64,000 nt of DNA from Anas platyrhynchos (lineage: Eukaryota; Chordata; Aves; Anseriformes; Anatidae), in NCBI RefSeq assembly GCF_047663525.1, contig NC_092587.1, positions 42,988,501 through 43,052,500 of the forward strand, in the 5' to 3' direction. Within the stretch, counting starts at the first letter, position 1. Each line of letters begins with the position of its first letter. A model generated the notes under the pieces. That model was given only the letters and a program-made list of their open reading frames with translations, was not told the origin of the DNA and searched no databases. The position numbers and the translations under genes are program-made. Below are positions 1-64,000 of this stretch, piece by piece.

Positions 1-564
1 CCTCTGCTCACTTTCATTTCATTCCTCCTCGTTTGTCCCACAGACCACGTGAAAAAAAAAATAATCATTCCCTTCTTAGCTGAGTGGTCCTCCCATGGGA
101 GTAAAAGGAAAAAGAAGGAATACATTTCAAATGGAGCTGGATGGGCTGTAAATGTGATTAGGGATCATGGTTACTTGAGGTAGCCAAGGTCTGGGCTTGA
201 CATTTGAGGAGAGCTGCTCCAATCCTATTACCTCTGACACCACTGCTACGGGGTGCAGGGAGCAGGAGTAGTTGGTGTTCTCCAGTCTGGGGAATGGCAA
301 AAGGAGTCGAGTGGCTGGATTCTAAGCGATGAAAAGGGATTCTAAGTGCTGCCCACCACTGCTGGAGTGGGGCTGCTGGGCATGGCGCAAGGCGTTGCCA
401 CTGGGATCGGGATGGAGACGTGCAACAAGCACAGTCCCCAGAGGAGCAGAGCACAGAAGCAGGATCACCAGCACCAGGCCGACTGCTTGCTTCACATCAC
501 AATACTGGTATTTTATCAGCTTGCCTGTGCCACGGCAGGTATGGAGGGTGATACTGGTACTCAC
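1..564 (-). other. NFAM1 intron, left edge
   Basis: This stretch follows the GTGAGT donor of NFAM1 exon 4. I see no exon that completes the ITAM. Reading through the donor on the minus strand gives a hydrophobic run (GLVLVILLLCSAPLGTVLV), but this looks like retained intron, not family sequence. There is no recognisable repeat. Confidence 0.5.
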
Positions 565-3500
565 GTCATAAACAGGAGAAGGTGGTGGCGGGCTGGCTGA
601 AGGGGGCCGAGTTTCTATCTTCTGCCTCAGTATATTTAGCTGGTTCCTCTTAGGACACAATACCTGCTCAGGACAAGACACCAAATCACACATTTGGAGA
701 AAAGACCAGCTCCCCCAAAACGAAATGAACGCAGAGTCATGTCAAAGCCAGCTGCTCACACAACCTTAGTGTTTCCAAAGCAAAGAATGCTGACTCTACA
801 CACAACACAAGCCCTCCACTTTCCTTACCACAGGGTAAAAGGCAGAGATATTGAACAGCACACAACAATACTGTAGGACAGGGAGAAAAGCAGGGCCACA
901 TTCAAAGTGCGAGGGGGATTTTACAGAGGCACAATGCAGTGACTTTTGTCAGGATTTGGCTGGGAAGATGCTAATAGACAGAATCTAGAGAAAAGCACCA
1001 GGCAAACATTAATGATGACACACAGTCAGTGAAACACTAACATTCAAGTCCAGCACAGAGCTGAAGGAAGAAGGCCTCTTCCTCTGAAATGTTTCTTGCA
1101 TCAGATGACTTCTCCTTGAACATGCTCCATTCATGCTCAGATAAGGGTTAGCCTGCTCAGCAAGCAAGAGAAGGAGGCAGAAAAGGCAGCAGGCTTTGCT
1201 AAGTATCTCTGTTCTAATTCGGAAAGAAGTGGGCTGATTATATTCACATCACATGAAACGATGAACTGCTTTCCAGTCCATTAGTAACTAAGGAGGATGC
1301 TAAATAGCTTCTCTTAAAGATAAACATTTTTAAACCAGCAGGTCTGAGCAAGCTGTGGTGAGAAATATGGGCTGTGTTCTGCGGGAGGGCAACTGTAATG
1401 ACTGCCTGATCTCCCCCGGCCCCCAGGAGAGCCCGTAGGTCTGAGACTTGCTGGCCCACCTCAGAACCTAGGGCTGCCAAGCAGCAAGTCGTGGCTCCTT
1501 CCCCCTCCATCTGCCTGCCTGCAAGGTAAGTCTCACGAGATTTGCAGGCCTGCCAGCTGCTGCCTCCCTGTTTCCCATCTCACGAGCTCTGACCGTGTGT
1601 GCTGAAGCCTGATGCTCCTCGGGGCCAGAGGTCTGCAGCAGCAGCAGCACAGCCTCCACATGCAAAGCCCGCTGTTGTGGTGGCAGAGGGCAGCTGGTAC
1701 GAGGAAATATGGTGGGATATACTGTCTATAAAGCATCAATCCCCAAACTCCGGTCTGAAAGACATCAGGACTACTTAAGCCAGCCTTGAGATGGTGGGAG
1801 GAGTGTAGAGGATACTGTTTTGAATGCCTGGAGGAGGCACTACGAGGAACAGCAGATTTTGCTTGGTCTACAGAGATTCCAGTATCACAACTTCAAAGTT
1901 TTTTATTCCTGTCTCATTCAGACCTTTTGCCCCTGCTTTTGGCTCTTCTTCTCCTGCTCTGTATACCCTTTCTTCTCTACTTCTGGTTTCCCCTTTGCCC
2001 TCAGCTTTTCCTTACCCAACCAGTCCCAGCCTGTGCCTCTAGTCTTCTCACCCAAGTCTCTGTCAATCCAGTCTTAACACCCTCCTCATGCTCTAGGACT
2101 TCCAGTCCATTTCCCTCCCAAGGCTCCTCCCTTCCATCCTCACAGGATTGCTGAACGTGGAAGGTGCCTCTGGAGACTGTCTAGACAGCCAACTAGCCAC
2201 ATAGTCAACTAAACCAGGTTGCTCCTCAAATCCTTATCTCACTCTTTTTTTCCAGTCACTTGGGACCTCTACACAGGCTTCCTTGGGATCCTTGTCCTGT
2301 CCTTCCCCCCCAGCCTTGTCTCTTAATGTTTTATCCGCCGAGCACATGCCCAAGGTTCTGGATCCCGTGCCCTCCATGCTGCAGACCGCTGTCTTCTACG
2401 GTGCCCATGGCTCAGGAAAGCAGTTGCACAGTTTCCTCGCACTCAGGTCATGCCTTTGCAGGAGAGTAGCTCCCATTTTGAAAGAGGATTAGACATGGGG
2501 AAAGCCCTGCTCTTCCCCTGCCACCAGGGCTGCAAGAGACTTGCTTTGGTGCCCAGGCCACGCTGCCTGTCAGACTGACACCGTGTGGAAAGGCAGCCTC
2601 GCGTGGGCTCCTTTAGAAAACCAAGCTGATAAACTGACACAAGCCACAACTGGCCATATACAAGCTGCAAATTTCCAGAGACCCATCACAAGGCTACCTC
2701 TGCTTGAATATTCTCAGGGCCAGCACGCTGCCGGTGTGACTTCTTGCCCTGTGTCAGACCCTTGCTCTAAAGCAGAGCATGCCACAGTCAGAATGGTTAC
2801 CAGAATGCCTTTATGGACAAATCAATAGCTCGCTTTGTCTCTTCTGTAACCTTTTTTTCTCAGAATGACTGAACTTAAAAAAAAAGAAAATAAACCTGAG
2901 ACAGACACCCAGCATGGAAAATTTCAGCATGGGGAGTTCCAATCCAGCCAAGTTAGAAGCAAGAGAAATAAATTCCTAGAATGGGTCACGTCAGGTATTG
3001 GTTTTTATTTGCTAATAACTTGCCTTTCTTTTCCACACGAGCAGAGCTGTTGCAATGATGCTCAGTGCAGCCAGAAGTGTGGTAAAGGTAATGAGGATGT
3101 CCCACCCATAGGAGGTCTCGGTGTACCCTGTCTCTGTGGGAAAGAAGGCAAAAGATTCACAGTGTGAGTGGAAGCTACAATTGTGTTGTGTTTTTAACTC
3201 TGGCCAAAAACCCTAGGAGAGTTAAACTACAGAAGCAGTAAAGGTTATACAGATGCACACATGCTTCAAAACACAGCCTGACTGAACAGAGAGCAGGGTG
3301 CAGCTGGAGAACCATGCAAAGGAGACGGGATATAAGCAGCTGCACTTCGTGGTGATTAGAGGGAGATGATAGAAATATGAGAGCCAAAAAGGGTGCTAGG
3401 TAGGCAGAGGCCAGCAAAGGTCTTCAGTGATAGGGGTAGGAAGGCAGATGGTGGAAAGCACACAGGATACACAAACTAGTAGGGTGGGTACAACAGGCAC

Positions 3501-6396
3501 CTCTGAGCAGTGTAGCAAAGCTCTTTCATCACAGCTCTTCCCATTTACCCTAAGAAGTTTTCCATATCCAGCACTCAGCAATGCAAATCCTGCCAGTCAG
3601 CAGCATGCACGGCCTTATAGCATTCCTCTTACCTTGGCCAGAAGCTCTCCCTTGTTTTCTAGGCTGTGCATCAATAGAACAACCGACCCCTTGTAGCCAC
3701 ATGGAAAAGGGGGAGGCATTACGGTGAGTCCTGTGTAAAGCACATTCAACCCTGATGGCTTTAAGCATTGGGCATCAAGTATTATTCCCACCTGACTTCA
3801 TAGCTTGTTTGGGTAGAGGAAAAGAAAAGCAAAGATCATCTTTTCACAGCAAAGGCCAGCTGCTTTTTAACTGTTTGCCTTCTTTTCTGGATGTTCACTT
3901 ACCTCTCACAAGGATATACACTCCATTTCCCATTTTCAGGATTTCACCCCACCGGACCTCACAATAGTAGGTGCCAGAAGAGTGGCTTTCAAGCGGCATG
4001 GTTTTGTGATTGTAGGATTTGGTTATGGACGTATTCTCTTTTCCAGGGGGGATTTGTACATGTTCATCCCGATTATAGATGGATGTCCTCTGACCCAATG
4101 AATTAAACCAGTAATAGGAGATTGAAAATCTGGTGTATTTCAGGGTGTAAAGGAAGGTGACTTCACAGGGGATGGACACTTCTTCCTTGAGCAGTGCAAC
4201 TTGGATTAGAGGATTCTGCTGTACGTCGACATCTCCCCCTGCAAGGGTGATAATTGTTAGCAGGCACCTAACATCACCATAAGTCAGGAGAAAATTGCTG
4301 CCCCAATCACGTGGTGAAAATAAACATATGTCGGGAAGCACGTCTGGAGCGAGCACTGTTGGCCCTTGTCAGAAACTGAGTGATGCAGAGCACATGCCCC
4401 GTGTGATCTGCCACAACTCTTAGGTCATTGCTGCGTGATTGGAGATAGCTTGTTGCAATCACAGACTTTCCCTTTTCCCTCGTGAGCACCTCGGCACAAT
4501 GCTGGCATACAGAAAGAGCAGAAATGAAGCAGGAAGTGTACTGATTTTGTGCTGGCGTGACACTGTTTACAGAGGATGACTGGAAAGCGGTTTTCTAAGG
4601 TAAACACTCGCTGGGCATCCTCTGTAACTCCTGAGTTACAACCCTCTGCTTGGGCGTGTACACATGCACGTGATCACAGTGCACCAGTGAAGGCGCTGTG
4701 TGCAAGCAGGTGTGTCGGTGGAATTGTGCATCTCTGAGACAAGAATAAGGAAGGAAATTGCATATTGTATGCTGGGCATGAGAAATAAGACACAGCTTAA
4801 TCGCTCCTAACTTCTGCTGCTGTAAACAGGCAGCAAAGTACGAGAGTGGATGCTAGATGCAGTAACTATCTGCAGAGGACTGCAGATCTTAAATCCCTAT
4901 ATGTGACAGTATTTCAGGTAGGGAGATGGGAGAAGATGCCCTTCACGTGCTTCCTCCTTACTCAGGTCTGTTGAAAGCAACCTGTCACTGTAATTCTGTA
5001 GACAATCATGTTGGGTATTACGAGAGAGGATGAGTAAGCACAGATGGGAATCCACACCACAGTTCACTCCCCGTTTTGCAAAATAAAATAAAAAAAAATG
5101 AGTAAGTCACAGGCTCGTAAGGAGCCTGGGGTACAGAACCTCCTGGCAGCACAGCCAAGTCTGGGTTTAACGTCAGTCATTCTCTGGTAGCTGATATATT
5201 CAGCAGCTGATATCGCACCACACAGAAACCACCTTAAGAGGAAGCCTGTGCAAAGCAGTGTTGCCTTTAAAAAAGGGAACTGGAAACTTGCATCAAGTCT
5301 TGTTACAAAATGAAAGACTCAGGATTCTTTCCCAGACCTGAAAATAGAAGGGGAAAATACAGAGAGGGAAAGTAGAGGATGGGCAGGCTTTTCCTTCACG
5401 GGTTTGATGGGACTCTCTGGGGTTCAGCATCTACGAACAGGCTGATAACCAGGCGTTAATAAGGCAGTCCCAGAGCACAGCCAGGCTTGTTCTCCTGTCA
5501 CCACGCAGTAACACCGCATCGCAACAGCAGCATCACCTCTGCCTGGTGGGGCTCGGCATCAGAGGAGGCAACGCTTGACTTAACGCTACTGAATGCAGGC
5601 CACTAAGGAGAACAGAGGGGTGCAGTAACAGAAGGAGGGCACGATCACTGTCCAGAACAGACTTCAGGGGAGTAACAGCACTTAAGAAAAATCCCCTACA
5701 GATGACACAGCCAGGCACAATACCCTAAGAGTAAAGAAGAGATTAGGTTACATCATTAGGAAGAGGTTCTTAGCTGTAAAAGCAAGTGAGATACAATACA
5801 GTCCTACGGGACACGGTCTTTGTGAGTGCTCAGCCCTGTGTGCACTAGATACAGCGTTATGGAAAGAAGGCAACAGAAAATCCCGCAGCCAACATGGGAG
5901 TGATAACCTGCGCAGTCCCTTCTGTGCCTTATTTTCAAAAATAATTCATCAGCCTTATCCTCATCTGTACCCAGCAGAACACACATGAATGCTGTTTCTA
6001 TACAAGACATTGCAAAGCATTGCCCTAACAAAACAGAGGAGAGATCCATCTTTTTGCAGCATCCCAGGAGCTATTAGCTTGAGAAGAACATGCCAGGGAT
6101 AAAGCCCAACCATTTTATTTAGGTTATATAACCCTTCTCCCATGTTCCCCCTTTCTTAAGGATTCTCTCTCTGAGCTTTGAAATGCTTAAAAGACAGAAA
6201 TAGCAGCAGTGTGCAAATTCCTGGAGGGGAGCTCTGGAAATTAGAAAAAGATAGCAGCTGGAAATGCTCTAATATGAACAAATGTTGAGAGTAAACAAAA
6301 GGAAAAAAATATATATATTTTTTTACCTTCACAGAGAAGCGACCAAAGAAACAGGAAGATGACTTTTAGATTAGAGGCCATGGTAGGGTCAAAAGG
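565..6396 (-). CDS. NFAM1: NFAM1, ITAM-bearing Ig-domain receptor (3' end outside window)
   Basis: Type I membrane receptor that, in the known family, signals through an ITAM to activate NFAT and cytokine promoters in B cells and myeloid cells. Exons read on the minus strand: 6327-6396 (ATG at 6381, signal peptide MASNLKVIFLFLWSLLCEG, ends in phase 1); 3903-4238 (Ig V domain, phase 1 at both ends); 3024-3133 (membrane segment DILITFTTLLAALSIIATAL followed by VWKRK); 565-648 (28 codons, ending PPPPSPVYD at a GTGAGT donor). The Ig exon has the cysteine pair SIPCEV and GTYYCEVRW, followed by GNGVYILVR. Human NFAM1 has GTYYCSVRW and GNGVFILVR at the same place, which fixes the identification. One N-glycosylation sequon (NTS) is seen. 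VYD is the first half of the ITAM; the second YxxL and the C-terminus must lie left of base 1. Exon 3 appears to end at a GC donor (AG/GCAAGT). A good acceptor (TTTCTTACAG) lies 15 bases before the ATG, so a further non-coding first exon is possible. Confidence 0.9.
649..3023 (-). other. NFAM1 intron 3
   Basis: Intron between the transmembrane exon and the first ITAM exon. It starts with the GC-type donor at 3022-3023 and ends in a weak acceptor at 649-650. A pyrimidine-rich tract is seen on the plus strand near 1,900-2,130. I recognise no gene or repeat in it. Confidence 0.6.
4239..6326 (-). other. NFAM1 intron 1
   Basis: Intron between the signal-peptide exon and the Ig exon, with donor GTAAAA at 6325-6326 and an acceptor ending TTGCAG at 4239-4240. 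No coding sequence or repeat family is recognised inside. Confidence 0.6.
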
Positions 6397-9300
6397 CTGT
6401 AAGAAAGCAATCAGATATGAAGATCCAAAAGGCAAAAGAGATTGGATTTTGTCAGGTATTTCCACGCCTGAGGAGCTGTTTGATCCCCTCCCGTTTGTGC
6501 AGGGACAGGCGGGACAGACTCGCACTGCTTTTGGCAAGCTCTTTCCGGCAGATGCAGGCTCTTCTGCTTTTCTGTCAGACTCCTCCCTGCACTGTGGGTC
6601 ATTTCTCTGTACTATTACAATGGTGTTACACCTATCAGCAAGTGTCCAAAGATTAAACCGTAAGCTCTTTAACACAGAGAGCTTTGTCTTCCAATGACTG
6701 TAAAATATTCCACCATTTAAAGCAAACTTGGTCACCTTCTGCAGTGACCGAAGCCCCAAGTTGGAACATAGAAGAAGTGTGCTTCAACTGGTACCATTTG
6801 AGGTCACTTGAGGTAAATGTGGGCCAATTCAGTGAATGATTCAACCGATTCTGGAGCAATGGACAAGCTTAAAAATAGTACATTGGGATTTTTACCATAA
6901 TTTTGCAAGGATTTGTTTATGCAGTTCTTTTGGAACAGCTGTTCCTGATTATTGCACTGCACTGACCACCAATATTTCGGAATAAAGGCATCTTACTTCA
7001 AATTATCTTACTCGGGTCGTTCATTTACATGGAGGAACCGCCAACAGTGCAACAGCGCATGGGTTCACGGCAGAGCAGCGCAATCAAACTAATTCTTCAT
7101 GTGAACACTCAAGCATGAGATAATCTATTTTGCCTTCAGAAGGGAAAACAAGTACCTGCGGCAGCGGTCAGCAGAAAGCAACAGCCCTACTGCACTCCTT
7201 ACAGCCCAGCACTTCCATCCACGGTCAACTTTGTGGCGAGGTTACTGTGGAAGAAGGCATTCGAATTGCAGAAGTGAGAACAACCAGGCAGTGAATTCAT
7301 CCATAACAGCTGTGATGTTTCAGATTCACATGATGCTGGCTCTAAATCAGCTTCACAATGCAGGCAAGCCTTAAGAAATCTATTGTAGGGAAATCTGAGG
7401 AGAACCCTTTGAAGAAGAAAGCCCTCTCTTTGTGGGAGGATCCTACCACTTAAACTCATGAAGAGTCTTTGATTTCAGTGAAAGCTTGTTTGTAGCTAAG
7501 ACATCTGCAATGCAACAGCTGAGCCGTGTCTGACTCAAAAAATCTTTGTGCCTGAGAGGTCTTCACTTCTCTCCAGACAGCTTCCTCCTTTCAGACAGCT
7601 TGAGAGACATTTGCACTGTCCACGAGAAAACACTTTGCTGCAACTTCAATGGTGCCTGCTCTCACTGCCTGCTGGATTGCGGAGACCGGTGGATAGCTGC
7701 GCAGTCCGTGCTGAGAAAGACCTGAGAAGGTAGATGAGCCTGTAAATCGTGCATAATCAAAATAACTCTGCTGAGTTTGTATGAGCAAGGTTTGCTCCAA
7801 AACTATCGTTAGTTTATAGCATTTTTCCTCCTGTTCAGCCTGGGACAGGTCCTCAGGAGGAAGGGGTCTTGACACAGGGGTGCAGTGCACAGCTGCGGCT
7901 GCTGCGTTCCCCTGAGCCCAGGGACGGCTCCGGTACCTTGCAGAGAGCCCCGACAGATGGGGAGAGGAGCAAGTGGCTTTGTGTGGCTCTGCAAGGCTGG
8001 CGCAGCAGCTGCACTCCTCCAGGGAAGGTTTAGCTCAGATTAGCCAAAACGAACTCCTCTCCCCAAGACATGCTGACGTGAGCTGCACGGGGCTGGTCTC
8101 AGCTGGAAATCACTCCTCACAGGTCTTAACGCTGAGCAGCAAGGACAATCAAGAGCGGTAACAAGACACTGGGGGCCCACTTGGTATTTCAGATATGTAG
8201 GCACAGATCAGGCAGCTGTGGCTCTGGGGGGCTGTGGGGTCACAGTGATGCTCGGCAGTGTTTCTCAGGCCTGAATTGCATCTCAAGATAGCTGGGGGAG
8301 GGAGGGAAAAGCTACCCTCCTGTGGAAGAACTCCTCTGAACGGTGAGGGCCTCCTCAGCTCTTATATCACGCTCATCCCCATGGTAGCACACAGCTTTGC
8401 AATTTCCAGCGTTGATGTATTTCTAGAGGACAGAACATGCTGCTCCTGTCAGTGATGTGTTTTAACTGTTATCAGCATTTATCTGCTTCAGGAATTCAGA
8501 GCGATAAGTGGATTAAGTGCGGTAGGTTTGTAGGGCTGCTAGGTCAACATCCTCCTTCCATCCTTTCCCTTCTCTTCCTATAAACAATCCTGTTGCCGCT
8601 CTAAATGCCAACACCTAGAAATATCTCTGTCTGGAATTTTAAGAAATATATAGTTCTAGCATTTCAAAAGAGATCACGTGTAAAACTCAGCTGTGGGATT
8701 AGAGGCACACCAGGCCAGAAATACAATCGCTGCTGGAATTTGCTATGGTAGTGCCTGCTGAAAAGAAATGGTTTTGAAACGACTACCCAGCAGCTATTAA
8801 CAGGATGGCATTCTGTTCCTTAGAGCCTAAAGGCAGCCTGAATCTTTGAATGTTCAATTTTAATTCAGTTGGGTTTGGGGATTCTGGACTGCAGACATAA
8901 ATGGGAGGAAGATGAGAAAAAGCAGGGGAGTTGTGTGTTTTTATGACCAGCCTGGAGCAGGGCTGTTACTGATCCCCCTGAAACTATAGCGCAAATGGGT
9001 CACTGTGTGACCTTCACCTGTACATTACAAAGTGTGCTACCGCATATGAGCTGGTCCCTGCAGCATAAGTAGGGCACGGCTTGTCCAGCCCTAGCCCTGC
9101 CACAGCACATTGAGAAGCTGCACCTTTGGTGCAGCAAATGCTGATTACTTCCCGAGCCTAAATCCAGCATCGGGCCAGGTGCTAGCAACAGTTTCTGCCC
9201 ATGGCTGGAAAGCATCCATTAATTTCACTCAAGCACTGTTAAAAGCCCGTGACAGTGGCCAGCATTCCCAACTGCGAGGGAAAGCACATTGTTCTGGTGC

Positions 9301-10370
9301 TCAGAAACAACAAGTTTGGGCAAGTGCTGAACCTACCCGAATTGCCTGTTTGCAGCTGTGTCCAACGTACACCCACAAGCAGAGGCGCACACACACACGT
9401 GCCCACACATGCCCCCACAGCCAACTCCAGGGAAAGTATTTATTCAAACAAAAAGACTGCTGCTAGCCAAGGCAAAAGCAGCGCTGCAGAGACCACAACA
9501 AAGCCTCTTTATTGCTGAAGCGTTTAACACCACAACCATCCAAAAGAGAAACACCGCTTGGCGCAGAGAAGAGCTGCAGCAACTCAACAAGCCTGACTGC
9601 AGAGCCTGCCTGGGAGCGTTTCAGAGCATTCCCCGGCACAGCAGCTCTGGATTTGCAGCCTCGTCAGAGACCGGCTCAGTCCCCCATCACTGGAAACCCA
9701 GCCAGCGGCAACACACGCACACCTCCAAGGATTCGCAATCTCTTTGACTCCTCTAACCCCAGACTCTGTGGCTTACGGTTTCCCTCTGGCTGGCGGTGCG
9801 AGCGACAGGAGAGCCAGAACAAGCAGGGCCGTACCTCTGCCAGCATTTTAGCACCGTTCTGCGTCGAGTGCCTCTCAGCAGGGCTGGATGATGCTGAGGT
9901 AAAAGCTGCCAATGCCCTCGCTACGCTTCTACCCGTTGAACTGCTCCAGGGAAGAGAACAATCAGCAACTAGAAGGGAAACCAGAAAAAGAAAGGTGTTG
10001 ACACTACCGTAGGGAAGGGAGGGGGTGCTTTTATAATTCCCTTTCACCAACAAAATGAGTCTGCCTCAGAAATCACCCTGCTCCTGCTCTTTTATTTCTG
10101 TTGCTCAGCTGGAAAGCTTCCTGGGGACTAAATTATCATCACACGCCTGCTATGCTCCCAAGGGCTCACGCTCCATGCCTGCGCCCCGACCTCGCGGCGT
10201 TCCCCTCCAGCTCCCCTTCGCAGCTTTCCTTTTACAGCCTCGTCACAAGCGGGATTTCGCCTCCAAGGACTTCCTTGACTTCTTGGGCTGACATCTTCCA
10301 TGAAAAAAATAAAATAAAATAATAAAATAAATTAGAAAATCCACCTGGCTCAGCCCCAGAGCCCACAGGG
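6397..10370. other. Upstream of NFAM1, no gene recognised
   Basis: Unique-looking sequence without an ORF that resembles a protein family. It should contain the NFAM1 promoter and perhaps a non-coding first exon, but I cannot place either. A CA-rich stretch lies near 9,385-9,410. Confidence 0.4.
10303..10332 (+). repeat. A-rich (AAAAT)n-like tract
   Basis: Short imperfect repeat of AAAAT and AAT units directly next to the GC-rich patch at 10.4 kb. Confidence 0.75.
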
Positions 10371-10620
10371 CAGTGGGAACCCAGGGAGGAGGTGGCGGCC
10401 GAGGGGCGGCGGCCGCGCCCTCCCCCACAAGATGGCGCCGTCGCCCCGGCCGCGGGCAGCCCCGAGCCCTGCCCCGACCCCGGCCCGGCATGGCGGGGCC
10501 GAGCTCCCTCAGCCTCCCGACCCCTCACCACAGCTCCCCAGGGGGGTCTCTGGAAGCAGCGCTGCCCCCCAGCCCTGCCTCCACCCCTCGCAGGTGCCCC
10601 TCTGCAAGCCACGAGGCACC
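10370..10620. promoter_or_regulatory. Orphan CpG-rich patch with TISU/YY1-like motif
   Basis: A sharply bounded GC- and CpG-rich segment in otherwise average sequence. At 10,428-10,439 on the plus strand it has CAAGATGGCGCC, one base from the TISU/YY1 start-site consensus (SAASATGGCGGC). This suggests a transcription start. The ATG at 10,432 opens a 68-codon proline-rich frame without family resemblance. No downstream exon could be joined. It may start an unrecognised non-coding RNA, or act as the distal promoter of NFAM1 on the other strand. Confidence 0.4.
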
Positions 10621-10889
10621 TTCCCCCTTTCATTTTGACCCGCTGGTGCACAGAGTATTGGTGGTTTTGTCTGTTTTTTTAAATTATTAAAAAGCTCTGA
10701 AAAACTACTACTCCTGCAATAAGCAAGAATGACTTCTTGGGGCAGGTGAATCCTTGTCTCCCAGTTTTACATGCGCTGTCAGCACGGCAGAACACTTTGT
10801 CATCTGTTCACGTGAAACGTGGGTGCTGGGCTGAGCTGGTACAGGTCACTGAGAAGATGAAGTGTGTGAAAAGTGAATGCCATGCTGGT

Positions 10890-10924
10890 CCCATCCCATC
10901 CCATCCCATCCCATCCCATCCCAT
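10890..10924 (+). repeat. (CCCAT)7 microsatellite
   Basis: Seven perfect CCCAT units in tandem. Confidence 0.97.
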
Positions 10925-13900
10925 CTCTCTCACACTGTCACTGCCCCCATCGCAGGGACACCTCCATGCTTCCTGCTCCAAGCCCCCCTTGGCCGGGCAT
11001 CTCCTCTGTGCAGCAGCACTGCAACTGTAGCCCCTAGAAAACGAGCACAACTAGGATCCATTTAAGGCAAAATTAATGCTAATTAACTGTAATCAACAAC
11101 TCGCAGAACAATGTTTACTCAGCAAGCTGCAGCTATTGCCATAGCGGTTCGCCCGTTAGGCGAAGGTAAGCAGAAGGCGGGATACAGGAAAGGAAAATAA
11201 ACCTTACCACAGGCTCCAGCACAGCCCGCTGCTATGGTGCGAAGCCAGCCCTGATGCCTGCTGTCCTCCCTTCTCACCCTGCCTCCCTCACCGCAGCAGC
11301 CCGTGGAGAGGAGCAGGAGCCTGCGGTTCCCCGCATGCACCGCAGACCCAGCTCGCAGCCAGTCCCGGGCTCTGGCAGTGGAGCAAGACCAGAGGGACTG
11401 AGTCATTTTGGCAAGCCCCAAGGGGCAGCAGCCCCCCTGAGGGTAGAGGTACAGGGAGCAAGGGTGGCCTCACCTCGGGACGCCCGGGCACAGTTTGCCA
11501 CTCAGTCTCAGAAGCCCCTCCTACGCAGCCGGCGCAGTGGAAACTCTTGCCAGTGCTGGTGGGGAGTGAAGTTTTATTATGAATGAGACTTCTCAACCTG
11601 CAGAGGCCTCCTGACAGTGAGTGTGGGCCCCTGGCAGGGCGCTAGGCGAGAAAGCGGAGATGATGTGTACGCTGATTTTTCCTGGGAAAGCTTCTTACGT
11701 ATTTTCCACCCGAAGCAAAGCACTACCAGCACTAAGTGGTGATGCTGCACCTTTCTCCCTCAGCAGGTCGGGGCTTTGCAATGCCATTGCCCTGGCCTCG
11801 ACAGAGGGAGGCTCAAATCAGTGCAAACTTCAGCAGCTGCGGGCTCACCCCACCAGCCCTGTGGGAGTAGGAGAGCAGGAACCCTGAGAGCAGGAGCCAT
11901 GTGCACAGCCCTCCCACAGCCACCGCGGGATGTGTCACCAGCCCCAAGGTGCCACAGATGAGCAGAGAGGCCAGGGGCAGGATGCTGGCATCTCCCGGCC
12001 ATGCTGTGTTAAAAGAGGAGCCCTCTAATCGCCAGCAGCGCTGCGTTGGGTGTTCGCATCAGTCCTTGAAAAGCTTGAGGGGATGGCTGCGCAAGCGCCC
12101 TGCCAAGAGAGTGGAGGGTGGGCAGGCAGGCAGGGCTGGCGGGGGGCCGGCTCCTGCAGCGGGCAGACGCAGGGAGGATTGTGTAGAACAAGGAGATGGG
12201 GCAGCCAGGCAGCCGCAGGACCCGTGCCTGCCAGCCACCGCCTCGCCAGATGGCCTGCCAGGCGAGCCAGTTGGCTGTGCCAGGCCCGGCTGCCCAAGCC
12301 CTGGCAAGGCGCAGCTTCTGCTTGCCTTCAGGTGCCCCACGGCGTGCCCCGCAGCTGCACCACGCTTCCAACTCGTTTTCATCCAAGTCCCTGCGTTCCC
12401 TTGCACCTTGCCTACATCATTCCCTCCCCAGTTCTTCCCCTCACTTCCTCCTGTTGCTTTGTTTTCTTTTAATGTCTTTCCTATTTATTTTTTTTTGCCT
12501 AGCTGAGACTCCTTGCTTGCCCACACAGCTGCTGGCAGCTCTCCAGCCAAGGGACCTGCAGCAAGCAACAGCAGCCTCTGAGCCAGCAGGGCCCCCCTGC
12601 AGTGGGGCACGCATGCAGTCGCAGCCGGCATTAGATCAGCGCCGCTCTCCTCGCGTGCACCAGGCCTCTGCCAATTCCTGGGAGGAAGGTTGGGAAGGGA
12701 TTAAGTAGCTAAGTATCTTGCTGGCAAAAAAAGATGGCTTTCTTTTCTATTAATTCCTCAGCTTTCCTTTTATCGTGAACTGTGGAGAATACACAGGCTG
12801 ATACAGCTGTTATAGCAAACTCTCCTAGGGTGGAAAAACATCTCTAAGCCACCAGGCCCTATTCTGGCTATCCAAACTAAATAAACCACCCTGGCAAGAG
12901 CGTTTGCTGAAAGAACCATCTCTTTGCTAGGATCTTTGTCAATATAGAATTGTTTTTCATTCTCTCTTCCTTCTTTCCCTCCCTCTGCCCCTTCAATTTC
13001 CCACCCAAAATCCACATCCCAAGCTGACAGGCCTACAGGACACAGGTCTGTTGTTTTGGCCTATTGCAAGAGGATCATTACCAAGTTTTTTTAAACCCTT
13101 GTCAAAATTCCTGCATGCAGTTTAAGATGGATGATGAGAATACAGCTTAAAAGTATGAAAAGATCATTGCTGACAAAGCTTTTCCCTCGTAGGCACAGCA
13201 AGCACAAAGGGGAGAGCACATGCATCCTACCAAGTGTCCAGCTGAGGAGGAAAGAGCAGAGCAAGGGGACCAGGCAGAGCATGGAGCATGTCCCCAGTGG
13301 GCAGGGGGAGGCCTGGGAGGGATGTTCTGAGCCTCTCTGTGGGGCTGGAGGCTGGGTCAAACCCCTCCAGTGGAAGGAGTATCCCCTGCATGGCAAACCC
13401 TACCACGGCAGGTGTAGACCAGCAGTGATGAGGAATGGAAAATGTGAAAGCCCCGGAGTGCGAGAGGAAGCGTGGAGGAAAAACCTCAGCAAGAACATGT
13501 GCATGGAGGTGGGACTACGTGGACACCATAGCAGGGTTCAGGCTCCCTCTCCTGTGGCTAAACACAGTTCCACTTGCTCTTACACATATATATGCGTGTA
13601 CATGTATGCACACATTTTATGCACAGCCCAGCTACCAGCACTTGTGGCTTTGGTTTCCCCGAGCCACCCCCCTCAGACCCTGTGGCCCCAGCAGCCATGT
13701 GGAGACCCCTCCACCGCAACCGGGCCCACCACTTCTCCCACAGGCCCCCCTCCCTGCTCTGCTTGTGCTGGGGAGATCCTTCCCCACCCTGCCACTGCTT
13801 CCTTTATTATCTCTGCCCAGCTGTGGTTTATAAGTTGTTTAAATCTTTTCTAGGAACAGATAAGAGATCACAATTACCCAGAATCCAAAAACGCAGACAG

Positions 13901-14049
13901 CTTGAAATGTGGTTAGGCTCTGCCCTACTTTCATTGAGCTCAGAGCAAGGCTCTGCTGAGGTGTTTGGGGAGAGGAGGAGAAAAGAGAAAGACCCACCTC
14001 AGCAAACCGCCCCTTCCCTCCCTCCCTTCTGAAACAAACCTCCCCCGCC
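10925..14049. other. Intergenic, no gene recognised
   Basis: Contains open frames up to 240 codons (13,131-13,853, plus), but their composition is low-complexity and no domain is recognisable. No repeat family was identified. Confidence 0.35.
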
Positions 14050-14093
14050 AAAAAAAAAAAAAAAAAAAGAAAAAAGAAAAAAAAAAAAGAAAA
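14050..14093 (+). repeat. Poly(A)-rich tract
   Basis: Forty-four bases of A broken only by three G. I found no adjacent retroposon body. Confidence 0.9.
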
Positions 14094-16065
14094 CCTACTG
14101 CATCTCTTCAAACCACCCTTCCTCACCCTGCCTGCTCCTCCTGGCTGGCCAGGGACCTCCAGGCAGCAGAGCAGAGCAGAGCAGAGAGCTTCTCGAGGAC
14201 GTGGTGGCTGGGAAGGAGGCTCTTGTGCATCGCCACAGCGTTTGGCACAGGCGTGTGCATCTCTCCAAGCTGAGCTCAGCAAATGGACAGGTTTTGCCAA
14301 TTCAGGGGCAGGACGAAGACGGCGGTGCAGGGAGTGCTGCAGGCTAAGTGAGATGTGTCACCGGAGGTTTTAGCAACCACACGCTCACTGGCAGCTTTCC
14401 CTTGCTGAGCTGCTGCCGGGGTAGCCGCAGAGGTGGAAGAGTGGCCTTGGACTTCCCTCGGGTGAGAAATCCCCTCCCCGGGAAGTCCAGGCTCCATTAC
14501 ACAGCACAGCTCCACCACCTCGTCAGCCCCGTCTGAGGGCAATTCTTTCAGGAACCTGCAATGACCCAGAAGGGATACTGCTGAAAAAAATGACGGGGTC
14601 TTTTTCCTTCACCACCCTGTGGTCCCAGGTACTTGCAGACGTACACCCCCAGCTGTCTGACCATGTCTGAAGTAGATAAAATCTCCTAGGTGATTCCACC
14701 TATATTACTCCAGCTTTGGAGCAGGACACAGACCAACAAACCTCTAGCAACCACTAATATTTTAAGGACATTTCTCCATCCTGCTTGGAAGTGTGTGTAT
14801 CAAAGCAGCAGGGGATTTTTGGTGGTGTTTCCACCAATGGTAGCAACAGTGAGATGTTTCAGGGGAAGGGTCTGCTGTAGGCAAAGAGGGCATCATCTGA
14901 AAGATGATGTAGTCCAAGATCATTATGGCATGTACTAATACCATTTACAAGGACTGACTCGAACAGCCTTGGAAGGAAGAATGAAAAAATGCCAGCAAAC
15001 ACATTACATTCTCCTGCAAGAAGTTGTTTCATCCTATTGAAAATCTTTGTTAGAAAGAATGATGAGAATGGTAATAATAAGGCACTATAATTATACCTGA
15101 TCCTTCTATAATCTCTCTCTCCGCAGAGTTCAGGAGCACTTTACTGCTATTATTGGATTTGAACAGCCCCATCTGGATAACATACGATTGATTTGTTTGC
15201 ATGGCTTATTTTAGGTATTTCAGCACATACATTAGAGCTGCCTCCATATCTGTCCCATCCCCTGCACAGTCTCCGAGAGCAGCGAGCAGTCTTTGGTTCC
15301 TGCTCTCCACCTCCCCTTTCTGCCCTCCTGATGCCTTGGAGAGCTCTTTGCAGAAATCCAAGGATCAGGAGCCACCAGTCCTTCTCCACCCAACCCAAAA
15401 CTGCAGAACAGGGGATTTGACCTTTCCCGTGGTGTCCAAATGTGTGAGAAGCTACATCAAAGCCAAGAACTTTGTGGGCCCCTTGTAGAAATCTCTTGAG
15501 TGAGAAGCTGGGCACTTGCTACTTCACTGGGCCAGGGCCAGGAGCAAACAGATGAAATTCTAAATAATTCAGCTCACGTTTAAAAATGTTATTATAAAAA
15601 ATGAGGTTTTTAAAAACGAATAAAACTGCAATACAAACAATATGGTTTACATAAACTGAACTGTTCTCAGCCTGAAATTCACGGCTTACAGTGCGGGGAA
15701 TGTCCCTTGCAGATTGGGCTCCCATAAAGCTTAATAAATACAAGTTGCCTTACTCTGTCATTGCTCTTAGTGCTTTTAAAGGGATTTTTTTCTTCCTCGT
15801 GTGAATTGGAGCAAGGACTTCTCCCTGATGGCCAACTAGAGGCAGGCTGGGGAGCAGCCCCTGCATCCCCTCCACCTCCTAGCCAGCCCCTGCCTGCCCG
15901 TTCTGTGGGCACATTTCCTTGAGCATCTTAAAAGGAACAGCTAGTCCTGCCTGAAGTCTTTTTCCCCAACTTCATTTTACCGTTTTGAAGTACTACATCC
16001 TTGCTTTCATTCTCTTAAGATTCTTCAGAGATGTCTTTGCCAATTTGTTTACTTCTGTTTTATTT
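14094..16065. other. Intergenic, no gene recognised
   Basis: A short GCAGA repeat lies near 14,166-14,187. Otherwise no repeat, exon or RNA gene was recognised. Confidence 0.35.
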
Positions 16066-16407
16066 TTAAAAGACAAACCCCCGGTGGCCATAAGCTCTCG
16101 AGTCACTTTTGAAAAAACATTGTCTTGTCTGTAAGTGCTTTGTTTGTGATCCTCTCCAGTCCTTTAGGCTATTGTTTATGAGCTGGAAGGCATCTACGCT
16201 CAGGCTAATCATGCTGAATGCCAGCAATTCCCCCAGCATGATTTGTTGCACAAGCCAGTGGGAGCGTGGTTTGTTGTGATTTAAGTTTATTATGGAAAAC
16301 CCACGTTTGCTCACACCAGCCTTACAAAATGGGAGACCTCGTCCAAAGCCTTCAGAGGGGAACGACAATCTGGCCACTGATTTCGATGGCATCTGGGACT
16401 GGCTCAA
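16066..16407 (-). mobile_element. Decayed hAT-like transposase C-terminal remnant
   Basis: The minus-strand frame has KAGVSKRGFSIINLNHNKPRS, followed about 10 residues later by GELLAFSMISLSVDAFQLIN and then KDW. hAT transposases and their domesticated relatives (ZBED/ZNF862-type) typically have a SNAxVERxFSxxNxxKxxxR block before the dimerisation helices. The match FS-x-x-N-L-N-x-x-K-x-R, with the hydrophobic helix after it, fits that block. Only about 110 codons are open, and I see no DDE catalytic region, BED finger or terminal inverted repeats nearby, so this is a fossil fragment. It could also be a processed copy of a host hAT-derived gene. The call rests on motif memory without an alignment. 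Confidence 0.4.
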
Positions 16408-19069
16408 AGGTCTAGAGCTCTGCCAGCAGGAGTGGCACTGTGGAAAAGCAGGTAGCCCAGGAGCCAGCCAAATCTTCCTTTAGAAGTTGTTTGCTCGGGG
16501 TTGGATGCAGAGCTAGGAGGCTGCCAGTGCTGTGTGATGTTTTCTTCTTCCTCACCACGTCTTTTTTCAAGCTCCTCTCTGACCCGAGTGGTGCCTGGGG
16601 CACAGCTCTGCTGGCTGTCACCTGGGGATGAGGCTGGCCTGCACCGATGCCCTCCCTATACATCACAGGAGAAACAGCTCCTTCTGTGTGTTTTGAGTCT
16701 CACACTTGAGTATCTGATCAGTTGCCCTGTTTTTTTTTAATAAGAAAATGCACTCAGCCACCTCCTCCATGGCTCTTAGGCTTTGCAGACCTCTGGCACG
16801 CAGAGGTCTGCAAAACCTCAGTCATCTTTTTTTTTTTTCTGGGATGAGAAGACCCAGCATATAGAGCCAGCCTGTCCAGGGGGAGTGTGTGGAAGTGCTC
16901 GGCTCCAGCTGCATCAAAAGGGCAGCTCTGCCACCCCAGCTGAGATCACAGGGGAGCAGGGAGTGTGCGGAGACCCAGGCGGCTCTGCAGGGAGGCAGCA
17001 GGGGAGGCAGGGCAGCTGTGCCGCGTCTCCCTCTGACACCTGCTCTCTCTTTGAAGGCTGTCCTTCACAGCCAGGCACGGAGCTCCAACTGCTGCAGCTC
17101 CGTGCATACCAAACGCCTGAGGAATTGCTGCAAAGTGAGCTCAGCTGGACAAAACTGTCGCACTCCCCCAACCAAGGTAAAAATCAAGATTTTTAGCGCA
17201 TTGATAGGATGGTGATGCGAATACGTATTTTGGGAAGGACGTCAGAGCAGGAGCCCAAACCCAAGCCATCACTTGGGTGCGCAGGAGGTCTTGTTCTGAA
17301 GTTTGCCTACATAGGAGGAGCTCATTTCCAAACGGTGAGAGTGCCCGAACATCAGTAATCTTTGTGATACGTGTTTGCACAAAACTTATGGCTTTGGGTG
17401 AATTTTGATGCACCGAGGCAGAGCCGTAATGCAATACAGACCCTCATGTCAGAGGTAATCAAGTGTTATTACAAGAGCTGCTGGCTGTGGGGCCCCTCCT
17501 GCGCACACACATGGGTACATATGGAAGTTATTAACAAGTTTCAGCGGAGGATTTCGGGAAATTAACCCCTGCGACCCTGCTGCACTGCTGGAGGGCAGCT
17601 GGTCGGCAGCAGATGAAGAGCAGCTTCCTGCTGCATGCCTGCGGCGGGCCGGGACCCAAAGCCAGCCCCCGGCAGCCTGGTAAGAGGCAGCCTCTCGCAG
17701 AAGGACCAAACATTTCAACTTGGGATGCGAGGACGAGCGGTTGAAAAAAACCATCTGCAAGGCTGTATAAATTTCCTCGACAAACTGAAATGAGTCAGCT
17801 GGAGAAATGTGTAACATAACGTATAAAAATGCAAACAATTTTCTTCTATTCCCCCAACGGTGCTGGAGAGCTTGTGAGGAAGTTTGTAATTTCTTTACAA
17901 GTCCCTTCAGGAGCCACCAAGCAAAGCGCTTGGATGCTGGCCACAAGGAGCTGCTCCTGCACGGAGGGACCCGCTCCGGGGCAGGGTGGCTGCAGGGAAC
18001 GTCTCCCACCCACTGACACCGTTTGCAGTCACCTCTTGGAATTAACCTCTTCTGATTTTACTTTGCACATCTCTGTCTCAAAAGTTTAAGGAAAAAGGCT
18101 TCTCTCCCAAGATTGAAACAGAAAATGGAGGAGGTCTCTGTAAAGACAGCCACATCCCAATGCACTTCTCCCACTCTTGTTCTTCCCAAATTGGTTTGTT
18201 TTCTTGCTCCGGTTCTGATCTGAGAAGTGCCCTCTCCTCCGGAACAATGAGGATAGGCACCATAATGTGCTTTAAACTTTCACAATATAACAATACTTGG
18301 CAGTCTTTCACTGCTTTCTCATCCTCAGATCTCGAATCAATTTGCTACAGCCCTGCATGGAATTGACTTACTTGTAAGTCAGAGACAAGTACTTGCTGTG
18401 CAATTACAAAAAATAAAATAAAATAAAATAAAATTAACAAAATACAGTGGATTTTATTAAAATCCAAACTATTTCCTCCTCCCTTGGTGTGATTTTCCTC
18501 AGGCACAGCCCTGGCCACAGACACAGCTCTTGCGCAGCCCTCAGCCGTGCAGCCCAAGATGCTCATTTCAGGCCAAATGAGAACGGTTCATCGCCAGGTC
18601 AGCGCAATCCAGCTCGAAAGCTCTTCCCTCGGCGAGCTATAACCGCTGCCATAAAACAGAAGCATTCCTGTACTCGGTTATAAACGTGAAAGAAACGAGC
18701 CCGCTCCTTCCCTGCCACCCCTGGTTTCTAAAGGGAAGGCAGCCGGAGAAGAAAGGGGCGATGAGGTGGGCAGGAGACACGGTCCCAGCCCCACTCCCCC
18801 TGGTGAGGGAGGGCAGCACGCAGAGCTGACCCCACCAGGGCTTCCCCCAAGGGCCAAGGCAGGTGCCCAAAGCCACCTGAGATGCCACAGGGTGGGCACA
18901 GGAGCTACAATGTGCTCATCCATAGCGGCACCTTGGGTTGAGCAACAGGATGGTGCCCAAGACCCAGCCAAACGCATGGCAGGGAGCAGCACCAAGAGCA
19001 TATGTATGGCCCCCAAAAGGACCCCAGGAGGTCCCCATCCATGGCATGGCCAGCTCTGAGGTGACACCA
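16408..19069. other. Intergenic, no gene recognised
   Basis: No convincing exon. Several minus-strand frames of 60-190 codons exist, the longest at 17,449-18,009, without a recognised domain. The (AAAAT)n tract at 18,407-18,434 lies here. Confidence 0.35.
18407..18434 (+). repeat. (AAAAT)n microsatellite
   Basis: About five tandem AAAAT units. Confidence 0.9.
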
Positions 19070-19570
19070 AGCTGCTCAAGGCTTCACCCAGTTGGGTCTT
19101 GAAAACTTCCAAGCGTGGAGACTGCACAACCTCTCCGAACAAAACCTGTCCCCAGCTGGACCCCCCAGGGGTCTCCTCCTATCCAGTCTGGACTTGTTTC
19201 CACCACCCCCCATTTCCCACCACGCTGTGGTGAGCCTGGCTCCTTGCTGACCTCCTTGTAGGCACAGGCAGATTGCTGTTAGGTCCCTCTGAAGGCATCT
19301 CCTCTCCAGGTTCAACAAGCCCAGCTCACACAGCCTCTCCTCATGGAGCACCCTGGGGTTGTACCCCTGATCTCACTCCATTTTTCTGGTTGCATCACAG
19401 AGCCCCCAAACTGGATGCAATATTCTAAATGGGGCCTAAAGAGCAGCCAGTACAGGGAGATGATCACTCCCCTCACCTACTGGCACTGCTCCTGTTGCAA
19501 CAGCCCAGGACGCTGCTTGCCTTTGCTGCCAGCCACCCTGCAGGCTCAGCACGCTGCCTGCTGCCTGGGT
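19070..19570 (-). mobile_element. CR1 LINE fragment
   Basis: The plus strand carries the reverse complement of the CR1 3' region. It shows the hallmark phrases on damaged reverse-transcriptase tail sequence (TTGAAAACTTCCAAGCGTGG, CACAACCTCTCC, CACACAGCCTCTCCTCAT) and an AGCCCAGGACGC-type segment. The element therefore reads on the minus strand. It is visibly diverged and lacks a clear 3' terminal repeat, so it is an older copy. Both ends are approximate. Confidence 0.7.
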
Positions 19571-20438
19571 TGCAGTGCTCAGACAGGGCTGCTCCAGGAG
19601 GTGGACACAGCGGTGACCCAAGGGGGTTTATCTGAGCAGGGCTCCAGGTGGGTCAAACCCCAGCCCCTGGCTGCTGCTGTCTGGAGCACAGGGCACCCTT
19701 GCCCTGGTGCAGGGCATTGCAGCCCGATCTGCTCTCAAACAGACCCAGCAACGATAACGGGCTACACACAGCGGTTCCTCAGACAAGATATCTGAAGCTA
19801 AGAGAGCAAATTCAGAGTCCCAGCTCTCCACATTTGGCTTTTTCACTCCGTGCAGGTCTGAAGGGGAAAGCCAGCGTGAGCTCAGCAGCCTGCGTGCACA
19901 ACACACTGCTGGCTGCTCTCTGATCTGAGTCAGGTGTCACATTTTAAAGTATCCAAGCACACTGACCTCCTTTCACAAAGCTGCGTTTAGTCACTTATTT
20001 TGAGGACATCATACCCACCTGCACCCCTGAAATGAACCACAGTGCTAAGCTTTTTCTTAGGCCTATTTAAGCCCTTTTCTATCCCTCTCAGTTGTAGCCA
20101 CCCTCACCAGTTACAGCTCATCAATGCTGTGCTTCCTTCAAACACTCAGTAGAATTTTTAAATACTAATAATACTTCTGAAAGTCTTACCTCCGTCTGTT
20201 CAGGAAGTGACTTATGTTTATAAAATTCTTTATTTATTGCACTGTAAGGTGAACTAAGTTTATTGTTCCCATTTAAGACCATTCATTTAGGTACTGCTTT
20301 TGGTCTTTGTAAGAAATTCGTTCAGCTTGTTTGATTACCATGTACCTCTGCACTAAACTACCCGTGTCTCCGATGCTGCAAGGGAATGAAAATACTGTTA
20401 TGTATTTGTTAGCTTTTAAAAAGAAGTACAAAAACATG
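19571..20438. other. Downstream of SOCS-like gene
   Basis: AT-rich in its right half. Nothing recognised. The SOCS-like transcript probably ends at the right border. Confidence 0.4.
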
Positions 20439-20444
20439 TTTATT
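20439..20444 (-). terminator. Candidate poly(A) signal of SOCS-like gene
   Basis: AATAAA on the minus strand, followed by a T/G-rich stretch, about 760 bases downstream of the SOCS-like stop codon. Confidence 0.45.
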
Positions 20445-21200
20445 AACATTTAAAAAGTTGTATAAAAATTCTTTGCCATTTTTTTTGAGACAAAACCAAA
20501 ACATCTTTGTACAGTCCATAGATGGCAGCAGCATACTATCAGATGAGCGTAAGGAAGGGCACAGGATTGATCTGTTCTCACCCTCGCAGAGCAGCCCAGG
20601 CCCTCTGGACCGGGACTGCCTCCGCTGGAACGCACTGCCCGTAGTATAAACCCATCTGCACTCCCAAAAACCTGTTCAAATAAAGCGAGGCAAAAGGCAG
20701 CGAAGCTGCACGTACTATAAGAGCTGCAGCAGTTCTCCCCGGGTGCAAGTGCTGACGTCTGTTTGTGCGGCGAGGAGCAGGGCGCGCTCCTGCCCTTGTG
20801 GCTCTCCGGGCAGCACGGGGCCATGCCCAGGCCGCAGCGCTGTGGGACCGGTGCCAGCCGTATCGCTGCACGAGGGCACATGCTTAGCACAGACTAGCTC
20901 AGGCACTTTGGGGCAGCGGGGCTGACCTGGGGGGACAGGCAGCTCGCCCCGCTCTCAAGCTTATAAGGCACGACTGGAGCAAAGAGCAGGGCCCAGGGGG
21001 TGGAAGCCACTGCTCCCCCACTCTGGCTTTACCCCAGCCATTGCAGGGAAGGCCACACGTGCTGTGCACCCCCAAGGACACAGCTCTTATGGCCAATGGG
21101 TTGGGGCACCTGCCCTCCCCTGCCTCTCCGAGCAGCTACCCCGGCCCCGCCGGCACGGCCAGGCGGCAGGCGCGTCCCTTCGCCTCCCACACGCCCGCCA

Positions 21201-21869
21201 TCATCTCCCAGCCCCGGCTGCGGAGGGGCCGGAGCCAACACTTTGCTCTGACCCCCGTCTCCTGCCCGGGGGTGACGCCACCACCTCCTGCGGGCACGTC
21301 CCTGTGGTGTCCCCCGCGGCAGCAGCGCCAGCAGGCAGGCGCCGGCGGCACAGTTCTCGAAGCGTGGGCACCGCTCGGCGGCTCCGGCACAGGGGCTCCG
21401 AGAAGACCAGGGGGGTTCCCCCCATCTCATCAAAGTGCAAGGGGTTGTTGCGGGTCCCCGCCACCACCAGCTCCAGCAGCCGGACCACGCAGTCCGAAAA
21501 CCAGTTCTTCAGGCGGAAATAGCCCTCCTGGAAAGAGATGCGGAGGCTGACGGGCCCCGTGGGCATCCGCACGCTCAGGCTGAACAAGCAGTTGCCCTGC
21601 GAGCTGTCCCGCACCAAGTAGGTGCCAACGGGCTCCCGCTGGAGCTTGGCGTGGGCCTCCCCCACGGACAGGGGACCCCAGTAGAAGTCGCTGGCCTGGA
21701 GGATGTTGAGGGACCGCTCCAGGACCTCCCACTCGCAGCTGCGAAACATCCGGAAGCGATCGGGCAAGCCGGGCGGCACGGGGCTGGGGAGGACGCTCCG
21801 ATGCTGCCTTTGCGGACGAGGAACAGTGGCGTGCGTGTTGTGCAGATCATCTGGCCTCCCTCTGATCAT
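21201..21869 (-). CDS. SOCS1/SOCS3-like suppressor of cytokine signalling
   Basis: Single-exon frame of 222 codons. Residues 36-50 (PDRFRMFRSCEWEVL) match the kinase inhibitory region of SOCS1, which blocks JAK kinases. Residues 61-155 are an SH2 domain: DFYWGPLSV at the start, the phosphotyrosine-binding arginine in YLVRDSS (Arg87), then SLRISFQEGYFRL. Residues 167-178 (VPTLRELCRRRL) fit the elongin BC box of a SOCS box. FYWGPLS is typical of SOCS1, while GGTPLVFSEPL before the SOCS box is closer to SOCS3. It is therefore a separate paralogue, not SOCS1 itself. After the BC box the frame becomes G/A/P-rich and I cannot find the LPLP-type cullin-5 box of other members, so the C-terminus is either diverged or truncated. 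The start at 21,869 is favoured because an acceptor with a long pyrimidine tract lies 66 bases upstream. This gives the usual SOCS layout of a non-coding first exon and a single coding exon. Likely role: negative feedback on JAK-STAT signalling in the cytosol. Confidence 0.85.
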   Translation of the reverse strand: MIRGRPDDLHNTHATVPRPQRQHRSVLPSPVPPGLPDRFRMFRSCEWEVLERSLNILQASDFYWGPLSVGEAHAKLQREPVGTYLVRDSSQGNCLFSLSVRMPTGPVSLRISFQEGYFRLKNWFSDCVVRLLELVVAGTRNNPLHFDEMGGTPLVFSEPLCRSRRAVPTLRELCRRRLPAGAAAAGDTTGTCPQEVVASPPGRRRGSEQSVGSGPSAAGAGR

Positions 21870-21914
21870 CTCTCAAAGAGCCCATGGATCCTGGGAAGAC
21901 GCTGCCGTGACCAT
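21847..21914 (-). promoter_or_regulatory. Two upstream ORFs in SOCS-like leader
   Basis: Within the coding exon (starting at 21,935 after acceptor CTCTCCCGCAG) two upstream ATGs precede the main start. One is at 21,914 (13 residues, ending at 21,873, same frame as the main start). The other is at 21,885 (12 residues, ending at 21,847) and overlaps the main ATG. Mammalian SOCS1 is known to be held back by upstream ATGs in its leader, so similar translational control is plausible. Confidence 0.5.
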
Positions 21915-21935
21915 CCTTCCTCCTTCGCGTCCAGC
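21870..21935 (-). other. 5' UTR part of SOCS-like coding exon and its splice acceptor
   Basis: A strong acceptor (pyrimidine tract TTGCTTCTCTCCCGCAG) sits at 21,936-21,937 on the minus strand. The first exon must lie further right; the nearest convincing minus-strand donors in a CpG island are at 32.3 and 32.58 kb. Confidence 0.6.
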
Positions 21936-21999
21936 CTGCGGGAGAGAAGCAAGAGTGAGGCCAACCCTCCACGCCCTCTCGCTGGGCAAGTGGAGACAG

Positions 22000-24900
22000 G
22001 GACTTCACGGGGAGGAAAGAGAGCAGTGAGAGCACCAAGGAGCGCTGCAGGGAGCCACGGTGTGCCACTAACCCGCAGCTGGAGGGACAACCAAGGAAAT
22101 AAGAGCAGGAGGGGCTCCAGCAGGATCCCCAGCCAGAGCAAGGCCCCACCTTGCTGCACTGGGTTTATAGGATTCACAGCTAGGGGCTCCCCGGCACATC
22201 CTTTAGCAGGTTGCCTCGAATCTAGCAGATCTTGGAGATTTCCCTCTGCTGGATGTTTAGGGGCTTTTCAGAGTGGCAAGAGGAAATGAGACCCCAAATG
22301 ACAATGGAATAAATTCCCGAGGCAGGAGGGTATCTTTCACTTTGGCACTCAGCGAGAAGTGGGAAGGTGTCTTTCCTGCCTGCCCAACCCCTCCTCTGAC
22401 AGAAGGACAGACAGACCACAGGACCCAGAAGCAGATGGGAACGAGCCTTTCCCACCAAACCCCAGGAACTTCTCCCTCATCCCAGGACGCTCCTGTCCAG
22501 CGGGCCAGAAGGAAGCAAAGCCCTCGGATCAAGCGCCCCGCACGAAATGCTTCACCATCAGCTTCGGGGCTGCCACGAGCGAGACCACTTACGCTGACAC
22601 CAGGCCCTGCTGATTTCCGAGGAACGATTCTGCTCGGGGCCTTCCAACCCGTGACTTCTGCCTGTGCCATGGGGACATCTCCCAGTGCCCGCAGAAGCCG
22701 CTGCCCTCTCGCAGCCACCACCCTCTGCTCCTGTGCTGCCTTCAGCCAAGTGCCCTCCCTGCCTCGCTGTCACGGCCCTGCTCGTCTCCCGCTCCGTCTG
22801 CACCTCGTGTTGTCACCAGGCTGTCTGGCTTTAGAAAAGCAGATCCCTGCTCCCACTGTTGCCATCAGCCATCCATCCACGTCATTTCAATTATTAAAAA
22901 AAATACATGTGTGTGTGTGTGCGCATATAAATATATATATATATATATATGCATAAACATAAAAACCACAGCCCCGAGCCAGAAGCTCATTCTGTGTGAG
23001 AAGCTGAGCTGTTACATACCACTTCCCCAGGCCTGACAAGTCAGTAGCTCACCGCCAAGCCCTGCCCTCAGCCCCTTGACACACTCCATTAACCCAGGAG
23101 CACTCGCTGACAGCACTGCCATGCCGGGAGCAGGACCGATGCCGACACGCAGCCGGCAGACCCATCTCCCGAGCCCCCTGCCGCAGACCCAGGGGAGCAC
23201 CAAGGGAAAGATCACGAGGGAAAGCTCTGGGCTAGGCTCAGCTCCCCTTATCTCACACCTTTCAGCCGCTATTTAAAAGCCTCATGCCATCCGGACGGGG
23301 TGCCTTCCCCTCGCGCTGTTCTGGCACGGTATTTTTGGAGAGGAGGCACCTCCCCTCACATCTCTTGCAATACCCAGTGGTGGTATCAATAATGTCACCA
23401 TCAGGACAGGGAGCCATAAACACCGGGAAGCCTGTCTGGGGGCACATACACACGGTTTCTGGTCCTGTGAGGTGCAGGCCACGACATCCCTGGCGCTGCT
23501 CTGAATGCTGCCCTTTAGCGACGTGTCGCCGTGGGAGGGAAATTCCACTCTGAGGGAGGTGGGAGGGGTAGGAAGGAGTTAATCAAGCTGGGTTTTTTCT
23601 TTTCCATTAAAAAAAAAAAAAAAGGCAGCGGTTGAAAGCTGCTCAGACGGTTCAGCAAGTCAGGATAAATCTTGGGGGAAGCTGATTTAGTGAGCTGCAC
23701 ACAAGTAAACACAGGCGACACGTGCAGCGTTCAGGGCAATCTATCACCAGCGAAAACTCAACACCACGAGAAGCTGCAGCAACTCGGTCCCTTTCCTCTT
23801 CCTCTGCACTGGGTAAGGAAGCTGTAGAGCCCTTCAACGTTAGTTATTACAGGGGAAAAAAGGTCATACTCCCACTAAAGGCCTTCAGGGCTTCAGCTAC
23901 AGCTGTGATGGGACCCGGGAGACTCGCTCCCACCAGCAACCACTCCTCCTGAACTGCGAGCTCTCTTGGGTCCAACCTAAAGTTTTGCCAATCTCCTGGG
24001 CCTAGGTTGGAAACCAAATCCAAACAGGAAAACAGAAGCAAGCAGCTGTCTTGCATTTCCAGGCTAGCTTTAAAAACAACAAATAAATAGATAATTTGTT
24101 TAAGGCTGCAGATGCTGTTTGACAAAACAAAACAACAAAAAAACCCAACAACAACAACTGTTTGTCCCAGTTTTCAACCTTGAGTCACTCTCCCAAGTCC
24201 TTTAAGAAAAATCCACTGCTACTAGAAGTCTGGCTGACTAAGAACCGAGACTGTGTCATCGTTTCGAATTCAAAGTAAATGCAAAAATAGCACCCTCACA
24301 GCTTGCTCACTTGGTCTGAGATCTACATGTGGGTCAGGTCCTCAGCGTGAATTTGTTTAGCTTCAGTGACCCATTTCCAACAGATGACTGGGTGGCCGGC
24401 AGTGTGGCATTAGTTAGCCCTCTGGCAGTACTTCATGGTGTCACCTTTAAGGTTCACTTCTAATGGGTTAACGTGCACTGTGTGTATGTGGCCTCCCAGG
24501 TGAAGGAGGCTAGGTGGACTCTTTGGAGTAGAGATAAGCCAACCCTGGGGCATAATGAAACACACGTGCATAATTAGTTCTGCTTCTGATTTGCCAAGCC
24601 CAGATTTGCTTTTTCCCCCCGCTGCTAAAAAGCCCCCAAAAAAAACCCCACACCCAAACATTACAGCCTCCCTACCGCAAGAACAGCGCTTACAGCCAAC
24701 ACAACATCCCCCAAAAGCCGGTGTCCCGCTGCTTGAAAGCCCGGCTAAGTTTCCCCAGACCTTCTGCTTTAATGCAAGCTCAAGAGCTTTTCAAAACAAG
24801 TGCTCTTGACACGGAGCACCACGCTCTCCTCCGGGCTCCCTACCCAGGCGAGGCAGCGGGTGTCGTGCAGGGAGAGCGCGCCCTGGGGCTGGGTACAGCT

Positions 24901-27900
24901 GGCACGCTCAGCGGCGGCTTCACACACGTTAGGATCCGTGCTGGCACCCTGCCTTCAGGACGCTCGAAGGGCTCACCTCTCTCAATTTGCCATCCATAGG
25001 GGTGAGCAGCTGGAGGTCAGGCCTGGAAGCAGTCCAACGCCGGGAGCGCCGACGCAGCGCTTCGCTGCTTTTGCGGAGCTTTCCTCCAGCGCGGATCCAT
25101 CCTTCGGGAAGAAAGAGATGCCCAAAGTGGTGACTGAGCCCGTAAGCTGGCCGTAACGTGGGTCTGAAACGTGACAAATCTGGAGGCGACTGGTCTGCCT
25201 CAGCCTCCTCAGCCCGTGAGGCTGTGGAAGCCTGCACACAGCACTCAGACAGCAAGGGATCGCTGTTGTTATTGCTGCTCCCAAAGCCATGACCTGAATA
25301 GCTTCCATACAACTCACAGATGCCCTAAGGACAAATGCAAAGACCTTAACGTTGCCATCATCTGCAGGAAGCAGGAACCATAAAAACCAGATGTTAAGGG
25401 ATGGTGGCAACAGGAATACGCTTCAGGATTTGGAACAGCAAACTCAAGCTTGCACTCGGCACAAGGCACAACATTTAGCCTGCCTTATCTGAAAGCACGC
25501 ACGTGGCCGTTCGCTGGGGAGTTATCTGAACAGCAACCAGCCCAATCTGGCTCCTGCTCTTCTGCTCGGCTTCCCCAGCAATCCAGGCTTTTTCTTCTCA
25601 CCCCGTGGATGGAAACCCAAACCTGCTGACCTGGTGGAGCAGCAGCGCACCCCTTGTGCAACCACCTGCCTGGCAGCGGATCTGTCAGCAAGTGGCAAAA
25701 ACAAACCCAGCCTTCTGCATGCCTTTCGGAGGCAGTCCCTTCAAGGCCCCACTTTTACCCAAGCTCCATCAGTTAACATCACTTCTCCGCATCGCCCCAG
25801 CCAAGCCCAGGCTGGGCACGCACCCCCGAGCACGCTGACTCCCAGCTAGCAGAACCACAGCTCTGCCCCGTGACTACATTACCCTCTCTGTCTGGCCTCG
25901 GCACCTCCCTGTTATCAATCCTGCAGCCAGCGGGGATAATTCAGAAAAGCTTTCACAGGGACACCCAGCGGGTCCTCGCAGCAGCATCCCTGCTTCGGGC
26001 AGCAGAGCCTGAGCAGAGACCTCCTGCTTGCAGGCCCCCATCCCATCCATTGATGGAGGGGAAGGGGCAGGTGGGAGAAGCATGGGGACAAGCACATGCC
26101 CACGAGCACAGACAACCAGCACGGAGGACCACATTTCAGTGAGGAACGTGGCACAGCCCCGTGAATAGGGCTGGCGTTGATCACAGGCAGCTCCTCCAGC
26201 ACACAGCGGGCTGAGGAGACGCCGCAGATCCCGCTGTCTTTTCTGCCACGGCTATAAATAGAGCTTGGTGTGAGGCTGATACCACGTCTGGCGCGAGGGA
26301 ATATGTGGAAAAAACAAACGTGACACACGCGTGCACGTACCAAACCCAAACCGTGTTTCCCTACATGACCAGCGTTGAACAAGGATGCAATATAAAAAAA
26401 AAAAAACAACTGTAAGCTCGCTGTCCTGCACGAGGCAGCAGCACACGCTGTGACATTTCCTGTTTCCACGCAGAAGAGGTGTAGGGGAGAGCTCTGCACG
26501 CGGGTTTTGGGAACTGGCTTCGAGAGCTCTTGCGAAAGGACCGTCCTTATCAGCCCCCCTTCTTAATTCTGGTGCTGGAGAGCACACTTCAGAAGCCACG
26601 AGTCATTCCACCTTCTCATGGCTCTCACCTTTAGTTGCTGCGTTTCTTACTGCACTTTTCTGTGACGTGCTTTCTGCTTTAACGTGATCATTTTGCTGAT
26701 ACAGGCTACATGTGTTTTTTTTTACCCAGAAGAAAACCCACAGGATAGTTTGATGTGCTCCCAGTATTCTTCAAAGCAAGGAAGTCTGCGAGCACGTTTG
26801 GTTTCCACAAAACATGCTTCAAAAAAAATGAAGGTGGCAGTTTATAGGGAAAGCTTATTGCTTCTGTTAGCCTGATCAAAAAAGCTGGAAGAGAAAACCT
26901 GCTTCAGGGTCCTTTCCTCTCACCTTTGAGCCACTCTGCAAATCCAGAACAACTACTTCCAAATGAAACAGCCCTTTCCACGCAGGCCTGGCGCTGCATG
27001 AAGCTGTAATCCTGCCATTTCGGAGCAACAGCACCACTTCCCTGAGCTGTAAGGCTGCTGCGTAGCAAGTAACACAACCACCCCTACCAGCTGGCTTACA
27101 CAGGACTACCGACTTCAGGTTCAGGAGCCTGAGGCTTTTTCCCCCCTGAAACTTGGGGAAAAGAGAGTTTAAAAATATAAATTGTTAGAAACAGGAAATC
27201 GTTACGGGTTACTGCCTAGCTTCAACGCTGCTGCTCGGGCTCTCCTGCTGAGGCTGAAGGACAGGGAGCTGTTGCTGCTCACCTCTGGTCAGCCCGGTGG
27301 TGCTGTTTGGTGCCCAGGTGCCAAAATGAGGAGATGGGGAGCAGCCGGGAAAGGAGAGATGAGGAGGGGGAGCAGGGAGAGCAGGAGGCACGGGGGCTCT
27401 GGAAGAGCCCTGAGGGTAACAGGGACAGGGAAAGAGGGGCTGGGAGGGAGGCCAGGAGTCCAGCATCCACCAGTGGCAGCTCCTCTCTCCATACCTGGGT
27501 CAATGGCATGGGTTTGCATCCCCCATTCTGACCTTCCTCGGCTGAATGGACTGGTTTGGGTTGTTCCAGTGCCCTGCCTGAACACGCACATCCCAAAACA
27601 CAGCAGCTGTTGGTGGTTCCCACAATGACCGCAGCCCCATCGCATTCAGCAGGAAAGGAATTCATGGAAGAGGCTAACCCCAGGAAATGAGCAGCGTCTG
27701 CAGGGAAAACTGGCTCGGTACCATGGATTTGAGAGAAAAGTCCTAGGTGCTTAACCCATACACGTCAGGGCACACAGGTACAGCGAAGGGATGCTCCCTT
27801 TGCCTTAAAACCTCCTGGCTCTAGCCGACGTGACAGACCAGATATCAATTACTGTGCTTTCAGAAGAAGGGGCGAGGGTCACGGAGCACAAACACACCAC

Positions 27901-30900
27901 AGCACCAAGTTTTATAATGGGGAATTTCCAATACACAAAATAAAGAAATGAGTCCTGAGAGTCAAAAGTGGAAAAAAAGAAAAATACTTCAGCCATTTGA
28001 GAGGTTATTTAGGAAGGTTTAAAGTGTCAGAGCGTGCTGACCTGCAGGGGCAACAGGGGCTGCCTGGCTGTGAGGACAGCTTGGGGAGGACACCTCAGGG
28101 AGGTACAAGCCTCACAAGGGCCATTGCTGTGGGTCAGACACCATCCAAAAACCCAGTGAAGCCCAAGTGCCTGCCCAAACCTCCCTACAACCTCCACAGT
28201 CCTTCAAAAGGCGAGAAGCTAACCCTGGCAGAGCCAACATAAAGGAACATACGTTACTGATGGTGGGGAGTGAATTTACATTGGGATGACTGTCATGAAA
28301 GTGGGACAGCAGGTAGCCAAGAAAAACAAAAGGAAACCCCAGAAAACAAATGGCATTTTCAGTTGATCAAAACCTGAAAGCCTCTGGGGGAATCACTTGT
28401 CTCACTGGGGTACCAGCATGTGGGGATGAGGACACTGCAGAGAAGCTAAGCAAGCAAGCAGATGCTTTTTTTTTTTGTTTTCCTTGCACAGATTGCTGAG
28501 GAGATTCTCCGGCATTTAATACTATTTAACCTGTACGGGTGGAGGGTGGTAATTAGAAGAGATGGGTAATGCAAAAATTAAAGGGCAGAAAGTCAGCGGG
28601 ATGCAGTGTGCTGTATGCAGGGCTTTGGAAGGAGCTCGAGCATCCCCAGGACTCGCAAGTGAATAAACCAGGTCTGTATTTCCAGGAGCAACACATTAAC
28701 TGGGGCAGCTCACAAAAAACAGCACCTAGCGCTCACTGAGGGAAGCTCCAGCTCAGCACGCAGAGGCAGAAATTAGTAAATAAGAAGTAGACACAAGCAT
28801 GAGGCTGAAAAATAGGCAGGTGGGAATGCGACAGCAATGCCACCACCTGAGATGGCACGATCAGCTCCAGTCACCTTAAATAAAAACAGGTAGAGCTGAA
28901 ACAAAAGGAATGGGCCTAAGGATGGGTGATGAGAAGTCACGGGCAAGTTTTCAGATGGAGACTGGAGAAATGTGATGCTGAGTTTAGGGAGCGGGTAGGT
29001 ACAGGGGGTGCAAAAGGAACACACCGTACAACCAGGCCGCTCTTTTTGTGCTCTTTCATAAAACTAAAAGAGAGGAAGTTCAAAGGTAACCGAGATTGAA
29101 AAGTAAGTAATTTTAAAACTCATAAAAGGGAAAAACTCCAATCACACACACATTAAAATGCTGCTGGGGAAAGTGAGAGAGCTGATCTGAGGACTCTCAT
29201 TTCTCTTCTTTCTCAAACTTCTCTGCCTTGCCTCTGTAAAGCACCCACCACGCCAGGCTTCAGCAGAGGAATCCAGCAGCAAAGGGCTTCATTTTTTTCA
29301 GCATCACCTTTTTAAGCCCCCAATTCACTGATCAGACTTGGCATAAAAATCAGGGGAGCCCAGCAAAAGGCACACACTTCCCTTAGTCATGCAAAACTGA
29401 AGTGAAAAGGGTTTGTAAAGTCACTGCAAGGACTTAATCGTGGGGCTGCTGCAGTTTGTGAACTGCAGGATCACAGCGACTGTAAGCCAAGTCAGCATCT
29501 GAAGTCAAAATTTTTCTTCAGTGCTTGCAGGGGGTGGGGATAGGGGAGACAAAACCTCCCTGCTCAGACAAAGGCGGCTGAAGCCTGCCAGCTTAGCACA
29601 ACTTCGCCAGCGACTGCTCCGAGGGAGCCAACGTGAAGCTGGAGCAGCCTGCATGCAGGCTTGGGATCGGCAGGGGCTGGCCGTCTCCCTCCTACTTCAC
29701 ATGTGTTAGCGAACAAGCAGCAGCACAGAAAGTGCACGGGGAGCAGGAAGGGAGAAGGCCGAGAGAATGTGCATTATCAAAATACCTTGAGAGCAGTTCT
29801 TGGAAATGTGCAGTCTGCAAGCTTGTATCAGACATTCATTTCCTGTGAAGTGCACACAGGCCTTTTCATTTCTCCACTGAAGAGGACGAAACTAAGGGGG
29901 CAGCTTGAAAGGCTCCAAAGACAACACAGAGACCAGTATTTAGCAGTTTTACTAAAACTGAGTTGATATTGATATACTACTGAATAAGTACTGCACACAG
30001 ATTCCCAGAGGTTAAAAAAAAAATAAAAAAAAAAAGGACTTTCTACACCTCTCACTTCTAAATCTTACCTTGAAATCTTGCACTTGGTCGGGGGGGAAAT
30101 TAATTTTACTCGAGTCATTTTGACCACTCACTAGCGCAAAGCCACCAAATCCTGTTGCACCACACACCGCTGAACTTTTTTTTTTTTTTTAAAGGGTGTG
30201 AGACCAGTTTCAGCAAAACGCTCAGCTAATGAATACCTCGATGAGGCAGCAGGCTGTAGGACAAGCACAGATGATGCAAAACAGAGGGCTGAGCACTAGT
30301 GAAGGGCACTGGCAGGAAAGAAGGGGGTAAAGTTGATACCGTGACCGTCTTCAGCTTCTGCCTCTAAGTTACAAGTAATCAGGGGTGTAATTAGCCAAAC
30401 GTTTAGTTGCCTTCTTTTAAACAAATCTATGATGCCTCCTAACAGCATAGGCACTTAGTATCTTGCTCTACACAAAGACACCACCCCAGGATGGCAGCCT
30501 CAGCTCTCGCAGCACCCACACGTTCATTTAAGATACACCTCTCCCGGCTCACGAGCACAACCAGATAATGGCCTGGGAACACACAGCCTCCCCAGAGCTT
30601 TTATTGACGTGACCACAGTGTCAGCCTGACCCAAACGACGTCCTGTTTGAGCACCAGCACTAGCTATTTCTCGCCAACCAGAGGAAGGTAGGAACAGGGT
30701 AGGAGAAGCCAGGAAAGCAAAACCCGCATGTGGCAGAGCCAGGGAGAAGGAAAGAATGAAATCCCAGCAGGGACGGAAAGAAAGAGAAACCAGGGAAGGA
30801 ACCCAGCTCGAAAGGCACATTCTCGCCCTTTTTTTCCTCAGCGGTGCAACCACAGCATCGGTGACAGCAGCGAGGAATTGGCACCACACGGCTCCAGCTC

Positions 30901-32030
30901 TGCCCTTGCGCAAACCGGCCACCAACTTCAGAGACATTCCAGCTGGATTAGGGACAGAGGCACCAGCCGACGTCTGAAGCTGTCATCTGGAAACCAAACT
31001 TGGCCCTCTCCGAACAGGGGCAGGGACACAAACCCAGCCTTGCCCTGTAGCTCCTCTGCACCTGCTTTTCGGGACCCCAACAGTGTTTACCTGTGGCTGC
31101 CGGTGCAACCTGGAAGGAGAGCCTCGTGCTGCCTCTCGCCACAAGCACCACGCAGCAGCGAGCGAGCCAGGGTGTGCAGCAGACAACAAGCAGCGCAGAA
31201 ATAACAAAGGCCCAGCTCCAAGTCTGGCTGGGGAGAAGATGGGAACCAGTGTGGGAGGCTGGCATCCAAGTAATCCCACGGATTTGTGCCCAAGAGCCTT
31301 CTGCTCCGGAGGGGACAAGACCCCGTCCTTCAGCAGCCGAGCTGCAGGTCAGACCCAGCAGAATCCCTCACGAACACAGAAACAAAGCTTGGCTTCATCT
31401 GCAGCAACCGGTCACATCTCGTCCTAACTTGATTCAACCAAGACCAACATTATGTGATAATAGAGCCTCAGTCCCACAAACTTCTGTGCATGTGCATAAT
31501 TTCAAGCACATGACTATAACCCCACTGCGACTCAATGGGCTATTTGACGTCCGCAGCATCTGAACTGCAGTCCCGATTGTTTGGAGAAGGAAGGCAGAGC
31601 CTCCGGAGGGCCCAGCCATTAGAGGACGATACGCTGGGAAACTGCAGCTATTTCTGATCCCACCCCATTTAACAGAATTAAGCATGGCCAACATGTGACC
31701 GCAGTTTTCATTTACACTCTCTAAGTGCTGCAAAGAGCAAACTCTGCTGTCTGGACCACGTACTTCTAAATAGCAGCTCGCCACCCTAAACTTTCCTCTT
31801 TACCCCAAACTTTCCAAAACAATGGTCAAGCCACATCCCCATCCTTCTCATGTAGGATGGGGGGGCAGGAACTCAGGGATGTTAAATTCATCTTTCTGTT
31901 ACCTCCCGGGCTCATTCAGACCTCGTTTCCATGCTTCTACAGAGCAGGACAGCACACACACTTGCACTAAACTCCATTAAAACTAAATCGAGGAGGGAAA
32001 TAAATAAATAAACCTCAGAGCTGGCTTCTT
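22000..32030. other. Long non-coding stretch right of SOCS-like gene
   Basis: About 10 kb with no recognisable exon. If the SOCS-like first exon is in the 32 kb CpG island, this is its intron. It contains a TG/AT dinucleotide repeat, short A-runs and one TATAAATAG at 26,253-26,261 (plus strand) without a linked gene. No LINE copy was recognised. Confidence 0.4.
22908..22950 (+). repeat. (TG)n-(AT)n microsatellite
   Basis: Seven TG units, a short spacer, then about ten AT units. Confidence 0.95.
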
Positions 32031-32805
32031 CCAGCGAAGATGAACCACTCCTGCGGGGCTGCACGGAGGAGGAGAAGCGGCACCGGGACGCAGCTCCCCG
32101 CCACCCCGTGCCGAGAGCCGACAGGGGCGGCAGGCTCGAGCCGAGCCCAGCCACATGGCTCCCCGTGGGGCTGCCGCCGGCACCCCAAACCCGGAGCGGG
32201 GCAGCCCCAGCCCAGCTCAGCCCCTTTCTCCCAGCTCCTGCCCTCCCCAGGCGTACCAAAACCCAAAGAAAGCACGAAACCCCCCCAAAAACACTCACAC
32301 GCGCTCCCCGACGAGCCGGCTCGGAGGCAGCGGAGCCCGATTTGCCCTCGGCTCCTCCTGAGCTCCGCTCGGGGCTGCCGGAGGGGCCGCGGGTGCGAGC
32401 GAGCGCTCAGTGCCGGGGCGACAGCGGCGCTGCCCGGCCCGGCCCCGGCCCCTGCCCCCGCTCCCCCGCCCCGAAGCGAAACCGAGGCGGCCTCGCTCCC
32501 CGCCGCCCCGCGCATCCCTCCCCCGGCCCCCCCTCGCCTCCCCGGCCCCCGAGATGGGCGAGGGGCCGCTGTCCGCCCTCTTACCGGGGCTTCCCGGGGC
32601 TGGCCCGGGCCGGCGGCAGCCCGCCGGGCCCTCCTCGGCCGCGGGGAGCGGCGCGGAGGGGAAGGGGAGGAAACCCCCCAAGTGCTGCTTTTCCGAGGAA
32701 GGAGCCACGGGGGAGGGGAAGGGGAGGGGTTTCTCCCTCCTCCACCACCACCAGCACCACCACCGCCGCCACCCCGGCTTTCCACGGCGTGGCTTTTGCG
32801 AGGGG

Positions 32806-32873
32806 AAAAAAAAAAAAAAAAAGTACAGAAGAAGAAGAAAAAAAAAAGTTAAGTAAAAAAAAAAAAAAAAAAA
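32806..32873 (+). repeat. A-rich purine tract inside the CpG island
   Basis: Oligo(A) runs of up to about 19 bases separated by GTACAGAAG and GTTAAGT, splitting the GC-rich island in two. Confidence 0.9.
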
Positions 32874-33193
32874 GTTGGCCAGGTTGGGAGAAAGAAGGGG
32901 AAGGAAAAAGCAACGACAAAAAAGAAAATAAAACACCTCCGAGAGCCCCTCTGCTGCAGCCTTGGCTCCGCAGCATCCCTCGGGGAGCGCGCAGCGGGCG
33001 GGGGCTCCTTGCCCCCGGGGAGCTCGGGGTGGCCCTGCCCGGCCGTGCCCCGGGCTGGGCCGGCAGAGCTGGAGCCCTCCGAGGGCAGGGGGCAGCTGGG
33101 GCTGGGCAGGAATGCACGGCCCGGGGAGCCGAAGGAAAATCGTGGAAATGGTGGAAAAAACGGGGGAACGCGCAAAAGTTTTCGGAGGTGGGA

Positions 33194-33202
33194 TATAAAT
33201 AG
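33194..33202 (+). promoter_or_regulatory. TATA box at the edge of the 32-33 kb CpG island
   Basis: TATAAATAG on the plus strand directly before a GC-rich stretch (CCGGCGGCG). No plus-strand exon could be linked to it. Confidence 0.35.
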
Positions 33203-33230
33203 CCGGCGGCGTGGTGCGTGCCGTAAGCGT

Positions 33231-36200
33231 ATCGCTGCTCGAAAAGAACAGGGGAGAAGAATTGAGAAGAATTTATTGGAGTTCTGTACGAAACACACCA
33301 TCGTTAAAGGCCTAGCCTGCAATTAGGCAATGGCTTGATTGCACCATCAGGGCTCTAATTCACCTCCACCAGATCCCCCCGAGACCGCTGCACGCGTCCC
33401 CTGGTGCGTGCATGCTAGGTGGATTGCCCTGTTGAAAAAGCCACACACAAAAGCAGAACACGGACATGCTCTGGCTGCTTTGCACCAGTCTAGTGATGCA
33501 AAGCAGCTGTAATTCTGGGTGAAGCAGCTGACTACAAGAGCTTTACAGCTGCTTCGCATTGCTGGGGAGCACGAAACAGTCAGAGACACACTGAATCCGA
33601 CCTGCAGTCTTGCCAGAAGTTCCACCAAGTATTGAGACATCACTCCCTGTTTTTCCTTTCAACCAGGCATGAAGATGCTGCTGACCACAGAAGAATTTCT
33701 GAGCTTCCCCGAGAGTCTGGGCAAAGTGGTAATTCTTTTTTAGGGAGGCTTCAGTGGGAGGAGGATCTGCCACTGGAGCGCTAAATCACGGCAGGGACGA
33801 AGTGCTCTTCTGTTCCATTTTTGGTTTATGAGGAAGCTTGTCACACTTTTCTTTGTATTTTTGGATGGCAGCTTCAAAAATATCCTGTGGTTTGCTTTAG
33901 AGTTGCCTAGTAGGGAGCCAGTTTCCCTCTGTGTGTATTTATAGCATTTATTGGGTGACTTCATAGACTCTACCGGCCACCTTGCCTTAACATGTATCAT
34001 ACCAGTCTAATTCTCCCTTTTATTCTCCCTCTCTGTCTTTGCTTTAGAAAAGTAACAACCAGCCTCGCTGCTCTGAGCCTGCCCGCGGGTCTCGCTCTTC
34101 CCTCCCTCATCCACTTGAAACCGTGGCCTCGCAGCGGTCGCGGCTGAGGCATATTGTGGTGATCCTCTTTGGCAATAAAAGCCATGAGATGTGGCATGGT
34201 GGCACCGTTGACTGCGGTTTTCCAGAGCTCAGACTTGACTCACGAGGACCAGGATCGAGGTGCCTCTCAAGTGGCTTCATGATATGTGGAAAACACAAGG
34301 ACGCTGAACTAGCGTTGTGTCTTCCAACACAAAGGAGGCAGCGAACAAAGCACGCTCAATCTTCACTAGTGCTGCTTTTCTCTCCTGCTAGCCTGGATGT
34401 GATTAAGCTGACAAACAGAGCCTGCCTTTAGCTGAGTTTTCTTAAGAAAAAAAAAAAAAAAAAGAATACCAGCAAATTCCCTGGAACCAAGAGGCAGGGA
34501 GGACACAGGCAAGCGAATGGTCCCACTGTGTGCATCCTGCTTTGAACCCTGCCCAGGGGTCCATCGCTGGAGGAAGCTGCATCTGCCCTAAAGACAGGGG
34601 CTCTGAGATGCCCAGGATGCTGATGACAGTGAGGAGAAGAATAGCTCCCTAGGGGAAGCTGGGATTTGTTCTTATTTTTACATGTAGTATCAATGCCCTT
34701 ATTTTTTTCCTCTGCCTAAGGATGTGTACACTCACCCTATCCCTGATACTAAAACTTAGAAAAACATTAAACACGAAAGCATGACGTGACAGAGCTGTTG
34801 ACAAAATGAAACATTTCCACGGTGTTTTTGTCTCAAGTCCAGCTGGTCTGAGTGCCTGACGATACCTTTGGATCACAGTTCTGCTTTGTGGCATTTCTTT
34901 GCTCGTTGTTCAGCAACCCCCAAAGCCCTTGGTAAATCTGGAGATGTTGATATCCAACAGCTGGATGCGGATGGCTTTCTGGGAAAGCGAAGGCTTGCAT
35001 TGTTCCACAGTGAAGGGAGAAAGTAATACGGTGAGGAAAAGAACGGAGGTGGGGAGAATGAAGCACTGCAAATCTGGAGGAGAGGTGCAAAAAAGCAAAA
35101 TGAGAAAAACATAGAGGGTAGGAGGTGTGCTGGGGGTGGGAAGGTGGGTGGCCGCGTTAGGTGCATGGGAACTCAGCTGGGACTGGAGCATGTCTTTGGC
35201 TGATGAAGGGATGACCTAGACACTTGGTGCTTTAGTGGGTCCCCAGCCAGACCCAAATCTGCTGTCGTCCAAAGGTGTGCAGGCTGGCTTTGCAGGTGGG
35301 ACCTGGGTGGGAGATGAACCACGCTGCATGTAGCCAGCCCTGGTGGTGGTCAATCAGAGTGGCCCAGACACAGCCTGGGGGGTTCCTGCTGGCTGGTGAA
35401 ATGGCAAAGGAAGGGAGAGAGAAGCAAGCACAGGGCAGGCCTGGATACCCCAGCACGAGCAATGACACGGTGCACAAGATGTTGTGCAGAGGAGGACAAA
35501 GGATGCTTGGGGCGTGGGTAGGAAATGATTGCCACAGCCTCCTGATGTGCTCTGTGTCCAGCCTGCAGACAGCAAAAAATGTACAGCTGTTTACTGCATA
35601 CAGGCTTAGATGGTTTTTCCTTTTCACTCTCCTGCCCTTTCTAGGTAGTCCCATAGCTTTCTAAAAGCCTCCTTTGGGGGGATGCAAACAGCAAAGTATT
35701 AAGAAGAAAAGGAAAAAAAAAAAAAAAAGAAAAAAAAAAAAACACAGAAAGAGAAAGCTGGGAGGACAAAACCAACATGCAAAAATCCCCCAGTCCCTTG
35801 CTTCCCCTCCCCCCTGAAAAGAAAAAAATCAACACCAAACAAAAACACCTTTCTGTGGTTTCGAGTGAGCGGAGGCTGCATTAGTTCAACTCTTATGAGA
35901 AAAATTAGCACGAGTAGTGGCCCCTTTGCGTGAAGCCGTGGCCAGGCCCCTCCTCCCCCTCCAAGAGCAAGGCTCTTCTCAGTATTGACGAGAAGCTGCT
36001 TTCCAGGAAAGCGAAGGTACGCGCTGCCCGGCGTGCACTGACCCGGCGGGGCTGCAGCGAGGCTGCTTGCAGGCTGCCAGCCTCCTGCACCCAGCGGCGT
36101 CGGGGCTGGAGGCCGGGGATCCAAACCCACTGTGCCATGGGCAGCGGGAGAAAGCGGGGCTGGCGTTCGGGCTGGCCCGCGACACCCTCTGCTGTTCTGG

Positions 36201-36898
36201 CAGAGGAGAGAGAGGAAAGGGAGGGCACTTCTTGCTGGTTGCCGGTGTAGCTGGGGCTCCTCGCACGCCCCTGGGTCGCCTGAGGAAGGAAGGCCCAGCA
36301 CCTGGTGACCTTCTAGGTTTTCGAAGAAAGCGCCAGGCTGCACAGCCCGAAAGGTATTTAGGTCAGGTTTAAGCAGCTGCAGACAACACAAACAGCCTCG
36401 TATAACTCCACAGCCAGCTGCTCCCTAGCTCCGAATGTGGCCCCCACACACAGCACCTCAGAGCACTACCAGAAGATCCAGGACAGAGGCCAGGTGCCAC
36501 CAGCCCGCTGCACCATGGACCCAGGTGTGAGCTCCCCAGGGCTCTGTGGACCCATGGATCTACAACCACCTCAGCTATCTCCTCCTAACGTTGCCACCTA
36601 CCAAACGTGGAGGGAGAAGCTCAGCAAAGACTTATTTCATTGTGCCTGTGAGGCCTATTGCTTCTCCCCAATATCCCGTGTTTTCAGGCCATGTTCTTAG
36701 GTTCCTAGGAGTGCTGTCCAAAAACAGTCAGCCTTGCCTGGAGCCCTCTGATCTTGATCCTTCTACTGGAATGTGTGGCTTTAGCCCTGTCCTTGCTTCC
36801 CCAGACTTGTTCCCCCACACTGAGGTGATGTTGAGCCCCACTCACAGGAGACAGGCACCAAATCCTGACCTCTGCCCACCTCCTTCAGGGTTTTCCCA
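33231..36898. other. Intergenic, no gene recognised
   Basis: No frame resembles a known protein. A poly(A)-rich tract lies at 35,713-35,742. Part near 35,930-36,300 is GC-richer but lacks a clear start-site motif. Confidence 0.35.
35713..35742 (+). repeat. Poly(A)-rich tract
   Basis: Thirty bases of A with a single interrupting G. Confidence 0.9.
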
Positions 36899-37080
36899 GA
36901 ATCAGAATGGTTAAGGACCTCTGGAGGCCGACTGGTCTGCTCCCCCTGCTCAAGCATGAGCTGCTAGAGCAGGCTGCCCAGGATCACGTCCAAGTGGCTT
37001 TTGAAGATCTCCAAGGAGGCAAAGTCCTCAACTTCTCTGGGAAACCCATGCCAGTGCTTCATCACCCAAAGCCAAACAAA
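36899..37080 (-). mobile_element. CR1 LINE 3'-end fragment
   Basis: Begins with AGAATCAGAATGGTTAAGG, the reverse complement of a CR1 3' end. It continues with GACCTCTGGAGG, GCTGCCCAGGATCACGTCCA and CAACTTCTCTGGGAAACCCA, all phrases of avian CR1. Truncated, minus orientation. Confidence 0.8.
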
Positions 37081-37339
37081 AACAGCCACAGTCAGCCATC
37101 CTGAAAGGGCAAACCAAGAGACAGACACACTGAGGAAAGGTCCAAAGTGGTTGCTGGACCTAGAAGCAGGAGTTTCCTCAAATGAATAAGCTGAGCCTCT
37201 AAATGAAGAAAAATAATGTAGAAGACAAGAAAGAGTATAGCTATGAGCTATAATTTTAGGAGTGTTTGTAGCAAAAACACCACAGGCTGGTGCCATCTGA
37301 CAGTGGTGTCTGTTGCACTAGACTAAGTTCCAGACTGGT

Positions 37340-38410
37340 CTGCTTTCCTGATGATTACATAGCAAAGGACTGTGTCATTATGGTTGTTTTGTAAAACATC
37401 CCATCTTGGTTCAAAAATTGCCAGTGGTAGGGAAGCTGACACCATCCTAAGTAAACTGTTCAAGTATTTAACTACTTTCACCATTATAAAATGTATACCT
37501 TGTCTCCAGACTATTTTCTTGTGCTATTGTTGGCCCGAGCAGCTCTCAGAAGAGCAAAAATTCAATTCCCACATAGTTATATTTAGGCTTGATCATATCA
37601 GTCGTAAGCTCTCCTCCCCCACAAGATGTCTTCCAACCTGTAGGAAGCTTCTCCAATTTCTTAACTTCCTCCCTGCATTGTAGATGTTAAAATGGCAAAT
37701 TCTTTCACGCCAACAGTCACAACCATAGAATTAGCAGATGCAATACAATCTCCTGCAATATAATCTCATTCCACCTGCTCCACATTCCCTGCTCACACCT
37801 CTGAGGATCAAATTAGCCTTTGCAACTGCAGCAGTGCAAGCTCCCATTCAGTAGCTCCCACACCATGAGTAAAGCCTTCACCTGAGTCCCTTCTCCCACA
37901 GACATTGCTGCCAGCCCACAAGTGGGGCCCATGTCAACTTACCACTGGGCTGTTTCAAAAACACACATTATACTCTTCTACTTACTTCAACATTTAGGCA
38001 TGTTAGCTAGCAAACTTTCAATCCACTTATGACAAAATTTGTTAATTTGGTATCACTGTAGTTTTTGTTTGTTCGTTTAATCAAAACACAAAGTTAAGAC
38101 CACATCGAATTCCTTGCTGGAACCTTATTACAACAGCCTTTGTGTTTATTAGCCAAATCCATAACCTAAACCTGCATTTCCATAAGTTACCAACTCAGTT
38201 TTATGGATTTTTTTCCATAAACACAAGATTCAGTATTAACTACAAATCTCCTCTCGCTTTTAATGATTCTTGTATGCAACATTTCCGTATTTTGTCTGAG
38301 GTCAATAAGGAGCTGGTAGGCCTGTAATTACAAGTGTCAGATTACTTCGTTTTTTTGCTATTATTTCTTCTCAGCTTATGGGGAATCTGCCAGATCTTCA
38401 AAGTGAAGGA
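37340..38410 (-). mobile_element. Ancient CR1/L3-type LINE fragment
   Basis: Strongly diverged, but it keeps segments known from old amniote CR1/L3 copies in order on the plus strand: TTCAAAAATTGCCAGTGGTA, TATTTAACTACTTTCACCAT, GAGGATCAAATTAGCCTTTG, AACTTTCAATCCACTTATGA, and GTAGGCCTGTAATTACAAGT near 38,320. It reads on the minus strand. The A/T-rich decay implies much greater age than the CR1 copies at 39 and 63 kb. The ends are approximate, and no family name can be given without an alignment. Confidence 0.6.
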
Positions 38411-39138
38411 GGGTTAAGCCTAGACAAGAGCTGGATAGAAACTCCTCCTCTTCCCCCTCAATTAAATACATCAAAATAGGTGCTCAATCTCTCAGCAAGT
38501 ACAGCTTTTGTGGAGACCTGGAGAGCAGCTCTTCTCACTAGTTAACCAAAACAGGCCCAAGGGATGGGAACCAGCAGGGACTCCTGCATCTGAATCCTAA
38601 ATATAAAGGACTTTCTGATTAAGGAGGAAGTGGAAAGCTGAGACAGGAAAGAGTTTATTTGTATGATGGGTGCTCATATATAATTTATATGCAATAAATG
38701 TTTCTAGCTATTTCATTAGTTGCAAATAAAGTAATACAAATGTGCACCACTTGCAGCTGATGCATGGTGTGTGCCTGAGGCTGCTGCCAGCTGAATAGCA
38801 GTGATTCACGGGGGGATGATTTAACACTCCAGCATCGTCGCTATCCAAATTCTGCTGCAGGTTAATCCCTGGAGCAGATGCTCACCACTTTTTCAACCAC
38901 TCGTAGCTTGGCTTATTAACTTAAGCTGCCAAAGATTTCCATTTAAACTATCACGTTGGCTCCAGCCTGTGGTGGGTGAAGAGCCAGCGTATATTTGTCT
39001 CTCTTACCTTCTGCAGGGCTGGAGAGCTCTGGGACAAGGAGTGCAACAGGCTTGTGTGTGCCTCGAGCCAGGCGAGAGAGAACAACCTAAAGCATCACAG
39101 CCTTTTCTGAGCTTAATATGTTCGCAGCTATTTCGCAG
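38411..39138. other. Intergenic, AT-rich
   Basis: Nothing recognised. Two AATAAA hexamers near 38,692 and 38,726 (plus strand) have no gene attached. Confidence 0.35.
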
Positions 39139-39735
39139 TCATAGAATAGTTTGTGTTGGAAGGAACCTTAAAGGTCATCTAATTCCAACGCCCCCACCAT
39201 GGGCAGGGACACCTTCCACTACATCAGGGTGCCCAAAGCCCCACCCAGCCTGGCCTTGAATACCTCCAGGGATGGGGCATCCACAGCTTCTCTGGGCAGC
39301 CTGTGCCAGGGCCTCACCACCCTCTGAATAAATAATTTCTTCCTAATGTCTAATCTAAACCTACCCTCTTTTAGTTTAAAGCCATTACTCCTTGTCCTAT
39401 CACTGCACTCCCTGATAAAGAGTCCCTCCCCAGCTTTCCTGTAGGCCCCCTTTAGGCACTGGAAGGCCACTATAAGGTTTCCCTGGAGCCTCCACTTCTC
39501 CAGGCTGAAAAACCCCAACTCCCTCAGCCCCTCTTTGTAGGACAGATGCTCCAGTCCCTTGATCATCTTTGTGGCCCTGCTTTGGACTTGTTCTACACTT
39601 CTGCATCCTTCTTGTGCTGGGGGCCCCAGAGCTGATCGTAGCACTCCAGGTGGGGTCTCATGAGAGCAAAGGAGAGGGGGAGAATCACCTCCCTCACCCT
39701 GCTGGCCATGCTTCTCTTGATGCAGCTCAGGCATC
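39139..39735 (-). mobile_element. CR1 LINE fragment with ORF2 C-terminus
   Basis: Starts with CATAGAATAGTTTGTGTTGG (reverse complement of the CR1 3' end). The minus-strand translation gives the C-terminal reverse-transcriptase tail: LSYKEGLRELGFFSLEKWRL, then GFKLKEGRFRLDIRKK and VVRPWHRLPREAVDAPSLEV. The 5' part is missing, as is usual for CR1. The frame is open over much of the fragment, so it is younger than the 37.4 kb copy. Confidence 0.9.
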
Positions 39736-41489
39736 AGGAACTCATTCATATCAGCAAAAATTATTAGAAAAATAGGGAAAATTAAGGGGAAAGTATGCAA
39801 CAAATGTCAAGCAGAGCCCAGAGGTGGCAGAACTTCTTGGGCTGCAGGACATTCATGTCCTGCCTCAACTCTTCCCATGTGGGCAGCACATTTAAACCCT
39901 TGTGACTCCATGGGAGTATCTCCAAGGGCCCATTAGGGATCCATGCTCTGAGGAGCAGGGCCTTCCCTGTTGTCACTGAGTGCCTCTCTGCTTCTCCCAG
40001 CCCCACTGTGGGCTGCCCAACCAGTGGGGGGCTTTATATACTGGTTGTGCTATCCACTGGAAGAAAAAAATGAGTTAAGCTAGCAATAGGATGCTTTTTT
40101 TACTCATATAACTGTGTGAGAGAGTTTGGGGTACAGGGCTATAACTAATAAATCACCATAAATAGATCAATATGCCAGCACTTTAAAGCTTGAATCCGAA
40201 TAGCTATGGGGAATTTGTCCCTTGGTAGCAATCAATCTGCTGTACTTAAAGTTTCCTCACCAGATCTGCAGCTAGCACAAACTGATCAATGCTGTTCCAA
40301 GTCAGCAGAGCATAACAGCTTTGCATGTCCCAAGATTTACACTTGCAAGTCTCCTCCTCCTCTGCTAGGACACAGAGGTTAAATTATCCTTTGCTAAGTG
40401 CATGGGACATCTCAAACTAACTCCCAGCCTTTCATGCAAAACCAGCCTCTTACTAGCCAGGAAACACCTCAGCACCTTGCCAAGCGAAGGCTAATTTGGT
40501 CCCACACCGGCAGCAAAGCCACTGCAGTAGCCTGCAGCACTTCTTAGAAGTAGATGTTGCAAAATAAATTCTGTGAGCAATCCAAATTTTGCCATGCATC
40601 CTCAACAGTCCTCTCCTCGTGGGAAATGGTTTGCCAGGCGGTGTCAGAGGGAAGAGATGCAGTGTTGCAGGATGCTGGGCTGCTCTTTCAAACTGGCTAA
40701 ACAGCACTGCTAGAGTGGAGAAGAGTGGGTATGAGGGACCTGGAAAAAATCTCAACAACCTGCCTTTGAATTATAGGGTGACAGTGATGCTGCTAAGGAA
40801 GGGTCCAGGGCTGCATCCCAGTGCATTGTAAAACCTTCTTCACTTGGAGCTCCAGCTCTGAAAGAAGGTCCTCTCTGGAAGAGCTGTCTTTGTTTGGGAA
40901 AAGGCTTCTCTCTGTGCTGCTCCCATGGGGAAATCTGTTTCTGAATCATAAATCCGACAGTTGTGCCAGGTGTTTTGTGCCTACCTGCAGTGGAGATAGG
41001 AAAGGTGGGGAGGGAATGAGAGGTGAAAACATCTCTCCCAGGCAAATGGAAGCACAGCTAGAATGGCTGGCAAGGGGGAAGCAAGAGTAACCATTTGGGA
41101 ATTTGAGATGGGACCATCCTACCAGAAACATGTTGCTCATCCCTGGGAATACCCTTCTATCCCACATCATCTATTGCTGGTGATTTCTGTAAGGAATTTT
41201 CCCTTTTCCCTGAGGTTCCTGTTGATGGAGCCTCCTACCCTAGTGAGTAGGAATGCAAGACATGGGAGTCAGAATTCACGAGAGGAGCCATCCTTCCCAC
41301 CCAACACCTAGAGGTCATCTCTGTGACTCAAAGCAAAAAGCCCAGTTTCCTCTGGCTGCTTGACGCAGGATGACTTCTGGCTGCAGGACGATGGGGGAGA
41401 GGGTCCAAGACCTGTGAGTGGCAATGCACATACCTGCAGGGCAAGCATTTAGAGCAGGATCACCCAAGCAAGGCTTGTGCCTGAAAATT
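39736..41489. other. Intergenic, no gene recognised
   Basis: No exon or repeat recognised. A TTTATATACT motif near 40,032 resembles a TATA box but has no gene attached. Confidence 0.35.
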
Positions 41490-43000
41490 TGTGTTAAATG
41501 GAGGTCAGGGCTGTCTGATAAGCAAATTTGATAACTACTACCTACCTACAATCTCTGTCAAGAGCTCTAGGCTGTTAATGAGCTCCCTGGAAACAGCTCT
41601 CAGCATGTGGCTCTCAAAGGATGTCGCCTACAGGCACAAAAGTTCTCAGAGGTGAAATTCCCCATGCCTTTGGAACATGTGGCAGCTGAGACCTGGGGAC
41701 TCCAGAGGGGTACGCTGTGCTGTGCTTGCATGGCTGGCTGGCCAACACCAACACCTTCGACGGGCTTGGTCCAGTGTCCCCCAGAGATGACTCTGGCACA
41801 CAAGGATGTGCTGTGTGTCGTGCTTCAGGTCTGCATGCCCGATGCTCTCTACTTTTCAGATTGCAGTTATGAGGCAATAGATTTTCCTGGCCCATGGCGT
41901 GTTGTCCCACCAACTGTGGGGATTTGTGTGAGGGGTCCACATCACTCCTGCTCCTGACACAGGGTCTCCTTCCTCAGGAGCTGTCACAGACAGAAGAACT
42001 GCAAGCCTGCCAGCCACTGCCTGTGAGCAGCCCCTTGTAGCCACTGCCTGAGTTACTGCTTTTAGACGGCTTCTGATGTTCAAATCCTAGCAATTCACGG
42101 GAAGGCCCTGCCCTCCATAATGGCAGCAGCAATGATTGAGTACATATCTGTTCTGCCAAGTTATTTCTTGCTTTTCACCTTTTGTAATCAGACACCCACC
42201 TCTGACAGCTGTAGGAAAGAAGCTGTAGGTGATCCTGTGGCCTCTCTCCCTTTGTATGGTTCCCCAGTACTTGTGGTCTGCTTGCCCGCTTCTCGTTGAT
42301 GCAGAAGGCCTAAGAAAAAGCAAAGCATTAGACTTTCCAAACCTAAAGGAGTTCACATTGATTTCCCTTCTAATGGTTCACCTGGAGGGGAGTTTGTGAG
42401 CTGCACAGCACTTTCATTTCTACTGTGCAATGGGTCCCCAAGCTTTTTACCTTTCTGCCATGGTACAGAGCCTACTTTGCCAGGATGTGTTTGAGATAGG
42501 CAGGAGAAACAGGGCTGTAAGCTTCTGTGTTGGTTTCTTTCAAGCTTCACAGGCTCTTCTAAAAATGAATTGTGCAATTTAGGAGACTGTTGTGCTGAAC
42601 TGAGCACAGAGATTTCAATTACCAAGACCAAAATGAGTCCCTAAGAACAGACATTTGTTCTGTCCTCTCCAGTCGTCCCAGCAAGGTGTCCCACTGCTCA
42701 AAGCACTGTTTGACTTTTCCTCGTTTGGCTGCCCGGGTCCTTGAGTGAAGGCGAACGGTTGTGGTTGGTGTTAGGCCTGAGAGACTGCTAGAGGGAATGC
42801 TGGGCACCAGCAAGCAGCATTCACAAGGGTACTCAGGTATTGACTGCTCCGTGAACTTTTTCTTGAAGCCTGGTCTACATAGCCAACCCATTTCTGGGCA
42901 AATAATAAAAACAACTGTGTGGAAATCTCTCGGGCTGAGAGGGGTCTGCTCTTGTAGAAGAGTAGAGGTGCTCGTGCAGTGCTGTCTGTGATGTGCTGCA
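41490..43000 (+). pseudogene. Partial tandem duplicate of SERHL2, broken
   Basis: Sequence homologous to SERHL2 around its first recognised exons. The copy of exon 44,640-44,777 starts at 41,650 behind the same TTCTCAG acceptor and encodes VKFPMPLEHVAAETWG against [16 protein letters not shown] in the parent. The copy of exon 44,849-44,962 starts at 41,860 (DCSYEAIDFPG against [11 protein letters not shown]). A one-base loss after CTGGGGACT shifts the frame, the GT donor of the first exon copy is gone (AGAGATGA for AAAGGTGG), and a second shift follows in the next exon copy. Flanking intron sequence is also shared, from AATGAGCTCCCTGG before the first exon copy to a degraded match at 42,845-43,000 with 45,450-45,640. 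No copies of the later exons, including the GHSMG nucleophile exon, were found. Confidence 0.8.
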
Positions 43001-43399
43001 ACTGAAGCAGTGTGATTACAACAAATGGCAGAGCTCAGAAGAGTTTATCTGTCAGAAAGAGATGTCAGTCCAGCGCTGGTGTGAAGCACAGAGCTGGTTT
43101 GATGTCCCTACGATACTCCTGGGCAACATTTAAACGCCTCACACTGTAAGGCTGCAGTACAGGCAGTTCCCACTAGCCGTCATGTGCCTTGCGAAGGCAG
43201 TCAGGGATGCAACAGCACCTCCATGGCTGAGGCTCCTTACAGCCCCAGCAGGTGGATCGCCGCCTCAGACCTTTGTTACCCTCGTTCCACAAAGTGAACG
43301 TTCCACATCAGTGAGCCTGATGGCACCGTACCACGGGCCACATTTACAGTAACCGCACAGTGAGCGGGGTTCCCCTTCTGGCTTTAACACCCTGGGGAG

Positions 43400-43960
43400 G
43401 CCAGCCCCGCAGCCCACTCCTCAGCCCCCAAAGACCTCCTCTCCTGTCCCCTGCCCCCCGTGTGCCCCAAGCCCCCCTCGGGGCTGCCACCCCCTGCCCG
43501 CGGCTGCGGGAGCGCATTGAGGAGGCACCAAAATGGCCGCGGCCGCCCCGTGCCGGCGGCGGGGCAGGGGCAGGGACGGGAGGCGGGGGCCGCCGGGCCG
43601 CGGGGCGGTGCGGGGCAGCCGGGGCCGCCCCGCCGCCTCCGCTCACCGGGCTCCGGGCTCCTGCCGCGGCCTCGCTCCGCCGTCCCGAGCGGACAGAGGG
43701 GTAGGAAGGCAGCCGGGGCCGTGCCTCCACCCGCGGCGCCCTCGGCTGGAACCGGGACACGGAGCCCCCCGGGCTGCGGGGGTCGGGGGTGGCGGGGTAG
43801 GAGGAGGCAGGTCCGAGGTCTGTCGGTCTGTCCCTCGGTCTGTCCGTCCGTAGCTACCGGGATCAGGCCCGGCGAGGGCAAACGGGGTCGGAGCCGGCCA
43901 TCAGCGGGCGGGGTGAGGGGTGGTTGCAGCAGGGTGCCAGGGGGCAGCGTGAGGGGACGT
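43400..43960 (+). promoter_or_regulatory. CpG island, probable SERHL2 promoter
   Basis: GC-rich, CpG-dense block about 0.7 kb upstream of the first recognised SERHL2 exon. An ATG at 43,533 (CACCAAAATGGCCGCGG) has good initiation context, but I could not find a donor in its frame that joins correctly to the 44,640 acceptor. An imperfect TCTG/TCCG repeat lies at 43,819-43,850. Confidence 0.5.
43819..43850 (+). repeat. Imperfect TSTCSG/TCCG tetranucleotide repeat
   Basis: Imperfect tandem CTGT/CCGT units inside the SERHL2 CpG island. Confidence 0.7.
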
Positions 43961-44639
43961 GAACCCCAAAGGAGGGACTGGGGAAGGGGACACAGCGTGA
44001 GAGAAGTGGGGCAGGGTTTGGGGGGCAGGGACCAGATGGGCTTGGGGTGATGGGAGGATATTCGGGACAGCCCTGGAAGAACCCCAGAGGCTGGGCAGTG
44101 CTGGGGGGTTCACTGCAAAGCCTGGGGCTGAGTGAAAGGTGAGATGTAGCTCAGGGACTGCCAGGGCAGCTACGGGAAGGTGTCAATAATCTAATACTGA
44201 AGACAGTCTCCTCGTTCCCAAAATTGCCTTCTTGGTCCGAGGCAGGTGCCTGACTCCTTGCTGGGGAAATTCTGCTTGCTTCCCTCTCGCCAGATCGCTC
44301 GTGCCCTCTGGTCAGGTCGCAGCTGCTGCGGAGTCACGGGGGGAGTTTTTCTCCTCCTGCGCAGGGAAAGCTGCTTTCTTCCCAGGAGCGGTGCTGGTAC
44401 GTGCTGGGAGGGGGAGTCCCCAGGCAGGCGAGCAGGAATGGCAGCTCGGGATGTTAAATGGGGAGCTATAAATCAGCAAGCTGCTAATTAAGACCGCAGA
44501 AGCCTGGTGAGTTACTAAAGACCTGTATTACTCTTTTCAGAGAGCTCTGGGCCATTAACAAGCTCCCTGGGACCTGTTTCAAGCACGTGGCTCACAGGGG
44601 ACATTGCTTGAGAGCACTTTATTTTGGGCATGTTCTCAG

Positions 44640-47600
44640 AGGTGAAGTTTCCCGTGCCCTGGGGCCATTTGGCAGCCAAGGCCTGGGGATCCCCAGAGGG
44701 ACACCCTGTGCTGTGCTTGCACGGCTGGCTGGACAACGCCAACACCTTCGACAGGCTCATCCCTCTGCTCCCCAAAGGTGGGTCTGGCTCACTGGGATGG
44801 CTCTTGCTGTGTTGCAGGGCCACATACCTGATGCTTTCTCCCTTGCAGATTGCCATTACGTGGCGATGGATTTTTCTGGCCATGGTTTGTCATCCCACCG
44901 ACCTGCAGGCTCCCCCTACCATTTTCTGGATTATGTGAGCGATGTGCGCCGGGTCGCAGCAGGTGGGTAGTTAAGGGACCCTAGAGGGATGTTAGTGCAG
45001 GGGGTGCTCTGTCATTCCTGCTCTTGGGAAGAAGTAGGCAGCATTTACTGCTGGGAGAGGGGTCAGTTCCCTTTGCTTCTCCCCATTCTGATGTTGGCTG
45101 GTGCTCTGATAATGCAAACTGAATAAAAACACATCTTTCAGTGAGGTATGTTTCAGATGGCGGCATTGATTACGTGCTATTTTCCCATGAGCCTCTCATA
45201 GTGCCCTAAAAATGGTCTGAAGAGCCCAATTCACTAAACTTGGAATAATCCTCCTTTCACCCAGGCAGCAGACCTGGCTCAGCATCCTCTCTGCTCCTGC
45301 TGAACGCCCTGCAGCAGGGTGCTTTGTCAGGGTCTCCGTGTATCAGGCACCTTTGGTTATTGCCACTCTGGTGTCTGGCAGAGTGGGAACGTGCTGTAGT
45401 TTGCCACACAGAGAGTGCTCAAGAGCTGTGTGACTTAACTACCAAGGAAATGAGGTGGTGGATGTGCTTTTTTCTTGAAAACCGGCCGACTTAGCCAGCT
45501 CATTTCTGGGTTGGGAAGCAAATTAAGCATTGCAGAAGCCCTCCTGGGAGAAGGGGCCTGTGGTGGTCGAGAAGCAGCAAAATGCTGCTGCTCCGGTTTC
45601 TAACGCAGCACTGTCTGTTTTTGTCTGTTGCCACTTAGCATTGCAGTGGAGACGGTTCACCCTGATGGGTCACAGTATGGGTAAGTGGCTCTTGTCCTTG
45701 TAAGCTGTGAGATTCACGGAAATATGAGTAGATAATTAATTTACAAGGCATGCTGCTAGGAGCTGGGTTGGAATATTTATTATACTGTGTCAAGTACCGG
45801 GTTCTTGCTTGAGTGATTTGAAAATCTGCACCCTTGTTTAAAATGCCTCTGTTTTCAAGACGCTGTGGTACAAACAGCGTGGCTCTCCCTGTGGGCATTT
45901 CCTGAACTCCCAGGAGGGAACAGGGATGGGTTGGTTTAACACAGCAGTAGTCACAGCAGTCCTTCCTGCTGTCCCTGGGCTTTGTGGCCTTGTGGCCTCC
46001 AGGCAGGGTCTTGGTGGGTCACAGGGCTTGCTGAGGGGAACCAGGACTCTGTGTCCTTGATGTGGGTTTGGTTCCCCAGGGCTGCTCTGTACCTGCTGGC
46101 AGTAGTGTTTTAACTGGTAACTCTTCCTTACCTTTGCTGCCTGAGAGGGAGATGGGGATGTGGCAGGCCAGCCATCCCCTTCTCTCCTTGTGTTCTCCCT
46201 GCCAGAAGAACTTTGCTCTGTAGCCTGGGCTTTGTGCCTCGGCACGAGGTGCATTTGTGCCTCTAAGGCAGCTCCTGTGTGGGGAAGGGGAGTTCCTGTT
46301 ACCGGGGGTGTCCTGCTTATAACTGAGCACCATTCTTTGCTTTGCAGGTGGGGCCGTGGCAGGAATGGTGAGTGAAACGTTCTTTCTTCATGGGGTTTGT
46401 GACTTTTGCAGCTGGAACAACAAATGGGAGGGGAATAAAGGGGCAGACTGTGTGAGACTTGGATCTCAGGGGAGGAGAGGCCATTCTCTGACTCCTCTCC
46501 AGTGTAACAGGATGAAGACAGCACTCAGTGTGCTGCTTTTTGCTTTGTCTCATAATGTTTCATCTTTCCTCAGTTCTCGTTCCTTTATCCTGAGATGGTG
46601 GACAAGCTGATCCTGCTGGAAAATCTCGGCTTTCTGCTAGCTCCAGAGGTTAGATTTCACGTGTTGTGCCCCTCCCTTTTATTAAATAAAAGATGTGTTT
46701 TTTTTTTTACATCATTGTCCAAGGAAAGCACTGATGTGACCAGTCCTTTTGGCAGGCACAGACGTGCTTGTTGTTGCATGAAGCGTGGTCCCTGCTTAGG
46801 GTGGCCCTTGAAGAACACTTGGTAGTGCTGAGCATCCCGTAGTCCCGTAGCATTGAAATTCACTTGTCTGTACTGTGCTTGTGTGCAAAAGGAACTGGAA
46901 CGTCTGGCCAAGCAGCTGCAAGGTTGTCTTTTTGCCAACAGCTTGTTGGGTGACCTGGATGCAAGACTGGCAGATTTCTTTTTCTGTTCCTGGCAGGACA
47001 TAAAGCTGCTTTCCCAAACTGCCAGCATGACTCCCAGGTGCTGGGGGGTGGGAGGCAGAAGGGGGGGACAGAGGCACAGGGTCAGAGAGACAAAAGGTAG
47101 CAGATTTCCCTTGTTCTTTTGGACACTTGTCCTCAGCTCACAAGTGAAGTGGGAGGGAGTAGGAGAGATTGCCAGGGTGAAAAGTTAACAACTTCAAGCA
47201 CTGCTGTATAGGTTTTCAGCTTCTACCTTGCCTGTTATGTATTGCTGTTCCCTTTCCCCCAGGAGTGGGCAGTTTTAATACGATGTCTGTAACTGGTAGG
47301 AGTTACGAGAGATGTTGAAGGGTGAAATACCCCTTTCTACCCTCTTGATTAGGGGTAAAATGACTCAGAAGAGGGAGGTTACTCCTGTGCTCTACGTGGC
47401 TTTGTTTTAGGACACTGAGGCGTGGCTGAAATCAAAACGGATGGTTATCGACAGGTTACTGAGCCTAGAGGCAAGGCAGCAAGCTCCCAAAGCACATAGC
47501 CCTGAAGCAGCATTGCAGAGGTGGGTTCTCATCTGTCTTTTCGTTTGCTGCCTGCCCTCATCGTGGACAGCTATGGGTGCATGAACAATAAGGTGAAACT

Positions 47601-50243
47601 GTCCCTGTTCTGCCCTTTCAAGTCCTCTGGAATCTCAGCAAGTCTTTTGGCTTCTGCAGCCAGCTTCCTGCTCTTCTCTGAGAGCTCGCTGTCACCTTGT
47701 CATGCCATTTTCGCTTCGCTTCCTCCCTTTTTCAGCAGCGCAATCTCTCTGCCATGTCTCCTCCAGGCTGTTAGAAGCAAACAGACATCTGACAGCTGAG
47801 GGTGGGGCGATCCTGCTGCAGCGAGGAGCAACTGAGACACCCGCTGGTAAGGGGCTGCTTGGAGACAGGGCTCATCACAGTACCAGCTCAGCACCGGGTG
47901 TAGGAAGGGAGCGGTGCCAACAGCCATCGTCTTCCATGGGGTACGGGGTGCCCTGGATACAAGTTTCCACAGCCTGAGGGGGATCAATTAGGTCTGGAGG
48001 CAGAGCTCTCCTTTCCCAGCAACCGAGGTTGGAATGGGTAAAGAAAAAGACATCTGGAAAGGAGATACCAGGATGAATCCTGCTCCTCTTATCTCAAAAA
48101 GTCGTGGGCAGACCCCGAGGTGAGGGGCAGAGGGGGCAGAGCAGCTCCCTCTCTTCTGACTCATGGAAACCCTGCCTTGTTTTCGTTGCAGGGCTGGTGT
48201 ATAACAGAGACATGAGAGTCCGTACGGTAAGCGGTGCAGTTCTGACTTGCCCCCTGCTGCTTCTAAGGCCTGAGCTCGCAGAACACAGAGGCAGGGGAGG
48301 CCCACTCGCTGAGCCCAGGCTCTGCCTCCACCCAGCCGTTTACTTACTGCTTCCCTAATTCCCACACCTCTTTTAAATGCTGCTCTTAAAAGAGCCTACA
48401 CTTGATCATTAACTGACTCAGCTTACAGAGTCACTGGAAAATGTTACCGAATTTTTTAGCAGTTTCTGAGCCCCGGGGCCTCCTGGCCACATTTTCCTGC
48501 TGTTAAAACTCTTAAGGCAGCAGATGGATGGATGCTTTAGGTTAGCTTCTTTGTGGGGTCACCCTTATAAGAAGGGGGGAGGGAGTGGAACCAAGTCCCT
48601 TACATTTGATACTTTGATAGCTTTGTGCCACTACCAGGCAAGTAGGGCCGCCTCTACCTGTGCTCCTGCCAGGCTGTGAAAGCCGGAGCATTGTACTATC
48701 TCCTTTTTAGTAAAAGGATTTTTAAAGCTTTTGCTCTGCTGTGAGATCATTCCCATATGTGCTGCAACCCAGCAGGCAGCGTTGTTGGCAGCCCTGAAAC
48801 GCAGCTGGACAGAAGGAGCAGTTGCAGAGCCAGCCACTCTTGTGTGCAGCCTGGCAGCTTACCCGGTCTCTGCGCAGCAGCCGTGGGGCCTCAGCCTCTC
48901 CTGCCTTCAGAGCTGCTGCTGCCACGGGGTTTGGGGACGTGCTGCGTCCTCGGCTGCTGCCCCTGACCTTTGTTGCTCTCCCTGTCTTTGCACCTGCAGC
49001 AGAGTCGCGAGTCCCTCACCGTGGAGCAGTGCGTGAAGCTCTTGCAGAAGATCCAGGACCGTGTTCTCATCATTTTGTGAGTGAGGCACAAGCACAGCCA
49101 GCCCGGGAACCTCAGACAGCTCCTTGTCCCGTTACCTGCAGCACAATCTTAGTTCTCTAGGAGGTCTAACGCTGGCTTCTCCACGAGGACTGCCCTGGTA
49201 GCTCCTTCCCCCAGCAGGGCACAACCTGTGGTTAGCGTTTAAAGCAACAGCATGGAGGGGGGAAAGGGACAGAGAGATGCAAAAGCTGGCTGGGAGGAAA
49301 AAAGAGCAGAAACAGGGTGGGGCAGGGCACGATGGACAAGTTAAGGAGCCAGCCCTGGGAGGATGTTTAACCAGTCTCCACTCCGATACCAGGCAGTGGC
49401 CTAAGGGCTTAAATGAACAGTTTGGCAGGCAGTAGCTGCTCAGCCAAGCTGTGCCTTGCTCCTTTGACTGCCATGTACAAACAGGTAACCATGCTGTTTT
49501 CAAGCAGCCTATAAAGAGCAGTGGGGCTGTCACCCCAGGCTGTGTTGGGATGCTGCTTCTGCCCCGGACAGCCACAAAGAGAGGCACACCGTGTGCTGTG
49601 CTGAGCCTCGCTCTTATTTTTCAGAGCACGAGATGGACTCTTGGTACCACACAAGCTGGAGAGCAAAAACCACTTTGTGATAGCCCTGCGGGAGGCATTC
49701 GAGCGTACCCTCAAAGAGGTGAGAGCAGCCTTCAGCCTCGCATCTCTGCGGGGTACCAAACCGGGAGCAGCTAGGAAGTAGCTTACCCTGGTGGACACCT
49801 GCACTGGGGGATTTGTCCTAAACAGCCCAGCCCTCACAAAGGGGGAAAGCCAAATTTTCTCCTGCTGCTAAAGTCCTGGTCAGCACTGCCCTCTGGAGCC
49901 AACTCATCCCATTTCTTCCTGTCCCTGTCCTGCCCCCAGTCTCTGGATTGTAATCTCTTTATGAGATGCTTTGTCTGTGGCTGGCATGCAGCAACATAAA
50001 ATCCAACCCGTCTTTGAGACACCGTTTCCTTTAGCTTCCTCCCCTGGTGGGTGCCACAAAGCAAGCGTAGCTTGCCTGAGGGAACACTTTCCTCCTCTTT
50101 TATCTGCTTGTGTCTTCTCCCTGCAGCACATCCAGCTAGTAGAGGTGCCCGGGAGTCATTTTGTGCACATGAACGAGCCTGAGGTGGTGTCCGGGATCAT
50201 CAGCAACTTCCTGACAGCGCACAGCACCAGAGCAAGGCTCTAG
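44640..50243 (+). CDS. SERHL2: SERHL2, serine hydrolase-like alpha/beta hydrolase (first exon not resolved)
   Basis: Alpha/beta-hydrolase of the SERHL family, linked in mammals to peroxisomes and vesicles; its substrate is not settled. Eleven exons join in frame: 44640-44777, 44849-44962, 45639-45680, 46348-46367, 46574-46648, 47411-47520, 47767-47846, 48192-48226, 49000-49076, 49625-49718, 50127-50243, all GT-AG. They give 300 residues against about 314 in human SERHL2, so only the extreme N-terminus is missing. Key motifs: [16 protein letters not shown] (oxyanion region), GHSMGG (nucleophile serine, split between exons 3 and 4), [11 protein letters not shown], and [12 protein letters not shown] (catalytic histidine). 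The catalytic acid probably lies in the DRVLIILARDG region. Exon 4 is only 20 bases. The start is uncertain: either an upstream exon in the 43.4-43.9 kb CpG island splices in at phase 1, or the in-frame ATG at 44,624 (MFSEVK) is used. The gene is convergent with RRP7A. Confidence 0.95.
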
Positions 50244-50872
50244 GCAGGTTTCACTGCAGCAGCAGCTCAGAACAGGGAGCTAAAAGCAGACTCTGGAGGA
50301 ATTGTCACCATTCCTACCTCACATCCAGCAGTGGCTTCATGATGCATTCCTAAGCTGAACTTTTTGAATGGGTGGAAGCAGAGCTGCTCATTTGTCCAAG
50401 GGAAAAGGAATTTTCCCTCCACTTCCAGCTCTGGCAGTGCAGGGTCAGATACCCAGTGGCCTTCCCCTTGCTTACTCCTAACTTTTGCACCCTAAAACAG
50501 AGCAGGAACACAGGCACAGGTGTCCTGTGCGGGAGCAGCAGCACCAGCAGCTGCAGCACTGTGAGAGGGGTGGCACGTTCTTGACTCCCCTCTGAGAATG
50601 GTGTGATCAGGCCCTTCCCAGGGTGAGACCTTCTGAAAAACACAGAAGTGTTCAGCTTCTCTGCTTATTGTCATGAGTACCTGAGCTCAGAGCGCCTCAA
50701 GCTCTCTGTTCTACTGCTGCTTTCTAAAAAATTGGCTTAAATGAGAGCTCACCTGAGCACACAAGGGCATTCCAATGAGCTCCTAGGGAATGAGACATTA
50801 ATCCTCTAGCTGAAACAGCTGGGAGAACTACTGGTAATTGAAAAGTTGGCAGAGATGATTTCTGTCCTTCTA

Positions 50873-50878
50873 AATAAA
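50873..50878 (+). terminator. SERHL2 poly(A) signal
   Basis: AATAAA 630 bases after the SERHL2 stop, followed by a T/G-rich stretch (ACTGTCTTTGTACGG). The 3' UTR is unspliced in the genome. Confidence 0.7.
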
Positions 50879-50899
50879 GATTGATCTACTGTTAACACT

Positions 50900-51600
50900 G
50901 TCTTTGTACGGGAGAGTGGACTTCCTTTCTTTCAGGATGCTCACCCGAGCAGCTAAAGTGCCAATCCTAAGAAGCAGTGATTTTAACATGCTGTATCGAA
51001 AGCAGAATGCATGTAAAGCATCCATCTGCCTTGTAAATTGATGCAAAAAGCCAAATGAAGCAAGCAGACCTGGCAATCTCCCCACGCAATGGAAACTGCA
51101 TTTACAGTGAGTTTTCTAGGGGAGGGTGAACCTATCTCAGCCCAGCTCTGTGGAATTTATCAGCACTTCCTCCTTACGCTCATGGGCAGTCCCTTACTAG
51201 GGCTGCGGGCAGTAAAATAAACGTGTAGAAGCCTGGGGTGGCTCCTGTCACACCACAGCAGCAGCAGTCACAGACTGCTGGAGTGAAATGCAAGTTATGT
51301 GGGCAGCAGCAGAAGCGTGGCTGGATGTGCCTGCTGCCACCCTTACCTGCCTCCTGTTGAGGCAGACAGGAGGCCTGGGAATTTACCCATCATTTTTGCC
51401 TTTTTTGTTTGGTTGCTTTTAATTCCCAAGGTCACTCCTTCCCCTTCTTCCTCACCCCCCAGATAAATGCATAAAGGAGCACTGAGAAATAAGAGCAATC
51501 AGCCATGGCTTTTATCACCACCCCAGTCCAGCACCTAAGAGGTTGCTTCCCACAGCAGAGCAAGGGAGAGAGAGGCGGTCCTGCGTGTTGGGGACAGAGC
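50900..51600. other. Gap between convergent SERHL2 and RRP7A
   Basis: About 0.7 kb between the two poly(A) sites. No gene or repeat recognised. Confidence 0.5.
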
Positions 51601-51605
51601 AGCAG

Positions 51606-51611
51606 TTTATT
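51606..51611 (-). terminator. RRP7A poly(A) signal
   Basis: AATAAA on the minus strand, 366 bases after the RRP7A stop codon. Confidence 0.6.
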
Positions 51612-51976
51612 TACAGTGCTTCAGCCATTCCCTGCCCCTGCAGGGGCTGTGCTGGGCCAATTCTGTCTCTCACCGAGCTCCAGGAAGGCTTTGGGTAGCA
51701 GGGAGATACAGGCTGTCCCAGGACATGCCTCTGTCCCCTTGCCCCACGCACCCTGGAAAGTGCAGGCGTGGCCAGGAGAGCAGGAGGATGCTGCTGCGAG
51801 CCAAGCCAGCTCCCCTTGGATCCCAGCTGTGGTTGCTGGGATCTCCCACTTCAGGTCCAGGGGCAGGGACAGCATGAAGCTGCCTCAATTCCTTGAAACT
51901 CGCTGGCACGTGGAGTCTGTCAGCAACTTTCCTGCCCTCTTCAGCGCAGGCATCTGAGGAAGCAGCTCGGCGTGGC

Positions 51977-54757
51977 TCAGTACGGCCTAAACTTGCGCTG
52001 GGCTCGCATCAGCGCGATTCTTTGCTTGTCCTCTTCGAATTTCTTCCTCAACTGGGCAATATCTGAAATGGGCAGAACAAAAAAAAAAAAGGGATGTCGT
52101 ACAGGAGCAGCAGACCTCCCTCTCCCTGGGGAGCTCCACCTCAGCAGACCGTGACGGGTTCAGTCCTGCCACTTTAAGCACATGCTTCCCAGAGCAGGTC
52201 CCTTTGCACCAGGGCTAAATACAGAGCTGAAGCTCTGGCTGTTCTCCTGCAGTGCTGCAGCTCCCTCTTGGGGACAGAAGATGCTAGTTTTCCCTCTCAG
52301 TAGCTGCCTCTATGCAGACTGACAAAATCTGTTAGAAAGCTGTGATCTGTATGCTCTCCCACAGATTGTTAGGCCGCGTGGTGGCAAGGGCCCATGGGAA
52401 CTGGTGAGGCCATTCACACCACCACCAAGGCAGCTGTTCACCTGCAACTGGCTGCTGAAGGAAAAAGGGATAGTGTGGTCCACTCTTTGGACCACAGCAA
52501 GAGGAAAGAGACAGGCAGGAGGGGACTCAGACACTCACGCTCTCTCTTGGTCTCGCGATGCTGCCAGGCGTAGAAGTTGAGCAGCTCTTTGCGGGCCCTT
52601 TTCCGCCTCTCCCTCTCCAGCACCCGCAGGTTGGCGGCCTCTGTCCGGGGCAGGCCAGGCTTCCGGCCCCTCCGTGTTACCTTCACCCAGCCCTCCTCAT
52701 CTGGCACGCCCTCCTCCTGGGCCGCTTTGGCTTCTTCCTAGAAAGGCAGGAAGGCAAGGCGCCTTAGTGCAGCTGGGCTGCCAGCCAGTCTGAAGCATGG
52801 CTCCCCCAGGGTCCCTCTTACACATGTGAAAAGTTACAGCAAGATTTGAAGGAAGGCACGGAACCAAGGACTGAGGTGCTCAAGTCTCAGTCACAACAGT
52901 ACGTGCCAGGACACACTTTATTTGTGGATACCAGGGGCGATGAAACAAACCAAACCAGAACCTGGCTGTTCACCACCAGCCCTGCCAGCCACTGTGTTTC
53001 CCCTCTGCCATTTGCAGCAGGGCCTGGGCACTGGGAGATCCTCTCTCTCTTCCTTTCCCCCTCCAAACAAACTGCTCAGGCTGGGTTTCCTCCCCAGCTT
53101 GGCCTCACCTGTGCTACCTTCTTGTCATAGTCTTGCATGAAGGTGTCCACCTCAGCCTTCAGTTCTTCCTGATCCACTACTGAGTCTGCGTATCTGGCGA
53201 TCCACTCTGAGACACAGACAGTAGAAGTCAGCCACAGCCTCTGTTAGAAGCAAGCCCCAGCGTGGTGCATTTAAGCAGCTCTAGAGAGAACTGCTGTAGG
53301 AAATGACACGCTCCAGTCCCATTTCTGTTCAGCATCCCCACTGCCTTAGCTCATGAACATTCAACTTGAGACCCAGGCCACAGGCAGTAAGCAATGGGAA
53401 GCTAAATGATGGGAAGAGCTTGCATCTTCCCCGAGCAGGAGCGAGCTACCTGAAGCCCAAGAGGTGCAACATTCAGGGCTGCCTTCCTACCAAGGGGTCA
53501 TCTTGCAGCCTCTGGTGCCTGTTTATGAGTCTGGCTTCCGTTCTGAGGGTAAAAAACAGCCAGTTTCTCTGCAGCTACGTGAAATTGAGGAGATGTGGGG
53601 AAAAACTCTCCTACCATTGGACCAAGTGGACCCCATCCTCCTGTAGGGTCACTTAGTGAGGCTCTACAATGCCCAATACAAGAAGATAGCAATAAGATAG
53701 AGGAAAAAAAGCAGAATAATGAAATATTGGACATCTCACCAGCTCAGGCTCATCACGAAGAGGCAAGAATGAAATTGAAACATGCTAGGAAGTATTCAGC
53801 AAGGAAGAGGTTTCCCCTGCTCTGGCTGACAGGAGGACAGCTGCTGCTTACTTACTACTAACGCCGGTTTTCACAGGGTGACTGTCCGTTGATACCAGCA
53901 GGGGACCTTCCTGTGCCAGGGCCTTGACCGCCTGGACGCTGGCTGGTTTCTTGAACACCACGTACGCTACTCGAAATCCCTACAAGAAGAAGAGCCACCC
54001 AGGCCAGTCAGATACACTGATATATGTACTAAGGTGATGCAGGAAGGAGCTGAAGCATAGAATAGCAATCAAAGCACAAGTTACAGAAGGATGGATAAAA
54101 AAAAAAAAAGGAAGAGAAAGATAAGGCAATGTTGAACCACGTTGCCAAGTCTACTCATGTAGTTTTTCCACAACTCATGCTAAAGAGCACTGCTCAGGAG
54201 TTGAGCCTTCTTCCCCTTGTGACCACTACAAAACTCCAGTCACCTCCCCCCGAGCGTTACCGTCGCGGTCCTGCGGCCGAAGAACCTGGACCTCTGCTTC
54301 TCCGCCTTCTCCCCCGGCCCCGGCTTGTCCCTGACGTCCACGCTCTGCACCGGCCCGCAGCTGCCGAACAACCTGGACAGAGCCCCCTTGGTGCGGAGAC
54401 CGGGAGCCGAGCGTCAGAGCGGGGCTGGAGCGCCCCGGCCCCGCCAGGAGCCCGCCCCCGTCCCCTCGGGCACTCACCGGGCCGCAGTAGGGGGGCACGT
54501 TGAGGACGAAGAGGGTGCGGGCGGGCGGGTGCGCGTCGCCGGGCCCCTCCCGCACGCGGTGCTCCTTCACCAGCAGGCAGTGCGGCGAGCGCTGCCGCTC
54601 CCCGAACTTCACCGCCAGGGCTGCGGGAGACACGGCGGTCACACAGCGCTCGGAGACGCTCCCAGCCCCCGCTCCCCCCTCCCCCGCCGCCCCCCGGCCC
54701 CTCACCCGTGTATCCCGGCGGCGCCGCTCCCGCCCCACGCGGCCCGGCGGCCGCCAT
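51977..54757 (-). CDS. RRP7A: RRP7A, ribosomal RNA processing protein 7 homologue
   Basis: Nucleolar factor of the small-subunit processome (UTP-C/RRP7 module), needed for 18S rRNA maturation. It is complete: seven exons on the minus strand, 54706-54757, 54478-54620, 54261-54386, 53856-53979, 53109-53206, 52539-52737 and 51977-52062, joining in frame to 275 residues (human 280). Exon 2 holds RTLFVLNVPPYCGP, continued in exon 3 by GALSRLFGSCGPVQSVDV. Together these are the RNP-like strand and helix of the degenerate RRM. Exon 4 gives GFRVAYVVFKKP and GPLLVSTDSHPVKTG; exon 5 KWIARYADSV; exon 6 VPDEEGWVKVTRRGRKPG and RKELLNFYAWQHRETK. The last exon gives the RRP7 signature QLRKKFEEDKQRIALMRAQR, ending KFRPY. 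The N-terminal exon is shorter and G/A/P-rich compared with human. The gene starts in a CpG island with the ATG inside a TISU-like element, and its tail faces that of SERHL2. Confidence 0.97.
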
Positions 54758-54850
54758 CTTAGCGCGGCGGGAAGCGGCGGCGGGGCCCGCCGGGAGCTGT
54801 AGTTCGCCCCGCGCCGCGCCTAATGGCGGCGGGGGCCGGCCCTCAGGAGG
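54240..54850 (-). promoter_or_regulatory. CpG island promoter of RRP7A with TISU-like start
   Basis: CpG-dense block over RRP7A exons 1-3. At 54,750-54,761 the minus strand reads TAAGATGGCGGC around the start codon, eleven of twelve positions of the TISU consensus SAASATGGCGGC, which also binds YY1. In the known class this predicts a start site only about 5-30 bases upstream and a very short leader. Confidence 0.6.
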
Positions 54851-54859
54851 GGCCCGCCT

Positions 54860-56780
54860 CCAGGCTGGGCTGAGGGAACGGCCAAGCCCCTCCAAAAAAA
54901 GCCTCTACCCTGCCCTAAATCTCAAAACCTCATTTTTTCAGTTTTATTTTTTATCCCAGGTGGTGGTGGGGCGCATTACGCAGTCATGGGAAATAAATGA
55001 GGGAAAAGGGGAGTAAAAGGAGGCTGAAGACAGGGCAAACAAAGTAGCTGTTGGGTTATGGCGCCCAACAATCTAGCTTTAGAGGTGTATTTCTGCATTT
55101 AGTTCCTCTGGAAATCCTTATGGAAATGCAATGCTACAAAGAATACCTAGGTGGAGTCTCTAAGGAACCCTATGCTTACTGTTAAGGAAACTTATTGCAC
55201 ACAATCGGTTAGTTTAACAGACCTGAACAGTGAGAAGAGTATAAAACAGCAGCTGTGCTTAATGCTAGAGAGGCAAATAAAAGAATAAAGGAATGTTAAG
55301 GATATGTAAAAACACTCAGAAGACAACAGTAAGTACAACTGTTCTTAAAGACTCTTGTAAATCAGGAGAAGGTGAAATACAACCGTTACAGAGGAAGTTA
55401 TATTTATGAGTGGATGGAAGAGAAGACAACTCCAAAAATAAAGATCTTGAAACAGGACGTGTACAAGGTGAAAAAGCAGTTTGTGAAAGGAAGAAATTAT
55501 ATATCAAAGTTGAAGAACATTTATCAGATGATATGGTACATGCAAAAGCTATAAAAGTATACCAGGCAAACTTGCAAACTGTGGCATCACTTCAGAAGAC
55601 AGCATATTTTTGAAAAAGCAAAGGAAGTTTGAGAGACGCTATTATGTATTACCTACCACCTGTCCTGGACAGCCACATTGAGTTAGTGCAAACCATTCAT
55701 ATTTCATGTGAGCTTACAATCTCTTAGTAGCCCCCCCAAAAAATATAACCAAATGTGCACAGATGTTTGGTCAGAAGATGGTCAGTGAGAACTCAGTGGA
55801 ATGTAACAAGATTAGCATGACAATTCCAGAACAGTAAGAAATTTATCAGCTGCAAGGTGAGCTGCTTAAAAAAAGTCTAGAATAACTGCAGGTTACTCTT
55901 CTTTCAAGCACCCACTGAAACAAGCAACACTGCAAAGAACTAGAAAGCTAAGATGACTTCAGAGAGCTGACTGATGACAGGAGCAGGCAGAGCAGTGCAC
56001 AACCAAGACACTGCTGTAAGACAAGTCATAGAGTGGCATTTAGACAATCATCGACCTGAACAATTTTAAAAAAAAAGGATTTACTGCACAGATCACAGAG
56101 ATAGAGAACAAAGCAGTAGTTCTTCCAAGGAAGTATGTTAATGTCATCATAATTCATCACAGATAACCTGAACAATGCATGATTTAACAGCAAGTTACAA
56201 AATGCACCTTGGTATTTGGCTTTTGGAATGGATATAAATCAATTAAAAAACCTGCTTCAGTCTCCCCGTTCTTTCAGAAGACAAGATATGCAATCATGAT
56301 ACATGTCTTCACATTTTCAGCCTTATCATTTTATTATCTAGCTGGTTATGAAAGCACCCTACTTTATCTGGAACAGGTACTCTAACTTTACAGCTGTACT
56401 TTAATTATTTTTAAATCACTAGGCTGTCAATAATAAATTGCCATTTCTTTCCTTTTATGTGACAAATAAATTGGAACTATGTGGGGTTGGTCACAAATTG
56501 TTCCCATTTTGACAGCAACAATCAACTATTAATTTTGATGAGATAATCTAGATGAAAATACTTATGAGTATCAATTGATTATCCACATACCCTTCCTCTT
56601 GGTCTTCCATCGCACTATCAGCTACCTATGGCATTTATCACTGAACCAGCAGCATGATTAGAGATTTGAAGTTTCTGTTTTTTTAAAAGCACACTTGATT
56701 CAATATTGAACAACTCTACCTACTGATCTTTCAGTTGCTTCACAGCATCTAAAAAGGCTTAGAATCCACTCTCCGTATAA
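54860..56780. other. Between RRP7A promoter and POLDIP3 3' end
   Basis: AT-rich, about 1.9 kb. No gene recognised. A plus-strand frame near 55,370-55,613 is A-rich and shows no domain. Confidence 0.4.
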
Positions 56781-56786
56781 CAAACG

Positions 56787-56792
56787 TTTATT
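56787..56792 (-). terminator. Candidate POLDIP3 poly(A) signal
   Basis: AATAAA on the minus strand about 1.8 kb after the POLDIP3 stop; a second hexamer lies at 56,853-56,858. An unspliced 3' UTR of this size would be normal for the gene. Confidence 0.4.
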
Positions 56793-58577
56793 CAGAAACA
56801 GGTAATACATTATCTTCTCCAACCCTAACAGTTCTCCGCCCTCCCCCCAGTTTTTATTAAAACACAGGTGTTTGGTGGGTGATCTAAGGAAGGGGAACAA
56901 CAGCTGTCTTAAGTCCCCTCCCCTACTAACATTTGCTGTTCAAACAAAGCACCCTACCAGAAATGGTGTCGTTGATTTCCAAACCAAAGAGAGTACTCTG
57001 GAAAAACAAGTCCTGCCAAGTTCTCAGTTATCTCCATGGCTAAAAGGGATACAGTGAGATAAGGAATGGTTTGCACCAGCTAGATAGAGCTCATACAGAA
57101 CAAGAAAGCAAAAGAAACACAGGGCTGACCAAGAATCGGGACCTGGAAAATCTGGACCTACACCGATTACGGAAAGCTCACTGAAGTTCTGCAGACCTAA
57201 GCCGAATGGGTTAGGTTAATCTCCTAGCTAGAAGGATCAAATTCAACCCCCAACCAACTTCTCAAAGTGGCTCTATCCTTTCCTCTCTTATAATACAATT
57301 TGAACTAATACAAACAAATGGAGCTACCGGGACTTCAAATATCCATGACGATAATGCTGTACTACCAAAGGAGGTATTGGAAGTGCCACCTAGTGGCCTG
57401 TGGCTCATCACAGATGCTCACTGGCTGAAGTTCCATCCAAGTGTCTCCTCTCCAAGTGTCCCTTACATAGTGCTGCCCGCTCTCCTCCGAAACTTGCAGC
57501 AATGAAGCCCAGCGACCATCCTCCAAATCCATTTCTGTGCGCAACAGGCCTGCACAGCAGCCAAGCATTGCCCAAATCATACCTCTTGAGAAAGTGATTT
57601 CTCCAGGGCAAGTGAAGACTGCTTCTTATGTGTTAGTATCTGAAAAAGGCCCCAGCTCCTTCCTTTTCATAAAAGGAGACTGGTTAGGTCAGAAGGTAGG
57701 AAAAAACTTGATGTCCCTGCATCAGCAGGAAGACGCAATACAGTCTACTGGGAATGAAACACTAGGATTTCCTCTAGCTCTGAACACAATCCTGGTTCTT
57801 ATTTTTCAGTCGACACAGGAGAGAATAACTCAGCCTGACCCTACAGGGCTAATATGTTCACTGTACAAATGGCAGCGCTGTTTTTTCCCCCTGCCTCCAT
57901 GTATTACCAGAGTTGAAGCATCCCTCCTGTAGCACAATGGGTGCTGCACATGTGCTTATGTCCTTTGTGCCCGATGCCTCCATTGGCTGGCACACACACC
58001 GGGAAGCTCAGTTTTTCACACTTCTCAATGTCACAGCTGCTGAGCAGAAAAACAGCCAGCAGTCAGCATGAAGCAGTATGCTACCAAATGCATACAAGTC
58101 AAAAGATGCAAGATGGCACTTCCTGTACGTGGCCACACCTGATTTCGTACCCAGTGCAGCAATTCTGGAAACAGTGTGTTGCTGTTGCCTGTTGAAAATC
58201 CAGGGGATGCACCTTTTAGTTACAGGTAGGACAGAAGAGAAGGAGATTGCCACCCCTTCCCTCAAAGTCTATGTGCACTTTTAATGGCCACTAAGGGCTT
58301 TGGAGCAAAGGAGGGAATTACATGGTATATGCTTAGTAATATATTACTGGCAGAAGGGAGAGGTTATTCTCTTGGAAAAAAAAATAGTGGAAGAAAACTC
58401 CAACTATGAAAACAGAAAATACACACACAAGAGGAGAACACTATTGTACAGTAAGGTAGCGATCATAGAAAACAAAAAAAACTTCAAGGCAGGCAAATGC
58501 AAACAACATCTGCACTCCTGCACTTTTCTCATTCCCAACTTAATTGAGTTTTCCAGTCCACTGCTTGCTCCTCCTTC

Positions 58578-61500
58578 TCAGAGTTTGATCTTGAATTCTG
58601 TGGGCTGCACAGAGGAAGAGACCCCTGAGGATTTGAAGAGTGCCTTCAAGATGGTGTCAGGGTCCACCTCAGCTGGGGGATTTGACGCAGTGCTTGCACT
58701 TGTCCGGCGTGGTTCCCCTTCCTTCTTCACTGAAGGAGTATCGCTCAACCGCCTGCAGGATTTAAAAGCAGTATTTAACCTCTCATTATAAAATAAAATT
58801 TAACACAATGTCCATGTTTGCTGTTTTCAGTGTTCTTCCTTTCCCACATGTTCTTCTTTTCCCATATTTCCTTCCCTATCCCATATATTCCCAAATGTTT
58901 TAAATATACTTTCAGACACAAGAATATCCTGATCTCAGACTCATTTTGAACTCATTTCCAGGGCTGGGAACACTACAGAGTCAAACTGCACTCAGCGCAG
59001 AGAGCTCCAAACAAGAGGAGAATATTCAGCGGACAATAATTTGCCAGCAATTTTCCTCCCCTCCCCTCCTCTCATATTCTCTTCAAAACAGAACCTGGAG
59101 ATGTGTTTGGTTCTTCCCCCCATGCAACAGGACACTTACAGCAATATAGGCTGGTCTGAGGTGATGACATTCCCATTCATGTGAAGGTTGCACTTCATTG
59201 GTTGACCTAAACAAAAACAAAGAGTCCTTATCTCAGAATCCCAGCAAGGAAAGACCCCAGAAATATGCAATGGTGTAAGCTACAGAGTTCCACATGCTGA
59301 GGAAATATGAGAAGGAACAGCTGATACATCTTTTGTTGCAAGATTACAAGGACAGAAGCGTTACTGAAACACTCTGTACAATAGGAAAAATTGCACCAAG
59401 AGAGCACATACAGATTGAAAGCCCTTAGCACATATGCAAGAGAATCTCCCATTAACAGCTAATTTCAGCCTATAACAAATTGCAGATAGATCCAGCTCCA
59501 GGAGTGCATTGTTTGAAGCTTATAGAGAAGCTGACACTGTTTTACAAGTTCCATTCAAAATGTCTTCAACCATGCCCTGAAACTTCTGCAAATATTAGTT
59601 TTACTTGTACTTTGCAAACTCTGTAAGCATGTACTGCCTTCCTAAAGGCTATCTACCTCTTGGCACTGGATTAGAAGTAACAAAAATTTCATCTGGAAGT
59701 GAGACCAGTGGAATCACTGGAAGCCTGCCTCTATCTCTGAGCATTCTTTTTTGGGGAAAAGATTTCAAACTGTGCTTATATCCAACATGCATATTACACT
59801 ATTTAGCTTCTGGATCAATTTTCTGGCATCTTTCTTCTTGGTAGCATATGAGTACCTGAGATACTTAGAAAAGTTTTTGTAAACTTATCTATCCTTGGTG
59901 CAACCCCGCTCAAACTTACCATCTAAGCATCTGTTGTTGTATTTCTTATATGCTGTGATTGCATCTTCTTTCTTCACAAAGACTACTTCAGCCACTCCTG
60001 GGTGCACCAGTCGTGCTCGCTTCAGAGCGCCACACACACAGAATAACTCCTAAGGGCAGAGCGTTGGTCACGACCGCGGTCACATCAAAGGCACCACGCG
60101 AACCAGACAGACACAACGAGCAAGAAAGGCTCGGTTTCCTAATTACATCCCCACTCCCGTCCAGCAAACACATGGCAGAACCTGACAGCTGCCACTTGTC
60201 TTAACGTGTTTGCTATGTAACATGTACTGGGCATTAGTAATACAGCTAACACAAGCAAAAGGGTGAAGGCCAGCACTGTAAGGGGGAGCCTGGGTTGTTC
60301 CCTGCCTGCTGAGCATGGAAGGACCTAGGTAATTCGCATGGGGGCTTTAAGTTCAAGAACACTAATCATTGCTTAGGATGAAGTCTAAGTGATGTCAGGT
60401 AGCTCTAGAAATGGGATTTTCTACTATCTTCTTGAGCATACATTAAAAAACAAACAGTGAACAGCTCACCCTACCCTGCACCCCCCCAAAATCAGGAACA
60501 CTCAACTTTTGCAATCATATTCACCATAGAGGGATTTATCAAAAGAGGTAGGGTAGGGGAAGGAAGTTTCATTCACCCAGAGCTTGGCAGTAAGCAACAC
60601 TCACAACAATGTCTTCCTCAGTGACGCGAGGATGCAGGTTGTTTACAGTCATCTTTGTGCCTTCCAAGGGACTGAACGCCAGCTACCGACACAAACACAT
60701 TACACAAAGAAGGTCAGAAATGCAGCAAAGACAGCACAGCAAATAAAATAAACAAAAAAAAAGTCACTAAAAGGGTGCCTGGGCAAGTTTGTACACATGC
60801 ATAAAAGAAAACTACAGCCTGTAATAGGAAATACCAATGCTTAGAAAAGCCCAGCTCATCTGAGAATGAAAAAAGAGCCTCTTTTTCATATCGACTTCTC
60901 TCTGAAGTAACTTTTCTTCTCCTGTTCCCAAGTATAACACTACCTTAATCTGCACACATACGCAATGCTCACTAGTTGTGCCCATACTCCCTTCTAAGAG
61001 CATATCTAAGCTACATTCAGAACCAGCCAGGAAATCTGAAGTACGGCTCCAGCCTCTCCAGAGCATGCTGAACTCAATTAATGTGCCTGGGAAGATCTGT
61101 ACCCAGCACCAGGCAGTTTGGCAAAGCAAGTTCGCTACAAATTGCCTGAGGAGGCTTGCCGATAGCAAGAAGCTGCTCTTGGAAGAATCCTGTTCTTTTT
61201 GCTAGCAGCAGAGGACAGAAGACTACACAAACTGATGTTAAAACCATATTCCTATGGACATGGAAGCCACCAAAGGGTGTCCAAATGACAACTGCCATCT
61301 CCTGGTAAAATCCACCTGCTTCCTCCAAGACCATGTGCTCCCTCCCATGCCAGAGAGAAAAATAAAAGAAGTGAGATGCACTGCCTGAGAATTCCCAGTC
61401 TCTCAAACACTGGAGAAGAGGATGTTCAGACAGGTTTAAAATATTCATGAAACAAGTCGCAGCTATCAGAACAAGCCTGAAGGACTCCCAGAGGTAGCAG

Positions 61501-63090
61501 TGCAAGGCAGGCAGAAGCAAACTGCTCACAAATCCAACCAACAGCAAGCTTCAGATGTTTCAGAGGTTTCTCTAAGGACCATGTCCCCACTTCCCTGAGC
61601 TCACCTCCACAGGCGCTGGCTCTTTTGGAGGCTCCTCCTTTGTCACCAAGGTCCGGGACATGTTTGTCAAGGCCTTTGTCCGCATGGGGGAAGGAGGTGC
61701 AGGTGGAGCTGTGTACGTATCGTTCTGGACCACTTTAGTCAGGGGAACAGTCTTGGACAGAGAGAACTTATTGCCACTCAGCCCAGTCTACAGAAGGAGA
61801 AAAAGCATCTCTGAGAGCTGCAGGCGACAAAAGCAAGCCCATTTTTTCGAGCACAAGAGCAGGAGAGCATTACAGGCATGCATTAAGAACTTCACGTTCT
61901 TCCCAGTGTCAAAACCACGGCAGTGTTGGAGACTTTCAGCTGTGAGGCAAAAATCAACTGAAGGCTTTTTTGGCACGTTTACCTCGAAAGAGCACTTTTT
62001 AGACACACTTAAGTTTCGTACTTTTCTTAAGTAAACTTTAGCAATGCCATTTGAATTTGGAAAACACCTTTTGTCCAAAGGTTCTCAAGTGGTTGACACA
62101 GCGTACACAATTGCTCCTTTAGAGTAAAACTGAGCTCTCCTAGTGCAGACAGTAGTAGTTCTTCAGAAACACAGAGCTAGGGCACGTGAAGACTTGGAGC
62201 TGACTCTTCTACTCAGAGCTACCCAGGAAGTCTAAAGCCAGAATAAAAACTGTGCTTAGTATCTGCTGTGAAGCCTGGAGCTCTATTCTCAACACCCACA
62301 TGAGAAAAGCCTGCGATTATCACTGCAGAAGATTGCCTGGGTGATGGGGAAGCTGCACTCATTTGCTCTCTTAAAACCAAAGAATAATTTAGGACAAACC
62401 CACGTCCAACCCCCGTGTCTGAAACGGAGCTAACTTCAAAGACACATCAAGTTGGCTCAGGGCCTCAGCCAGCCAAACTTCAGCACCTCTGAGAACAGAT
62501 TTCACCTCTCTGGGTCCCTCTGCCAGAATCTGACCAGCCCCGAGAACTGCACAGTCCCTTCTTACATCTAACTAGAACTTATCCCCAGCAAGCTGCCAAC
62601 TAAGATTTTGCATGGCAAGAGATTTCCTGCTTCGATGTCCAGTCTCTAGGAGCAGCAGAAAGCTTCCCTTGCTTGCCTGCTCAAACGAGAAAGGTACAAA
62701 GCACTTTCCCAACAAGAAGAAAGTCGAGAGCTAACACACAGCAACCTGCCAGCAAGGGAGAAAGCACACATTCTGGCTGCAAAAGGCCTATACAATCAGT
62801 TAGCCTAAAAGGGAGCCTGTCCCAAAAATAACATTAGAAGCACTGACAGAGAGAAGGGCAGGGTGCAGAGCAAACATTTCAGGGTAGAGCACCGTTTACA
62901 TACTTGAAAAGAACATAAGCCCTGTAAAGCCACAGCCTGTGCGTCCACCCAATGTGAGCATGGCATGGCAGGGACTGCTCAGATAATCCCTTACCGCGTT
63001 GTGCAGGAAACTGTTTGTGGTGGTGATTTTCATCTGTTTGCTAGGAAGGGGAGAGACGCTTTCATCATCATCTTCCATGTCATACAGACC
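58578..63090 (-). CDS. POLDIP3: POLDIP3 (SKAR/PDIP46), C-terminal exons (5' end outside window)
   Basis: RRM protein that binds DNA polymerase delta p50, joins the exon-junction complex and TREX, and recruits S6K1 to spliced mRNAs. Six exons are seen on the minus strand: 62995-63090, 61605-61787, 60605-60682, 59920-60049, 59140-59206 and 58578-58752. In order they encode GLYDMEDDDESVSPLPSKQM; TGLSGNKFSLSKTVPLTKVV, then TKALTNMSRTLVTKEEPPKE; SPLEGTKMTVNNLHPRVTEE; ELFCVCGALKRARLVHPG, then AEVVFVKKEDAITAYKKYNN; GQPMKCNLHMNGNVITSD; and PPAEVDPDTILKALFKSSG, ending TEFKIKL and stop. The RRM spans the third to fifth of these exons: KMTVNNL is RNP2-like and AEVVFVKKEDA RNP1-like. All junctions are GT-AG and keep frame. 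The match to human POLDIP3 is near-identical through the RRM. The N-terminal exons lie right of base 64,000. A CR1 copy sits in the first visible intron. Confidence 0.97.
61788..62994 (-). other. POLDIP3 intron
   Basis: Intron between exons encoding FLHNA and TGLSG. No repeat or RNA gene recognised. The other introns within the window (58,753-59,139; 59,207-59,919; 60,050-60,604; 60,683-61,604) are also plain. Confidence 0.6.
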
Positions 63091-63214
63091 CTGAGAAGAA
63101 GCAAGATAATAGTTTACAAGAAGGTAGATTTACTTTAGACGTGATTTCTAAAATAAGTGATTTTCTCCTGTCTTCAGCCTTCTTCAGAACACACGCGGTA
63201 ACAGAAGGAAATGG

Positions 63215-63880
63215 ACACAGAATAGTTTGGGTTGGAAGGGACCCTAAAGAACATCCAGTTCCAACCCCCTGCCTTGGGCAGGGACACCTCCCACCAGAGC
63301 AGGTTGCCCAAAGCACCATCCAGGCTGGCCTTGGACACTTCCAGGGATAGGGAATCCATAATCTCTCTGGGCAACATGTTCCAGCACCTCACCACCCTCA
63401 CAGTAAAGAATTTCTTCCTTATATCTAATCTCAGCCTACCCTCTTTTAGCTTAAAACCATTACCCCTTGCCCTATGACCACACTCCCTGCCAAAGAGTCC
63501 CCTCCCAGCTTTCCTGTAGGCCTCCTTTAGGTACTCGAAGGTAGCCACCAGAGCTCTCCCCGGAGCCTTCTCTCCTCTAGGAGCTCCAGCCCTCTGATCA
63601 CCTTTGTGGCTCTCCTCCAGACCCACTCTAACAGGTCCACGTCCTTATGTTGGGAGCCCCAGAGCAGAACACAGCACTCAGGTGGGGCCTCAAGAGCAGA
63701 GCAGAGGGGGATTCACCTCCCTCACCCTGCTGGCCACGCTTCTTTTGATGCAGCCCAGGATATGGTTGGCTTTCTGGGCTGTAAGCACACGTTGCCAGCT
63801 CGTGTTGAGCTTTTCATCAACCAGCACCCCCAAGTCCTTCTCCTCAGGGCTGCTCTCCACCCACACCCAGACTGGATTCA
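63215..63880 (-). mobile_element. CR1 LINE fragment in POLDIP3 intron
   Basis: Begins ACAGAATAGTTTGGGTTGGA, the reverse complement of the CR1 3' end. The minus-strand translations give GFKLKEGRLRLDIRKKFFTV and VVRCWNMLPREIMDSLSLEV, plus the more upstream [17 protein letters not shown] and [19 protein letters not shown] of the CR1 reverse transcriptase tail. 5'-truncated, inserted in the same orientation as POLDIP3. The sequence is well preserved, so it is among the younger copies here. Confidence 0.92.
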
Positions 63881-64000
63881 CGTTTAGGATTGCAAACACG
63901 ATGTTTGCATGTTTGGAAATGCACGACGACTTGGACTTTGCTCTTATCCTCACATCTAAAGGACAGAGAGCTAAGAGAATACAAGCCCATTCCATAACGT

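Follow-up and report, generated by a model that had tools for sequence, protein, structure and literature searches.

A probable avian SOCS1b gene near NFAM1 in the genome of Anas platyrhynchos, with an apparently degenerate SOCS-box end

Introduction

That birds keep a second SOCS1 is not new: Wang et al. 2019 (PMC6368001) described such a gene, SOCS1b, from birds, amphibians, the coelacanth and the elephant shark, though not from mammals. In their account the 2R gene SOCS1b is the sister of SOCS1, the SOCS gene total for birds is nine, and chicken SOCS1b has an additional exon inserted in its 5'-UTR; the main text mentions neither NFAM1 nor 22q. A chicken gene called SOCS1L is among the innate immune genes differentially expressed in the thymus after vaccination (PMC8119446). 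For reptiles, including crocodilians and turtles, Xia et al. (PMC8236234) collected the eight canonical SOCS genes and appear not to mention a second SOCS1.

The PDB entries 6c7y and 6c5x are chicken and frog SOCS1 (PMC5908791). In the kinase inhibitory region (KIR) of SOCS1, His54 is a tyrosine mimic; mutation of F58 abolished inhibition, with F55 mutated the IC50 rose by a factor of more than 50, and single changes elsewhere in the KIR cost about tenfold. In the same paper, binding of SOCS1 to Cullin5 is about 100 times weaker than that of most SOCS proteins, owing to the IPLN motif.

Here we describe an extra SOCS gene in a 64-kb stretch of the genome of Anas platyrhynchos (C1:42988501-43052500), hereafter the window. 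The nine SOCS loci found in the genome equal the nine published for birds, and by gene count and kind the extra gene is most likely the SOCS1b already published. Both are SOCS1-type second genes, one of nine SOCS genes in all and absent from mammals, and in both the coding exon lies behind 5' noncoding sequence, of which only the splice acceptor is visible here (PMC6368001). Chicken SOCS1L (PMC8119446) is likewise a SOCS1-like bird gene and presumably the same one. We assign a probability of roughly 0.85 to the reading that the gene is avian SOCS1b, a 2R survivor absent from mammals that encodes a SOCS1-like JAK inhibitor with weak or absent ligase function. The earlier note on this DNA had supposed that mammals lack the gene at this place, and absence from mammals agrees with Table 2 of Wang et al. 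(PMC6368001).

The coding exon

The gene lies on the minus strand of the window, with a candidate promoter region upstream:

21201-21935, minus strand: coding exon of the probable SOCS1b, from the splice acceptor CTTCTCTCCCGCAG, which ends at 21936, open to the TGA at 21203-21201
21201-21869, minus strand: open reading frame of 222 residues, stop included, with the first in-frame ATG at 21869
21873-21914, minus strand: upstream ORF 1, 13 residues, with A at -3 and G at +4
21847-21885, minus strand: upstream ORF 2, 12 residues, overlapping the main start codon
31801-33600, minus strand: CpG-rich block (CpG observed/expected 0.64-0.84 in 400-base windows), which may hold the promoter and a 5' noncoding exon belonging to the SOCS gene

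The 222-codon frame behind a splice acceptor that the earlier note described was confirmed, with its ATG at 21869, its stop at 21203-21201 and the acceptor CTTCTCTCCCGCAG. An in-frame stop stands two codons before this ATG and the next in-frame ATG falls inside the KIR motif, so no ATG of the exon other than that at 21869 yields a complete KIR. Because two upstream ORFs precede it, translation of the main frame would require leaky scanning or reinitiation.

By its codon composition the frame is not a chance one and looks coding, though not as far as its stop. The KIR and SH2 domain have GC contents of 0.61/0.45/0.93 at codon positions 1/2/3, and the linker and BC box have 0.69/0.54/0.79. When open 105-codon segments of the window were scanned in six frames at steps of 5 codons, none of the 1332 segments elsewhere reached a GC3 minus GC2 difference of 0.45, which the SOCS frame exceeds over KIR-SH2; this signature was the strongest among the segments scanned. 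The CpG-rich block lies about 10 kb upstream of the exon on the SOCS strand, and no gene was identified within it.

KIR, SH2 domain and predicted structure

The part of the protein in front of the BC box has the order of a SOCS1- or SOCS3-type protein, a KIR directly before a central SOCS-type SH2 domain:

21741-21758, minus strand: KIR core RFRMFR (HFRTFR in SOCS1), located by alignment to SOCS1, with residue roles from PMC5908791
21513-21686, minus strand: part of the SH2 domain matched by Pfam PF00017 (E = 4.7e-6), containing YLVRDSS

The SOCS1 and SOCS3 traits noted earlier, namely DRFRMFRS, YLVRDSS, FYWGPLS and GGTPLVFSEPL, are all present in the translation, together with TLRELCRRRL. The Pfam SH2 match (PF00017) scored 27.1 bits, above the cut-off of 21 (E = 4.7e-6). 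In a phmmer search of the PDB, chicken SOCS1 (6c7y_B, E = 4e-26) and frog SOCS1 (6c5x_D, 5.6e-21) were the best matches, followed by SOCS2 (about 3e-16) and SOCS3 (5.7e-14 and weaker). The top ten of the 23 matches at E <= 0.001 comprised two SOCS1, four SOCS2, three SOCS3 and one SOCS6 entries; PI3-kinase subunits, SOCS4 and others came after them.

Four of the six KIR core residues that correspond to His54-Arg59 of SOCS1 are kept (F55, R56, F58 and R59), including the two phenylalanines, while H54 is replaced by Arg and T57 by Met. The equivalent of F58 is F42 when residues are numbered from the ATG. Since KIR changes of this kind cost SOCS1 about tenfold, JAK inhibition by the extra SOCS may be weak.

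AlphaFold gave a mean pLDDT of 40.9 without an alignment and 66.4 with an alignment of six SOCS paralogues from the same genome, and the latter model was good only over the SH2 domain. It contains a confident helix, an SH2 fold with pLDDT mostly 80-93 over residues 51-140, and a tail with pLDDT below 50 over model residues 178-214.

The C-terminal tail

The SOCS box, which normally combines a BC box and a Cul5 box, is recognisable here by its BC-box motif alone:

21336-21365, minus strand: elongin BC-box motif TLRELCRRRL, equivalent to the first SOCS-box helix; it lines up with the BC-box segments in six further SOCS frames from this genome
21204-21335, minus strand: C-terminal tail of 44 residues, with no recognisable Cul5 box and no coding periodicity

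The elongin BC box claimed earlier is present as a motif, but the rest of the SOCS box is unrecognisable, and Pfam SOCS_box did not match the 222-residue protein. Among the controls for this profile, frog SOCS1 matched at 7.8e-7 and SOCS3 at 1.8e-4, the latter itself below the family cut-off. The Cul5-box segment is kept in all six of the other SOCS frames aligned and reads IPLNP in SOCS1. The aligner places a tail proline (SPPG) under the Cul5-box column; we take this as chance, though it may be a degenerate Cul5-box remnant. The coding signature weakens from about codon 155-160 (in 20-codon steps), no other frame clearly resumes it, and over the last 43 codons the GC contents at the three positions are 0.72/0.81/0.70. 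Its place in the SOCS family comes from KIR-SH2 homology and not from the SOCS box.

The remainder of the SOCS box might lie in another frame or in a downstream exon. Two motif patterns found none between 21400 and 7000 in any of the three frames of the minus strand. On the six other SOCS ends of the genome, the Cul5-type pattern detected five, missing SOCS3, and the end-type pattern three; a third pattern, which detects five of the six ends, had no match in the downstream frames either. A SOCS3-like end that lacks the usual sequence could escape detection, since the SOCS3 end is missed. With these patterns empty and no frame resuming the coding signature past the BC box, a hidden remainder in the frames searched appears unlikely. 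A base error in the assembly may have disrupted the SOCS-box end; against this, patterns that detect five of the six ends match no downstream frame, although they miss the SOCS3 end.

The same features raise the question of decay, in which SOCS1b of this bird would have dropped its SOCS box and be turning into a pseudogene. The coding signature that fades from codon 155-160 and is gone in the last 43 codons, the lack of a recognisable Cul5 box, the long branch in the tree below and the two upstream ORFs would all suit a decaying gene. However, KIR, SH2 domain and BC box are free of stops, GC3 stands at 0.93 against a GC2 of 0.45 over KIR-SH2, and the YLVRDSS loop is intact along with four of the six residues of the KIR core; we consider decay improbable. 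In SOCS1b as we read it, the fading of the coding signature at the BC box and the want of a recognisable Cul5 box are apparently undescribed before. In the literature, supplements and subscription papers aside, we found no description of this locus or of a missing SOCS box.

SOCS genes of the genome and sequence relations

The genome (1.26 Gb in 42 contigs) gave at least seven matches with the extra SOCS protein as the query and at least nine with its own SOCS3, so that among 18 candidates scored there are at least nine loci, a ninth SOCS beside CISH and SOCS1-7. The frames at the other loci read as SOCS1 on C15, SOCS3 on C19, SOCS2 on C1 at 47.5 Mb, CISH on C13, SOCS6 on C2, SOCS5 on C3, a SOCS4-type frame on C5 and one exon of a SOCS7-type gene on C28. 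The names SOCS1, SOCS2 and SOCS3 were assigned by comparison with printed PDB chains, and those of SOCS4-7 and CISH by likeness to known family members. Over the 116 residues printed for chicken SOCS1 (6c7y_B), the C15 gene matches without a difference. The view that the window holds an additional SOCS gene belonging with SOCS1 and SOCS3 was supported: it is a ninth locus beside eight frames of canonical type, and it joins SOCS1 and SOCS3 in the tree (90/92).

Identities were computed over residues 38-141 (KIR-SH2). The extra SOCS is identical to the genome's own SOCS1 at 49/101 positions (48.5%), to frog SOCS1 at 42/101, to its own SOCS3 at 38/101, SOCS2 at 37/90 (41.1%), CISH at 31/82, SOCS6 at 32/92 and SOCS5 at 30/89, and to a human SOCS1 sequence at 53/101. 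Compared with SOCS1 (chicken 6c7y, frog 6c5x and the genome's own), it shares the KIR, the pre-SH2 helix, FYWGPL/FYWGPM and the LxELCR of the BC box; it differs in the KIR changes H54R and T57M, keeps GGTPLVFSEPL, has neither the IPLNP segment nor the SOCS-box end, and is only 48.5% identical to its own SOCS1 over KIR-SH2. With SOCS3 (2bbu, 4gl9 and the genome's own) it has in common a KIR before the SH2 domain and GG..PLVxSxPL before the BC box, but it is only 36.5-37.6% identical over KIR-SH2 and lacks the long post-SH2 insert and the LPxP Cul5 box.

Could the gene have arisen recently by duplication of the avian SOCS1 or SOCS2? SOCS1 is its best match in the genome after itself, and SOCS2 shares its contig at a distance of 4.5 Mb. 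However, the identities of 48.5% to SOCS1 and 41.1% to SOCS2 are below the 75/103 between chicken and frog SOCS1, and a forced grouping reached p-AU 0.047 with SOCS1 and 0.065 with SOCS2. SOCS2 is not known to have a KIR, which we also count against a SOCS2 duplicate. A recent origin by duplication thus appears highly improbable, and the extra SOCS is probably an old sister of SOCS1.

In the 12-row tree the extra SOCS grouped with the SOCS1 rows (91/96) and, one step deeper, with SOCS3 (90/92), both below 95 in at least one of the paired values, on a long branch (1.43). Its immediate neighbour there is human SOCS1 (50/92), a placement that we take as noise from common GC-rich composition. Eight clades were asked of this tree and six were AU-tested, with uncorrected p values. 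Forcing the gene with its own SOCS1 cost 8.5 log-likelihood units (p-AU 0.047), with SOCS2 17.8 (0.065), with SOCS2 and CISH 13.7 (0.100), with SOCS3 6.1 (0.246), outside SOCS1+SOCS3 5.9 (0.259), and outside the SOCS1 rows, so that the SOCS1 clade excludes it, 1.9 (0.372). A seven-row tree gave the same outcome with less support (SOCS1 grouping 75/56), and its AU values were 0.037 with chicken SOCS1, 0.134 with SOCS3 and 0.337 outside SOCS1+SOCS3. The earlier note had named placement within avian SOCS1 or SOCS3 as a recent copy as the outcome that would overturn its view; the trees narrowly disfavour a recent copy of the genome's SOCS1 (p-AU 0.047; 0.037 with seven rows), while the SOCS3 grouping (p 0.246) is not rejected, nor quite is that with SOCS2 (0.065).

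The trees do not firmly separate a SOCS1 sister from a third branch beside SOCS1 and SOCS3, in which the gene would descend from the SOCS1/3 ancestor as a 2R ohnologue of its own at a 22q13-type locus and be, strictly, neither SOCS1b nor SOCS3b. For such a branch, SOCS1 traits (FYWGPLS and NC after the RDSSQ loop) are mixed with the SOCS3-type GG..PLVxSxPL, and AU allows a position outside SOCS1+SOCS3 (p 0.259; 0.337 with seven rows). The GG..PLVxSxPL segment occurs in the extra SOCS and SOCS3 and is absent from all three SOCS1 rows, suggesting that the extra SOCS split off before the SOCS1 rows radiated. However, a LxLxxPL stretch is similar in SOCS2 and CISH, so that the segment may be ancestral, the best trees group the gene with SOCS1 (91/96; 75/56), and Wang et al. 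put the 2R gene SOCS1b as sister to SOCS1 (PMC6368001). Such a third branch is unlikely, in our judgement, and we retain SOCS1b as a SOCS1 sister. Fish SOCS8 was rejected as an orthologue, as it has been argued to be a CISH paralogue, CISHb (PMC3238403).

Linkage and neighbouring genes

The window contains parts of several neighbouring genes:

3898-4368, minus strand: NFAM1 immunoglobulin exon (Pfam Ig_NFAM1, E = 2e-15), left of the SOCS gene
44612-44935, plus strand: exon of a presumed SERHL2-like hydrolase, named by eye from its translation, with no Pfam match
51980-53243, minus strand: 3' exons of RRP7A (Pfam RRP7, 4.5e-14 at 52441-52737 and 6.2e-9 at 51980-52159), right of the SOCS gene

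The SERHL2-like name is our assumption; a further RRP7A exon at 53079-53243 matched RRP7 with E 0.014, under the cut-off. The position between NFAM1 and SERHL2 that had been claimed holds for NFAM1 by Pfam, while SERHL2 is identified by eye, and RRP7A also lies in the window.

The earlier note further saw the gene as a candidate for the missing 2R ohnologue in a 22q13-type block. Exons for the RBFOX C terminus were located at C15:5.72 Mb, C19:0.63 Mb and C1:55.24 Mb and TNRC6 exons at C1:53.39, C19:8.09 and C15:19.37 Mb, neither on any other contig, and SOCS1/3-type genes lie at C15:3.11, C19:0.52 and C1:43.01 Mb. Which RBFOX and TNRC6 member sits at which locus is presumed. Two neighbouring families are therefore shared across the three chromosomes, as the earlier 16p13/17q25/22q13 argument predicts, and one SOCS1/3-type gene with RBFOX and TNRC6 on each of three contigs also fits the third branch discussed above. 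The linkage on C1 is loose: the extra SOCS lies 10-12 Mb from RBFOX and TNRC6 and SOCS2 is also on C1, so the linkage supports and does not prove a 2R ohnologue set. C1 joins blocks found on different human chromosomes. Pentraxin-domain loci were found at 11 places, on C26, C9, C18, C15, C10, C1, C19, C35 and C3. They could perhaps represent one more family in this paralogous set, but being on six other contigs besides C1, C19 and C15, they are weak as a third linkage family.

Proposed function

By analogy with SOCS1, RFRMFR would occupy the catalytic groove of JAK1, JAK2 or TYK2 as a pseudosubstrate, the SH2 domain would brace the KIR against the kinase and could bind phosphotyrosine, and the JAK would thereby be unable to phosphorylate its targets. 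Since no part of the SOCS box beyond its BC-box helix can be recognised, the protein probably recruits Cullin5 weakly or not at all, and the kinase that it binds would be ubiquitinated little or not at all. The SOCS1 IPLN motif is already weak for Cullin5, and the extra SOCS carries no recognisable motif of this kind, so any ligase function is probably slight. The likeliest mechanism by this comparison is that the KIR-SH2 part inhibits JAK, while ubiquitin-ligase function is slight or lacking. A stronger version, that birds, or this bird at least, keep a SOCS1 ohnologue without its ligase half, a KIR-SH2 protein with a bare BC-box helix and a pure JAK pseudosubstrate inhibitor that completes the 16p13/17q25/22q13 2R set with SOCS1 and SOCS3, we hold more tentatively, at somewhat less than an even chance.

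An extra avian JAK inhibitor would bear on differences in interferon and cytokine signalling between birds and mammals, and results on mouse and human SOCS1 would not transfer simply to birds. The locus near NFAM1 and RRP7A offers an anchor for tracing SOCS1b in crocodiles, turtles and amphibians, and a decayed SOCS box would be a natural test of the share of ubiquitination in SOCS1 function.

Other features of the window

A tRNA scan and an Rfam scan across the 64-kb window gave no matches, and a search of viral contigs found no relatives of the 222-residue protein. Two related frames occur elsewhere in the window, at 39219-39806, where Pfam gave no match, and at 63174-63644, both on the minus strand. 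They resemble the 3' part of bird CR1 elements and are presumably of that origin.
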